Shown here piece after piece: positions 1-41,450 of a DNA stretch of 41,450 nt. Each line of letters starts with the position of its first letter. Position 1 is the first letter of the stretch. The translations under genes and the position numbers were made by a program. The stretch spans positions 1-41,450 of the forward strand of contig NZ_FOOH01000034.1 of NCBI RefSeq assembly GCF_900113135.1, written 5' to 3'. The DNA comes from Salegentibacter agarivorans. Lineage in GTDB: Bacteria; Bacteroidota; Bacteroidia; Flavobacteriales; Flavobacteriaceae. Under the pieces are notes generated by a model. The model saw only the letters and a program-made list of their open reading frames with translations, was not told where the DNA came from and made no database searches.

Positions 1-201
1 CTTCACCGACAACTAAGGCGTATGGGTTATAAGGGGAATTTTCTTAAGATATCGGTAACCCGATGGAGAAACTCCTCCACCAATTTAATACACTATGCCC
101 TGCCCAATAAGTACTTCTCAGAATTAGGGTTGTACGCAATGGACACAGTTGAAGGGAATACTTTGCATCAGTACTATCAAACAGTACTGAATAAGATTTA
201 A
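1..201 (+). CDS. Group II intron-encoded reverse transcriptase/maturase, C-terminal fragment
   Basis: An open frame runs from the window edge to a TAA at 199-201 and gives 66 residues. It ends in a maturase X/D-type tail with LHRQLRRMGYKG, then TRWRNSS, then HYALPNKYFSELGL, which matches the C-termini of bacterial group II intron proteins. Intron-encoded proteins splice their own RNA and reverse-transcribe it into a new DNA site. The protein stops soon after the ALPNKYF motif, with no Cys-pair or HNH endonuclease region, so it is probably of the endonuclease-lacking type. Domains V and VI of the intron follow directly, which is the expected order. The reverse transcriptase part lies upstream of the window, so whether the whole protein is intact cannot be judged. 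Confidence 0.85.
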   Translation, partial: LHRQLRRMGYKGNFLKISVTRWRNSSTNLIHYALPNKYFSELGLYAMDTVEGNTLHQYYQTVLNKI

Positions 202-204
202 CAT

Positions 205-237
205 GAGCCGTGTACGAGACCCGTATGCACGGTTCTG
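205..237 (+). ncRNA. Group II intron domain V
   Basis: The sequence starts GAGCCGTG and closes with CACGGTTC (228-235), giving eight base pairs including one G-U. The catalytic triad AGC is at 206-208. The upper stem TACG (213-216) pairs with CGTA (222-225) across a small loop, and a two-base bulge (226-227) separates the two stems. This is the standard domain V layout, so the intron core looks intact here. Confidence 0.85.
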
Positions 238-242
238 GAAGA

Positions 243-285
243 GGGATGAAGATAATAAATGCTCAAATATTTATTATCTTCACCC
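243..285 (+). ncRNA. Group II intron domain VI hairpin
   Basis: A 14-bp stem is formed by 247-260 and 269-282 around an 8-nt loop, extended by GGG (243-245) with CCC (283-285). A246 is unpaired on the 5' side. The likely branch-point adenosine is A282 or A287, depending on where the 3' splice site falls. Confidence 0.7.
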
Positions 286-309
286 TACTTGATTATGGAA
301 TCCTTTAAA

Positions 310-413
310 CGTCATCCTGAATTTATTTCAGAGCCTGCTCCGATTTTATATCGGGGATCTAGGTTGTAACTAATCAAAACATGTTAGAAGCTGAAAACAA
401 GTTCAGCTTGACG
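310..413. repeat. Two-armed palindromic repeat, copy 1 (with internal insertion)
   Basis: The left end CGTCATCCTGAA and the right end TTCAGCTTGACG are inverted relative to each other, and each arm carries its own small CTGAA/TTCAG palindrome. This copy is 104 nt. It is longer than copies 3 and 4 because about 24 nt, including a small CCGAT/ATCGG hairpin around 340-355, lie between the first TTTCAG and the GATCTA motif. Related copies are at 13370-13431, 17722-17800 and 24330-24410. It lies between the group II intron end and the 3' end of the malate:quinone oxidoreductase gene. Confidence 0.8.
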
Positions 414-430
414 TGTGGCCAGGCTTTTAT
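414..430 (-). terminator. Orphan half of a terminator stem beside repeat copy 1
   Basis: GTGGCCAGGCTTTTATT directly follows the repeat and resembles the right arm and T-tract of a terminator. The matching left arm, AAAAGCCTGGCCAC, is not found on the intron side. In copies 2-4 both outer arms are present, so one arm seems lost or displaced here. Whether it still terminates the minus-strand gene upstream is unknown. Confidence 0.4.
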
Positions 431-479
431 TATAGCTTGTTTTATACTGAAATATTCTGGTTAAACTTATTGTGGCTAT

Positions 480-1982
480 CTAATGTAAAACCTCCAAATC
501 AAGTTTTTTAGAAGAATTTGCCTGTACTTTTTTAAATTCAGTTATATTTTCTTCAATTTCTTTATTCCAGAAAGGAATCATCTTTGAAAGTTTTTCCTGC
601 CATTTTTCAGATTTTATTTTCTCAGGAAAAGCAATATTAATTACATTCAGCATAATAGAAACCGCTACTGAAGCTCCCGGCGACGCACCCAGTAAAGCGG
701 TAATAGTACCGTCTTTGCTGTGAACTACATCGGTTCCAAATTCCAGAATTCCACCCTGTTCTTCATCCTTTTTTATAATTTGAACCCGTTTTCCGGCTAC
801 TTTTAATTCCCAGTCTTCCGGCCTGGCGTCTTTTATAAAAACCCTAAGATCTTCCATTCGGTCTGAATGGTCCATGGTGATTTGTTTCATCAGGTATTTT
901 GTAAGCGGTAAATTATACCAAAAAACTCCCCACATAGAAGGAATATTTTCTTTATTTATGCTTTTTGGGAGATCTAATTTAGAACCTTCTTTTAGAAATT
1001 TAGTAGTAAAACCAGCAAAGGGCCCAAAAAGTAATTCCTTCTTTCCATTAATATATCTCGTATCAAGGTGAGGAGTAGACATTGGGGGAGCATCTGGTCC
1101 TGCTTTACTGTAAACCTTAGCCCAATGTTGGTCTATAACTTCCCGGTTTTTGCAAACCAGCCACTGGCCATCTACAGGGAATCCACCATACCCGTCTTTT
1201 TCCTCTATTTCTACTTTTTGAAGTAATGGCAATGCGCCGCCACCGGCACCTATAAAAACATGTTCGGCATCATAATATGTAACTTTCCCTGAGTCTAGAT
1301 TTTGAGCTTCTACCGTCCATTCCAGGGTTTCATCGGGATCTACATCTAAAACATCGGTATTTCTTAAAACCGGTACATTAAATTGTTCTTCCAGAACTTT
1401 AAAATATTGTTGTGAGAGTGCTTCAAAATTAACTTCAGTGCCAATTTCCATTCGCGTTGCAGCCATTTTCTCATTCTCACGGCCTTTCGCAATTAAGGGA
1501 ATCCATTCTTTTAATTTCTCTGGATCTTCAGAAAATTTCATTTCTTCAAACATTGGCGTTTGGACAAGCGCTTCAAATCGCTTTTTAAGAAAATTGATAT
1601 TATCATCTCCCTGCACCCAGCTATGATGTGGAACCGAATGAATAAAGTTTTCAGGATATTTTATAAGTTTTTGGTCTACCAGGTAGGCCCAAAATTGTTT
1701 GCTGTTTTCAAACTGACTAAAAATTTCGATAGCTTTACTAATATCTATGCTACCATCAGCATTTTCTGGGATATAATTAAGTTCACAAAGTGCCGAATGC
1801 CCGGTACCGGCATTATTCCAGGCGCCAGAACTTTCTTGAGATACTTCGCCCAGCTTTTCAAAAATAATTATTTTGATTTTGGGATCTATTAACTTCAACA
1901 TTAAAGCGAGTGTAGCGCTCATTATACCGCCACCTACACAAATAAGATCGTAGTTATTCTCTTTGAGTACTTTTTGATTCAT
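480..1982 (-). CDS. mqo: Malate:quinone oxidoreductase
   Basis: This is a membrane-associated FAD enzyme that oxidises L-malate to oxaloacetate and passes electrons to the quinone pool, serving the TCA cycle. Near the N-terminus is a Rossmann-type FAD-binding segment (YDLICVGGGIMSATLALML), followed by the MQO-typical SSGAWNNAGTGHSALCELNY block. A second conserved block near the C-terminus reads LLGASPGASVAVSIML. I chose the ATG at 1980-1982, which gives 500 residues, the normal family length. An in-frame TTG at 2019-2021 would add 13 residues not expected in the family. The gene lies 94 nt downstream of the MFS transporter on the same strand, so co-transcription is possible but not certain. 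Confidence 0.93.
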   Translation of the reverse strand: MNQKVLKENNYDLICVGGGIMSATLALMLKLIDPKIKIIIFEKLGEVSQESSGAWNNAGTGHSALCELNYIPENADGSIDISKAIEIFSQFENSKQFWAYLVDQKLIKYPENFIHSVPHHSWVQGDDNINFLKKRFEALVQTPMFEEMKFSEDPEKLKEWIPLIAKGRENEKMAATRMEIGTEVNFEALSQQYFKVLEEQFNVPVLRNTDVLDVDPDETLEWTVEAQNLDSGKVTYYDAEHVFIGAGGGALPLLQKVEIEEKDGYGGFPVDGQWLVCKNREVIDQHWAKVYSKAGPDAPPMSTPHLDTRYINGKKELLFGPFAGFTTKFLKEGSKLDLPKSINKENIPSMWGVFWYNLPLTKYLMKQITMDHSDRMEDLRVFIKDARPEDWELKVAGKRVQIIKKDEEQGGILEFGTDVVHSKDGTITALLGASPGASVAVSIMLNVINIAFPEKIKSEKWQEKLSKMIPFWNKEIEENITEFKKVQANSSKKLDLEVLH

Positions 1983-2076
1983 AGCCTGGTTTTTCTCAAA
2001 CTTAGAAAAATACCAAACCAATCTTACCCAATGAAATATTAAAGCTCGGGAGATTTAATTAATCTATGGTAATATT

Positions 2077-3351
2077 TCACTCAGATGTTGAGGTTTTATA
2101 CTCGAGTTCTTTATGCTCGGTTCTAACTTTTTTTACACTTCTGTCTAGCACTAAACTAATAATTAATGCCACGATGATTAAAGCAGTAAAAACATAGAAA
2201 ACTGGAATATAACTTCCCGTACGGGTATAGATTTGTGAGACCAGGGTGGGACCAATAAGTCCGCCCAGAGACCAGGTAGTTAATAAGTAACCGTGAATTG
2301 CTCCAAGTTCTTTTGTGCCAAAAAGATCGCCAATAAATGCCGGGAGATTAGAAAATCCGCCACCGTAACAACTTACTACAAGAAAAATAAATATTTGAAA
2401 AATAAGAGCACTTGTAATAATGGGCAGGGTGATAAAAGCAACGAGCTGAATTATAAAGAAAATAATAAACACTTTAGGGCGCGAAATATAATCTGAAGCT
2501 GCAGCCCAACCTAATCTTCCTCCGCCATTAAAAATTCCCATAATTCCTACCATAGTAGCTGCTGCACCGGCTGAGAGTCCAACGATATTTTGAGCCATTG
2601 GCGAGGCTACAGAAATCATCATAATTCCTGCGCTGGTGTTTATAAGCATCATCGTCCAAAGCATCCAGAAATGCTTGGTTCTAACAGCTTCACCAGACGT
2701 AGCTTGCGACAGATCTCTTTTTATTTTTTTGGTTCCGGCTTTTACCGCTGCTTCCATTCCCGTTGGCATCCAGTTTTTTGGCGGTGGTGCGATATAAGAA
2801 GCGCCAAGCATCATTAAAATGAAATAAGAGGCTCCTAAAATGTAAAAAGTAGTACTAATTCCTATAGATTCTATTAAACTCGCTGCAACAGGAGCAGTTA
2901 CCAGAGCTCCGGTTCCAAATCCCAGAACAGCCATTCCTGTGGCTAAACCTCTTTTGTCTGGGAACCATTTTACTAAGGTTGAAACGGGCGCTATATAACC
3001 AATTCCAAGGCCGAGTCCACTTAATAAACCATAGGATAGTAGAAATCCTGTTAATGAATCCATTGAAATAGCAAATCCCGATCCCGCCTGGCCTAAACCA
3101 AATAAAACTGCGGCCAGCATAGCCGATTTTTTTGGGCCGCTTCGCTCTACAAATTTTCCGAATAATGCAGCAGATCCTCCACCGAGAACCATCATTATGG
3201 TAAAGGCGGTGGTAACCGATGCCATAGACCAGCCCTTGGTTTCTACAAGGGGTTGGGTATAAACACTGTATGCGTAAGCAGCACCTATTGAAATATGAAT
3301 AAAAACTGCCGAAGCGGCAATAAGCCATCGGTTTTTGGTTGGAGCAATCAT
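2077..3351 (-). CDS. OFA-family MFS transporter (oxalate/formate antiporter-like)
   Basis: A 424-residue protein with about 12 hydrophobic helices, which is the MFS layout. The N-terminus, with HISIGAAYAYSVYTQPL and the following FTIMMVLGGGSAALFGKFVE, is characteristic of the OFA (oxalate:formate antiporter) group, whose members move small mono- or dicarboxylates such as oxalate, formate or lactate. A glycine-rich helix (SGLGLGIGYIAPVSTLVKWFPDKRGLATG) carries the MFS half-repeat motif. The substrate cannot be read from sequence. Its position upstream of malate:quinone oxidoreductase fits organic acid uptake, but that is inference. Start is the ATG at 3349-3351. The upstream region carries a TATATTTC motif (minus strand, around 3420-3429) close to the Bacteroidetes -7 box. 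Confidence 0.88.
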   Translation of the reverse strand: MIAPTKNRWLIAASAVFIHISIGAAYAYSVYTQPLVETKGWSMASVTTAFTIMMVLGGGSAALFGKFVERSGPKKSAMLAAVLFGLGQAGSGFAISMDSLTGFLLSYGLLSGLGLGIGYIAPVSTLVKWFPDKRGLATGMAVLGFGTGALVTAPVAASLIESIGISTTFYILGASYFILMMLGASYIAPPPKNWMPTGMEAAVKAGTKKIKRDLSQATSGEAVRTKHFWMLWTMMLINTSAGIMMISVASPMAQNIVGLSAGAAATMVGIMGIFNGGGRLGWAAASDYISRPKVFIIFFIIQLVAFITLPIITSALIFQIFIFLVVSCYGGGFSNLPAFIGDLFGTKELGAIHGYLLTTWSLGGLIGPTLVSQIYTRTGSYIPVFYVFTALIIVALIISLVLDRSVKKVRTEHKELEYKTSTSE

Positions 3352-3461
3352 TTTAAAGAATTTTGCAAGGTTATATTGTTATTAAATTGAATAGGATAAC
3401 AAGTATAAGTTTTTATTGCGGAAATATAAATGAATTGGCGGCAGTATTATTAATGAGGTAA

Positions 3462-3492
3462 TAAAAAAGCCCGAAAATATTAATTTCGGGCA
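3462..3492 (-). terminator. Rho-independent terminator after the DUF4369 lipoprotein gene
   Basis: GCCCGAAA (3469-3476) pairs perfectly with TTTCGGGC (3484-3491). Read on the minus strand, the stem is followed by a run of six T (A-run at 3463-3468). It lies 28 nt after the stop codon at 3520 and separates the lipoprotein gene from the transporter gene. Confidence 0.8.
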
Positions 3493-3519
3493 TTAAGATT
3501 ATTAAGTTAAGTCGCTGAA

Positions 3520-4275
3520 TTAACTAATATCGTTTTCTTCAGTTTCTACGGGCTCAACACTTTCGCTTGCTTCTTCTTCCTCCCGTCTTTCTTCAAGAAA
3601 ATCTTTCAATTCTTTTCCGTACATGGATTTTTTCACCTTTGGCTCTAAAGATTTATAGATGGTATCTAAATACTTAATATTAGCGTCAAAAACTTCAGAA
3701 AGGGCCAGATAAGGAGCTATTTCCAGGTCTTTATTGTTAATCGCAAAATTAACGGTGTAAAGATATTTACGTTTAAGTAAACTTTCATATTGTTTATTCA
3801 CGTCAATCAGCTGTTCTTCGTTTTCATCGCGTTGGGCTTCAAAGTTTTGCTGAATAAGTTCCAGGTTCTTATCGTTGAAGCGTTGCATCATTGTGCGATA
3901 TTCTTCTAATTTTTCCTGGTTCTTTGCCCCGGTTATTTCAGCATCGGTAACAAAATTCTCTAAAGTTGTATTGATAGTTACTTCTCCCTCTTCAGCAAAA
4001 AAGTCTATACGGTCGTCGTATTGGGAATTATCAACTTTTTTAAGATAGAGGTACATTACCTGTGGGCTTTCTATAAAAGCTTCCAGGCTAATATTGGCAT
4101 CACCATTAACCACTACGGAGTCCATATCTACCATTAGAGTATCCTCTATCTTTTGAAGATAAACGGTTCCTTTTTTTAGGCCCTCAATATTGGCATTTAC
4201 TATTAAGTTGCTTTCTTTATTATTACAGGAAGTAAGGGCGGTAATAGCCAATAAAAGAATGCTTAATTTTTTCAT
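3520..4275 (-). CDS. DUF4369-type lipoprotein without thioredoxin domain
   Basis: The ATG at 4273-4275 gives 251 residues beginning MKKLSILLLAITALTSC, a lipoprotein signal with lipobox LTSC and lipidation at Cys17. A longer in-frame start 28 codons upstream would bury the signal peptide and is rejected. Residues of roughly 25-115 resemble DUF4369, a beta-rich domain usually found before a TlpA-like thioredoxin domain in Bacteroidetes. The central part is a charged helical region. No CxxC motif is present, so this is not a thiol-disulfide oxidoreductase. The last 25 or so residues are very acidic (EERREEEEASESVEPVETEE). Probably anchored in a cell envelope membrane; function unknown. Confidence 0.82.
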   Translation of the reverse strand: MKKLSILLLAITALTSCNNKESNLIVNANIEGLKKGTVYLQKIEDTLMVDMDSVVVNGDANISLEAFIESPQVMYLYLKKVDNSQYDDRIDFFAEEGEVTINTTLENFVTDAEITGAKNQEKLEEYRTMMQRFNDKNLELIQQNFEAQRDENEEQLIDVNKQYESLLKRKYLYTVNFAINNKDLEIAPYLALSEVFDANIKYLDTIYKSLEPKVKKSMYGKELKDFLEERREEEEASESVEPVETEENDIS

Positions 4276-4418
4276 TTGTTTTATAATTTTCTCTGGTAGT
4301 GGGAATTTATCACAAGCTAATAATTCATCCTGCGAACTCCCATATTTAGTCTCCAGCAACTTGCTGGTTTCAGGTTTCTGATTTAGGCGGCAAATATCTT
4401 ATAATTTTCTATTTTAAA

Positions 4419-5684
4419 CTAACTCCCGGCGGCGATTTGCATTAAAATAGTAGTAAGAATTGCTCCATAGGTTCCAACTACATATCCAAACACGGCTAAT
4501 AAAACTCCCACGGTTGCCAGGGAAGGGTGAAAAGCCGCAGCTACCACAGGGGCCGAGGCCGCACCACCAACGTTAGCCTGACTTCCTACAGCGAGGAAAA
4601 AGTAAGGTGCTTTAATGAGTTTTGCGGTACCAAAGAGGAAAATAACGTGAATAGACATCCAAATAAGACCAATACCAATTAGTCCCGGATTATCAAATAC
4701 CATCCCAAGGTCCATTTTCATACCTATGGTAGCTACCAAAATATAAATAAAAATACTGCCTAACTTACTTGCTCCAGCACCTTCGTAGGTTTTGAATCGT
4801 GTAAACGAAAGCCCTATTCCAATTGCGGTAGCAATGGTAATCATCCAAAAGAAGGAAGAGGAAAAGGATGAAAGCGCACTTTTACTATCATTAAAAATTT
4901 CAAAATTTGAAGATAGATATACCGAAATTTCATCGGCTCCCCAGTGTGCAATTCCCACCGTTACAAAGGCCAGGGCCAGCATAATCATATAATCGGGTAG
5001 GTTGGGATTTCTGGTTACACTTTCAGCATAATTAGAAACTTTGTTTTTAAGTTCTGTAATTGCTGAATTATCGGCTTTTAGCCATTTATCAATTTTTTCG
5101 GTTTTACCAATTCCCATTAACAGTCCTGCCATAAGGAGGTTGGCTACTACAATATCTACTAAGACCATTCCGCCGTAAAGATCGGGGTTGTATTCGTAAA
5201 TTTCCAGCATAGCAGCCTGGTTTGCGCCACCACCAATCCAACTACCGGCAATGGTAGAGAGACCTCGCCAAATAGCATCGGGACCAACACCACCCACGGT
5301 TTCTGGAGAAATAGCGGAAACAATTAGAATAGCTAGCGGCCCACCTACAATAATTCCTACCGTACCCGCAAAAAACATAATTAAGGCTTTTGGACCCAGG
5401 TTAAAAATTGCTTTCAGGTCTATGCTTAAAGTCATTAAAACAAGGGCAGCCGGTAATAGAAATCTACTGGCTACATAGTAAAGTTGAGAAGTACCATCGT
5501 CTATAAGTCCCAGGGAATTAAAGATTGCGGGAATTAAATAGCACATTAAAAGAGCCGGTACAATGCCATAGAATTTTTTCCAGAAACCAGCTTCTTTCGA
5601 AGAGGTATAAAACACAAAACCCAAAGCGAGCATTAAAAGTCCAAAGACTATAGCATCATTGGTAAAAACGGGAGTATCTTCCAT
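4419..5684 (-). CDS. DUF819 family integral membrane protein
   Basis: A 421-residue, strongly hydrophobic protein with about ten to eleven membrane helices. Recognisable blocks are TIAGSWIGGGANQAAM near the middle and ANVGGAASAPVVAAAFHPSLATVGVLLAVFGYVVGTYG near the C-terminus; both are typical of DUF819 (YjcL-like) proteins. The fold resembles secondary transporters with two inverted halves, each holding a glycine/asparagine-rich motif, but no substrate is established. The first residues (MEDTPVFTNDAIVFGLLML) lead directly into helix 1, supporting the ATG start. The gene lies between the DUF4369 gene (143 nt) and the HAD phosphatase gene (74 nt), all on the same strand. Confidence 0.88.
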   Translation of the reverse strand: MEDTPVFTNDAIVFGLLMLALGFVFYTSSKEAGFWKKFYGIVPALLMCYLIPAIFNSLGLIDDGTSQLYYVASRFLLPAALVLMTLSIDLKAIFNLGPKALIMFFAGTVGIIVGGPLAILIVSAISPETVGGVGPDAIWRGLSTIAGSWIGGGANQAAMLEIYEYNPDLYGGMVLVDIVVANLLMAGLLMGIGKTEKIDKWLKADNSAITELKNKVSNYAESVTRNPNLPDYMIMLALAFVTVGIAHWGADEISVYLSSNFEIFNDSKSALSSFSSSFFWMITIATAIGIGLSFTRFKTYEGAGASKLGSIFIYILVATIGMKMDLGMVFDNPGLIGIGLIWMSIHVIFLFGTAKLIKAPYFFLAVGSQANVGGAASAPVVAAAFHPSLATVGVLLAVFGYVVGTYGAILTTILMQIAAGS

Positions 5685-5758
5685 AGGAAATTTTTATAAG
5701 CGGCGCCAAAATACAATTTTTCTTAAACTCTTCTTAAAGAATTACGGGAATCCTTCTG

Positions 5759-6568
5759 TTAGATTTGAAACAACTCTTTTAGGCTATTGGCTACGCCATC
5801 TTCCTTTCCGCTTTGGGTAACAATATTAGCAACTTCCAAAACTTCTTTTCTAGCATTACCCACGGCAACGCCCATTCCTACGCCTTTAATCATTTCTACA
5901 TCATTATAATTATCTCCAAAAGCAATACTTTGCTCTGGCGTTAGATTGAAATGATTTTTCAATAAAAATTTAATAGCCGTAAGTTTTGAAATCTTTTTAT
6001 TGGCAATTTCAAGGTATGTGGGTTTAGAACGGTATAAATGAAGTTCTCCAGGAAAATTCTCTGATAAATAATCTTTAATTTTATCAATATGGGCTTCGTC
6101 TCCCATTGCCATAATTTTATGAGCTCCTTTGTTATCTTTTTTCCATTCTGAAATTACTTCGCGATTAGATCTAAGTTCGGGTTTTACTTTGGTGTTATTT
6201 TCTTCCCTAGCAGCCCACTGGTCGTATTGCGGAACGTACCATTCGTCACTATTATATAAACTTAAATGGCAGTTCATACTTTTATTGAAATCAGAAAGAT
6301 TTTCCAGCGTATTTAAAGAAATTTCAGTAGAACTTATAGCTTTCCTATCTACCAGTATTAATCCGCCGTTATAACAAATAATAGGTTGTTCTTTTATTTC
6401 AAGATCGGCTTGCAAATGTATCATTGCTGCTGGCATTCGGGCTGAAATAAGTACGAATGGTAAACTGTCTTTTAAATTTTTTATTGTTGAAATTGTGTTG
6501 GGAGATAATTCCCGGTCGTGGTTTAGTAGAGTTCCATCTATGTCTGAAAAAACGATCTTATATTGCAT
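5759..6568 (-). CDS. Cof-type HAD-IIB family phosphatase
   Basis: A 269-residue protein of the Cof/YidA group, which hydrolyses small phosphorylated metabolites such as sugar phosphates or flavin precursors. The nucleophile motif is SDIDGTLL with Asp9 and Asp11 (DxD). A later motif, FGDNYNDVEMIKGVGMGVAVGNA, supplies the Mg2+-binding acidic residues and continues into the Cof signature. The cap domain in between is of the C2 type. The ATG overlaps the stop codon of the upstream ribbon-helix-helix gene by one base (TAATG), so translation is likely coupled. Last gene of the SPFH/hydrolase/RHH/HAD operon. Exact substrate unknown. Confidence 0.9.
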   Translation of the reverse strand: MQYKIVFSDIDGTLLNHDRELSPNTISTIKNLKDSLPFVLISARMPAAMIHLQADLEIKEQPIICYNGGLILVDRKAISSTEISLNTLENLSDFNKSMNCHLSLYNSDEWYVPQYDQWAAREENNTKVKPELRSNREVISEWKKDNKGAHKIMAMGDEAHIDKIKDYLSENFPGELHLYRSKPTYLEIANKKISKLTAIKFLLKNHFNLTPEQSIAFGDNYNDVEMIKGVGMGVAVGNARKEVLEVANIVTQSGKEDGVANSLKELFQI

Positions 6569-6738
6569 TATTCTTCTTCTTTTTTATTTTTTGGGTGACG
6601 TTTTGCTTCTTTTAGGGCTTTATTTAGCATCCACTCAATCTGCCCATTGGTACTCCTGAATTCATCAGCAGCCCATTTTTCAATGGCTTTCAGCATCTTC
6701 TCATCAACTCGTAGGGCGAATGCTTTTTTATTACTCAT
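6568..6738 (-). CDS. Small Arc-like ribbon-helix-helix DNA-binding protein (56 aa)
   Basis: An ATG at 6736-6738 opens a 56-residue frame ending with TAA at 6568-6570. The protein starts MSNKKAFALRVDEKMLKAIE and continues with WAADEFRSTNGQIEWMLNKA and a lysine/glutamate-rich tail. The order is a short beta strand (KAFALRVD) followed by two helices, the ribbon-helix-helix pattern of Arc/MetJ proteins; the FALRVD-type strand and the STNGQIEWMLNKALKEA helix fit Arc-like proteins of Bacteroidetes. It starts 1 nt after the upstream hydrolase gene ends and its stop overlaps the HAD start, so it sits firmly in the operon. A role as local transcription regulator is plausible but unproven. No toxin gene is adjacent. 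Confidence 0.85.
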   Translation of the reverse strand: MSNKKAFALRVDEKMLKAIEKWAADEFRSTNGQIEWMLNKALKEAKRHPKNKKEEE

Positions 6739-6739
6739 T

Positions 6740-7690
6740 TTATTTATTTTCCAGATTCTTAATAAAATCGGTTAAAACCGGAATTATTTCGGGATGCAAT
6801 GGTAATTCAGGATTATTGTAAGTTTGATAGTTTTTAGTCAAATCTTTAGAATTCACTTTTCTAAAAACGTGGTTCATATTTTCCAATAGAACTAATTCTG
6901 AATTTTCGGCTGCTGTATGCAGTAATTCAGCCTGTTCTTCCTTTACCTGGGCGTCATTTGTTCCGTTTATAATCAAAACCGGAATTTGCAGTTTTGCAAT
7001 TTCTTCAGCAGGATCATATTTTATCCAGGAGGCTAAAAAAGCCTGGTTTTGAGGACTAAATAATGAACCTAATATTGATGGGTAATTTGAACTACTTCCA
7101 TTTTCTTTTATCTCCTTGAGGGCTTGCTCAATATCATCTTTAAGCTGAGGTAATTGAGCCGAAAGTTGTGCAGCCAGAATATTGTCTATACTTTCTCCCG
7201 CACCGGCAATAGAAATAAGGGCATCGGCATTATTTTTTGAAGCCAAAATGCCTATTAAAGAGCCCTGGCTATGCCCGGCAATAATTATATTGCTGAAATT
7301 TCTGTCTTTTTTAAAATGAATTAAAATATTTTCAACATCCAGTATAAGATCTTCAAACGAAAGTGAATCTAAATTTAACTCCTTCGCTTTCATAATACGT
7401 TTATCAAATCTAAAACTTGCAATTCCTTCAGCTGCTAATTCGTGTGCTATTTTTTTAGCAAAATCACTTTTATTATTCATCCCTTCGGGAGAATTCCCAT
7501 CACGATTTGTAGGCCCCGAACCCTGAATGAAAATTACCAGTGATGGATTTTCAAATTCCGAAGGAGATGTAAGGGTTCCATCGGTAAATTTATCTACCGT
7601 AATTTCTTCTTCGGTAAATGTCTTTTCTTGTGCGGAGACAATAAAATTTCCGAAGAAAATTAGGAATAAGCTGAGGATTGAATTTCTCAT
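6740..7690 (-). CDS. Secreted alpha/beta hydrolase
   Basis: A 316-residue protein with a signal peptide (MRNSILSLFLIFFGNFIVSA, cleavage before Gln21), so probably periplasmic or exported. The alpha/beta hydrolase fold shows an oxyanion segment (FIQGSGPTNRDGN, about residues 54-66), the nucleophile elbow GHSQG with Ser141, an acidic residue in INGTNDAQV (Asp246) and the catalytic His in ENMNHVF (His274). This layout fits esterases/acyl-hydrolases of the dienelactone hydrolase-related type; the substrate is unknown. It starts 7 nt after the SPFH gene and is followed at 1 nt by the ribbon-helix-helix gene. Confidence 0.87.
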   Translation of the reverse strand: MRNSILSLFLIFFGNFIVSAQEKTFTEEEITVDKFTDGTLTSPSEFENPSLVIFIQGSGPTNRDGNSPEGMNNKSDFAKKIAHELAAEGIASFRFDKRIMKAKELNLDSLSFEDLILDVENILIHFKKDRNFSNIIIAGHSQGSLIGILASKNNADALISIAGAGESIDNILAAQLSAQLPQLKDDIEQALKEIKENGSSSNYPSILGSLFSPQNQAFLASWIKYDPAEEIAKLQIPVLIINGTNDAQVKEEQAELLHTAAENSELVLLENMNHVFRKVNSKDLTKNYQTYNNPELPLHPEIIPVLTDFIKNLENK

Positions 7691-7697
7691 ACAATTT

Positions 7698-8558
7698 CTA
7701 ATGATTTAAAGTGCCCGCGTTTACCACCGGCGTTGCATCTTTATCGCTACAAAGTACCACCATTAAATTGCTTACCATAGCGGCACGTCTTTCGGCATCA
7801 AGATCTACAAGATTCTTTTCGCTTAACTGGTGTAACGCCATCTCTACCATTCCCACTGCACCCTGTACAATTTTATGACGGGCGGCAACTATTGCGGTTG
7901 CTTGCTGGCGTTTAAGCATTGCGCTGGCGATCTCATTAGCATACGCCAGGTAACCAATTCTGGCTTCCAAAACTTCAATTCCGGCAATATTTAAACGTTC
8001 TTCGAGCTCCTTTTCCAGGGCGTCACTTACTTCGTTTACGCTGGAACGCAGGGTGATATCCTCGTCTAAGCCTTCATCTGCAAAATTATCATAAGGATAG
8101 AGACTGGCAAGTTTTCTAACTGCAGCATCGGTTTGTACCACCACAAAATTTTCATAATTATCTACATCAAAAGAAGCTTTGTAGGTATCACGAACGCGCC
8201 AAACCAGGATGGTGCTTATCATTACCGGGTTTCCTAATTTGTCGTTCACTTTTAGGCGCTCGCTATCAAAGTTTCGGGCCCTTAAAGAAATTTTCTTTTT
8301 GGTGTAAAATGGGTTCACCCAAAAGAGTCCGTTCTTTTTAACCGTTCCCTTGTAATCACCAAAGAGTAAAAGCACTCTGGAGCCATTTGGATTTACCAGG
8401 ATTAGCCCGGGTAGGATAAAAAGCGAGATAATGATTCCCAAAATAAACCACGCATTATTTAAAATAATAAATCCGATAATACTTCCGAAGAATAATAATA
8501 GAAAAACAAACAACATAATATAGCCGTTTGAAGCATGGAGATCTTTTTCCTGAGTCAT
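7698..8558 (-). CDS. SPFH/Band 7 domain membrane protein
   Basis: A 286-residue protein with two N-terminal hydrophobic helices (about residues 13-33 and 36-55), then an SPFH/Band 7 domain. The domain contains NPFYTKKKISLRARNFDSE and VNDKLGNPVMISTILVWRV, followed by the helical region ERLNIAGIEVLEARIGYLAYANEIASAMLKRQQA. SPFH proteins form large ring- or cage-like oligomers at membranes and organise partner proteins or proteases. First gene of the four-gene operon running down to the HAD phosphatase. It has no NfeD partner nearby. Start is the ATG at 8556-8558. Confidence 0.88.
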   Translation of the reverse strand: MTQEKDLHASNGYIMLFVFLLLFFGSIIGFIILNNAWFILGIIISLFILPGLILVNPNGSRVLLLFGDYKGTVKKNGLFWVNPFYTKKKISLRARNFDSERLKVNDKLGNPVMISTILVWRVRDTYKASFDVDNYENFVVVQTDAAVRKLASLYPYDNFADEGLDEDITLRSSVNEVSDALEKELEERLNIAGIEVLEARIGYLAYANEIASAMLKRQQATAIVAARHKIVQGAVGMVEMALHQLSEKNLVDLDAERRAAMVSNLMVVLCSDKDATPVVNAGTLNH

Positions 8559-8655
8559 AATATTTAAAATTGGTTGATATTAAAATGATATCATAAATAT
8601 ATTGCATTAATTCTTAACTGAGAAAAATTTAACATATTAAAAATTTGGGCTTCGC

Positions 8656-8663
8656 TATATTTG
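8656..8663 (+). promoter_or_regulatory. Putative Bacteroidetes -7 promoter box for the S1/P1 nuclease gene
   Basis: TATATTTG matches the Bacteroidetes -7 consensus TAnnTTTG and lies 56 nt before the ATG at 8719. No clear -33 TTG element at the right spacing was found, so this is a partial match. Confidence 0.4.
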
Positions 8664-8718
8664 CCGAAAATCTAAAGGAGATTCACCTATATCTTCTTAA
8701 TCTTTAAAAATTCAATAA

Positions 8719-9501
8719 ATGAAAAAATTACTGCTATTTGCTTTGTTGGTTATAATTGGAAACACCGGTTTCTCTAATGATAATGAATGGGGGAAAACCG
8801 GGCACAGGGCTACTGGAGAAATCGCCGAAAATTATTTAAATAAGAAAGCTAAAAAAGCAATAGATAAAATTTTAAACGGCCAAAGTTTGGCCTTTGTGGC
8901 GAATTATGCCGATGATATTAAAAGTGATCCAGATTTTAGGCAATATGGCCCCTGGCATTATGTGAATTTAGCCGAAGGACAAACTCAATATGATGAGAAA
9001 ACCGCCAACCCAAAAGGAGATCTTTACCAGGCTATTTTAAAATGTAAAAAGGTATTAAAAGATGAAAATGCTTCAAAAGAAGACAGGCAGTTTTATCTGA
9101 AAATGCTGGTTCATTTTGTAGGGGACCTTCACCAACCTTTTCACGTGGGAAGAGCTGCCGATAAAGGCGGTAATGATGTGCAGGTTCGTTGGTATAACGA
9201 GGGATCTAACATTCACCGGGTTTGGGATAGCCAGATGATAGATTCTTACCAAATGAGCTATACAGAGCTTGCAGTAAATACCAAACAATTAAGCAGAGCT
9301 CAAATTAAAGCTATTGAAGAAGGAGAAGTTATAGATTGGGTGTATGAGTCTGGTGAAATGGCAAGCGAGCTTTATAATTCAGTTGAAATGGGGGAGAAAT
9401 TAGGTTATGAATATATGTATCATCACCTGCCTACTGTTTTGCAGCAATTGCAAAAAGGCGGAATTCGTTTGGCAAAAATATTAAACGAGATTTACGGATA
9501 A
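8719..9501 (+). CDS. Secreted S1/P1-type zinc nuclease
   Basis: A 260-residue exported nuclease of the S1/P1 family, which cleaves single-stranded DNA and RNA using three zinc ions. After a signal peptide, the mature chain is expected to start just before or at Trp24 (WGKTGHRATGEIA); in this family the N-terminal Trp itself binds zinc. The ligand pattern is complete and correctly spaced: Trp24, His29, Asp65, His80, His132, Asp136, His142 (in HFVGDLHQPFHVG), His166 and Asp170 (NIHRVWD). It is a single gene, flanked by a divergent SPFH operon and a bidirectional terminator downstream. Likely used for scavenging nucleic acids outside the cytoplasm. Confidence 0.93.
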   Translation: MKKLLLFALLVIIGNTGFSNDNEWGKTGHRATGEIAENYLNKKAKKAIDKILNGQSLAFVANYADDIKSDPDFRQYGPWHYVNLAEGQTQYDEKTANPKGDLYQAILKCKKVLKDENASKEDRQFYLKMLVHFVGDLHQPFHVGRAADKGGNDVQVRWYNEGSNIHRVWDSQMIDSYQMSYTELAVNTKQLSRAQIKAIEEGEVIDWVYESGEMASELYNSVEMGEKLGYEYMYHHLPTVLQQLQKGGIRLAKILNEIYG

Positions 9502-9520
9502 TTTGATTCCAAAACATTCA

Positions 9521-9557
9521 AAAAAGCCATTGTGGAAACTTCTACAATGGCTTTTTT
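9521..9557. terminator. Bidirectional terminator between nuclease and AlkB genes
   Basis: GCCATTGT (9526-9533) pairs with ACAATGGC (9544-9551), with an A-run before and a T-run of seven after. The symmetrical A and T tracts let it serve both converging genes. It shows what a plain convergent terminator looks like here, without an inserted repeat. Confidence 0.85.
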
Positions 9558-10141
9558 TATTGAATTTGTCTAAAAGTTAGATTAATTCTGGGTGAAACAT
9601 CTTTTTTGGTTTTTGGCAGCTGGTGTTTCCAATAATGTTGCATAATGCCTTTCATAATTAAGAGGCTGCCGTGCTGAAGTTCAATTTTTTCTTTCAGGTT
9701 TTTGTTGGTTTTATGTTTAAACTGAAAGCTACGAACGCCGCCCAAACTTATAGAAGCAATTAGGGGGTTTTTGCCTAAAACTTGTTCATCATCGGCGTGC
9801 CAGCCCATACTGTCGTTTCCATCACGATAAAGGTTTGCTAGGCAGGTATTGAATTCAAAGCCGGAAACTTCTTCGGTTTGTTGTTTTAGATCTAAAATTT
9901 CTGAAGAAAAAGTTTCGGGTTTTAACTGTAAGCCCGAATAGGTATAAGAAATTCCTTTTTCAGCAAAAAAAGCGGTTAAACGTGGCTGCGGAATTTCTTT
10001 GCCGAAGAGTTTAATATTTTGCTGTTGCCAGGAAACTTCCTTCAGCAATTTTTCGAATAAAAAATTGGCCTTTTCAGTATTAAGAAAATGGGGGAAATAT
10101 TCTAATTCTGCTTGTGGCAAGCTAAAAATTTTAGACTTCAT
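9557..10141 (-). CDS. alkB: AlkB-like 2-oxoglutarate/Fe(II) dioxygenase (DNA alkylation repair)
   Basis: The ATG at 10139-10141 gives 194 residues starting MKSKIFSLPQAELEYFP; a longer upstream start would run into the DoxX-like gene and is rejected. AlkB enzymes remove methyl groups from damaged bases by oxidative demethylation. The iron ligands are visible: His115 and Asp117 in SMGWHADDEQ and His173 in the YWKHQLPKT block. The 2-oxoglutarate-binding signature RxNxTFR is present as RINLTFR (Arg185 to Arg191). The size and the PRLTAFF and YSG motifs fit the ALKBH2/3-like branch. It starts 2 nt after the stop of the upstream membrane protein gene, so the two are one transcription unit. Confidence 0.92.
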   Translation of the reverse strand: MKSKIFSLPQAELEYFPHFLNTEKANFLFEKLLKEVSWQQQNIKLFGKEIPQPRLTAFFAEKGISYTYSGLQLKPETFSSEILDLKQQTEEVSGFEFNTCLANLYRDGNDSMGWHADDEQVLGKNPLIASISLGGVRSFQFKHKTNKNLKEKIELQHGSLLIMKGIMQHYWKHQLPKTKKDVSPRINLTFRQIQ

Positions 10142-10143
10142 CT

Positions 10144-10503
10144 TTAAAATTGTAAATAAAACCAGGCCCAGTACATTAGAAAAAACTGTAACGGTATTCT
10201 TAAAATTAAAGCCCATTTTGGGATGTCCGCGCCGGCTTTTTTGGAAGAAAGCATATAAAAATGTACAAGTAGAAAAACTAGGAGCATTAAATTAATCCCG
10301 TAGATGGCCAGGTCTTTGGTTTCAGAAAAAAAGAGTAGAAAACCCAGAAAAATTTCTGCCAATCCGCTTAAAAAAACCAGTGGTTTATGCGCCGGTAAAT
10401 ATCGCGGCATAATTCGCATATACATTTGAGGTTTTATAAAGTGAATAATACCGGCTACGATGTACATCGCGCCCATTAGGTAAAGGTGCCAGGGATATTG
10501 CAT
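10144..10503 (-). CDS. DoxX-like small integral membrane protein
   Basis: A 119-residue protein with four predicted membrane helices (roughly 8-24, 43-60, 66-86 and 97-116). The opening (YLMGAMYIVAGIIHFIKPQMYMRIMP) and the loop PRYLPAHKPLVFLSGLAEI are typical of DoxX-related proteins in Flavobacteria. Biochemical role unknown; some relatives have been linked to redox stress. It precedes alkB by 2 nt, which suggests co-expression with the repair enzyme. Confidence 0.8.
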   Translation of the reverse strand: MQYPWHLYLMGAMYIVAGIIHFIKPQMYMRIMPRYLPAHKPLVFLSGLAEIFLGFLLFFSETKDLAIYGINLMLLVFLLVHFYMLSSKKAGADIPKWALILRIPLQFFLMYWAWFYLQF

Positions 10504-11081
10504 AATTTAAAGATAAAAATATATTTTTATGAGAGCGTGTAATTATAATAATAATACCGCTAGGTATTAAAAATTTTGTGTAATTCACTAAAATAGAGTA
10601 ATTTTCGGCTCCCAATTTACAACCTAACTTAATCTATATTGAAACATAATTACCTGCTATTTTTATTAGATAATTGAGATTAATATGCCCTGAGGTTTGT
10701 CTCATACATTAAATAATTTGTTCGCTACAACGGCTCGTTAAATCGAAGCCGCGTGTTGGAATAGGTTATATAGCTCAAGATTGTTTCCTCAATAAAAAGG
10801 GAACTTTCTCTAATCTCTACACAGTTTCAGTCTTAGAAAGTAAGGCTAATAAATTGGGAATTTTCAGCACTAAATTAATCTGTCTTAAAAAAGATGGGTA
10901 TTTAATATTATTGGTCTTTTTAAAAGAAAATAGGGTTTTCAGAAAATATCTTTTTTACAAAACTTTTACCGTTTTAAGATGAATCCTAAAATTAAGGGAA
11001 CTATTGGTTGGTCAAATATTAAAAAAAAGTTAATTTAACATAGTCTATAGCCCCTGGGTAAGAACTTAACAAGGAAAATAA
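10504..11081. other. 578-nt gene-free region upstream of the hybrid kinase
   Basis: No credible coding frame is seen. The first 110 nt hold the leader of the DoxX-like gene. A degenerate repeat lies at 10673-10717, followed by a possible hairpin around 10728-10766 in which CAACGGCT pairs with AGCC and GTTG across a 4-nt bulge. The rest is A/T-rich and should contain the promoter of the kinase gene. No TAnnTTTG box stood out. Confidence 0.5.
10673..10717 (+). repeat. Degenerate REP-like repeat, copy B
   Basis: ATTGAG, TTAAT, CCC, TGAG-loop-CTCA and ATTAAATAA occur in the same order and spacing as at 40059-40103, allowing small gaps. The core forms a small TGAG/CTCA hairpin with a 6-nt loop. 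The similarity was aligned by eye and is only moderate. Confidence 0.45.
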
Positions 11082-13295
11082 TTGAGTATAAAGTACATTT
11101 CTGTTTTACTAATTTCCCTGGTATCCGGCATTGCTTTCTCACAGTCTAAAGAAAGTGAAAGCTGTGATAGTATTAAGGAACTACTAGACTTATCTACAGA
11201 TGCCATGTATTCCTATGAATATAACAAGGCCATTGATTATTCCCTGAACTTAATTGAGCTTGCCGAGGAAGAAAAAGATTACTACCACCTTTACCACGGC
11301 TATAATAACCTGGGAATTACGTACGATGAATTGTATGATACTATTAGGGCTAAAGAAAGTTATGAGAACGCGCTTAAGTATGCTAAAATTGTAGAGAACG
11401 ATACTTTACTTTGGTGGGCATACAACAATCTTGGTAATATGTTTACTTCCAATAAGCAAACTATAGACCAGGGTTTTGCATATTACGATAAAGCGATAAA
11501 AGCTGCGTCTAACCTTGAAGATGCAGATAGTAGAGCCACACCGCTTATGAATAAAGGCTGGACGCATCTATATTTAGAAGAGTATGACGAAGCTTTTCCC
11601 TATCTAGTACAAGTCGAGAAACTGGTAGAAGATATCAAAGATCCTTATATGCTAAGCCAGGTTGCGTCCCTTTTTGGAACCTACTATTTAGGAAAAGAGA
11701 ATTTAGAAGAATCTAAGAAATATTATGAAAAAGCTATTAAAATAGCTGAAAGAGATTCCCTGTATTATGAGGCGGTAACGGCTTATGATGGTTATGCTGA
11801 AGCTTTGTTTAAAAATAACGAATTTAAAGAAGCTTATAACGCGTTAGATAAATATATAGAATATGATGCTGAACTTTATGAAAAGGAAAAGCTAGAACAA
11901 ATGGAATCTGCGCAGGCGCGGTTTGAAACCAAGCGCTATCGCGAAAATCTTGAAATAGCCAAAAGGGAGCAAAAGTATAAAGATGAGGTAATTGCCAAAT
12001 CTCAGCAAAATTCCATCATCATGATTATTTCTTTAATCGTGATGTTATTTTTTATAATCCTGCTTGTTAGAAATAACAACTCAAGGAAAAAGCTAATTTC
12101 CCAACTAAAAAATAAAAACAGCGAATTATTTTCGGCCAAAGAAGAAGCAGAGCGTTTATCTATGCTAAAAAGCCAGTTTTTCTCTACGGTAAGTCACGAG
12201 TTAAGAACCCCGCTCTATGGGGTAGTAGGACTTACCTCGTTATTGCTGGATGATAAAAGCCTGAAGAAACACGAAAGCGATTTAAAATCCTTAAAATTCT
12301 CAGCCGATTATCTTTTGGCGCTAATTAACGACGTGTTGCAAATGAATAAAATGGAATCTAAACAGGTAAAACTGGAAAATGTTCCATTTAATCTTCATGA
12401 ATTAATATTAAGTATTGTAAATACTTTTGAGTTTACACGACTCCAGAACAAGAATAAGGTACATTATAATATAGATGAAAACGTACCCCAAAATCTTATT
12501 GGAGACCCTGTAAGGCTTTCTCAAATTTTAATGAACCTGGTGGGAAATGCGGTGAAGTTTACCGAAAATGGTAACATTTATATAAATGTAGAGTTACAGG
12601 CTAAGGTAGAGGATAGAGCAATAATCTATTTTGAAGTAAAAGATGACGGAATTGGTATTCCAAAAAGCAAACAAAAATTAATTTTTGAAGAATTTTCTCA
12701 GCTTAAACCTTCAAATTATAATTACCAGGGAACCGGCTTAGGTTTGCCTATAGTAAAACGCCTATTACAGTTATTTGAATCTCAAATTCATTTAAAAAGT
12801 AAAGAAGGAGAAGGTTCTGTTTTTTGTTTTAGTTTAAGCCTTAAAGAAGATAAATCTTCAACAAAAAAAGTTGGATTTGCGCACGAAGTATATTTGGATA
12901 ATCTAAAAGAAAAACAAAAAATACTTATTGTAGATGACAATCGGATAAACCAGGTAGTAACGCGACGCATATTAGAGAAACAGAATTTTGAATGCGTGGT
13001 TGTTGGCAATGGGGTAGAAGCTATAGAAAGAGTTACTGCCATGGATTTTGACCTTATTTTAATGGATCTAAATATGCCGGGAATTAATGGTATGGAAACT
13101 ACCCAGCGCATTAGAAACCTGAGTAAAGACGTACCCATTGTTGCACTTACTGCAGTAGAAATTGAAGAAGTAAGAAATGAAATCTTCGCAGCCGGAATGA
13201 ATGATATTATCGTAAAACCTTATGATATAGAACGATTCTACCAAACCATAAAGCGTAACCTAAACGCAAATTTAGAGACAAGCTCAAGGAATTAA
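11082..13295 (+). CDS. TPR-containing hybrid sensor histidine kinase/response regulator
   Basis: A 737-residue sensor. A signal peptide (residues 1-20, ending AFS-Q) is followed by a periplasmic TPR region (about 35-260), a coiled stretch, one membrane helix (about 310-330), a HisKA domain with phospho-accepting His372 (STVSHELRTPLYG), a HATPase domain with N-box Asn485/Asn489, DDGIGI (521-526) and GTGLGL (550-555), and a C-terminal receiver with Asp662 (LMDLNMPG) and Lys712. It has no DNA-binding output domain, so the phosphate must pass to another protein or the receiver must act on its own kinase. The start is a TTG at 11082-11084 after AAGGAAAA; it is chosen because the signal peptide begins there. 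Monocistronic, with a long 5' region and a repeat-bearing terminator downstream. Confidence 0.92.
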   Translation: MSIKYISVLLISLVSGIAFSQSKESESCDSIKELLDLSTDAMYSYEYNKAIDYSLNLIELAEEEKDYYHLYHGYNNLGITYDELYDTIRAKESYENALKYAKIVENDTLLWWAYNNLGNMFTSNKQTIDQGFAYYDKAIKAASNLEDADSRATPLMNKGWTHLYLEEYDEAFPYLVQVEKLVEDIKDPYMLSQVASLFGTYYLGKENLEESKKYYEKAIKIAERDSLYYEAVTAYDGYAEALFKNNEFKEAYNALDKYIEYDAELYEKEKLEQMESAQARFETKRYRENLEIAKREQKYKDEVIAKSQQNSIIMIISLIVMLFFIILLVRNNNSRKKLISQLKNKNSELFSAKEEAERLSMLKSQFFSTVSHELRTPLYGVVGLTSLLLDDKSLKKHESDLKSLKFSADYLLALINDVLQMNKMESKQVKLENVPFNLHELILSIVNTFEFTRLQNKNKVHYNIDENVPQNLIGDPVRLSQILMNLVGNAVKFTENGNIYINVELQAKVEDRAIIYFEVKDDGIGIPKSKQKLIFEEFSQLKPSNYNYQGTGLGLPIVKRLLQLFESQIHLKSKEGEGSVFCFSLSLKEDKSSTKKVGFAHEVYLDNLKEKQKILIVDDNRINQVVTRRILEKQNFECVVVGNGVEAIERVTAMDFDLILMDLNMPGINGMETTQRIRNLSKDVPIVALTAVEIEEVRNEIFAAGMNDIIVKPYDIERFYQTIKRNLNANLETSSRN

Positions 13296-13344
13296 AGTCT
13301 ATTGGCAAACTTTCCCTTTGTATTAAAGCTTAATCATATAAAAT

Positions 13345-13456
13345 AAAAAAGCCTGGAAAGTCTTGTTACCGTATAGCTGAACTTGTTTCAGCTTCTAACA
13401 TCTTAGATACTGAAACAAGTTCAGGATGACGATTAAATCAACTTTCCAGACCTTTC
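13345..13456. terminator. Outer terminator-like stem enclosing repeat copy 2
   Basis: CTGGAAAGT (13353-13361) pairs perfectly with ACTTTCCAG (13441-13449). An A-run of six precedes GC at 13351, and CCTTT follows the right arm. It lies between the converging kinase and HtpG genes. The palindromic repeat at 13370-13431 occupies its loop. Confidence 0.6.
13370..13431. repeat. Two-armed palindromic repeat, copy 2
   Basis: Two exact 15-nt inverted arms, CTGAACTTGTTTCAG (13377-13391) and CTGAAACAAGTTCAG (13410-13424), surround a short centre with TTCTAAC and TTAGA. The right end GGATGACG matches the other copies, while the left end (CGTATAG) is degenerate. At 62 nt it is the shortest copy. Confidence 0.85.
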
Positions 13457-13478
13457 TAAATTTTCCTTTTCAAGGAAA

Positions 13479-15365
13479 TTATTTTACCATATCAAAACTA
13501 CGTTTTACGAAATTGGTTAACTCTTCCCCTTTAAGCAGGTTTTGAGATAATCTCGCAAGATCCAGAGAATGCTTGATTAAGCGTTCCTGTTTCTTTTCGG
13601 TTTTGGTATTTAGAATATCAGAAATTAACGGGTGATTGGTATTTACCACAAGGTTATACATTTCTGGCATATTCCCCATTCCAAACATACCACCGCCACC
13701 GGTTTGCTGCATTTCCTTCATTCGGCGCATAAACTCCGGTTGTGTGATTAACAAAGGAGCAGCATCACTATCCATAGCTTCCAGTTGTACGGTATATTTT
13801 TCCTTCGGAATTACTTTTTCAAAGTCTCCTTTTAATTTCTCTTTTTCTTCTTCAGAAAGTTTTGAAATCTTCTCTTCGTCTTTTTTGATAAGGTTATCTA
13901 CCTGATCTGAATCTACACGAACAAAAGTGATTTTCTCTTTTTCACCTTCCATTTTTTGAAGCAGGTGAGAAATAATTGGAGAATCTAATAACAACACTTT
14001 GTAACCTTTGGCTTTAGCTGCCTCAATATAACTGTGTTGCTCGTCTTGATTAGAAGCATAAAGCACAACCAGGTTTCCATCTTTATCGGTTTGGTTGACT
14101 TTTATTTTCTCCTGAAGTTCTTCAAAAGTGAAGTATTCATTCTCTACCGTTGGGTAAAGTGCAAACTTCTGTGCTTTTTCGTAGAACTTGTCTTCAGAAA
14201 GCATTCCGTATTCAATAACGATCTTAATATCGTTCCATTTTTGCTCAAAATCCTCACGATTATTATTGAAAAGAGATTTCAATTTATCGGCTACCTTACG
14301 GGTAATGTAGCTGGAAATCTTTTTCACAGCACCATCTGCCTGTAGGTAAGAACGGGAAACGTTTAACGGAATATCTGGAGAATCTATAACCCCGCGAAGC
14401 ATCGTTAAAAATTCAGGAACAATTCCTTCAACATTATCGGTTACATAAACCTGGTTTTGGTAAAGCTGAATTTTATCCTTTTGAATATTCATATCCTGCG
14501 TCATCTTAGGGAAATAAAGAATCCCGGTAAGATTAAACGGATAATCTACATTAAGGTGAATGTGAAATAAAGGTTCCTCGAACTGCATTGGATACAATTC
14601 ACGGTAAAAACTTTTGTAATCTTTATCTTCTAAATCGTTTGGTTGCTTAGTCCACGCCGGTTCAGGGTTATTGATAATATTATCTACCGTTTTGGTTTCT
14701 GCTTCGGCGTCTTCAGGAGCATCTTCCGGAAGTGGCAAAGTTTCTTCTTTTGTTCCAAATTTAATTGGGATAGGCATAAACTTGTTATACTTCACCAATA
14801 ATTCCTGGATCCTGTTTTCTTCCAAAAATTCTTCATCTTCTTCATTTATATGAAGAATGATTTCGGTTCCTCGCTCTTTTTTATCGGCATCGCCAAGTGT
14901 GAACTCGGTTGTTCCCTCACAAACCCAATGCGCTGCAGGTTCATCTTTGTAAGATTTGGTAATGATTTCTACTTTATTCGCCACCATAAAGGCAGAATAG
15001 AAGCCAAGTCCAAAATGGCCAATAATTCCGCTGTCTTTAGCCGAATCTTTATATTTTTCAAGGAATTCCTCAGCGCCAGAGAAAGCTACTTCGTTAATGT
15101 ATTTTTCAACTTCTTCTTTCGTCATTCCAACACCCTGGTCTATAACGTGAAGTTTCTTTCCTTCCTTGTCTACTTTAACCTCAATTACCGGGTTACCGTA
15201 CTTTACATCGGTTTCCCCAATATCGGTAAGGTGTTTTAGCTTTAGAGTTGCATCTGTTGCGTTAGAAATCAATTCTCTTAGAAAGATTTCGTGATCACTG
15301 TAAAGAAATTTCTTTATCAGTGGGAAAATGTTTTCTACAGAAACATTAATTTTTCCGGTTGCCAT
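13479..15365 (-). CDS. htpG: Molecular chaperone HtpG (bacterial Hsp90)
   Basis: A 628-residue cytosolic ATP-dependent chaperone, full length for bacterial Hsp90. The GHKL ATPase domain shows ELISNATDATLKLKHL (Mg/ATP-binding Asn), DQGVGMTKEEV, GHFGLGFYSAFMVA (ATP lid) and RGTEI. The middle domain carries NVSRSYLQ, whose Arg contacts the ATP gamma-phosphate. A glycine/methionine-rich segment (QQTGGGGMFGMGNMPEMYN) lies in the C-terminal dimerisation region. It is alone on its strand, divergent from the TetR-like gene and convergent with the hybrid kinase. The start MATGKINVSVENIFPL is the usual N-terminus in Bacteroidetes. Confidence 0.96.
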   Translation of the reverse strand: MATGKINVSVENIFPLIKKFLYSDHEIFLRELISNATDATLKLKHLTDIGETDVKYGNPVIEVKVDKEGKKLHVIDQGVGMTKEEVEKYINEVAFSGAEEFLEKYKDSAKDSGIIGHFGLGFYSAFMVANKVEIITKSYKDEPAAHWVCEGTTEFTLGDADKKERGTEIILHINEEDEEFLEENRIQELLVKYNKFMPIPIKFGTKEETLPLPEDAPEDAEAETKTVDNIINNPEPAWTKQPNDLEDKDYKSFYRELYPMQFEEPLFHIHLNVDYPFNLTGILYFPKMTQDMNIQKDKIQLYQNQVYVTDNVEGIVPEFLTMLRGVIDSPDIPLNVSRSYLQADGAVKKISSYITRKVADKLKSLFNNNREDFEQKWNDIKIVIEYGMLSEDKFYEKAQKFALYPTVENEYFTFEELQEKIKVNQTDKDGNLVVLYASNQDEQHSYIEAAKAKGYKVLLLDSPIISHLLQKMEGEKEKITFVRVDSDQVDNLIKKDEEKISKLSEEEKEKLKGDFEKVIPKEKYTVQLEAMDSDAAPLLITQPEFMRRMKEMQQTGGGGMFGMGNMPEMYNLVVNTNHPLISDILNTKTEKKQERLIKHSLDLARLSQNLLKGEELTNFVKRSFDMVK

Positions 15366-15519
15366 ATATTTTCGTTTTTAATACTATTTATTGTTGCTTA
15401 CCTATAGTCAAAAAAAATACCATTAAAACTCCGCTGACAAACTGACATAACCTGTAATTAATAAAATATCATTTCGTCTAAACTGCTGAAATTCAATTTT
15501 AATAGGCAGAGATATTTTT

Positions 15520-15534
15520 AACAAACATTTTGTT
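15520..15534. promoter_or_regulatory. Palindromic operator candidate upstream of the TetR-like gene
   Basis: AACAAA-CAT-TTTGTT is a perfect inverted repeat with 6-bp arms and a 3-bp spacer. A further half-site-like AAACAAAAG lies at about 15556-15564, just before the -7 box at 15567. The position, 57-72 nt before the TetR-like start codon, suits autoregulation. The link to this regulator is inferred from position only. Confidence 0.4.
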
Positions 15535-15566
15535 TAATATTATGAATTAAAACTTAAACAAAAGTG

Positions 15567-15574
15567 TATCTTTG
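15567..15574 (+). promoter_or_regulatory. Putative Bacteroidetes -7 promoter box for the TetR-aarF operon
   Basis: TATCTTTG matches TAnnTTTG and lies 18 nt before the ATG at 15592, implying a very short leader. The only upstream TTTG (15529-15532) is 34 nt away, longer than the usual 17-23 nt spacing, so the -33 element is not clear. Confidence 0.45.
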
Positions 15575-15591
15575 AAAAAGAAATAAAAATT

Positions 15592-16260
15592 ATGGTTACA
15601 GCTAAAAAAAATACAACCAGGAAAGTTTTAGATAAAGACAAGCTTATTGCGATGTATATGGACTATGTATTGGAAGAAGAGAAGCGTCCTAAAACGGTTT
15701 ATAAATTTTGTAAGGAGAATAAGATCAAAGAAGAGGAATTTTATAATTTCTACGGAAGTTTTGAAGGTTTACAGAAGGGAATTTGGGAGCGGTTTTATGA
15801 GCATACTATGAATGTGATTAATAAAAGTCCTGAATTTGACAGTTTTTCCAACAGGGAAAAAATGCTCACTTTCTATTACACCTTTTTCGAAATACTTACT
15901 GCAAATAGGAGTTACGTTTTGTTCTCATTAAAAGAACATGAAAGTCAGTTAAAAAACCTACAGCAGTTAAAAGGATTAAGAAAGAACGTGAAATCTTTTG
16001 CAACGGAACTTATTCAGGATGAAAATTCAGAAAAAGCAATATCAGCTTTACAACAATCAGAGAGAATATTTTCTGAAGCAACCTGGGTACAATTGATGTT
16101 TTTAATGAAATTTTGGATGGACGATAATTCTCCTCAATTCGAAAGCACCGATGTTGCAATAGAGAAATCTGTAAACACTGTTTTTGATGTTTTCGATAAT
16201 ACCCCGCTGGAACGGGTTATAGATTTAGGAAAATTCCTCTGGAAAGAAAAAATGGCTTAA
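15592..16260 (+). CDS. TetR/AcrR-like transcriptional regulator
   Basis: A 222-residue protein. Residues of about 12-65 form a degenerate TetR helix-turn-helix: DKLIAMYMDYVLEEEKRPKTVYKFCKENKI followed by EEFYNFYGSFEGLQKGIWE, where the YxFYGSFE segment matches the recognition-helix end of TetR proteins. The C-terminal part is all helical and differs from standard TetR ligand domains; it appears shared with flavobacterial proteins encoded next to ABC1 kinases. It is 22 nt upstream of the aarF-like gene and very likely co-transcribed with it. A palindrome in its promoter suggests autoregulation. The ligand is unknown. Confidence 0.8.
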   Translation: MVTAKKNTTRKVLDKDKLIAMYMDYVLEEEKRPKTVYKFCKENKIKEEEFYNFYGSFEGLQKGIWERFYEHTMNVINKSPEFDSFSNREKMLTFYYTFFEILTANRSYVLFSLKEHESQLKNLQQLKGLRKNVKSFATELIQDENSEKAISALQQSERIFSEATWVQLMFLMKFWMDDNSPQFESTDVAIEKSVNTVFDVFDNTPLERVIDLGKFLWKEKMA

Positions 16261-16282
16261 TTAAAGTCTACCCCAAATTATC

Positions 16283-17593
16283 ATGAAAACTATAGATAAA
16301 ATACCCACAGGCAAAATTGGCCGAACTTCAAAACTGGTGCAAACCGGAGTAAAGTTGGGAGGCAATTACCTTAAATATTACAGTAAAAGAGCTTTTGATT
16401 CTGAGCTTACCCGCGATGAATTAGACCAAAGCAATGCCGATGATATTTACGACAGCCTAAAAAGTTTAAAAGGAAGCGCGCTAAAAGTAGCCCAAATGCT
16501 TTCTATGGAAAAAAGCCTTTTACCAAACGCTTATGTTGAGAAATTTAGCCTGGCACAATTTAGTGTGCCGCCACTCTCAGCGCCTTTGGTGAGAAAAACT
16601 TTTAAAAAATATAACGGAGCTTACCCTGAAGAGTTGTACGATAGATTTGCTTCAGATTCTGTGAATGCGGCCAGTATTGGCCAGGTTCATAGAGCCGAAA
16701 AAGATGGGAAAAAACTTGCTGTGAAAATTCAATATCCCGGCGTGGCAGATAGTATAAGTTCAGATTTGGCGATGGTTAAACCTATTGCTACCAGAATGTT
16801 TAATCTTCAGGGTAAGGATTCCGCTAAATATTTTAAGGAAGTAGAAGGAAAATTACTTGAGGAAACCGATTATATTTTGGAAGTAAAACAGAGTAAGGAA
16901 ATTTCTGAAGCCTGTGCGCATATTCCAAACTTAAAATTTCCAAAATATTACGAAGATTTATCCAGTGAGCGAATTATCACGATGGATTGGATGGATGGAA
17001 AGCATCTAAGTGAATTTGCGAAAGAAAATAAAGATCAGGAGAAAGCTAATAAGGTAGGGCAGGCGCTTTGGGACTTTTATATGTACCAAATGCATAGATT
17101 GAAGGAAGTACACGCCGATCCTCACCCAGGGAATTTTCTAATTGATAAAGATGCAAACCTTATTGCTATAGATTTTGGTTGCATAAAGCAGGTTCCTGAA
17201 GATTTTTATGTGCCATATTTTGAATTGGCAAAAAAGGAAAATATTAATAATCCTGAATTTTTCAACGAGAAATTATTTGAACTGGAAATATTAAGGGAGG
17301 ATGATTCTGAACGGGAAATCAAATATTTTTCAGAATTATTTTACCAAATGCTGAATTTATTTACAAGCCCGTTTCACGAAGAAACTTTTGATTTTGCCGA
17401 TGAAACCTTTTGGAATTCAATTACAGCATTGAGTGAAAAGTATAGTAAAGACACAGAATTACGAAAAATGAATGGGAATAGAGGCAGTAAGCATTTCCTT
17501 TATATTAATAGAACATTTTTCGGTTTATATAATTTATTGCACGATCTGGAAGCGAAGATCGAGGTTAACAAGTTCCGCGATTACATGTCATAA
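16283..17593 (+). CDS. ABC1/AarF/UbiB family atypical kinase
   Basis: A 436-residue atypical kinase-like protein of the ABC1 family; in other organisms members act in ubiquinone synthesis or lipid homeostasis. Visible motifs are the N-terminal ABC1 motif KGSALKVAQMLS (63-74), where the usual KxGQ is KVAQ (Lys68 to Gln71); SVNAASIGQVHRA (about 126-138); the ATP-binding lysine in LAVKIQYP (Lys148); the catalytic loop HADPHPGNFLI (277-287); and DFG (297-299). All core residues are kept. Flavobacteria use menaquinone, so a role in quinone synthesis would differ from the ubiquinone case. It follows the TetR-like regulator by 22 nt and is followed by its own terminator. Confidence 0.9.
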   Translation: MKTIDKIPTGKIGRTSKLVQTGVKLGGNYLKYYSKRAFDSELTRDELDQSNADDIYDSLKSLKGSALKVAQMLSMEKSLLPNAYVEKFSLAQFSVPPLSAPLVRKTFKKYNGAYPEELYDRFASDSVNAASIGQVHRAEKDGKKLAVKIQYPGVADSISSDLAMVKPIATRMFNLQGKDSAKYFKEVEGKLLEETDYILEVKQSKEISEACAHIPNLKFPKYYEDLSSERIITMDWMDGKHLSEFAKENKDQEKANKVGQALWDFYMYQMHRLKEVHADPHPGNFLIDKDANLIAIDFGCIKQVPEDFYVPYFELAKKENINNPEFFNEKLFELEILREDDSEREIKYFSELFYQMLNLFTSPFHEETFDFADETFWNSITALSEKYSKDTELRKMNGNRGSKHFLYINRTFFGLYNLLHDLEAKIEVNKFRDYMS

Positions 17594-17622
17594 TTGTTGG
17601 TTTTATTTATTGGTTAGGTTGT

Positions 17623-17669
17623 GGAAAAGCGTTATTACCATCTCTGGTAATGGCGCTTTTCCTATTTTT
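17623..17669 (+). terminator. Terminator after the aarF-like gene
   Basis: GGAAAAGCG and GTTATTACCA on the left pair with TGGTAAT and GCGCTTTTCC on the right around a TCTC loop, with one unpaired G and a T-rich tail (CTATTTTTA). This long stem sits about 30 nt after the stop codon at 17593. Confidence 0.8.
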
Positions 17670-17692
17670 AAACCTAATTGACTTTGTGAAAT

Positions 17693-17823
17693 AAAAAAGC
17701 TGTTTGAGAAGGTTTTAAAAACGTCATCCTGAATTTATTTCAGGATCTAACAAGTTGATTACTGTACTCATGTTAGAAGCTGAACCAGTTCAGCCTGACG
17801 GAAAAAAACATCTCTCAAACAGC
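17693..17823. terminator. Outer terminator-like stem enclosing repeat copy 3
   Basis: GCTGTTTGAGA (17699-17709) pairs perfectly with TCTCAAACAGC (17813-17823). An A-run of six lies just outside on the left, giving a T-run on the minus strand, so the stem could terminate the S9 peptidase transcript. The palindromic repeat at 17722-17800 lies inside it. Confidence 0.6.
17722..17800. repeat. Two-armed palindromic repeat, copy 3
   Basis: The 79-nt copy runs from CGTCATCCTGAA to GTTCAGCCTGACG. The left arm ends GGATCTAAC and the right arm begins GTTAGAAGC. Each arm contains its own short CTGAA/TTCAG palindrome, so it can fold as two small hairpins or one long one. A-rich sequence flanks both ends. 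Confidence 0.88.
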
Positions 17824-17850
17824 CTAAAAAGTTGGCTATAATTTAGAATT

Positions 17851-20310
17851 TTAGTCTTTTAATTCTGCTGAAGTTTCAATGTTTCCAGATTCTTCTCTGT
17901 TTTTTACATATTTCTCTAACCATTGGTCTTGTTCCCAAAGCACGTGCAAAACAGATTCTTTTGCGCTATAGCCGTGGCTTTCTTTTGGTAGCATCACCAG
18001 GCGAGCTGTTGCTCCCAGCCCTTTTAGCGCATTAAAATAACGTTCACTCTGCATTGGGTAAGTCCCTGAATTATTATCGGCTTCCCCGTGAATTAATAAT
18101 AGTGGAGTCTTCATTTTATCGGCGTGCATAAAAGGAGACATATTATAATATACTTCTGGTGCTTCCCAGTAGTTTCTTTCTTCACTTTGGAAACCAAATG
18201 GAGTTAGCGTTCTGTTATAAGCACCACTTCTGGCAATTCCCGCTGCAAAAAGATTGGAATGTGATAAAAGGTTTGCCGTCATAAATGCACCATAACTGTG
18301 GCCACCCACGGCCACACGATCACGATCTACATAACCTTTTTCAGCTACGGCATCTATTGCAGCCTTTCCATTTGCCACTAATTGTTCTCTAAAACTATCG
18401 TTTGGTTGTTCATTACCTTCCCCTATAATTGGAAAAGACGCATCATCTAATACCACATAACCTCGATTTACCCAGTAGATTGGCGATCCATAATAAGGAT
18501 AAGTGAAATCGTTGGCGTTGGAAGTATTTTGCGAAGCTGAATTTTTATCCTTGTATTCTCTTGGGTAAGCCCAAACAATCATAGGATGTTCTTCGGGGTT
18601 TTCTTTATCAAAACCTGCCGGAAGATAAAGCGTTCCGTTTAATTCCAGGCCATCTTCGCGCTCGTACGTAATCACCTCTTTACTTACATTCTTAAGACTT
18701 TTAAAAGGATTTTCAAAAGAAGTGATTTGTGTTAAGTCTTCTTTATCGTCTATATCCCTAATGTAATAATTAGGATATTCGGTAGCCGATTCTATTCTTA
18801 CCAGGATTTCCCCATCTTCAATATCTAATGCTTCTACAAGAGTTTCTTTTTTATCGTTGTATTCAGATTGGTATAAACGTTCAGTTTCACCATTTTCCAG
18901 ATCTATTTTATCGGCAAATGGAAACTGACCTTCTTCACTATAACCTGCGCCAAGTAAAAAAGCATCTTCTCCGTCTAATTTTAATACATTTTGCCCAAAT
19001 TCATTTTTAGTGGTTACAAATCGCCCGGGATCGCTATATCTATCCTGGTAATTTCTGTCAAAAATAACTTCAGGTTCTTCTGATGCATCAGATGGATTAA
19101 ATACATAAGTTCAGGTATTTCTTGTATTCCACCAGTAATCATCAGCAAGAGCAATTTCATCATTTCCCCACGTAATTCCAGAAAAACGATCTTTTGTTTT
19201 TAAAATAGATTTTCCTTCACCCTTAAACGGAGCTTCCAAAACAAAAACCTCATCTCTATAATCTACTTCTACCTCCGGATCACCTTCATCCAAAGCTTTT
19301 ACATAAACCAGGCTTGCCGGTTTGTCGTTTCTCCATTGCACGCTTCTTCTCCCGGTTTGAGTAGACATAAAACCTTGCGGAAGATCTTCTAATAGCGGTT
19401 CGTCGTTTACCTGGTTTACCAATTCTCCTGAAACTTTATAAATATTAGTTTCTGAAGGGAATCTATAATAAGGTACCAGGTAGGAAAAAGGTTTTTTGAT
19501 ATGATTAACCATCACATATTCTCCATTGGGAGAGAAGGAAACGCTGCTATACATTTTGGCATCCATCCATTTTTCGGAAGTACCGTCTAAATTAATTTTC
19601 ACCAATTCTGAACGCGCTAATTGTTCAAAATTATATTCATCATTAGGATTTTTAAGTAAATCCTGGTAAGTACGGTTCTGAGCTTCTTTCCCATCACTCA
19701 CAGAAATTGTTGGTCCGGTTGGAACTGCGGTCTCGGGATCAATTAAATCTTTACGATCCTCTGGAAGCATTTTTACTAAAACGGACGAGTTGTCTTTAAA
19801 CCAGTTAATAACATCACGCATATTTGCGTTTAGGTTTGCATCGGTTAATTTTCTCGCTTGTGCATTTTCAATATCTAATACCCAAAGTTCTACGCCGGTA
19901 TTTGTAGTATGGGTAAAAGCGATCCTGGATTCGTCTGGAGACCAGCTGAAATTTGATAACCTAGGATTTTCAGGCAGGCCCTTTACCTGGGTTGGTGTTT
20001 CGGCTTCAATTTCTTTTAATTCAAGATTGTTATAATAAGTTGCACGGCTGCTAATATTAGTTACAGGGTTAATTCTTAATCCGCCCAGTCTCAATTCTTC
20101 TTCGCTTAATTCAGCAATAGATTTATATTGGTCGCGATATAAAAAGATCATCATTTCCCCATCACTATCTAAAATTGTAGAAGGCGCCAGGGGTACATCT
20201 ACCAAATTCAGGATCTCCTGTGGCGGTTTCTGGTAAGTTAAATTTTCCTGGGCAAAAAGCGTGGGCAAACTTAGCAATAGGCTAAAAATGCTTAAAATAA
20301 TTTTTCTCAT
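17851..20310 (-). pseudogene. S9 family (glutamyl endopeptidase-like) serine peptidase, interrupted by one in-frame TGA
   Basis: Read from the ATG at 20308-20310, the frame covers 819 residues but has a TGA at codon 400 (19111-19113). The sequence after the TGA continues in the same frame without further breaks (TYVFNPSDASEEPEV and on) to the TAA at 17851. The first half has a signal peptide (ending LFAQ) and a beta-propeller-like region with WSPDESRIAFTHTT. The second half has the prolyl oligopeptidase-type catalytic domain: Ser672 in GGHSYGAFM, Asp745 in LIHGEADNN and His779 in ESHGY, in the uninterrupted numbering. Homologues are single secreted peptidases of about 800 residues. The lost codon was most likely an Arg or Trp codon. 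Either a recent nonsense mutation or a sequencing error; a fragment starting at GTG 18675 is unlikely to be a separate gene. Confidence 0.88.
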
Positions 20311-20449
20311 AAATTTGTGGTTTTAGGAAATGAAAATAAAAATGCGTCATAATCGCAGTCATGCTAATCTTTAGTATATTGCGGACCCATTTTTTATTAA
20401 ATGCTTAAATTTAAATTCAATAAGGTCTAAATATACTAAACAATAGAAT

Positions 20450-21460
20450 ATGTATCAATCTAAAATAGCCGGAGTTGGGAGTTACGTGCCAGAAAATGTT
20501 GTTACTAATGATGATTTGGCTAAAAGAATGGATACCAACGATGAATGGATCCAGGAAAGAACAGGTATCAAAGAACGCCGACATATAAAAAAAGGCGACG
20601 GTAATTCTACCGCTAAAATGGGCGTAAAAGCCGCTAAAATTGCTATTGAACGTGCTAAAATAGATAAAGACGATATAGACCTAATAGTTTTTGCAACCCT
20701 AAGTCCAGATTATTATTTTCCTGGTTGTGGGGTTCAGGTTCAGGAAATGTTAGATATAAAAACCTGCCCGGCATTAGATGTGAGAAACCAATGCAGCGGT
20801 TTCATCTATGCACTTTCTACTGCCGATCAATTTATTAAAACCGGAATGTATAAAAACGTTTTGGTTATTGGAAGTGAAAACCATAGCGGTGGACTCGATT
20901 TTACCACACGTGGCCGGTCTGTTTCAGTGATTTTTGGAGATGGAGCAGGAGCAGTGGTTTTAACCCGAAGCGACCATAATGGAGAGGGAATACTTTCTAC
21001 ACACTTACATTCTGAAGGAAAACACGCTTTAGAACTTTCTTTAAAAGGCCCAAGTACAGAGCACTGGGTTCCTGAAATTATTGCTGAAAACCCACAGGGA
21101 GACGATATTCCTTATTATCCATATATGAATGGGCAATTTGTATTTAAAAATGCCATTCAGCGTTTTTCTGAAGTTATTATGGAAGGTCTAAAAGCGAACG
21201 GACTTGAAGTGAAAGATATTGATATGTTAATTCCGCACCAGGCAAATTTGCGTATATCACAATATGTTCAGCAAAAATTTAAATTGAGTGACGAGCAGGT
21301 GCATAATAATATTCAGAAATACGGGAACACTACTGCAGCTTCTATTCCTATTGCTTTATGCGAAGCCTGGGAACAGGGCAAAATTAAAAATGAAGATATA
21401 GTGGTTCTTGCAGCTTTTGGGAGCGGATTTACCTGGGCAAGTGCTGTAATTAGCTGGTAA
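20450..21460 (+). CDS. fabH: 3-oxoacyl-[ACP] synthase III-like ketosynthase
   Basis: A 336-residue condensing enzyme of the KAS III group, which joins an acyl-CoA starter to malonyl-ACP at the start of fatty acid synthesis. The catalytic triad is present: Cys115 in VRNQCSGFIYAL, His263 in IPHQANLRI and Asn293 in YGNTTAASIP. The N-terminus (SYVPENVVTNDDLAKRMDTNDEWIQERTGI) and GDGAGAVVL are standard. It stands alone, not in a plsX/rpmF cluster, and carries an insertion-like stretch around residues 198-225, so it may be a second FabH paralogue with its own starter preference rather than the housekeeping copy. Single gene with a strong terminator. Confidence 0.92.
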   Translation: MYQSKIAGVGSYVPENVVTNDDLAKRMDTNDEWIQERTGIKERRHIKKGDGNSTAKMGVKAAKIAIERAKIDKDDIDLIVFATLSPDYYFPGCGVQVQEMLDIKTCPALDVRNQCSGFIYALSTADQFIKTGMYKNVLVIGSENHSGGLDFTTRGRSVSVIFGDGAGAVVLTRSDHNGEGILSTHLHSEGKHALELSLKGPSTEHWVPEIIAENPQGDDIPYYPYMNGQFVFKNAIQRFSEVIMEGLKANGLEVKDIDMLIPHQANLRISQYVQQKFKLSDEQVHNNIQKYGNTTAASIPIALCEAWEQGKIKNEDIVVLAAFGSGFTWASAVISW

Positions 21461-21480
21461 GAATATTAATTACTAAGATT

Positions 21481-21517
21481 AAAAAAGGTTATTTCGTTGC
21501 GCGAAATAACCTTTTTT
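21481..21517. terminator. Bidirectional terminator after fabH
   Basis: AAAAAAGGTTATTTCG (21481-21496) pairs with CGAAATAACCTTTTTT (21502-21517). The stem is nearly perfect and the loop very small. A and T runs on the two sides let it serve fabH and the converging small membrane protein gene. Confidence 0.9.
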
Positions 21518-21558
21518 ATTTTCTAAATTCTTATAGAAATTTCTTCTGAAAAATTGAT

Positions 21559-21753
21559 TCAAACTTTCCTGAAATATCGGAACAGGTCGTAAAGTCCAAA
21601 AACTATAAAACCAACCGCGAGTACCGAGCCAAAATTATCGGTTTCTTCTGCAGATAGGTGTGAATAGAGTCTATAAACTCCATAAACCAGAAATAGAATT
21701 CCCAGTATTAAATACCATTTATTACGTCTTCCTCCTTCGTTGAGGTTACTCAT
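21559..21753 (-). CDS. Small two-helix membrane protein (64 aa), function unknown
   Basis: A 64-residue protein with a basic N-terminus (NEGGRRNKWY) and two hydrophobic helices (about 13-31 and 42-58), ending FRYFRKV. It is not assigned to a family. Its ATG overlaps the end of the DUF2007 gene by 8 nt, so the two are almost certainly co-translated. The tight coupling makes it credible as a real gene despite its size. Confidence 0.72.
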   Translation of the reverse strand: MSNLNEGGRRNKWYLILGILFLVYGVYRLYSHLSAEETDNFGSVLAVGFIVFGLYDLFRYFRKV

Positions 21754-21991
21754 CTGTATAATCTTTTGGGAAGGTGGTTTTAGCTATTTTCAAGGCTTCG
21801 TCGTAATGATTTTTAACTACAAAAAGTTGCACCTGTCCTCGTAGGCCTCCGCCAAATCCGGCTCGTAATCCTGAATCAAAATCGTTTCTAACCCGGGAAG
21901 AAATATTGGCTTTATCAAATAATTCCTGCAAATATTGCACATTGGGCTCCGAACCCGTATATACTCTTTCGTAAGATTCGTCTAAACTCAT
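21746..21991 (-). CDS. DUF2007 family protein (81 aa)
   Basis: An 81-residue soluble protein of the DUF2007 (putative signal-transducing) type. The pattern VYTGSEPNVQYLQELFDKANISSRVRND, followed by a basic/glycine loop and VQLFVVKNHYDEALKIAKTTF, matches the family: a ferredoxin-like beta-alpha-beta fold with a final helix bearing the EALKIA motif. Function is not established. It overlaps the following 64-residue membrane protein gene by 8 nt. Confidence 0.8.
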   Translation of the reverse strand: MSLDESYERVYTGSEPNVQYLQELFDKANISSRVRNDFDSGLRAGFGGGLRGQVQLFVVKNHYDEALKIAKTTFPKDYTDE

Positions 21992-22068
21992 AATTAATAG
22001 TTTTTAGTCCTATCTAAAATACAAATAACAATATAGCTTAATGTGTATTTTATACTGAGTTTAACGTT

Positions 22069-22815
22069 CTATGCGTTATAATATTTACTTCGCCAAATAG
22101 CCGAACTAAAATTCTTTCCTTTTTTGAAGCCATAGAAAATTGAAAGTCCTGCCACCCATTTAAAAACAAAGAAAAAGATCAAAAAAAACTGGGTAGTGGT
22201 TTGCTGTGGTGAGAAAAGTCCGTCGGGAATTAAAAGTGCAATTACAAAGCTAAGCACAAGCAAGAAGCCAACAAAATTCTCAAGATGTCTAAACGGCCAC
22301 ATTAATAATTTTCTCAATCGATGTAGGTCGTTGCCCCATTTATGTATTAGGTAAAAATAATCGTTCCCCATGGGAGCGAAAAGTAAGGGATCGTCAGCAT
22401 TTTCCAGTTTAAAAAGTTTAGATGGCGCAACTATTTTAAAACCTTTCAGGGTAATTTGTTGTTCCTTTTCTATAGCCTTAATCCTGCTCACGGCTTCATA
22501 AGGAATTTTACCTTTAAAATAACTGCTGTCTAAGAAGCGTAGGCGATAATCAATACATAGTTTTTCAATATCTGAGAGATGAAAAATTCTAGAGCTTTCT
22601 AATAAATCAAGATTAAAATGGTTGTTTCCAGAATTTCCACCTTGAATCTCTTTTAGAATATTATCGTCCTTAGTGGTTTCCTGTTCAAAGATTTCCTGAA
22701 CCTGTTGCAGAATATTTTCAGAAGAAACTCTTTGTTTTCGGGATTTATATAACTGCTCTTCCAGATTAGTGCGGCGCAAGCCTAACTTCAACTTCATTTT
22801 CTTTTTCTTTAGCAT
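22069..22815 (-). CDS. Unrecognised membrane protein with basic N-terminus (248 aa)
   Basis: I do not recognise the family. Residues 1-30 are strongly basic (start MLKKKKMKLKLGLRRTN; an alternative ATG is at residue 7). A charged helical section follows, then a soluble globular part (about 75-150: IEKLCIDYRLRFLDSSYFKG, then FKIVAPSKLFKLENADDPLLFAPMGND). Two hydrophobic helices lie near the C-terminus (about 179-195 and 205-225). The layout suggests an inner membrane protein with a cytoplasmic N-terminal domain. It lies 77 nt upstream of the DUF2007 gene on the same strand, so the three may form one unit. Composition and codon use match its neighbours. Confidence 0.7.
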   Translation of the reverse strand: MLKKKKMKLKLGLRRTNLEEQLYKSRKQRVSSENILQQVQEIFEQETTKDDNILKEIQGGNSGNNHFNLDLLESSRIFHLSDIEKLCIDYRLRFLDSSYFKGKIPYEAVSRIKAIEKEQQITLKGFKIVAPSKLFKLENADDPLLFAPMGNDYFYLIHKWGNDLHRLRKLLMWPFRHLENFVGFLLVLSFVIALLIPDGLFSPQQTTTQFFLIFFFVFKWVAGLSIFYGFKKGKNFSSAIWRSKYYNA

Positions 22816-23017
22816 CTTTCACTAAATTAAGTAATTAAGATGATTCATGCAATCCATTTTTTTAACCGAATGCATGTTAAACCTTTCATAATTGGTTAAA
22901 TTTAGAAATTGTTTAACTAAAATAGAATTAAATTAGACAAAAGTTGGATAATTAGGTTTTCTGAATAAATATTCGCAGAACAGATTTTATCTAATAAATC
23001 ACTTAAAAATAATTGTT

Positions 23018-23572
23018 ATGAGAAAATTAAAACACTTAGGAATTCTTTGTTTCCTATTTATTGGAGGGACTTTAATGGCCCAAAACGGATCTACAATGGT
23101 TGGTGGTGCAGAAATGTACCCCAGCAAGAATATTGTGGAAAATGCTTCACAATCTAAAGATCATACCACCCTCGTTGCAGCAGTAAAAGCTGCCGGTTTG
23201 GTAGAGACTTTACAGGGCGATGGTCCTTTTACCGTATTTGCTCCCACAAATGCGGCATTTGAAAAACTACCTTCTGGAACCGTGGAAACTTTACTAAAGC
23301 CAGAGAATAAAGCTAAACTACAAGCAGTACTTACATACCACGTAATAGCTGGGAATTTTAGTGCTAACGATGTGGTAGCGGCAATTAAAGAGGCTGATGG
23401 TAAAGCCACTTTTGAAACGGTAAGCGGTGCAAAACTTTATGCTATGATGGAAGATGGTAAAGTAAAGCTTAAAGACGCTTCAGGGAATGTTGCAACTGTA
23501 ACTATTGCAAATGTGAACCAGTCAAACGGGGTTATTCACGTAATTGATACTGTAGTATTACCGGGGAAATAA
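23018..23572 (+). CDS. Secreted fasciclin (FAS1) domain protein
   Basis: A 184-residue exported protein with a signal peptide ending LMAQ (residue 22) and one FAS1 domain (about 45-182). The FAS1 motifs are clear: H1 block [22 protein letters not shown], the central TYHVIAG and the final [16 protein letters not shown]1 domains mediate adhesion or matrix contacts and are common as small secreted proteins in Flavobacteria, where some respond to stress. It is a single gene followed by a terminator and then the DUF4136 lipoprotein gene. Confidence 0.92.
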
Positions 23573-23596
23573 ATTGCTATTGAAAGAAAACTTAAG

Positions 23597-23618
23597 AGCG
23601 GCCTAAATGGCCGCTTTT
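23597..23618 (+). terminator. Terminator after the fasciclin gene
   Basis: AGCGGCC (23597-23603) pairs with GGCCGCT (23609-23615) around a TAAAT loop, followed by a short T run. It lies about 25 nt after the stop codon. Confidence 0.75.
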
Positions 23619-23699
23619 GTTTGTTAATTAAATATCAATTAGGAAAGATCCTTTTTTTAATTATAAAGTAAAACTTATTTTCATTTAAATTTGAAACTT

Positions 23700-24284
23700 A
23701 TGAAGAAATTGAAACTTTTAATTACCACAATTATGGCGGCTGCTTTTTTGATGTCTTGCGGCTCTGGAAGCAATATTTCTAAAGATTCTTCCAAAAAATT
23801 AAAAAATTACGATACCTATTCTTATTTGCCAAATCAGGACACTATTTTGAATCGGGATTATAATAATGACCGTGTACACGAGGTGATTATCTCTACCATA
23901 AACAATAATATGGCTAGCGAAGATTTTGCAATAGATAATCGTCAACCCGATGTGTTAGTCTATGTGCACACTATGTTTGATGAAAAGGTAGATGTAAATG
24001 CGAATCCTGTGTATACAAATTTCTCATATTATCGTCCGGGACTTTATATAGGGCCATATTATGAAGATTATACCTACGAGAATTATTTTACGATTCAGCG
24101 TATTGGAGCCGATGGTGCCATTAGACAAATACCTTATAAAGAAAAATCTATTGTTATAGATTTTATAGACCGCAGAACCAATCAAATCTTATGGCGTGGA
24201 ACCGCCGATGAGGAAATTGGGTCAAGAAGATTAGAAAGAGATCTAAGAAATTATGTAGATGAAATCTTTAAAAAATTTCCATAG
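23700..24284 (+). CDS. DUF4136 lipoprotein
   Basis: The ATG at 23700-23702 gives 194 residues with a lipoprotein signal MKKLKLLITTIMAAAFLMSC (lipidated Cys20). A TTG three codons upstream is possible but adds nothing. The rest fits DUF4136: a conserved start (NYDTYSYLPNQD), a pattern near PDVLVYVHTMFDEK, the tyrosine-rich loop, and the end IVIDFIDRRTNQILWRGTADEEI. DUF4136 proteins are envelope lipoproteins of unknown function. It is probably expressed separately from the fasciclin gene because a terminator lies between them. Confidence 0.85.
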   Translation: MKKLKLLITTIMAAAFLMSCGSGSNISKDSSKKLKNYDTYSYLPNQDTILNRDYNNDRVHEVIISTINNNMASEDFAIDNRQPDVLVYVHTMFDEKVDVNANPVYTNFSYYRPGLYIGPYYEDYTYENYFTIQRIGADGAIRQIPYKEKSIVIDFIDRRTNQILWRGTADEEIGSRRLERDLRNYVDEIFKKFP

Positions 24285-24304
24285 TTTATCTTAGCTAAAA
24301 ATAG

Positions 24305-24438
24305 AAATTGGCTGTTTAAATGCTCCTAACGTCACTCTGAACTTGTTTCAGAGTCTAAGCTAAATTGAAACTTAATTCAAGTTAGAACCTGAAATAAATT
24401 CAGGTTGACGTAAGATGGAAATTTAAACAGCCAATTTT
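24305..24438. terminator. Outer terminator-like stem enclosing repeat copy 4
   Basis: AAATTGGCTGTTTAAAT (24305-24321) pairs over 17 perfect base pairs with ATTTAAACAGCCAATTT (24421-24437). It lies between the converging DUF4136 and pheT genes, 20 nt after one stop codon and 8 nt from the other. The 81-nt palindromic repeat sits inside it, with 8-10 nt of spacer on each side. Confidence 0.65.
24330..24410. repeat. Two-armed palindromic repeat, copy 4
   Basis: The 81-nt copy starts CGTCACTCTGAACTTG and ends AATTCAGGTTGACG. The left arm has CTGAACTTGTTTCAG and the right arm CTGAAATAAATTCAG, each itself a short palindrome, with TCTAAGC and GTTAGAAC at the inner edges. It is the clearest example of nesting inside an unrelated stem. 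Confidence 0.88.
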
Positions 24439-24444
24439 ATATAA

Positions 24445-26871
24445 TTACCTCAACTCAGCCTTAAGTTCTTCTTCAAAACTTTGCTGAAGCTTTTTCATCA
24501 TTTTATCTACCTGCTTATCGGTTAGAGTTTTGTGTTCATCCTGAAATTTAAAACTCACAGCGTAACTTTTCTTGCCTTCGGGAAGATTTTTTCCCTGGTA
24601 AACATCAAAAAGATCAACTTCTTTTAAGAGTTTTTTCTCTGTTTTTAAGGCTATTTCTTCAATTTGATCGTAAGAAATATTATTATTCAGTAATAAGGCA
24701 AAATCACGTCTTACGGCCGGATATTTAGGAATTGCGCTAAAATTAGTTTTCCTGGATTTTACAACGTCCAGTAAAGCATCCCAGTTAATATCGGCATAAA
24801 GTACTTCCTGCTCAATATCAAAATGCTTTAAAACCTTTTTGCGAATCACTCCAAAAGAAACCAGATTGTTTTTTGCTGAAGAAAATATAAGTCCTTCAGA
24901 AAATACATCAGATTTTACTGCGGAAGGCTTTAAATTTTCAATTCCAAATCTTTGAAAAATTGACTGAATTACTCCTTTCAATAAAAAGAAATCTGTTCTG
25001 GCAGAAACTGAATTCCAACGTTCGGCATTTCGGTTTCCACTAATAAAAATGGAGAGGTGTTTGTTTTCTACACGGCTTCCATTAAAATCGTGATACGTTT
25101 TCCCGAATTCAAATAATTTAAGATCACTGCGTTTCCTGTTAATGTTATAACTCACAGACTCCAGTCCCGAATATAACATAGATTGTCTCAAAACAGATAA
25201 ATCCTGACTTAACGGATTTAGCATTTGAACATTCTGAGATTCTTTAATTTGCTCACTCAATCCAGAATAAGCCGGTGTAGTTAAAGAATTGGCCATGGTT
25301 TCATAAAAACCCTGACCCACCAACTGGTTGGCAATTATATTTTGAAGTTTATAATCTTCATACTTTGAAGAATTAGCAACTGAAGCATTTAGTTTTTCGC
25401 CAAATTTAATATTGTTATAGCCATAAACTCTTAAAATCTCCTCTATTACATCGGCTTCCCGCTGCACGTCTACGCGATAAGAAGGAATGGTAAGTCCCAT
25501 CCCGGTTTCGGTAACATTGTTTACCCTAATTTCAAGCGACGCAAGGATAGATTTTATAGTTTCTTCTTCAAGATTTTCCCCAATTAGTTTATTCACTTTA
25601 TCAAAGGTTAGGAAAACCTGGAAATCTTCAATTTTCTTAGGATAAAGATCATCAATATCACTGGTTACTTCGCCGCCGGCAATTTCTGTAATTAAAAGTG
25701 CAGCGCGTTTTAAAGCATATTCAGTAATGTTGGGGTCAATTCCTCGTTCAAATCTAAAAGAAGCATCGGTATTTAAACCGTGTCTTTTTGCCGTTTTTCT
25801 AACGCTCACCGGGTTAAAATAAGCGCTTTCTAAAAAGATTTGGGTGGTAGCCTGGGTTACCCCGCTGGTAGCACCGCCAAAAACTCCTGCAATACAAAGC
25901 GGTTTTTCGGCATCACAAATCATTAAATCTTCTTCGTGAAGCTCTCTCTCTACTTCATCCAAAGTGGTAAATTTCGTTCCTTTTTCCAGGGTTTTTACAT
26001 TGATTTCATTACCGGCAATTTTTGCAGCATCAAATGCGTGTAGCGGTTGCCCAAGCTCGTGCATCACGTAATTGGTAGCATCTACCACGTTGTTTTTTGG
26101 GCCAAGACCTATCGCTTTTAATCTATTCTGAAGCCATTTTGGTGATTCTTCTACTTTAAGCCCGGATATAGTAACGCCGCAATATCTCGGTGCCAGCGCC
26201 GAATCTTCTACCTGTATCTGTACTTTTAAACTTCTGTTGTCTACATGAAAACTACTAACTGAAGGGGTGATTAGTTCTAAATTCCTTCCTTGTTGGGTGT
26301 AACCGGCTTTTAGATCTCTGGCAACGCCCCAGTGGCTCATTGCATCGGCACGGTTTGGAGTAAGACCAATTTCAAAAACCTGGTCGTTTTCAACATCAAA
26401 AATTTCGGCAACAGGAGTTCCGGGAATTAGGTCGTCTTGCATCACCATAATTCCTTCATGGCTTTGTCCCAGGCCAAGTTCTTTTTCAGAGCAAATCATC
26501 CCGTAACTGGCTTCACCTCTAATTTTACCTTTCTTAATTGGCCAGGCTTCACCTTTTTCATCATAGAGAGTTGTACCAATAGTCGCTACAGGAACTTTTT
26601 GCCCAGCACCAATATTGGGTGCACCGCAAACAATTTGTACGTGCTCGCCATTTCCTAGATCTACGTTAGTAAGTTGTAGCTTATCAGCATTTGGATGACT
26701 TTTACATTCCAGCACGTGGCCCACAACAATACCTTCAAGACCACCTTTAATGCTTTGAAAAGGCTGTAGTCCTTCTACTTCAAGGCCAAGATCGGTGAGT
26801 AATTCTCCCGTTTTCTCCGAATCTTCGGGAAGTTTAATAAATTGTTTAAGCCAGTTATATGAAATTTTCAT
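24445..26871 (-). CDS. pheT: Phenylalanyl-tRNA synthetase beta subunit
   Basis: An 808-residue subunit of the alpha2-beta2 enzyme that charges tRNA-Phe. The domain order is typical: N-terminal core, EMAP-like tRNA-binding domain (about 40-150, with HPNADKLQLTNVDLGNG), B3/B4 editing region (about 215-385, with LGQPLHAFDA), B5 domain, catalytic-like core (about 490-680), and the C-terminal FDX-ACB anticodon-binding domain (about 715-808, with KYPAVRRDFALLL). The pheS gene is not adjacent, as is common in Bacteroidetes. It follows recG on the same strand after 139 nt. The stop lies close to the terminator that carries repeat copy 4. Confidence 0.96.
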   Translation of the reverse strand: MKISYNWLKQFIKLPEDSEKTGELLTDLGLEVEGLQPFQSIKGGLEGIVVGHVLECKSHPNADKLQLTNVDLGNGEHVQIVCGAPNIGAGQKVPVATIGTTLYDEKGEAWPIKKGKIRGEASYGMICSEKELGLGQSHEGIMVMQDDLIPGTPVAEIFDVENDQVFEIGLTPNRADAMSHWGVARDLKAGYTQQGRNLELITPSVSSFHVDNRSLKVQIQVEDSALAPRYCGVTISGLKVEESPKWLQNRLKAIGLGPKNNVVDATNYVMHELGQPLHAFDAAKIAGNEINVKTLEKGTKFTTLDEVERELHEEDLMICDAEKPLCIAGVFGGATSGVTQATTQIFLESAYFNPVSVRKTAKRHGLNTDASFRFERGIDPNITEYALKRAALLITEIAGGEVTSDIDDLYPKKIEDFQVFLTFDKVNKLIGENLEEETIKSILASLEIRVNNVTETGMGLTIPSYRVDVQREADVIEEILRVYGYNNIKFGEKLNASVANSSKYEDYKLQNIIANQLVGQGFYETMANSLTTPAYSGLSEQIKESQNVQMLNPLSQDLSVLRQSMLYSGLESVSYNINRKRSDLKLFEFGKTYHDFNGSRVENKHLSIFISGNRNAERWNSVSARTDFFLLKGVIQSIFQRFGIENLKPSAVKSDVFSEGLIFSSAKNNLVSFGVIRKKVLKHFDIEQEVLYADINWDALLDVVKSRKTNFSAIPKYPAVRRDFALLLNNNISYDQIEEIALKTEKKLLKEVDLFDVYQGKNLPEGKKSYAVSFKFQDEHKTLTDKQVDKMMKKLQQSFEEELKAELR

Positions 26872-27010
26872 GTCTCAATATTTTCAGTTCGCAAAGATAG
26901 TATTACGAATAGTTTTGGCATAATTTCAAATTTTAATTTTATGCCTTATTTTAAGAAATGTGAGAATTAAGAATGAGGAAGAAGATTCATCATTTTTTTA
27001 AACCTTAAGT

Positions 27011-29110
27011 CTAGCTAATATAATTCCAGATATTTTTATGTTTTGCCACCTGCGCGTAAGTAAAACGAAGCACTTTATTCTTTTCCATAGAGAGGTTAGA
27101 ATCCTCTTTTAAAATCTTCATAGCGTGATGTCGCGCCAATTTTAGGATGTCATTATCCTTAACAATATCGGCGATCTTTAAATTTAAAACACCGCTTTGC
27201 TGGGTGCCCATAATATCGCCGGGGCCTCGTAATTTTAAATCAACCTCGGCAATCTCAAATCCGTCGTTGGTTGCGGTCATGGTTTCCAACCTGGTTTTAC
27301 TGTCGTTAGATAATTTGTGACCCGTCATTAAAATACAGAAACTCTGTTCGGCACCACGGCCTACACGTCCTCTCAGCTGGTGAAGCTGTGAAAGCCCAAA
27401 TCGTTCGGCACTTTCAATAATCATGACACTGGCATTTGGGACATTTACTCCAACTTCAATTACAGTGGTGGCGACCATAATTTGAGTTTCGCCTCGTACA
27501 AAACGCTCCATTTCATAATCTTTGGCGTCCGATTTCATCTGGCCATGAACTATAGAAATTTGCTTATCTGGAAACTCCCGGGCAATACTTTCATAACCAT
27601 CCATTAAATCTTTATAATCCATTTTTTCCGATTCCTGGATCAATGGATAAACGATATATACCTGCCGACCTTTTTTTATTTCATCTTTTATAAAAGCGAA
27701 AACTTTAAGTCGGTTGCTGTCATAACGATGTACGGTTTTAATTGGTTTTCTGCCGGGTGGTAATTCATCTATTACCGAAATGTCTAAATCGCCATAAAGA
27801 CTCATCGCTAAGGTTCTTGGAATTGGAGTAGCGGTCATCACTAAAATATGGGGTGGCACCTGGTTTTTTCGCCATAATTTGGCCCGTTGCGCTACGCCAA
27901 AACGATGTTGTTCATCTATAACTGCCAGCCCTAAATTTTTAAATTTTACTTTGTCTTCCAGCAAAGCGTGAGTACCAATTAGAATATCTATTTCCCCATT
28001 TTCAAGCTTTTCGTGAATTTCGCGGCGGGCTTTAGTTTTGGAAGAACCGGTAAGTAAATAAATACTGGTGTCCAGGTTTTCGCAAAGTTCTACTAGACCG
28101 TTATAATGCTGAATGGCGAGAATTTCTGTAGGTGCCATTAGGCAGGCCTGGAAACCATTATCTAGCGCAATAAACATAGACATTAAGGCCACAATGGTTT
28201 TTCCTGAGCCTACATCGCCCTGCAGCAAACGGTTCATTTGCGCACCGCTGCCAAGATCGGCTCTAATTTCTTTAATTACTCGTTTTTGAGCACCCGTAAG
28301 TTCAAAAGGAAGATGGTTTTTATAGAATTCACTGAAATTCTGCCCAATTTCTTCAAAAACAAAACCTTTTATTTTTTGCTTCTGAAGCATATTTTTAATC
28401 AACAATTGCAGCTGAATATAAAATAGTTCTTCAAATTTTAAGCGGAATTGTGCTTTAGCCAGCAGTTCCTGGCTCTGCGGAAAATGAATATTAAATACGG
28501 CTTCTGCCTTTGGGATCAGTTTTAATTCTGAAGTGATTTCTTCAGAAAGCGTATCGTAGAATTTCCCTTTGGTTTCAATAAAAAGTTGCTGCATCAGTTT
28601 ATTGATAACCCGGTTGGTAATGCCTGATTTTGCTAATTTTTCTGTAGAAGGATAAATTGGCTGCATCGCGGTACGCAGTTGCTTTTTATATTCCTCTACC
28701 GGTTCCATTTCCGGATGCGGCATACTAAAAAGACCGTTAAACCAATTGGTTTTTCCAAAAATAACATAAGGTGTGTTGATCTTTAAATTCTCCCGAATCC
28801 ATTTTTGGCCACGAAACCAAACCAGTTCCATTTTTCCGGTATCATCAATAAAATCGGCTACCAGGCGCTTGCCGCGTTTTTGTTCTACACTTCTTATATG
28901 GGTGATTTTGCCCACCACCTGCACTTCAGCCGAGTTTCTTTGCAACTCGTTTATTTTATAAAAACGGGTTTTGTCCAGGTAACGGTTTGGAAATAAATTT
29001 AATAGATCCTGGTAGGTGTGAATGCCAAGTTCCTTCCGCAGTAGATCGGCGCGGTTTGGACCTACCCCTTTTAGATAATCTATGGGTGTTTGCAAAATAT
29101 TGGCGTTCAT
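27011..29110 (-). CDS. recG: ATP-dependent DNA helicase RecG
   Basis: A 699-residue helicase that remodels stalled replication forks and Holliday junctions. The N-terminal wedge/OB domain begins PIDYLKGVGPNRADLLRKELGI. The helicase core shows Walker A GDVGSGKT (about residues 295-302), the Walker B variant DEQHRFGV (about 397-404), TATPIPRT, and motif VI QLRGRVGRG (about 578-586). Length and motif order are standard. It reads divergently from the M1 aminopeptidase gene, with start codons 119 nt apart, and precedes pheT. Confidence 0.96.
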   Translation of the reverse strand: MNANILQTPIDYLKGVGPNRADLLRKELGIHTYQDLLNLFPNRYLDKTRFYKINELQRNSAEVQVVGKITHIRSVEQKRGKRLVADFIDDTGKMELVWFRGQKWIRENLKINTPYVIFGKTNWFNGLFSMPHPEMEPVEEYKKQLRTAMQPIYPSTEKLAKSGITNRVINKLMQQLFIETKGKFYDTLSEEITSELKLIPKAEAVFNIHFPQSQELLAKAQFRLKFEELFYIQLQLLIKNMLQKQKIKGFVFEEIGQNFSEFYKNHLPFELTGAQKRVIKEIRADLGSGAQMNRLLQGDVGSGKTIVALMSMFIALDNGFQACLMAPTEILAIQHYNGLVELCENLDTSIYLLTGSSKTKARREIHEKLENGEIDILIGTHALLEDKVKFKNLGLAVIDEQHRFGVAQRAKLWRKNQVPPHILVMTATPIPRTLAMSLYGDLDISVIDELPPGRKPIKTVHRYDSNRLKVFAFIKDEIKKGRQVYIVYPLIQESEKMDYKDLMDGYESIAREFPDKQISIVHGQMKSDAKDYEMERFVRGETQIMVATTVIEVGVNVPNASVMIIESAERFGLSQLHQLRGRVGRGAEQSFCILMTGHKLSNDSKTRLETMTATNDGFEIAEVDLKLRGPGDIMGTQQSGVLNLKIADIVKDNDILKLARHHAMKILKEDSNLSMEKNKVLRFTYAQVAKHKNIWNYIS

Positions 29111-29229
29111 GCAAACGAAGATATTAAAATCAGGTTTTTTAGGCTGAATTTCACTTAAAAATTAAACCTGAAATTTTCAGCGATTAAATTTATCCAGTTT
29201 TTGTAATTTGTGCCCTGTAGTTTTTTAGT

Positions 29230-31347
29230 ATGAAATATTCATTTATCGCCCTCCTTTTTTGCTGTAGCTGGAACTTTTATAGCCAGGCTCCCATTGCAGA
29301 TTCCCTTAATCAAGTTGAAAATATAGATTTTATAAAAGCTGATGCAGAAATTTTTGTAGATCCGGTAAATAAAGAGGTTTCGGGCGAGATTAATTACGAG
29401 TTCGAAATTTTAAAAAGCATCGATTCCTTCTATGTTGATGCGCGTAATATGAATTTTGATGAGGTTTTGCTGAACGGGGAACAAAAAAACTTCAGGAATT
29501 CCGGAACCCGTATTTGGATGAAAAATGAAATAAATCCATCAGAAAATAATTCTCTTCAACTTAAATATTCTGTTAAACCAAAAGAAGCGGTATACTTTAT
29601 AAATTGGGATATAGACGATTCTATAACGGCTCCCAAACAAATATGGACACAGGGACAGGGGAAATACACGTCTAATTGGTTGCCTTCTTTTGACGATCAG
29701 CGGGAAAAAGTAGAATTTGATATCACGTATCATTTTCCGAATGATTTAGAAGTGATGGCCAACGGAAAACTTTCTGGTACATCGGTTAGTGATTCTTTAA
29801 AAAGTTGGAATTTTGATATGCAACAGCCTATGAGCAGTTATTTACTGGCTTTTGCAGCGGCAAATTATGTTGTGGAAGAAAAGAAATCTGCTTCAGGGGT
29901 TTCTTTACAGTTTTATATGCCGGTTTCAGAAAAGAAAAATATGGAACCGACTTATAGGCACAGTAAAGAGATTTTCGACTTTCTCGAAACTGAAATTGGG
30001 GTAGCATATCCGTGGCAAAATTACAAGCAGGCACCGGTACGCGATTTTCTATATTCTGGAATGGAAAATACTACGGCTACTATTTTTGACCACGCTTTTA
30101 TTACCGATTCGATAGGTTTTACAGACCGAAATTATGTGAGCGTCAATGCACACGAACTGGCCCACCAATGGTTTGGAAATTTGGTGACCGCTGAAACGAA
30201 TAACGATCACTGGCTACACGAAGGATTTTCTACTTATTACGCGCTGCTGGCCGAACGTGAAATCTTTGGAGATGATTACTATTACTGGCAACTTTATGAA
30301 TCTGGTGAAAAACTGAAAGAAATAAGCGATAGCGGAAAAGGTGAACCGGTTACCAAAGCTAGGGCAACATCCTTAACCTATTATCAAAAAGGAGCCTGGG
30401 TTTTGCATATTTTGCGTGAGCGAGTGGGAGATGGGGCGTTTAAAAAAGCGGTGAAAAATTATTTGGAACGCTACAAGTTTCAAACCGCTACTACAGAGAA
30501 TTTTATTGCTGAGGTTGAAGCCGCTGCCAATGTTAGCTTATCTGACTTTATGGCGAAATGGTTAAACCAAACCGCTTTTCAGGGGTTTGCGGCTCTAAAT
30601 TCTTTAAAGAATTCAGATTTTATTCAAAATCATTTAAATATTCTGGCACTGCGAGAAACACCTATAGAAAAAAAGGAAGAACTTTTAAGTGCAGAACTCG
30701 ATTTCCCGGTAAGCGATTATACCGGCCAGGAAGTGGTTTATCAATTAGAAGGTGAAACTTCTGCCGGAGCTATAAATCTTTACAAAAAAGCATTTGAAAC
30801 AAACAATATTTACGTTCGCCAGGCTATTGCCACCAGTATGGAGAGAATTCCGCAGGAATTAAAATCAAAATTTGAATCTCTGCTCAAGGATGAATCCTAT
30901 GTTACTAAAGAAGCCGCTCTGCTTAAATTATGGATGAATTTTCCCCAAGAAGTTTCCACCTATTTAGATCAGACCAAGGGAATCGAAGGATTTACCAATA
31001 AAAATGTACGAATGCTCTGGCTTACCTTAAACCTGGTGACACCAAATTACGAACCTGAGAAACAACAGGAAACATATAATGAGCTTTCGGGTTATACCGC
31101 TACCCATTTTCCAATTGAAGTAAGGGAGAATGCTTTTGGCTATTTATACCAGATAAATAGTTTTACCAATCAAAACCTGCTGGACTTGATGCAGGGAACC
31201 CAGCACCCAACTTACAGGTTTAGAAATTATTCCAGGCAGTTATTAAATGAGCTGCTTAAAAACGAAGAATATCGTAAGAAATTCTTAGCTTTAAAGGATA
31301 GTCTTTCTCAAAAAGAACAGGATTATTTGCAAACAAAACTCAATTAA
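29230..31347 (+). CDS. M1 family aminopeptidase (secreted)
   Basis: A 705-residue zinc aminopeptidase with a signal peptide (residues 1-19, ending FYSQ). The exopeptidase motif of the GAMEN type appears as SGMEN (276-280). The zinc site is HELAHQWFGN with His308 and His312, and the third ligand Glu331 in WLHEGFSTYY. The C-terminal third is a helical repeat region. It probably trims peptides in the periplasm or at the cell surface. Its TAA overlaps the ATG of the first patatin gene (TAATG at 31345-31349), so translation is likely coupled into the two patatin genes. Confidence 0.93.
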   Translation: MKYSFIALLFCCSWNFYSQAPIADSLNQVENIDFIKADAEIFVDPVNKEVSGEINYEFEILKSIDSFYVDARNMNFDEVLLNGEQKNFRNSGTRIWMKNEINPSENNSLQLKYSVKPKEAVYFINWDIDDSITAPKQIWTQGQGKYTSNWLPSFDDQREKVEFDITYHFPNDLEVMANGKLSGTSVSDSLKSWNFDMQQPMSSYLLAFAAANYVVEEKKSASGVSLQFYMPVSEKKNMEPTYRHSKEIFDFLETEIGVAYPWQNYKQAPVRDFLYSGMENTTATIFDHAFITDSIGFTDRNYVSVNAHELAHQWFGNLVTAETNNDHWLHEGFSTYYALLAEREIFGDDYYYWQLYESGEKLKEISDSGKGEPVTKARATSLTYYQKGAWVLHILRERVGDGAFKKAVKNYLERYKFQTATTENFIAEVEAAANVSLSDFMAKWLNQTAFQGFAALNSLKNSDFIQNHLNILALRETPIEKKEELLSAELDFPVSDYTGQEVVYQLEGETSAGAINLYKKAFETNNIYVRQAIATSMERIPQELKSKFESLLKDESYVTKEAALLKLWMNFPQEVSTYLDQTKGIEGFTNKNVRMLWLTLNLVTPNYEPEKQQETYNELSGYTATHFPIEVRENAFGYLYQINSFTNQNLLDLMQGTQHPTYRFRNYSRQLLNELLKNEEYRKKFLALKDSLSQKEQDYLQTKLN

Positions 31348-32249
31348 TGAGGGCATTGGTAATATCGGGAGGAGGCAGTAAAGGCGCTTTTGCCGGTGGG
31401 GTAGCCCAGTATTTAATTGAAGAATTACAGCGCGATTACGAACTATATTTAGGAACTTCTACGGGGAGTTTACTTATTTCTCATCTTGCTTTAAATAAGT
31501 GTGAAAAAATAAAAAACATTTATACTACGGTAAATCAAAGTAGTATCTTTAGTAATCGCCCTTTTCTTATAAAAAGACGTCACGGCTACGATCAAATTAG
31601 CATAAATCACTTAAACGTACTTCTAAATTTTCTAAAAGGAAAAAAGACTTTTGGTGAAAGTAAAAACCTTAAAAAACTTATTGAAGCCACTTTAACCAAA
31701 GAAGAATTCTTAAGTTTACAAGCCGCGAAAAAGGATATTGTGGTAACGGTTTCTAATATTTCTTTAAATACGGTAGAATATAAATCGATTAAAGATTTTG
31801 AATACGAGGAGTTTTGTGAATGGATCTGGATTTCCTGTAATTACACGCCTTTTATGAGTCTTGTGCAAAAAAATGGTTGCGAATATGCCGATGGTGGGCT
31901 GGGAACGATGGTCCCAATTGAAGAAGCAATAAAAAGAGGCGCTACCCATATTGATGCGATTATTTTACAAACTGAAGCTACTTTTTATAATAGGATGCCT
32001 TCTAAAAACGTTTTTGGACTCATTACTAATTTGTTTCGGTTTATGTTGGACAGGATCGAATCTCAGAATATTAAAATAGGGAAATTTGCGGCAGCCAATA
32101 AAAATGTAACTATAAATTTTTACTACACCCCTACGGTATTGACTACCAATTCCCTTATTTTTGATGAAAAGCAAATGAAATCCTGGTGGAAAAGCGGTTA
32201 TAAGTTTGCCGAAGAAAAAAGCGAGGAAATTAATCAAATTGAACCTTAA
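31347..32249 (+). CDS. Patatin-like phospholipase, tandem copy 1
   Basis: A 300-residue acyl hydrolase of the patatin family, which cleaves acyl chains from phospholipids with a Ser-Asp dyad. The oxyanion motif GGGSKGAFAGG starts at residue 8, the nucleophile Ser38 lies in GTSTGS and the catalytic Asp182 in ADGG. There is no signal peptide; the protein starts directly with MRALVISGGG, so it is probably cytosolic. It is about 63% identical to the next gene over the first 200 residues (hand alignment, no gaps), indicating a tandem duplication. The start overlaps the upstream stop, and its own stop overlaps the next start in the same TAATG way. Confidence 0.92.
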   Translation: MRALVISGGGSKGAFAGGVAQYLIEELQRDYELYLGTSTGSLLISHLALNKCEKIKNIYTTVNQSSIFSNRPFLIKRRHGYDQISINHLNVLLNFLKGKKTFGESKNLKKLIEATLTKEEFLSLQAAKKDIVVTVSNISLNTVEYKSIKDFEYEEFCEWIWISCNYTPFMSLVQKNGCEYADGGLGTMVPIEEAIKRGATHIDAIILQTEATFYNRMPSKNVFGLITNLFRFMLDRIESQNIKIGKFAAANKNVTINFYYTPTVLTTNSLIFDEKQMKSWWKSGYKFAEEKSEEINQIEP

Positions 32250-33172
32250 TGCGTGCACTGGTAATATCTGGCGGGGGCAGTAAAGGCGCCTTCGCAGGAG
32301 GCGTTGCTCAATATTTAATTCAGGAAGAGGGCAAGAAATACGATTTGTTTCTTGGTACTTCAACCGGGAGCTTGCTTATTCCGCATCTCGCGATGGGAAA
32401 TATAGATAAGGTTTACGAGATCTACACCAATGTAAACCAGCGTAAGATTTTTAGCATAAATCCTTTTGTAGTTAAACGAAAAGAAGGAAGGGAGTATGTG
32501 ACCATCAATTACTTTAATATGTTCTGGCAGTTTGTGCGGAAGAAAAGAACTTTTGGAGAAAGCCAAAACCTTAGAAAACATATAAAAAGAAATTTTTCTG
32601 AAGAAGATTTTAGTAAGCTTAAAAACCAGGTTGAAGATGTAATTGTAACAGTTTCCAATTTATCTAAAAACCGCGTAGAATATAAGTCGATTAACGATTT
32701 TTCTTACGAAGATTTTTGCGACTGGATTTGGATAAGTTGTAATTATATTCCATTTATGAGCCTTGCTAATAAAGACGGATTTGAATATGCCGATGGCGGA
32801 CTTGGTTGCGTGGTACCTATACGGGAAGCCATAAAACGCGGCGCAACAGAAGTTGATGCGATTATTCTTGAAGCCGAAAATATGGAGTATAATAAGGTTC
32901 TGGGGAAAAATCCATTTTCGTTAATGATCAATCTTTTTGGATTTTTACTGGACCAGGTAGAATACCACGATATTGTAGAGGGCAAACTAGCGGCTTTAAA
33001 CAAAAAAGTAAAACTAAATACCTATTACACGCCAACAAAATTGACCGAAAACTCACTGGTTTTTAATAAAAAATTAATGGGGGAATGGTGGCAGCAAGGT
33101 TACGATCACGCCAAGGAAAAGCATTTGCAATTTCTGGCAACCAAACGCAAAAGTTTCTTCGGATTGTTTTAA
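32249..33172 (+). CDS. Patatin-like phospholipase, tandem copy 2
   Basis: A 307-residue paralogue of the upstream gene with the same layout: GGGSKGAFAGG, Ser38 in GTSTGS and Asp182 in ADGG. The regions around the catalytic residues (TVSN, VEYKSI, WIWISCNY, PFMSL) are nearly identical, while residues 51-130 have drifted. It starts on a TAATG overlap with copy 1. Its stop codon (33170-33172) overlaps the stop codon of the converging gene by 2 nt, leaving no space for a terminator hairpin. Both copies keep their catalytic residues, so neither looks degraded. Confidence 0.92.
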   Translation: MRALVISGGGSKGAFAGGVAQYLIQEEGKKYDLFLGTSTGSLLIPHLAMGNIDKVYEIYTNVNQRKIFSINPFVVKRKEGREYVTINYFNMFWQFVRKKRTFGESQNLRKHIKRNFSEEDFSKLKNQVEDVIVTVSNLSKNRVEYKSINDFSYEDFCDWIWISCNYIPFMSLANKDGFEYADGGLGCVVPIREAIKRGATEVDAIILEAENMEYNKVLGKNPFSLMINLFGFLLDQVEYHDIVEGKLAALNKKVKLNTYYTPTKLTENSLVFNKKLMGEWWQQGYDHAKEKHLQFLATKRKSFFGLF

Positions 33173-33690
33173 ATGAAGCGTTTTACTTCATTTTTTAAGT
33201 AAGCGATCGCAGCTTCAGTAGGAGATTGTTTTTCCATTAAATTCTTCAAAATTATTTCTCTTAATTTATCGGCATCAGTAACTCCTTCCTGTTGGTTAGC
33301 CTTTCTAATGATACCAATAGTAGCGTTTTTAGCCGTTTTAATATAATCCCAACATTCAACCGAAAGATAGATTTGTTGCGCAAGGTTATGTTCAAATTCC
33401 TGTTCAATGGTATTTATTAATGCCCGCTCATAAGCTTCTTTATCATTAGAATTCGGCTTTACCCTAAATAAAATTTTTCCGGGTGAAATTCTTTCTAAAA
33501 ATAACGTCATCCTTTCGTAAGCCTGCAACTTTAAAGGAAGCGAAGTTTTCTGATTTTCTCTATGTAAAAGAAAGCGTCTTCTGTTTTCTTCATTTTTGTT
33601 ATAGGAACTAAAAAAATAAAAAGCTACTATACCAACAATTAAAGCCGGTAAAATAGCTAAAAGTATTTGGGAAAGTTCTATCTGGTTCAT
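33169..33690 (-). CDS. Unrecognised membrane-anchored protein (173 aa)
   Basis: Not assigned to a family with confidence. One N-terminal membrane helix (about 8-28) is followed by a charged linker and a mainly helical soluble part (ENQKTSLPLKLQAYERMTLFLERISP, then ALINTIEQEFEHNLAQQIYLS, then SPTEAAIAYLKNEVKRFI). The gene begins on an ATGA overlap with the FMN glutamate-synthase-like gene, so the two are co-translated. The helical part probably lies in the cytoplasm. Similar proteins seem common in Flavobacteria, but this rests on memory, not on a search. Confidence 0.78.
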   Translation of the reverse strand: MNQIELSQILLAILPALIVGIVAFYFFSSYNKNEENRRRFLLHRENQKTSLPLKLQAYERMTLFLERISPGKILFRVKPNSNDKEAYERALINTIEQEFEHNLAQQIYLSVECWDYIKTAKNATIGIIRKANQQEGVTDADKLREIILKNLMEKQSPTEAAIAYLKNEVKRFI

Positions 33691-35309
33691 TCGTTCTTAT
33701 TATGGGGTGCAGTTTCTTCGGTTTCGGCTTCTTTAGTGGTTACTTCTTTTTGCTTATGAATTCCACCAAGATGTGGGCTATCCATATGTGTTTGAATACC
33801 GTCGAAAGGTACTTTTTCTTTGTGATATGCAAAAGTGATGGCCAGGGTTTTTGCCAGGTTCTTATCGCTTAAATTTATCTCTACATCGTCCATAGTAAAC
33901 TGTGCGGGGTGCTCGTAACCACAGGCGTGTGTAATCTCTAAAAGTTCTTTTCTAAATTTGGTAAAATAGTAATTTACCCGTCGCGCCTTGTCTTTTACAT
34001 TAATTCCCGCCTGCAACCATTTGTTTTGTGTAGCAACGCCGGTAGGGCAGGTGTTATTGTGGCAGGCCTGCGCCTGTATACAGCCAATACTCATCATTGC
34101 TTCCCTGGCTACATTTATACAATCTGCGCCCAGGGCAAAGGCCATTGCAGCTTTTGCAGGAAACCCGAGTTTTCCACTTCCAATAAAGACAATTCTATCG
34201 GTAATCCCTTCATTTAGGAATATTTGGTAAACATCGGTAAATGCGTAAATCCAGGGTAGTGAAACGTGATCGGCAAAACTTGGAGGCGCGGCCCCGGTTC
34301 CGCCTTCGCCACCGTCAATAGTAATAAAATCGGGTCCTCGTTTGGTTTTTGCCATAAGAGCGGCAAGTTCTTCCCATTGATTTAACCTTCCCACGGCCGA
34401 TTTAATCCCTACCGGAAGTCCGGTTGCTTCAGCGATATCTTCAATAAAATCTACCAATTCTGGAATATTGTCGAAAGCAGAATGATTTGGAGGGGACAGG
34501 ATGTCCTGCCCCATAGGAACGTGCCTAATTTCAGAAATCTCTTTAGTAATTTTTGAAGCAGGCAGCACGCCGCCTTTTCCAGGTTTTGCACCCTGCGAAA
34601 GTTTAATTTCAATAGCGCGGATTTGAGGATTCTCTTTTACAAGCGCCACCATTCTATCCATAGAAAAGTTTCCATTTTCATCGCGAACTCCAAAATATCC
34701 GGTTCCAAAATGAAAAACCACATCGGCTCCTTTTTTGTGATATTGCGAAAGTCCGCCTTCCCCGGTATTGTGGTAGGCTCCGGCTTCTTTACAACCTGCG
34801 TTTAGTGATTCTATTGCCCTGGCTGAAAGTGAACCAAAGCTCATTGCCGAAACATTGATGATAGAGGCCGGTCTAAACGGACGCTTTCTTTTGTTAAATT
34901 CGCCCATCACCTTTGCACAGGCAATGAAATTAGGGTCTATTCTGTTGGGATGCTTTTCGTCCAGTTTAAAAGGAATCATCGCATTATTTATAAAAATATA
35001 ATGCGTTGAAAAAATATCCTGATCGGTTCCAAAACCTTCGTAATTGTTTTCATTTTTTGCTGAAGCATAAATCCAGCCTCGTTCTACCCGGTTAAACGGT
35101 AATTCTTCCCGGTTGCTGGCAACGATATATTGCCGCAGTTCCGGGCCAATTCCTTCCAGGAAATACCGCAAATGCCCTACCACAGGAAAATTGTGTTTTA
35201 TGGTGTGCGCACGGCTAAAGAAGATATCTTTTATAGCAATTAAAACAATAACGATAAGAATCCATCCCCACCAGGGAATACTTCCAAAAAAATCTAAAAT
35301 ACTTTCCAT
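33687..35309 (-). CDS. FMN-binding glutamate synthase family protein (membrane-anchored GltB-like)
   Basis: A 540-residue protein corresponding to the central FMN/synthase domain of glutamate synthase, without the glutaminase domain or GltD partner. An N-terminal membrane helix (about 12-28) is followed by the synthase domain. FMN and substrate motifs include SMSFGSLSARAIESLNAG, KLSQGAKPGKGG and GGEGGTGAAP (about 333-342). The cysteine cluster of the iron-sulfur site reads CIQAQACHNNTCPTG (about 410-424). The biochemical reaction of these stand-alone proteins is not established. It starts 3 nt after the upstream M20 amidohydrolase gene and overlaps the following gene by 4 nt. Confidence 0.9.
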   Translation of the reverse strand: MESILDFFGSIPWWGWILIVIVLIAIKDIFFSRAHTIKHNFPVVGHLRYFLEGIGPELRQYIVASNREELPFNRVERGWIYASAKNENNYEGFGTDQDIFSTHYIFINNAMIPFKLDEKHPNRIDPNFIACAKVMGEFNKRKRPFRPASIINVSAMSFGSLSARAIESLNAGCKEAGAYHNTGEGGLSQYHKKGADVVFHFGTGYFGVRDENGNFSMDRMVALVKENPQIRAIEIKLSQGAKPGKGGVLPASKITKEISEIRHVPMGQDILSPPNHSAFDNIPELVDFIEDIAEATGLPVGIKSAVGRLNQWEELAALMAKTKRGPDFITIDGGEGGTGAAPPSFADHVSLPWIYAFTDVYQIFLNEGITDRIVFIGSGKLGFPAKAAMAFALGADCINVAREAMMSIGCIQAQACHNNTCPTGVATQNKWLQAGINVKDKARRVNYYFTKFRKELLEITHACGYEHPAQFTMDDVEINLSDKNLAKTLAITFAYHKEKVPFDGIQTHMDSPHLGGIHKQKEVTTKEAETEETAPHNKNE

Positions 35310-35312
35310 AAA

Positions 35313-36593
35313 TTATTGGTTTAGGTAATCTATAGCCAGTTGAGACATTGTTTTTACACCCAGTAACATTCCGCTTTCATCTATGAAAAAGTCGGGAGTG
35401 TGGTGGGGTGCCGGTTCATTGGAATCTAAAGGTTTTCCACCCAGGAAATAATAGAACCCGGGAATTTCTTCCTGGAAGAAAGAGAAATCTTCCCCGCCGG
35501 TTGTTGCTTTGGCTAAAACCACATTTTCTTCTCCAGCGACTTTCTGTAATGTCGGCAACATTTTGCTGGTAAGCTCAGGATCGTTATATGTAATGGCGGT
35601 ATTATTTTGAATTTCTACAGCAGCTTCCCCGCCATAAGCTTTCGCAATCGCCGGAACCATTTCGTTCATTCTTTTCAGAATTAATTTTTTCATATCTGGA
35701 TCAAGAGTTCTTATTGTACCAATCATTTCGGCAGTTTCAGGAATTATATTGAAGCGAACGCCACTGGTAATTTTTCCTACGGAAATTACCGCAGCGGCAT
35801 CTACTAATTTAGATTCCCGGCTGATTATTGTTTGCAAACCATCTATAATTTTTGCTGAAATAAGAATAGGATCGGTCCCGCTCCAGGGAGCAGATCCGTG
35901 GGTTTGTTTTCCTTTTACATTTATTACAAAACGTTCTACAGCAGCCATAGTGCCTTCAGGTTTATAACGAATTGTTCCCACGGGTGTTTCCGAATTAATA
36001 TGAAGTCCGAAAATTGCATCTACATCAGGATTTTTAAGAACGCCCTCCTTAACCATAAGGGAAGCACCACCTTCTTCTCCCGGTGGCGGGCCCTCTTCTG
36101 CGGGTTGGAAGATAAACTTTACCGTACCATTTATTTTATCTTTATGCTTTGAAAGCACTTCAGCAACACCCATCATAATTGCGATGTGAGTATCGTGACC
36201 ACAGGCGTGCATCACCCCGGTTTCTGAACCTAAAAATTCTGTTCTTACTTCAGATTTAAACGGGAGATCATTTCTTTCGGTTACTGGGAGCGCATCAATA
36301 TCTGCTCTTAAAGCCACGGTTTTGCCTTCATTATTGCCTTTTAGAATTCCTACCACGCCGGTTTTTGCTATTCCGGTAGTAGTTTCAATTCCCCAACTTT
36401 GTAAATGAGCTGCAATTTTTTTAGCGGTTTCGGTTTCCCGGTTGGAAAGTTCAGGGTGCTGATGAAAATCCCTTCGCCACTCAATCACCTGTTCTTCTAT
36501 TTCTTCAGCAGCCGAAATAATTTCGGGATTAATCTCCTGCGCCGCTAAAGTGAAGCTGAAAAGCCCAAGCAGGCTGAATATAATTTTTTTCAT
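35313..36593 (-). CDS. Secreted M20D family amidohydrolase/peptidase
   Basis: A 426-residue metal-dependent amidohydrolase of the HipO/AmaA type with a signal peptide (residues 1-18, ending LAAQ). Metal-binding motifs are visible: MHACGHDTHIAIMMG (about residues 127-141), the Glu pair in FQPAEEGPPPGEEGG, GLHINSETPVGTI, and HHTPDFFIDE near the C-terminus. Relatives hydrolyse N-acyl amino acids, hippurate or indole-acetyl amino acids. It is the first gene of a tight unit with the FMN GltB-like and the unknown membrane protein genes, and it reads divergently from uvrD. Substrate unknown. Confidence 0.92.
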   Translation of the reverse strand: MKKIIFSLLGLFSFTLAAQEINPEIISAAEEIEEQVIEWRRDFHQHPELSNRETETAKKIAAHLQSWGIETTTGIAKTGVVGILKGNNEGKTVALRADIDALPVTERNDLPFKSEVRTEFLGSETGVMHACGHDTHIAIMMGVAEVLSKHKDKINGTVKFIFQPAEEGPPPGEEGGASLMVKEGVLKNPDVDAIFGLHINSETPVGTIRYKPEGTMAAVERFVINVKGKQTHGSAPWSGTDPILISAKIIDGLQTIISRESKLVDAAAVISVGKITSGVRFNIIPETAEMIGTIRTLDPDMKKLILKRMNEMVPAIAKAYGGEAAVEIQNNTAITYNDPELTSKMLPTLQKVAGEENVVLAKATTGGEDFSFFQEEIPGFYYFLGGKPLDSNEPAPHHTPDFFIDESGMLLGVKTMSQLAIDYLNQ

Positions 36594-36677
36594 AATAAAT
36601 TTTATTTCGCGCTCAATTTGGATTGCAGAATTTTAAAGATATTAAAAACTTAAACAATTGCTCCAAGCTAATCTGAG

Positions 36678-36692
36678 TTTGTTTAAAACAAA
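36678..36692. promoter_or_regulatory. Perfect palindrome in the M20/uvrD divergent promoter region
   Basis: TTTGTTT-A-AAACAAA is a perfect inverted repeat with 7-bp arms. It lies 66 nt before the helicase start and 84 nt before the amidohydrolase start on the other strand. It could be an operator, but A/T-rich palindromes also arise by chance. Confidence 0.25.
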
Positions 36693-36758
36693 GTAGGTTT
36701 ACGGGTTTATAAATTGTATCATTTTGGTTAATTTCACGCATTTAAAAAACTGAAGAGA

Positions 36759-39080
36759 TTGGAAGCTTATTTAGCCGAATTAAATGATGCACAACGGGCG
36801 CCTGTACTGCAAAAGGATGGCGCAATGATTGTGATTGCAGGAGCAGGATCTGGAAAAACGCGGGTGCTTACTTACCGTATTGCTTACCTTATGAGCCAGG
36901 GTGTAGATCCTTTTAATATTTTGTCTTTAACCTTTACGAATAAGGCGGCCCGGGAAATGAAAACCCGTATCGCTAAGATTGTAGGGAACAGTGAAGCGAA
37001 GAACCTTTGGATGGGTACTTTTCACTCAATTTTCGCTAAAATTTTACGGTTTGAAGCCGATAAATTGGGTTATCCGTCAAACTTCACCATTTACGATACT
37101 CAAGATTCTCAAAGCGTGATCAGGGCGATTATTAAAGATATGCGCCTGGATAAAGACGTTTATAAATATAAGCAGGTTTATAGTCGTATTTCTTCCTATA
37201 AAAATAGTTTGATTACCGTAAAAGCTTATTTTCAAAACCCGGAATTGAAAGAGGCCGATGCGATGTCTAAAAAGCCGCGTCTTGGTGAAATTTACCAGGA
37301 ATATGTGGAGCGTTGCTTTAAAGCCGGTGCGATGGATTTTGATGATCTTTTGCTCAAAACCAATGAACTGTTAAACCGTTTTCCTGAAGTGCTTCATAAA
37401 TACCAGAATCGTTTTAGATATATTCTGGTTGATGAGTACCAGGATACCAATCATTCGCAGTATTTAATTGTAAAAGCACTCTCAGATAAATTTCAGAATA
37501 TATGTGTGGTAGGTGATGATGCGCAGAGTATTTATGCTTTCCGCGGAGCAAATATTAATAATATCCTGAATTTCCAGAAGGATTATGATAACGTACAAAT
37601 GTACCGGTTAGAGCAAAATTACCGTTCTACCAAGAATATCGTTAATGCGGCAAACTCTATTATTGAAAAGAATAAAACCAAACTGGAAAAAATAGTTTGG
37701 ACGGCAAATGATGAAGGGCCAAAAATTGTGGTGAATCGCCTGCTAACTGATGGGGAAGAAGGAAGATTTGTTGCCGGTTCTATTTTTGAGAACCGAATGC
37801 AAAATCAGATGAGTAATGGCGATTTTGCCATTCTCTATAGAACCAACGCGCAAAGCAGGGCAATGGAAGACGCGCTTAGAAAAAAGGAAATTCCGTATAG
37901 AATTTATGGTGGACTTTCATTTTACCAGCGTAAAGAAATTAAAGACGTCCTGTCTTATTTAAGATTGCTGATCAACCCAAAAGATGAAGAAGCTTTAAAG
38001 CGGATAATTAATTATCCGGCTCGAGGAATTGGACAAACCACGATGGATAGGTTAAGCATTGCGGGAAATCAATATGGGAAAACCATTTTTGAAATTATTG
38101 AGAATATAGATCATCTGGATCTAAAGATCAATAAAAGTACGCAGACCAAGCTGAATAATTTCGTGAATATGATTAAGAGTTTCACGATTTTAGCCGAAAA
38201 TGCCGATGCCTTTACTGTTGCAGATACTGTAGCCAAAAAAACAGGATTGGTTCAGGAATTAAAGAAAGATGGTACTCCAGAAGGAATTGCCAGAATTGAA
38301 AATATTGAAGAGTTACTTAACGGGATTAAAGACTTTGTAGAAGGCCAAAAAGAGCTGGCAGATGCTGATGGTTCTTTAGCTGAATTTCTGGAAGACGTCG
38401 CCCTGGCTACAGATATGGATAAAGATACCGGTGATGACGACCGCGTGGCGTTAATGACCATTCACCTGGCAAAAGGACTGGAGTTTCCTTATGTATATAT
38501 TGTTGGTTTAGAAGAAGATTTATTTCCTTCAGGAATGAGTATGAATACCCGAAGCGAACTGGAAGAAGAGCGCCGTTTGTTTTATGTAGCCCTTACCCGG
38601 GCCGAAAAACAGGCTTACCTGACCTATACGCAGTCACGTTACCGCTGGGGGAAACTTGTAGATGCCGAACCTAGTAGGTTTATTGAAGAAGTAGACGAGC
38701 AGTATATGGATTATATGATTCCGCAGGACGATTATAAATATAAACCGTTGATAGATACTGATATTTTTGGGGATGATATTGATAAAAGCAAACTTCGACA
38801 GAGTAAACCTAAAAAGGGAACTCCGCCTCCGGCGCATAAACCAAGCGAATCTCAGTTAAGAAAACTTCGAAAATTAAAACCCGCTAGTCCCGAGCCTCAA
38901 AAAGCTACAAACGCTATAAAACTCGAGGCTGGGAATGTAGTGGAGCATATGCGTTTTGGAAAAGGAAAAGTACTTGCTATAGATGGGATAGGGCAGGATA
39001 AAAAAGCCGAAATTGATTTTGAAAACGGAGGAATTAAAAAATTACTTTTAAGATTTGCTAAGCTGAAATTGATCTCTTAG
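36759..39080 (+). CDS. UvrD/PcrA-type superfamily I DNA helicase
   Basis: A 773-residue 3'-5' helicase used in repair and in clearing proteins from DNA. Motifs in order are Q-motif LNDAQRAPV, Walker A AGAGSGKT (27-34), motif II VDEYQDTN, motif III GDDAQSIYAFRGA, motif IV LEQNYRST, motif V IHLAKGLEFPYVYIVGLEEDLFPS and motif VI RRLFYVALTRA. The C-terminus ends in a small Tudor-like domain (about 722-773, VEHMRFGKGKVLAIDGIG), as in PcrA, where it binds RNA polymerase. The start is a TTG at 36759-36761 after GAAGAGA; it is chosen because the family N-terminus begins here. Confidence 0.94.
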   Translation: MEAYLAELNDAQRAPVLQKDGAMIVIAGAGSGKTRVLTYRIAYLMSQGVDPFNILSLTFTNKAAREMKTRIAKIVGNSEAKNLWMGTFHSIFAKILRFEADKLGYPSNFTIYDTQDSQSVIRAIIKDMRLDKDVYKYKQVYSRISSYKNSLITVKAYFQNPELKEADAMSKKPRLGEIYQEYVERCFKAGAMDFDDLLLKTNELLNRFPEVLHKYQNRFRYILVDEYQDTNHSQYLIVKALSDKFQNICVVGDDAQSIYAFRGANINNILNFQKDYDNVQMYRLEQNYRSTKNIVNAANSIIEKNKTKLEKIVWTANDEGPKIVVNRLLTDGEEGRFVAGSIFENRMQNQMSNGDFAILYRTNAQSRAMEDALRKKEIPYRIYGGLSFYQRKEIKDVLSYLRLLINPKDEEALKRIINYPARGIGQTTMDRLSIAGNQYGKTIFEIIENIDHLDLKINKSTQTKLNNFVNMIKSFTILAENADAFTVADTVAKKTGLVQELKKDGTPEGIARIENIEELLNGIKDFVEGQKELADADGSLAEFLEDVALATDMDKDTGDDDRVALMTIHLAKGLEFPYVYIVGLEEDLFPSGMSMNTRSELEEERRLFYVALTRAEKQAYLTYTQSRYRWGKLVDAEPSRFIEEVDEQYMDYMIPQDDYKYKPLIDTDIFGDDIDKSKLRQSKPKKGTPPPAHKPSESQLRKLRKLKPASPEPQKATNAIKLEAGNVVEHMRFGKGKVLAIDGIGQDKKAEIDFENGGIKKLLLRFAKLKLIS

Positions 39081-39103
39081 AACTCGTTAAACTTCTGTTA
39101 TAT

Positions 39104-39130
39104 AAAGCCGCTTCATGCGGCTTTCTTTTT
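39104..39130 (+). terminator. Terminator after the UvrD-type helicase gene
   Basis: AAAGCCGC (39104-39111) pairs with GCGGCTTT (39117-39124) around a 5-nt loop, followed by CTTTTT. It lies 23 nt after the stop codon and separates the helicase gene from the small DUF2945 gene. Confidence 0.85.
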
Positions 39131-39146
39131 ACCTTCAAAATAAAAA

Positions 39147-39359
39147 ATGATTAAAGAAGGAAGCACTGTTAGTTGGAAATGGGGAAACGGTAAGGCTAAA
39201 GGGAAAGTAACTGAAACTTACACTAGAGAAATTACCAAAACAATAGCCGGAAGTGAAATTACCCGAAAAGGCGAAGAAGGCAATAAAGCACTTTTTATAG
39301 AACAGGAGGATGGAAGTAAAGTGCTGAAGCTGGAAAGTGAAGTTTCTAAATTAGATTAG
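39147..39359 (+). CDS. DUF2945 (Tudor-like, HVA1) small protein
   Basis: A 70-residue protein with the DUF2945/HVA1 Tudor-like pattern: GSTVSWKWGNGKAKGKVTE at the start, TREITKTIAGSEITRKGEEG in the middle and ALFIEQEDGSKVLKLESEVSKL at the end. It is a small all-beta fold. Function is not established; fungal relatives were named for hypervirulence but that link says little here. It lies between the helicase and Sua5-like genes, with a terminator upstream. Confidence 0.85.
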   Translation: MIKEGSTVSWKWGNGKAKGKVTETYTREITKTIAGSEITRKGEEGNKALFIEQEDGSKVLKLESEVSKLD

Positions 39360-39424
39360 TTAGTCTATTTCAAAAATATCTGCACGAAAATTTGTAAATT
39401 CTCAATTACTAAAAAATTATAATT

Positions 39425-40045
39425 ATGGCTGAATTACTTAAAATTTATGACGAAAATCCGAGTCAGAAACATATTAATAAAGTAGTAGAAGTCCTAAGAA
39501 AAGGAGGGCTTATAATTTATCCAACAGATACTGTTTATGGTCTTGGGTGCGATATAACCAATACCTCGGCATTAGAAAAAATCGCCCAGATCAAGGGCGT
39601 AAAACTTGAAAAGGCTAATTTCTCTTTTATTTGTGAAGATTTAAGCAATCTTTCAGATTATGTGAAACAAATAGATTCTGCAACTTTTAAAGTGCTCAAA
39701 AGAAATCTTCCCGGCCCTTATACGTTTATTTTACCCGGAAATAATAACCTTCCAAATGTCTTTAAAAAGAAAAAAACAGTAGGGATTAGGGTGCCCGATA
39801 ATGCGATTTGTAAAAGTATTGTCGCCACTTTGGGGAATCCGATTGTTTCTACCTCTATTTACGATGAAGATGAAGTAATAGAATATACCACAGATCCTGA
39901 ATTAATTAAAGAAAAATGGGATCATCTCGTAGACTTGGTAATTGATGGTGGTTATGGAGACAATATTCCCTCTACCGTTATAGATCTTACAAATTCTGAA
40001 CCTGAAGTAATAAGGGAAGGAAAAGGAAGTATTGAAATTATGTAA
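39425..40045 (+). CDS. Sua5/YciO/YrdC family protein (L-threonylcarbamoyladenylate synthase type)
   Basis: A 206-residue YrdC-domain protein. The family makes threonylcarbamoyl-AMP for the t6A modification of tRNA. Visible blocks are GGLIIYPTDTVYGLGCDI (nucleotide-binding start), LKRNLPGPYTFIL, VGIRVPDN and PIVSTSIYDEDE. The length and the last block, with STSIYDEDE, place it nearer to the YciO branch than to Sua5/TsaC, whose role in t6A synthesis is less certain. Another gene elsewhere may supply the essential activity. It starts at an ATG 65 nt after the DUF2945 gene. Confidence 0.88.
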   Translation: MAELLKIYDENPSQKHINKVVEVLRKGGLIIYPTDTVYGLGCDITNTSALEKIAQIKGVKLEKANFSFICEDLSNLSDYVKQIDSATFKVLKRNLPGPYTFILPGNNNLPNVFKKKKTVGIRVPDNAICKSIVATLGNPIVSTSIYDEDEVIEYTTDPELIKEKWDHLVDLVIDGGYGDNIPSTVIDLTNSEPEVIREGKGSIEIM

Positions 40046-40058
40046 TTTTAAATCTCTC

Positions 40059-40103
40059 ATTGAGGGTTTAATTCCCCGAGAATGGTCTCGAAATTATAAA
40101 ATA
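40059..40103 (+). repeat. Degenerate REP-like repeat, copy A
   Basis: Shares the ordered blocks ATTGAG, TTAAT, CCC, GAG, GTCTC and ATT-AAATA with 10673-10717. The core CGAG-AATGGT-CTCG can form a 4-bp hairpin. It lies between the Sua5-like gene and its terminator. Identification as a relic of a REP element is tentative. Confidence 0.4.
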
Positions 40104-40166
40104 GTTTTCTAGTTCATACCTCCTAGGTTTCCCCTGGGTTCTTGGTTAAAATTTTGAAAACACGTT

Positions 40167-40198
40167 AAAAGCCTGCTAAATGCGGGCTTTATTTTTTT
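40167..40198 (+). terminator. Terminator between Sua5-like and alpha/beta hydrolase genes
   Basis: AAAGCCTGC pairs with GCGGGCTTT around a TAAAT-type loop (one G-U pair) and is followed by ATTTTTTT. It lies about 120 nt after the stop codon at 40045. Confidence 0.8.
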
Positions 40199-40238
40199 AG
40201 ACTAAGCTTTAGTGCATAACTTAATAAAAAAATAAGCA

Positions 40239-41075
40239 ATGAATTATATAGAGACTAAAAACGAAGAGAAAGGAAATAAGATTAAACTTTTCTATGAAGA
40301 TTATGGCGAAGGGCAACCGGTGATTCTAATTCACGGCTGGCCTTTAAGTCATAGGATGTGGGAATACCAGGTAGAGAAAATTGTAGATGCGGGGTTTAGA
40401 TGTATAAGCTATGACCGTCGAGGATTTGGCGACAGTGATAAACCCTGGGAAGGTTATGATTACGATACTTTGGCTTCAGATTTAAACGATGTTATCACTG
40501 TATTAGGACTTTCAAAAACAATTCTCGTAGGTTTCTCTATGGGTGGAGGAGAAGTAGCCCGCTTTATTGGAAAATATGGAACTGCAAATATTGAAAAAGC
40601 TGCCTTGATCTCTGCTGTGCCGCCTTTTATGCTGAAAACAGACGATAATCCTGATGGGCTTGAGAAAGAAGTTTTTGAAGGTTTTAAAGAGGAGATTAGA
40701 AAAGACCGCGCAGGTTTCTTAGCGGGGTTTGGTGATAAGTTTTACAACTTCAGCAAAAATAAAGATCGTATTAGTGAAGACCAGAAACATTATGACTGGA
40801 GTATTGCTTGTAAAGCTTCAGCTAAAGCCACACTAGATTGTGTAGATTCTTTTGGATTGACAGATTTTAGAGAAGATCTAAAACAGTTTGATGTACCAAC
40901 GCTAATAGTCCATGGAGATGATGATGAAATTGTGCCAATAGATATTGCCGGTAAGAAAAGTAAAGATCTGGTTAAGGATAATACTTTTGAAGTAATTAAA
41001 GGCGCACCACACGGCCTGGTGATGACGCACAAAAAGGAGTTTAATGAGATCTTATTGCGCTTTTTAAAGAAATAA
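40239..41075 (+). CDS. Alpha/beta hydrolase (non-heme chloroperoxidase/esterase type)
   Basis: A 278-residue cytosolic hydrolase. The family block VILIHGWPLSHRMWEYQ is followed by SYDRRGFGDSDKPW, the nucleophile elbow GFSMGGGE with Ser100, the acid in HGDDDEIVP (Asp229) and His258 in GAPHGL. Spacing matches cofactor-free haloperoxidases/arylesterases, which need only the Ser-Asp-His triad. The physiological substrate is not known; perhydrolase activity is often a side reaction. Single gene, flanked by terminators on both sides. Confidence 0.92.
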   Translation: MNYIETKNEEKGNKIKLFYEDYGEGQPVILIHGWPLSHRMWEYQVEKIVDAGFRCISYDRRGFGDSDKPWEGYDYDTLASDLNDVITVLGLSKTILVGFSMGGGEVARFIGKYGTANIEKAALISAVPPFMLKTDDNPDGLEKEVFEGFKEEIRKDRAGFLAGFGDKFYNFSKNKDRISEDQKHYDWSIACKASAKATLDCVDSFGLTDFREDLKQFDVPTLIVHGDDDEIVPIDIAGKKSKDLVKDNTFEVIKGAPHGLVMTHKKEFNEILLRFLKK

Positions 41076-41097
41076 TATTATCAACCTGTTAGAAAAT

Positions 41098-41130
41098 AAA
41101 AGAGGCTGTCTGAAAAGGCAGCCTTTCTTG
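41098..41130 (+). terminator. Terminator-like hairpin after the hydrolase gene, possibly the left end of the IS
   Basis: AGGCTGTC (41103-41110) pairs with GGCAGCCT (41117-41124) around a TGAAAA loop, followed by TTCTTG. It lies 23 nt after the hydrolase stop and 42 nt before the transposase start. GAGGCTGTCTGAAAA also resembles the terminal repeats I recall for some IS1182-like elements, so it may be both the terminator and the insertion sequence end. Confidence 0.55.
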
Positions 41131-41165
41131 TTGGATTATTTTGAGGTTTTTATTATTTTCATGTA

Positions 41166-41450
41166 ATGAAAGCTAAAGTTGTATTTAAGACCTATAACCA
41201 GTCGCAGTTAAGTCTTTTACCTCCCAGTTATGATGATTTGGTTCCTGTAAATCATCCCGTTAGAATCGTCAATACGATTATTGATCAAATCGACATCGCT
41301 GACCTGGAGCGAAGTTACAAAGGAGGTGGTACTTCCAGTTACCATCCTCGGATGCTTCTTAAGGTGATCATCTATGCGTACCTGCGCAATATGTATTCCT
41401 CTCGTAAGATAGAACAGGCTCTTCTGGAGAACATTCATTTTATGTGGCTC
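41166..41450 (+). mobile_element. IS1182-like transposase gene, 5' part cut by window end
   Basis: An ATG at 41166-41168 opens a frame that stays open to the window edge (95 codons). The start (MKAKVVFKTYNQSQLSLLPP) and the following blocks DDLVPVNHPVRIVNTIIDQID and YHPRMLLKVIIYAYLRNMYSSRKIEQALLENIHFMWL match the N-terminal DUF772-type domain of IS1182-family DDE transposases. The catalytic domain and right end lie outside the window, so completeness cannot be judged. Confidence 0.85.

Follow-up and report, generated by a model that had tools for sequence, protein, structure and literature searches.

CGTC-tagged REP pairs within terminator-like hairpins of Salegentibacter agarivorans: nesting above chance, REP-free orthologous hairpins and in-place inversion of the loop

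The window considered here, that is, the whole stretch of 41,450 nucleotides of Salegentibacter agarivorans DNA that was analyzed, contains a palindromic repeat nested in the loop of a larger hairpin. Our account of it is that a bidirectional intrinsic terminator was there first and that its loop now holds an inverted CGTC-type REP pair, and we hold this account, including the mechanism proposed below, with moderate confidence. Comparison of genomes (G numbers below; loci are given L numbers) shows orthologous sites at which the same stem lacks the repeat (copy 4 in G001 and copy 2 in G006), copies of the repeat elsewhere that have no stem, and loop contents that invert in situ while the stem stays.

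An earlier note on this DNA described an 81-nt repeat at 24330-24410 within a perfect 17-bp outer inverted repeat and counted four copies of the inner repeat in the window. The sequence confirms both statements, the copies being at 310-413, 13370-13431, 17722-17800 and 24330-24410 (copies 1 to 4). The note also placed all copies between converging genes; this holds for copies 2-4, which have convergent ORFs around them, while copy 1 lies at the window edge and is left unclassified. The parts are as follows.

24305..24321, + strand: left arm of the outer stem of copy 4, AAATTGGCTGTTTAAAT, 17 bp, perfect complement of 24421-24437
24322..24329, + strand: left spacer of copy 4, from stem to repeat, which flips with the repeat in G008 and G007
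24330..24410, + strand: CGTC-tagged REP pair of copy 4, from the unit pattern and the 8-unit alignment
24411..24420, + strand: right spacer of copy 4, from repeat to stem
24421..24437, + strand: right arm of the outer stem of copy 4, with T-rich sequence next to it
17699..17709, + strand: left arm of the outer stem of copy 3 (stem score 26; RNA fold)
17722..17800, + strand: REP pair of copy 3, the entire loop being inverted in G007
17813..17823, + strand: right arm of the outer stem of copy 3 (RNA fold)
13353..13361, + strand: left arm of the outer stem of copy 2 (stem score 21; RNA fold)
13370..13431, + strand: REP pair of copy 2, inverted in three related species (G003, G005 and G007), absent from G006 and, by eye, with a shortened loop in G011
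13441..13449, + strand: right arm of the outer stem of copy 2 (RNA fold)
310..413, + strand: REP pair of copy 1, whose left half holds an additional small hairpin

No outer stem was found when the flanks of copy 1 were scored (score 7). Directly before this copy, at 203-293, there is the end of a group II intron (Rfam RF00029, 41.8 bits). At the site of this intron, G007 has a terminator-like hairpin and no intron in the stretch shown, and from this comparison the intron seems to be located just downstream of a terminator. Elsewhere in the window, at 31347-33172, two adjacent ORFs have an 81-nt stretch in common with 80% identity, which looks like a tandem gene duplication.

The RNA of copy 4 is predicted to form a single long nested hairpin of −53.9 kcal/mol, compared to a shuffle mean of −20.7 kcal/mol (z −9.8), and none of the 200 shuffles matched this energy. 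The two strands are nearly equal, at −53.9 and −56.0 kcal/mol. Both the outer and the inner stems are closed in the folds of copies 2-4 (for copy 4 on both strands, for copies 2 and 3 on one), and the loops of the window copies are 79-125 nt long. The outer hairpin fits an intrinsic bidirectional terminator in that it has a G+C-containing stem, an A tract before it, a T tract after it and convergent genes, the A/T tracts around the outer stems having been judged by eye. It thus looks like a bidirectional terminator, a function that we infer from this anatomy. Copy 4 was not recognized by a terminator scanner, which allows loops of 3-8 nt only, nor by an Rfam search, in which the matches were weak ones to miRNA precursors, all below the gathering scores and attributable to the long hairpin alone.

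The inner repeat of copy 4 consists of two opposed palindromic units, with the unit pattern GTCANNCTGAANNNNNTTCAG at 24331 (+) and 24389 (−). Alignment of the 8 units of the window gives the rough consensus CGTCA-NN-CTGAA-N5-TTCAG-NN-CTAA, in which CGT is invariant (8/8) and the tag CGTC is found at the unit end in 7/8. The core CTGAA/TTCAG is present in all 8 units and the 5-nt loop in 6/8, while the full 8-bp stem is seen in 4/8, the remaining units being mismatched in the outer three pairs. The 4.30-Mb genome (56 contigs) contains 78+86 = 164 exact units, with 0 for the reversed-pattern control, and 99+110 sites when up to one mismatch is allowed, with 0 and 2 for the control. Exact matches occur in 84 of the 199 sampled family genomes, and all listed controls are 0. 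In a sample of 72 elements, defined below, inverted pairs with the tags outermost account for 49 and singles for 23.

REPs with a CGTC tag were described in 2013 by Di Nocera et al. (PMC3733652), whose accessible text names 'G. forsetii' among the carriers and considers these repeats to be apparently without a dedicated transposase. With the REPs described there, the present repeat has in common the CGTC tag, the short AT-started stem and the 5-nt loop, and also the mostly paired units, the location in convergent or tandem gene gaps and the lack of an associated transposase. The 8-bp stem starting with A-T pairs and the 5-nt loop are found in the window units, and the tail after the stem is CTAA-like instead of near to CCA; since most, but not all, tails fit CCA in the accessible part of PMC3733652, this is a difference of family and not an exclusion from the superfamily. 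The tag, the AT-started stem, the 5-nt loop, the pairing and the absence of a tyrosine-transposase link thus point to the known CGTC-REP kind, and the inner repeat fits an inverted pair of this type, probably family 2-like, and is not new. We take 'G. forsetii' to be Gramella forsetii, a flavobacterium close to Salegentibacter.

Regarding the spread of the pairs, a pattern with an inner gap of 5-34 found nothing in G209, and a wider pair pattern was present in 5 of 8 genomes and in none of G010, G209 and G192. No REP pair was found among the pheT loci of the family (L069-L142). A second REP type, CGTCATTGCGA, occurs at 4 places in the S. agarivorans genome. In G126 (G126:C1:2144870-2146819 and 3175835-3178032), near-identical REP pairs recur about every 0.8-1.2 kb, which suggests tandem duplication of a gene together with the repeat.

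An inverted REP pair could belong to a RAYT-driven REPIN population as in Pseudomonas. The repeat resembles such systems in its short palindromes, inverted pairs, high copy number and extragenic location (cf. PMC3116915 and PMC8049555), and PF01797 proteins occur in 72 of the 199 sampled family genomes. However, a PF01797 profile search of the S. agarivorans genome gave no match at E 0.001. REPIN/RAYT systems further differ from the present repeat in having a GTAG-type tag, according to the accessible text of PMC3733652, and a cognate transposase: here the tag is CGTC, and no RAYT gene clearly flanked by the same REP was found at 26 transposase loci of other genomes. Thirteen of these, searched with the exact pattern, gave no CGTC-type repeat in the flanks, and 13 more, searched with up to two mismatches, gave one lone two-mismatch site near a transposase gene; the 26 include loci of the REP-rich genomes G209, G097 and G136, but some of the other genomes hold few or none of the repeat. 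A RAYT as the mover is thus not supported by the own genome, the 199 family genomes or the 26 loci, and we consider this explanation very unlikely. The lack of an associated transposase noted above refers to tyrosine transposases only.

The frequency of nesting was assessed for 72 elements, drawn from the window and from the 100 exact places that head the list, out of 164 exact units; to arrive at this number, four nested or chance rows were left out (one in L029, one in L040 and two in L046) and L020 was retyped. Outer arms were scored by the complementarity of the flanks within 32 nt, and the expectation was obtained from mismatched flanks. At a score of at least 18, outer arms are found for 18 of the 72 elements, compared to 3.1 expected, and at a score of at least 22 for 14, compared to 0.9 expected. 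By gene context, the elements nested at a score of at least 18 are 13/26 in convergent, 5/41 in tandem and 0/4 in divergent gaps, and 0/1 at a contig edge. Of the 17 loci with a score of at least 22, 15 have spacers of 0-14 nt on each side. In five other genera, outer arms were found at 7 of 16 pairs (1.6 expected), the 16 being the loci returned of 46 pairs found. These enrichments support the part of the earlier note's reading that ties the repeat to terminator-like hairpins. Its stronger alternative, that the repeat is tolerated only in terminators, has to be given up: 54 of the 72 sampled elements lack an outer stem at a score of at least 18, which is the majority of stem-less copies that the note itself had regarded as evidence against its reading. 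The repeat can therefore exist outside terminators and does not need a loop. Most sampled copies are un-nested, yet nested ones greatly exceed the chance expectation and are common where genes converge.

One explanation of this distribution would involve no targeting at all, REP pairs inserting anywhere and the survivors being those located where harm is least, in terminator loops and beyond gene ends. It would account for the copies that lie beside terminators and in tandem gaps, and for the general location of REPs at the 3' ends of genes that is reported in the accessible text of PMC3733652. However, 13 of the 26 copies in convergent gaps are inside a hairpin, although the loop takes up little of the gap and an insertion right next to the hairpin should be about as harmless. 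We regard untargeted insertion as a real possibility, although we incline against it.

The earlier note took the outer stem to be unrelated because the three complete stems differ in sequence, an inference that is only half right. The stems do differ base by base, but their similarity is above chance and they vary around a common consensus, AAARGGYTGTYTGAAAAGT. An arm similarity of at least 18 is found for 60% of the locus pairs, compared to 9.0% for shuffled arms and 8.5% for stem-less pair loci (17 stem loci were compared, one low-scoring locus being excluded, and the shuffles preserve base composition). The conservation of the arms among copies that the note had counted as an argument against its proposal is thus present in a weak form. 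Hairpins with a GGCTGTYT stem and a short loop, too short for a REP pair, were found in all 15 genus genomes, with 2-8 forward matches each and at 6 places in the S. agarivorans genome, compared to 0-1 per genome for the control. Our reading is that the outer stem would be a common terminator type of the genus, with or without a REP inside.

We have also considered that the outer stem is the end of a resident insertion sequence, an option that was rejected after six matches to AAAAGNCTGTYTGAAAAG (L182-L187) had been checked. Three of them (L182, L185 and L187) are terminator-like hairpins and two (L183 and L186) are stem-bearing REP loci, and L184 did not match the pattern applied to these loci. 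A sequence starting with AAGAGGCTGTCTGAAAAGGCAGCCTTT is common to L182 and L187 (window 41100-41150), and the 18 bases at its start are found again close to the ends of several contigs of the own genome (G000); it is possibly the edge of a multicopy element adjoining a terminator-like hairpin.

The likeness of the arms could alternatively mean that a terminator-like terminal repeat near AAAGAGGCTGTYTGAAAAGT and the REP pair move together as a composite mobile unit, with the stem-less copies being eroded. In addition to the 60% against 9.0% of similar locus pairs, this would be in line with the same kind of stem around REP pairs in another genus (L300, L305 and L314, all in G136), with L061 of the own genome, seemingly an eroded stem locus whose counterpart in G008 is complete, and with the consensus palindromes that surround REPs elsewhere, in two species found only together with REPs according to the accessible text of PMC3733652. 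However, the same stem is found at REP-free orthologous sites (copy 4 in G001 and copy 2 in G006), short-loop hairpins of the same stem type are present in 15/15 genomes, many stem-less copies have clean CGTC...GACG ends, and a different REP type is located at the same place in G003 (L015b). We thus consider a composite unit to be unlikely. No target duplication could be defined for the REP-pair insertions; the arms share a consensus, yet they persist where the repeat is absent.

We now turn to the orthologous sites. The 19 stem loci used here are 14 own loci, the three window copies (score of at least 18), and L183 and L186, which were located by stem search; L031, the eighteenth nested element, was excluded as a likely chance match. 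A species tree from six coding segments places G001 outside the filled clade (support 98) and G006 inside it (supports 100). The outer stem of copy 4 is conserved in 8 filled relatives (the arm pattern misses G003), and the site in G001 reads TGGCTGTTTAA-TTTAGG-TTAAACAGCCA, with a loop of ca 6 nt, the same stem core and no repeat. In G012, the most distant species, a decayed REP-like pair is found beside, not inside, the terminator, which indicates that the history at copy 4 may be longer than one insertion. The copy 2 site in G006 is the bare hairpin GGCCTGGAAA-GTTAAG-TTTCCAGGCC, while its sister species carry the repeat, so that here the repeat has apparently been lost and the hairpin kept. 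Plain hairpins occupy the sites of the window copies in several species that are more distant. At L015b, where own and G008 carry the CTGAA type, G003 (L232) has the different REP type CGTCATTGCGA in the corresponding position; there the right arm is intact, while part of the left arm has eroded.

In the scan of G001, 7 of the 19 stem loci had no usable region (that of copy 3 being 1029 nt) and 2 further regions (538 and 787 nt) were skipped, which leaves 10 scored. In 8 of these 10 REP-free regions there is a hairpin that beats all 30 shuffles, which preserve base composition only. Hairpins at empty sites, as expected in the earlier note, are thus seen in 8 of the 10, the same stem core being clear in two. 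These two are copy 4 and L015a, and the core is partial at L015b; the other five are hairpins at the place without stem identity, among them L023, which is of low complexity and doubtful. The loops are 4-12 nt in seven of the eight and 31 nt in L015a. No hairpin above the shuffles was found at L019 and L020; L020 does have, by eye, a nested hairpin whose loop is too long for the search. Since the spacers mostly sum to more than the ca 6-nt loops of the clean REP-free sites, the insertion is not a simple cut into such a loop.

These sites also bear on the possibility that the outer stem was made after the insertion, with template switching extending a quasi-palindrome outward. Template switching can indeed create hairpins, as reported in the accessible text of PMC8794818, but such a scenario is difficult to reconcile with the hairpins at 8 of 10 REP-free orthologous regions, with A and T tracts that by eye are like those of intrinsic terminators, and with the resemblance of the outer stems to the short-loop REP-free hairpins. 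We consider it highly improbable.

The loop, that is, the spacers together with the repeat, is reversed between species while the outer flanks stay forward. The comparisons were made between own, G008 and G003, and for the window copies also with other relatives, and the threshold for inversion was the 99.5th percentile of 19,200 non-orthologous comparisons. Comparable pairs were available for 15 stem loci, 3 of them not scorable, and by the fixed threshold 6 of the 12 scorable ones are inverted (L058, L015a, L057, L002, copy 2 and copy 4). For copy 4, the spacers score 44 and 48 in reverse against G008 and G007, respectively, and 8 and 7 in forward orientation. Copy 3, scored separately with the spacers of G004 and G007, gives 48 in reverse and 5 in forward orientation, which brings the total to 7/12. 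The repeat of copy 4 is reversed in G009 too, but the spacers there are uninformative and this case is left out of the count. An assembly error is an unlikely origin, since the loops of the window copies are only 79-125 nt, one of the genomes concerned (G008) is assembled as a single contig, and three related species share the inversion of copy 2.

At stem-less loci, no strict inversions were found in a first set (0/3 scorable; 8 loci, of which 5 not scorable and 3 the same) or in a second set compared with G008 (0/3 scorable of 23 loci, of which 1 without anchors, 8 without a REP pair in G008, 11 not scorable and 3 the same). Under a looser rule, four stem-less loci (L022, L041, L049 and L061) are oppositely oriented in one genome. 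Two of these, L041 and L061, resemble eroded stem loci, and L022 and L049 may represent separate insertions. Another three, L008, L028 and L051, score higher in the opposite orientation, with spacers that are not inverted or are below the threshold. The 15-nt spacers may include symmetrical arm sequence, which inflates both orientation scores at stem loci. The contrast of 7/12 stem loci with 0/6 scorable stem-less loci is therefore suggestive only, given the small numbers, the larger number of genomes for the window loci, the arm-containing spacers and the several stem-less loci in opposite orientation below the threshold. The conserved REP-free hairpin GGCTGTCT has the same loop orientation in 7/7 genomes; as its conserved loop suggests constraint, it says little against frequent inversion when used as a control. 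A hairpin near GGCTGTCTAAATACGGTGAAAGTCCTGCTTTAGACAGCC (L320, L325 and L327-L331) has a conserved loop in one orientation in 7/7 genus genomes and is perhaps a small functional RNA element.

The repeated inversions with a kept stem could in principle constitute a regulated switch, in which the two orientations of the loop terminate differently in the two directions. However, the stem sequences differ between loci, so that no single recombinase site is evident, and the fold energies of the two strands are near equal (see above). We find such a switch extremely improbable.

Group IIC introns, to which the earlier note had likened the repeat, likewise find a safe site at terminators, but they encode both a ribozyme and a reverse transcriptase; the comparison does not carry over, since these introns insert beside the hairpin. 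Hairpin-loop inversions are also known from chloroplasts, where they are short, hairpin-associated and located in noncoding DNA; they differ from the present case in occurring in plastid genomes and in having no REP element. In loop inversion by template switching, as inferred in the accessible part of PMC8794818, the loop contents invert while the stem is unchanged, with examples that include bacterial rRNA, but the rRNA loops there are typically 4 and up to 7-8 nt, in addition to one microRNA gene, compared to 79-125 nt for the terminator-like hairpins of the window copies here. IS1272 (PMC5678879, accessible part) is similar in that a stem-loop target is recognized by structure and not by sequence, and it differs in that this insertion sequence encodes its own transposase and takes the place of the target hairpin, whereas the target stem is kept here.

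The nearest precedent is found in the accessible text of PMC3733652, where REPs inside consensus palindromes are reported for A. variabilis, T. roseum and H. neapolitanus. Closest among these is T. roseum, whose palindromes are small and degenerate, with 3-4-nt loops and hundreds of copies in that genome, and also occur unoccupied; neither a terminator nor inversion is mentioned in that accessible text. The earlier note had not known the arrangement to be described. This does not hold for the REP type, known since 2013, nor for REPs in palindromes (PMC3733652, as far as accessible), but it does for the other parts: in the open-licence literature searched, we found neither CGTC-REP pairs in locus-specific terminator-like loops with REP-free orthologous hairpins, nor repeated in-place inversion of loops around REP pairs. 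Already known are thus the REP type, the pairs, the location at gene ends and, for the three species just named, REPs enclosed by consensus palindromes; new relative to the accessible text of PMC3733652 would be the terminator-like hosts between facing genes, the orthologous REP-free and filled states and the loop inversion.

The mechanism that we propose for the REP pair in a pre-existing terminator is the following. The pair would enter hairpin loops preferentially, probably when these are extruded as single-stranded DNA, by means of an enzyme activity that seeks hairpin loops. It would be tolerated there because it is self-complementary and folds on itself, such that the arms of the terminator are kept together in both transcripts; the copy 4 fold, in which both strands keep the stem closed, would explain this tolerance. 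At replication of the nested palindrome, the polymerase may switch template between the arms, and the loop would then be inverted, shortened or deleted, which makes the terminator a shelter and also a source of instability. It is important to note that a purely structural target does not predict the common consensus of the outer stems.

More generally, and only tentatively, one can speculate that the CGTC-REP pairs of Flavobacteriaceae enter by structure, a single-strand enzyme acting on extruded terminator loops, that REP types compete for these sites, and that the terminator thereby becomes a self-inverting palindrome of ca 100 nt, flipping about as slowly as species diverge. The CGTC-type REPs are a family without a known way of moving, and a structure-defined landing site would help to find the mover, for which the orthologous REP-free and filled states provide a handle. 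The repeated inversion of a loop of ca 100 nt suggests that palindrome-driven rearrangement can be concentrated at bacterial terminators while leaving their outer stem intact, and it offers a natural test of template switching. Gene ends may thus be both an unexpected shelter and a mutation hotspot.
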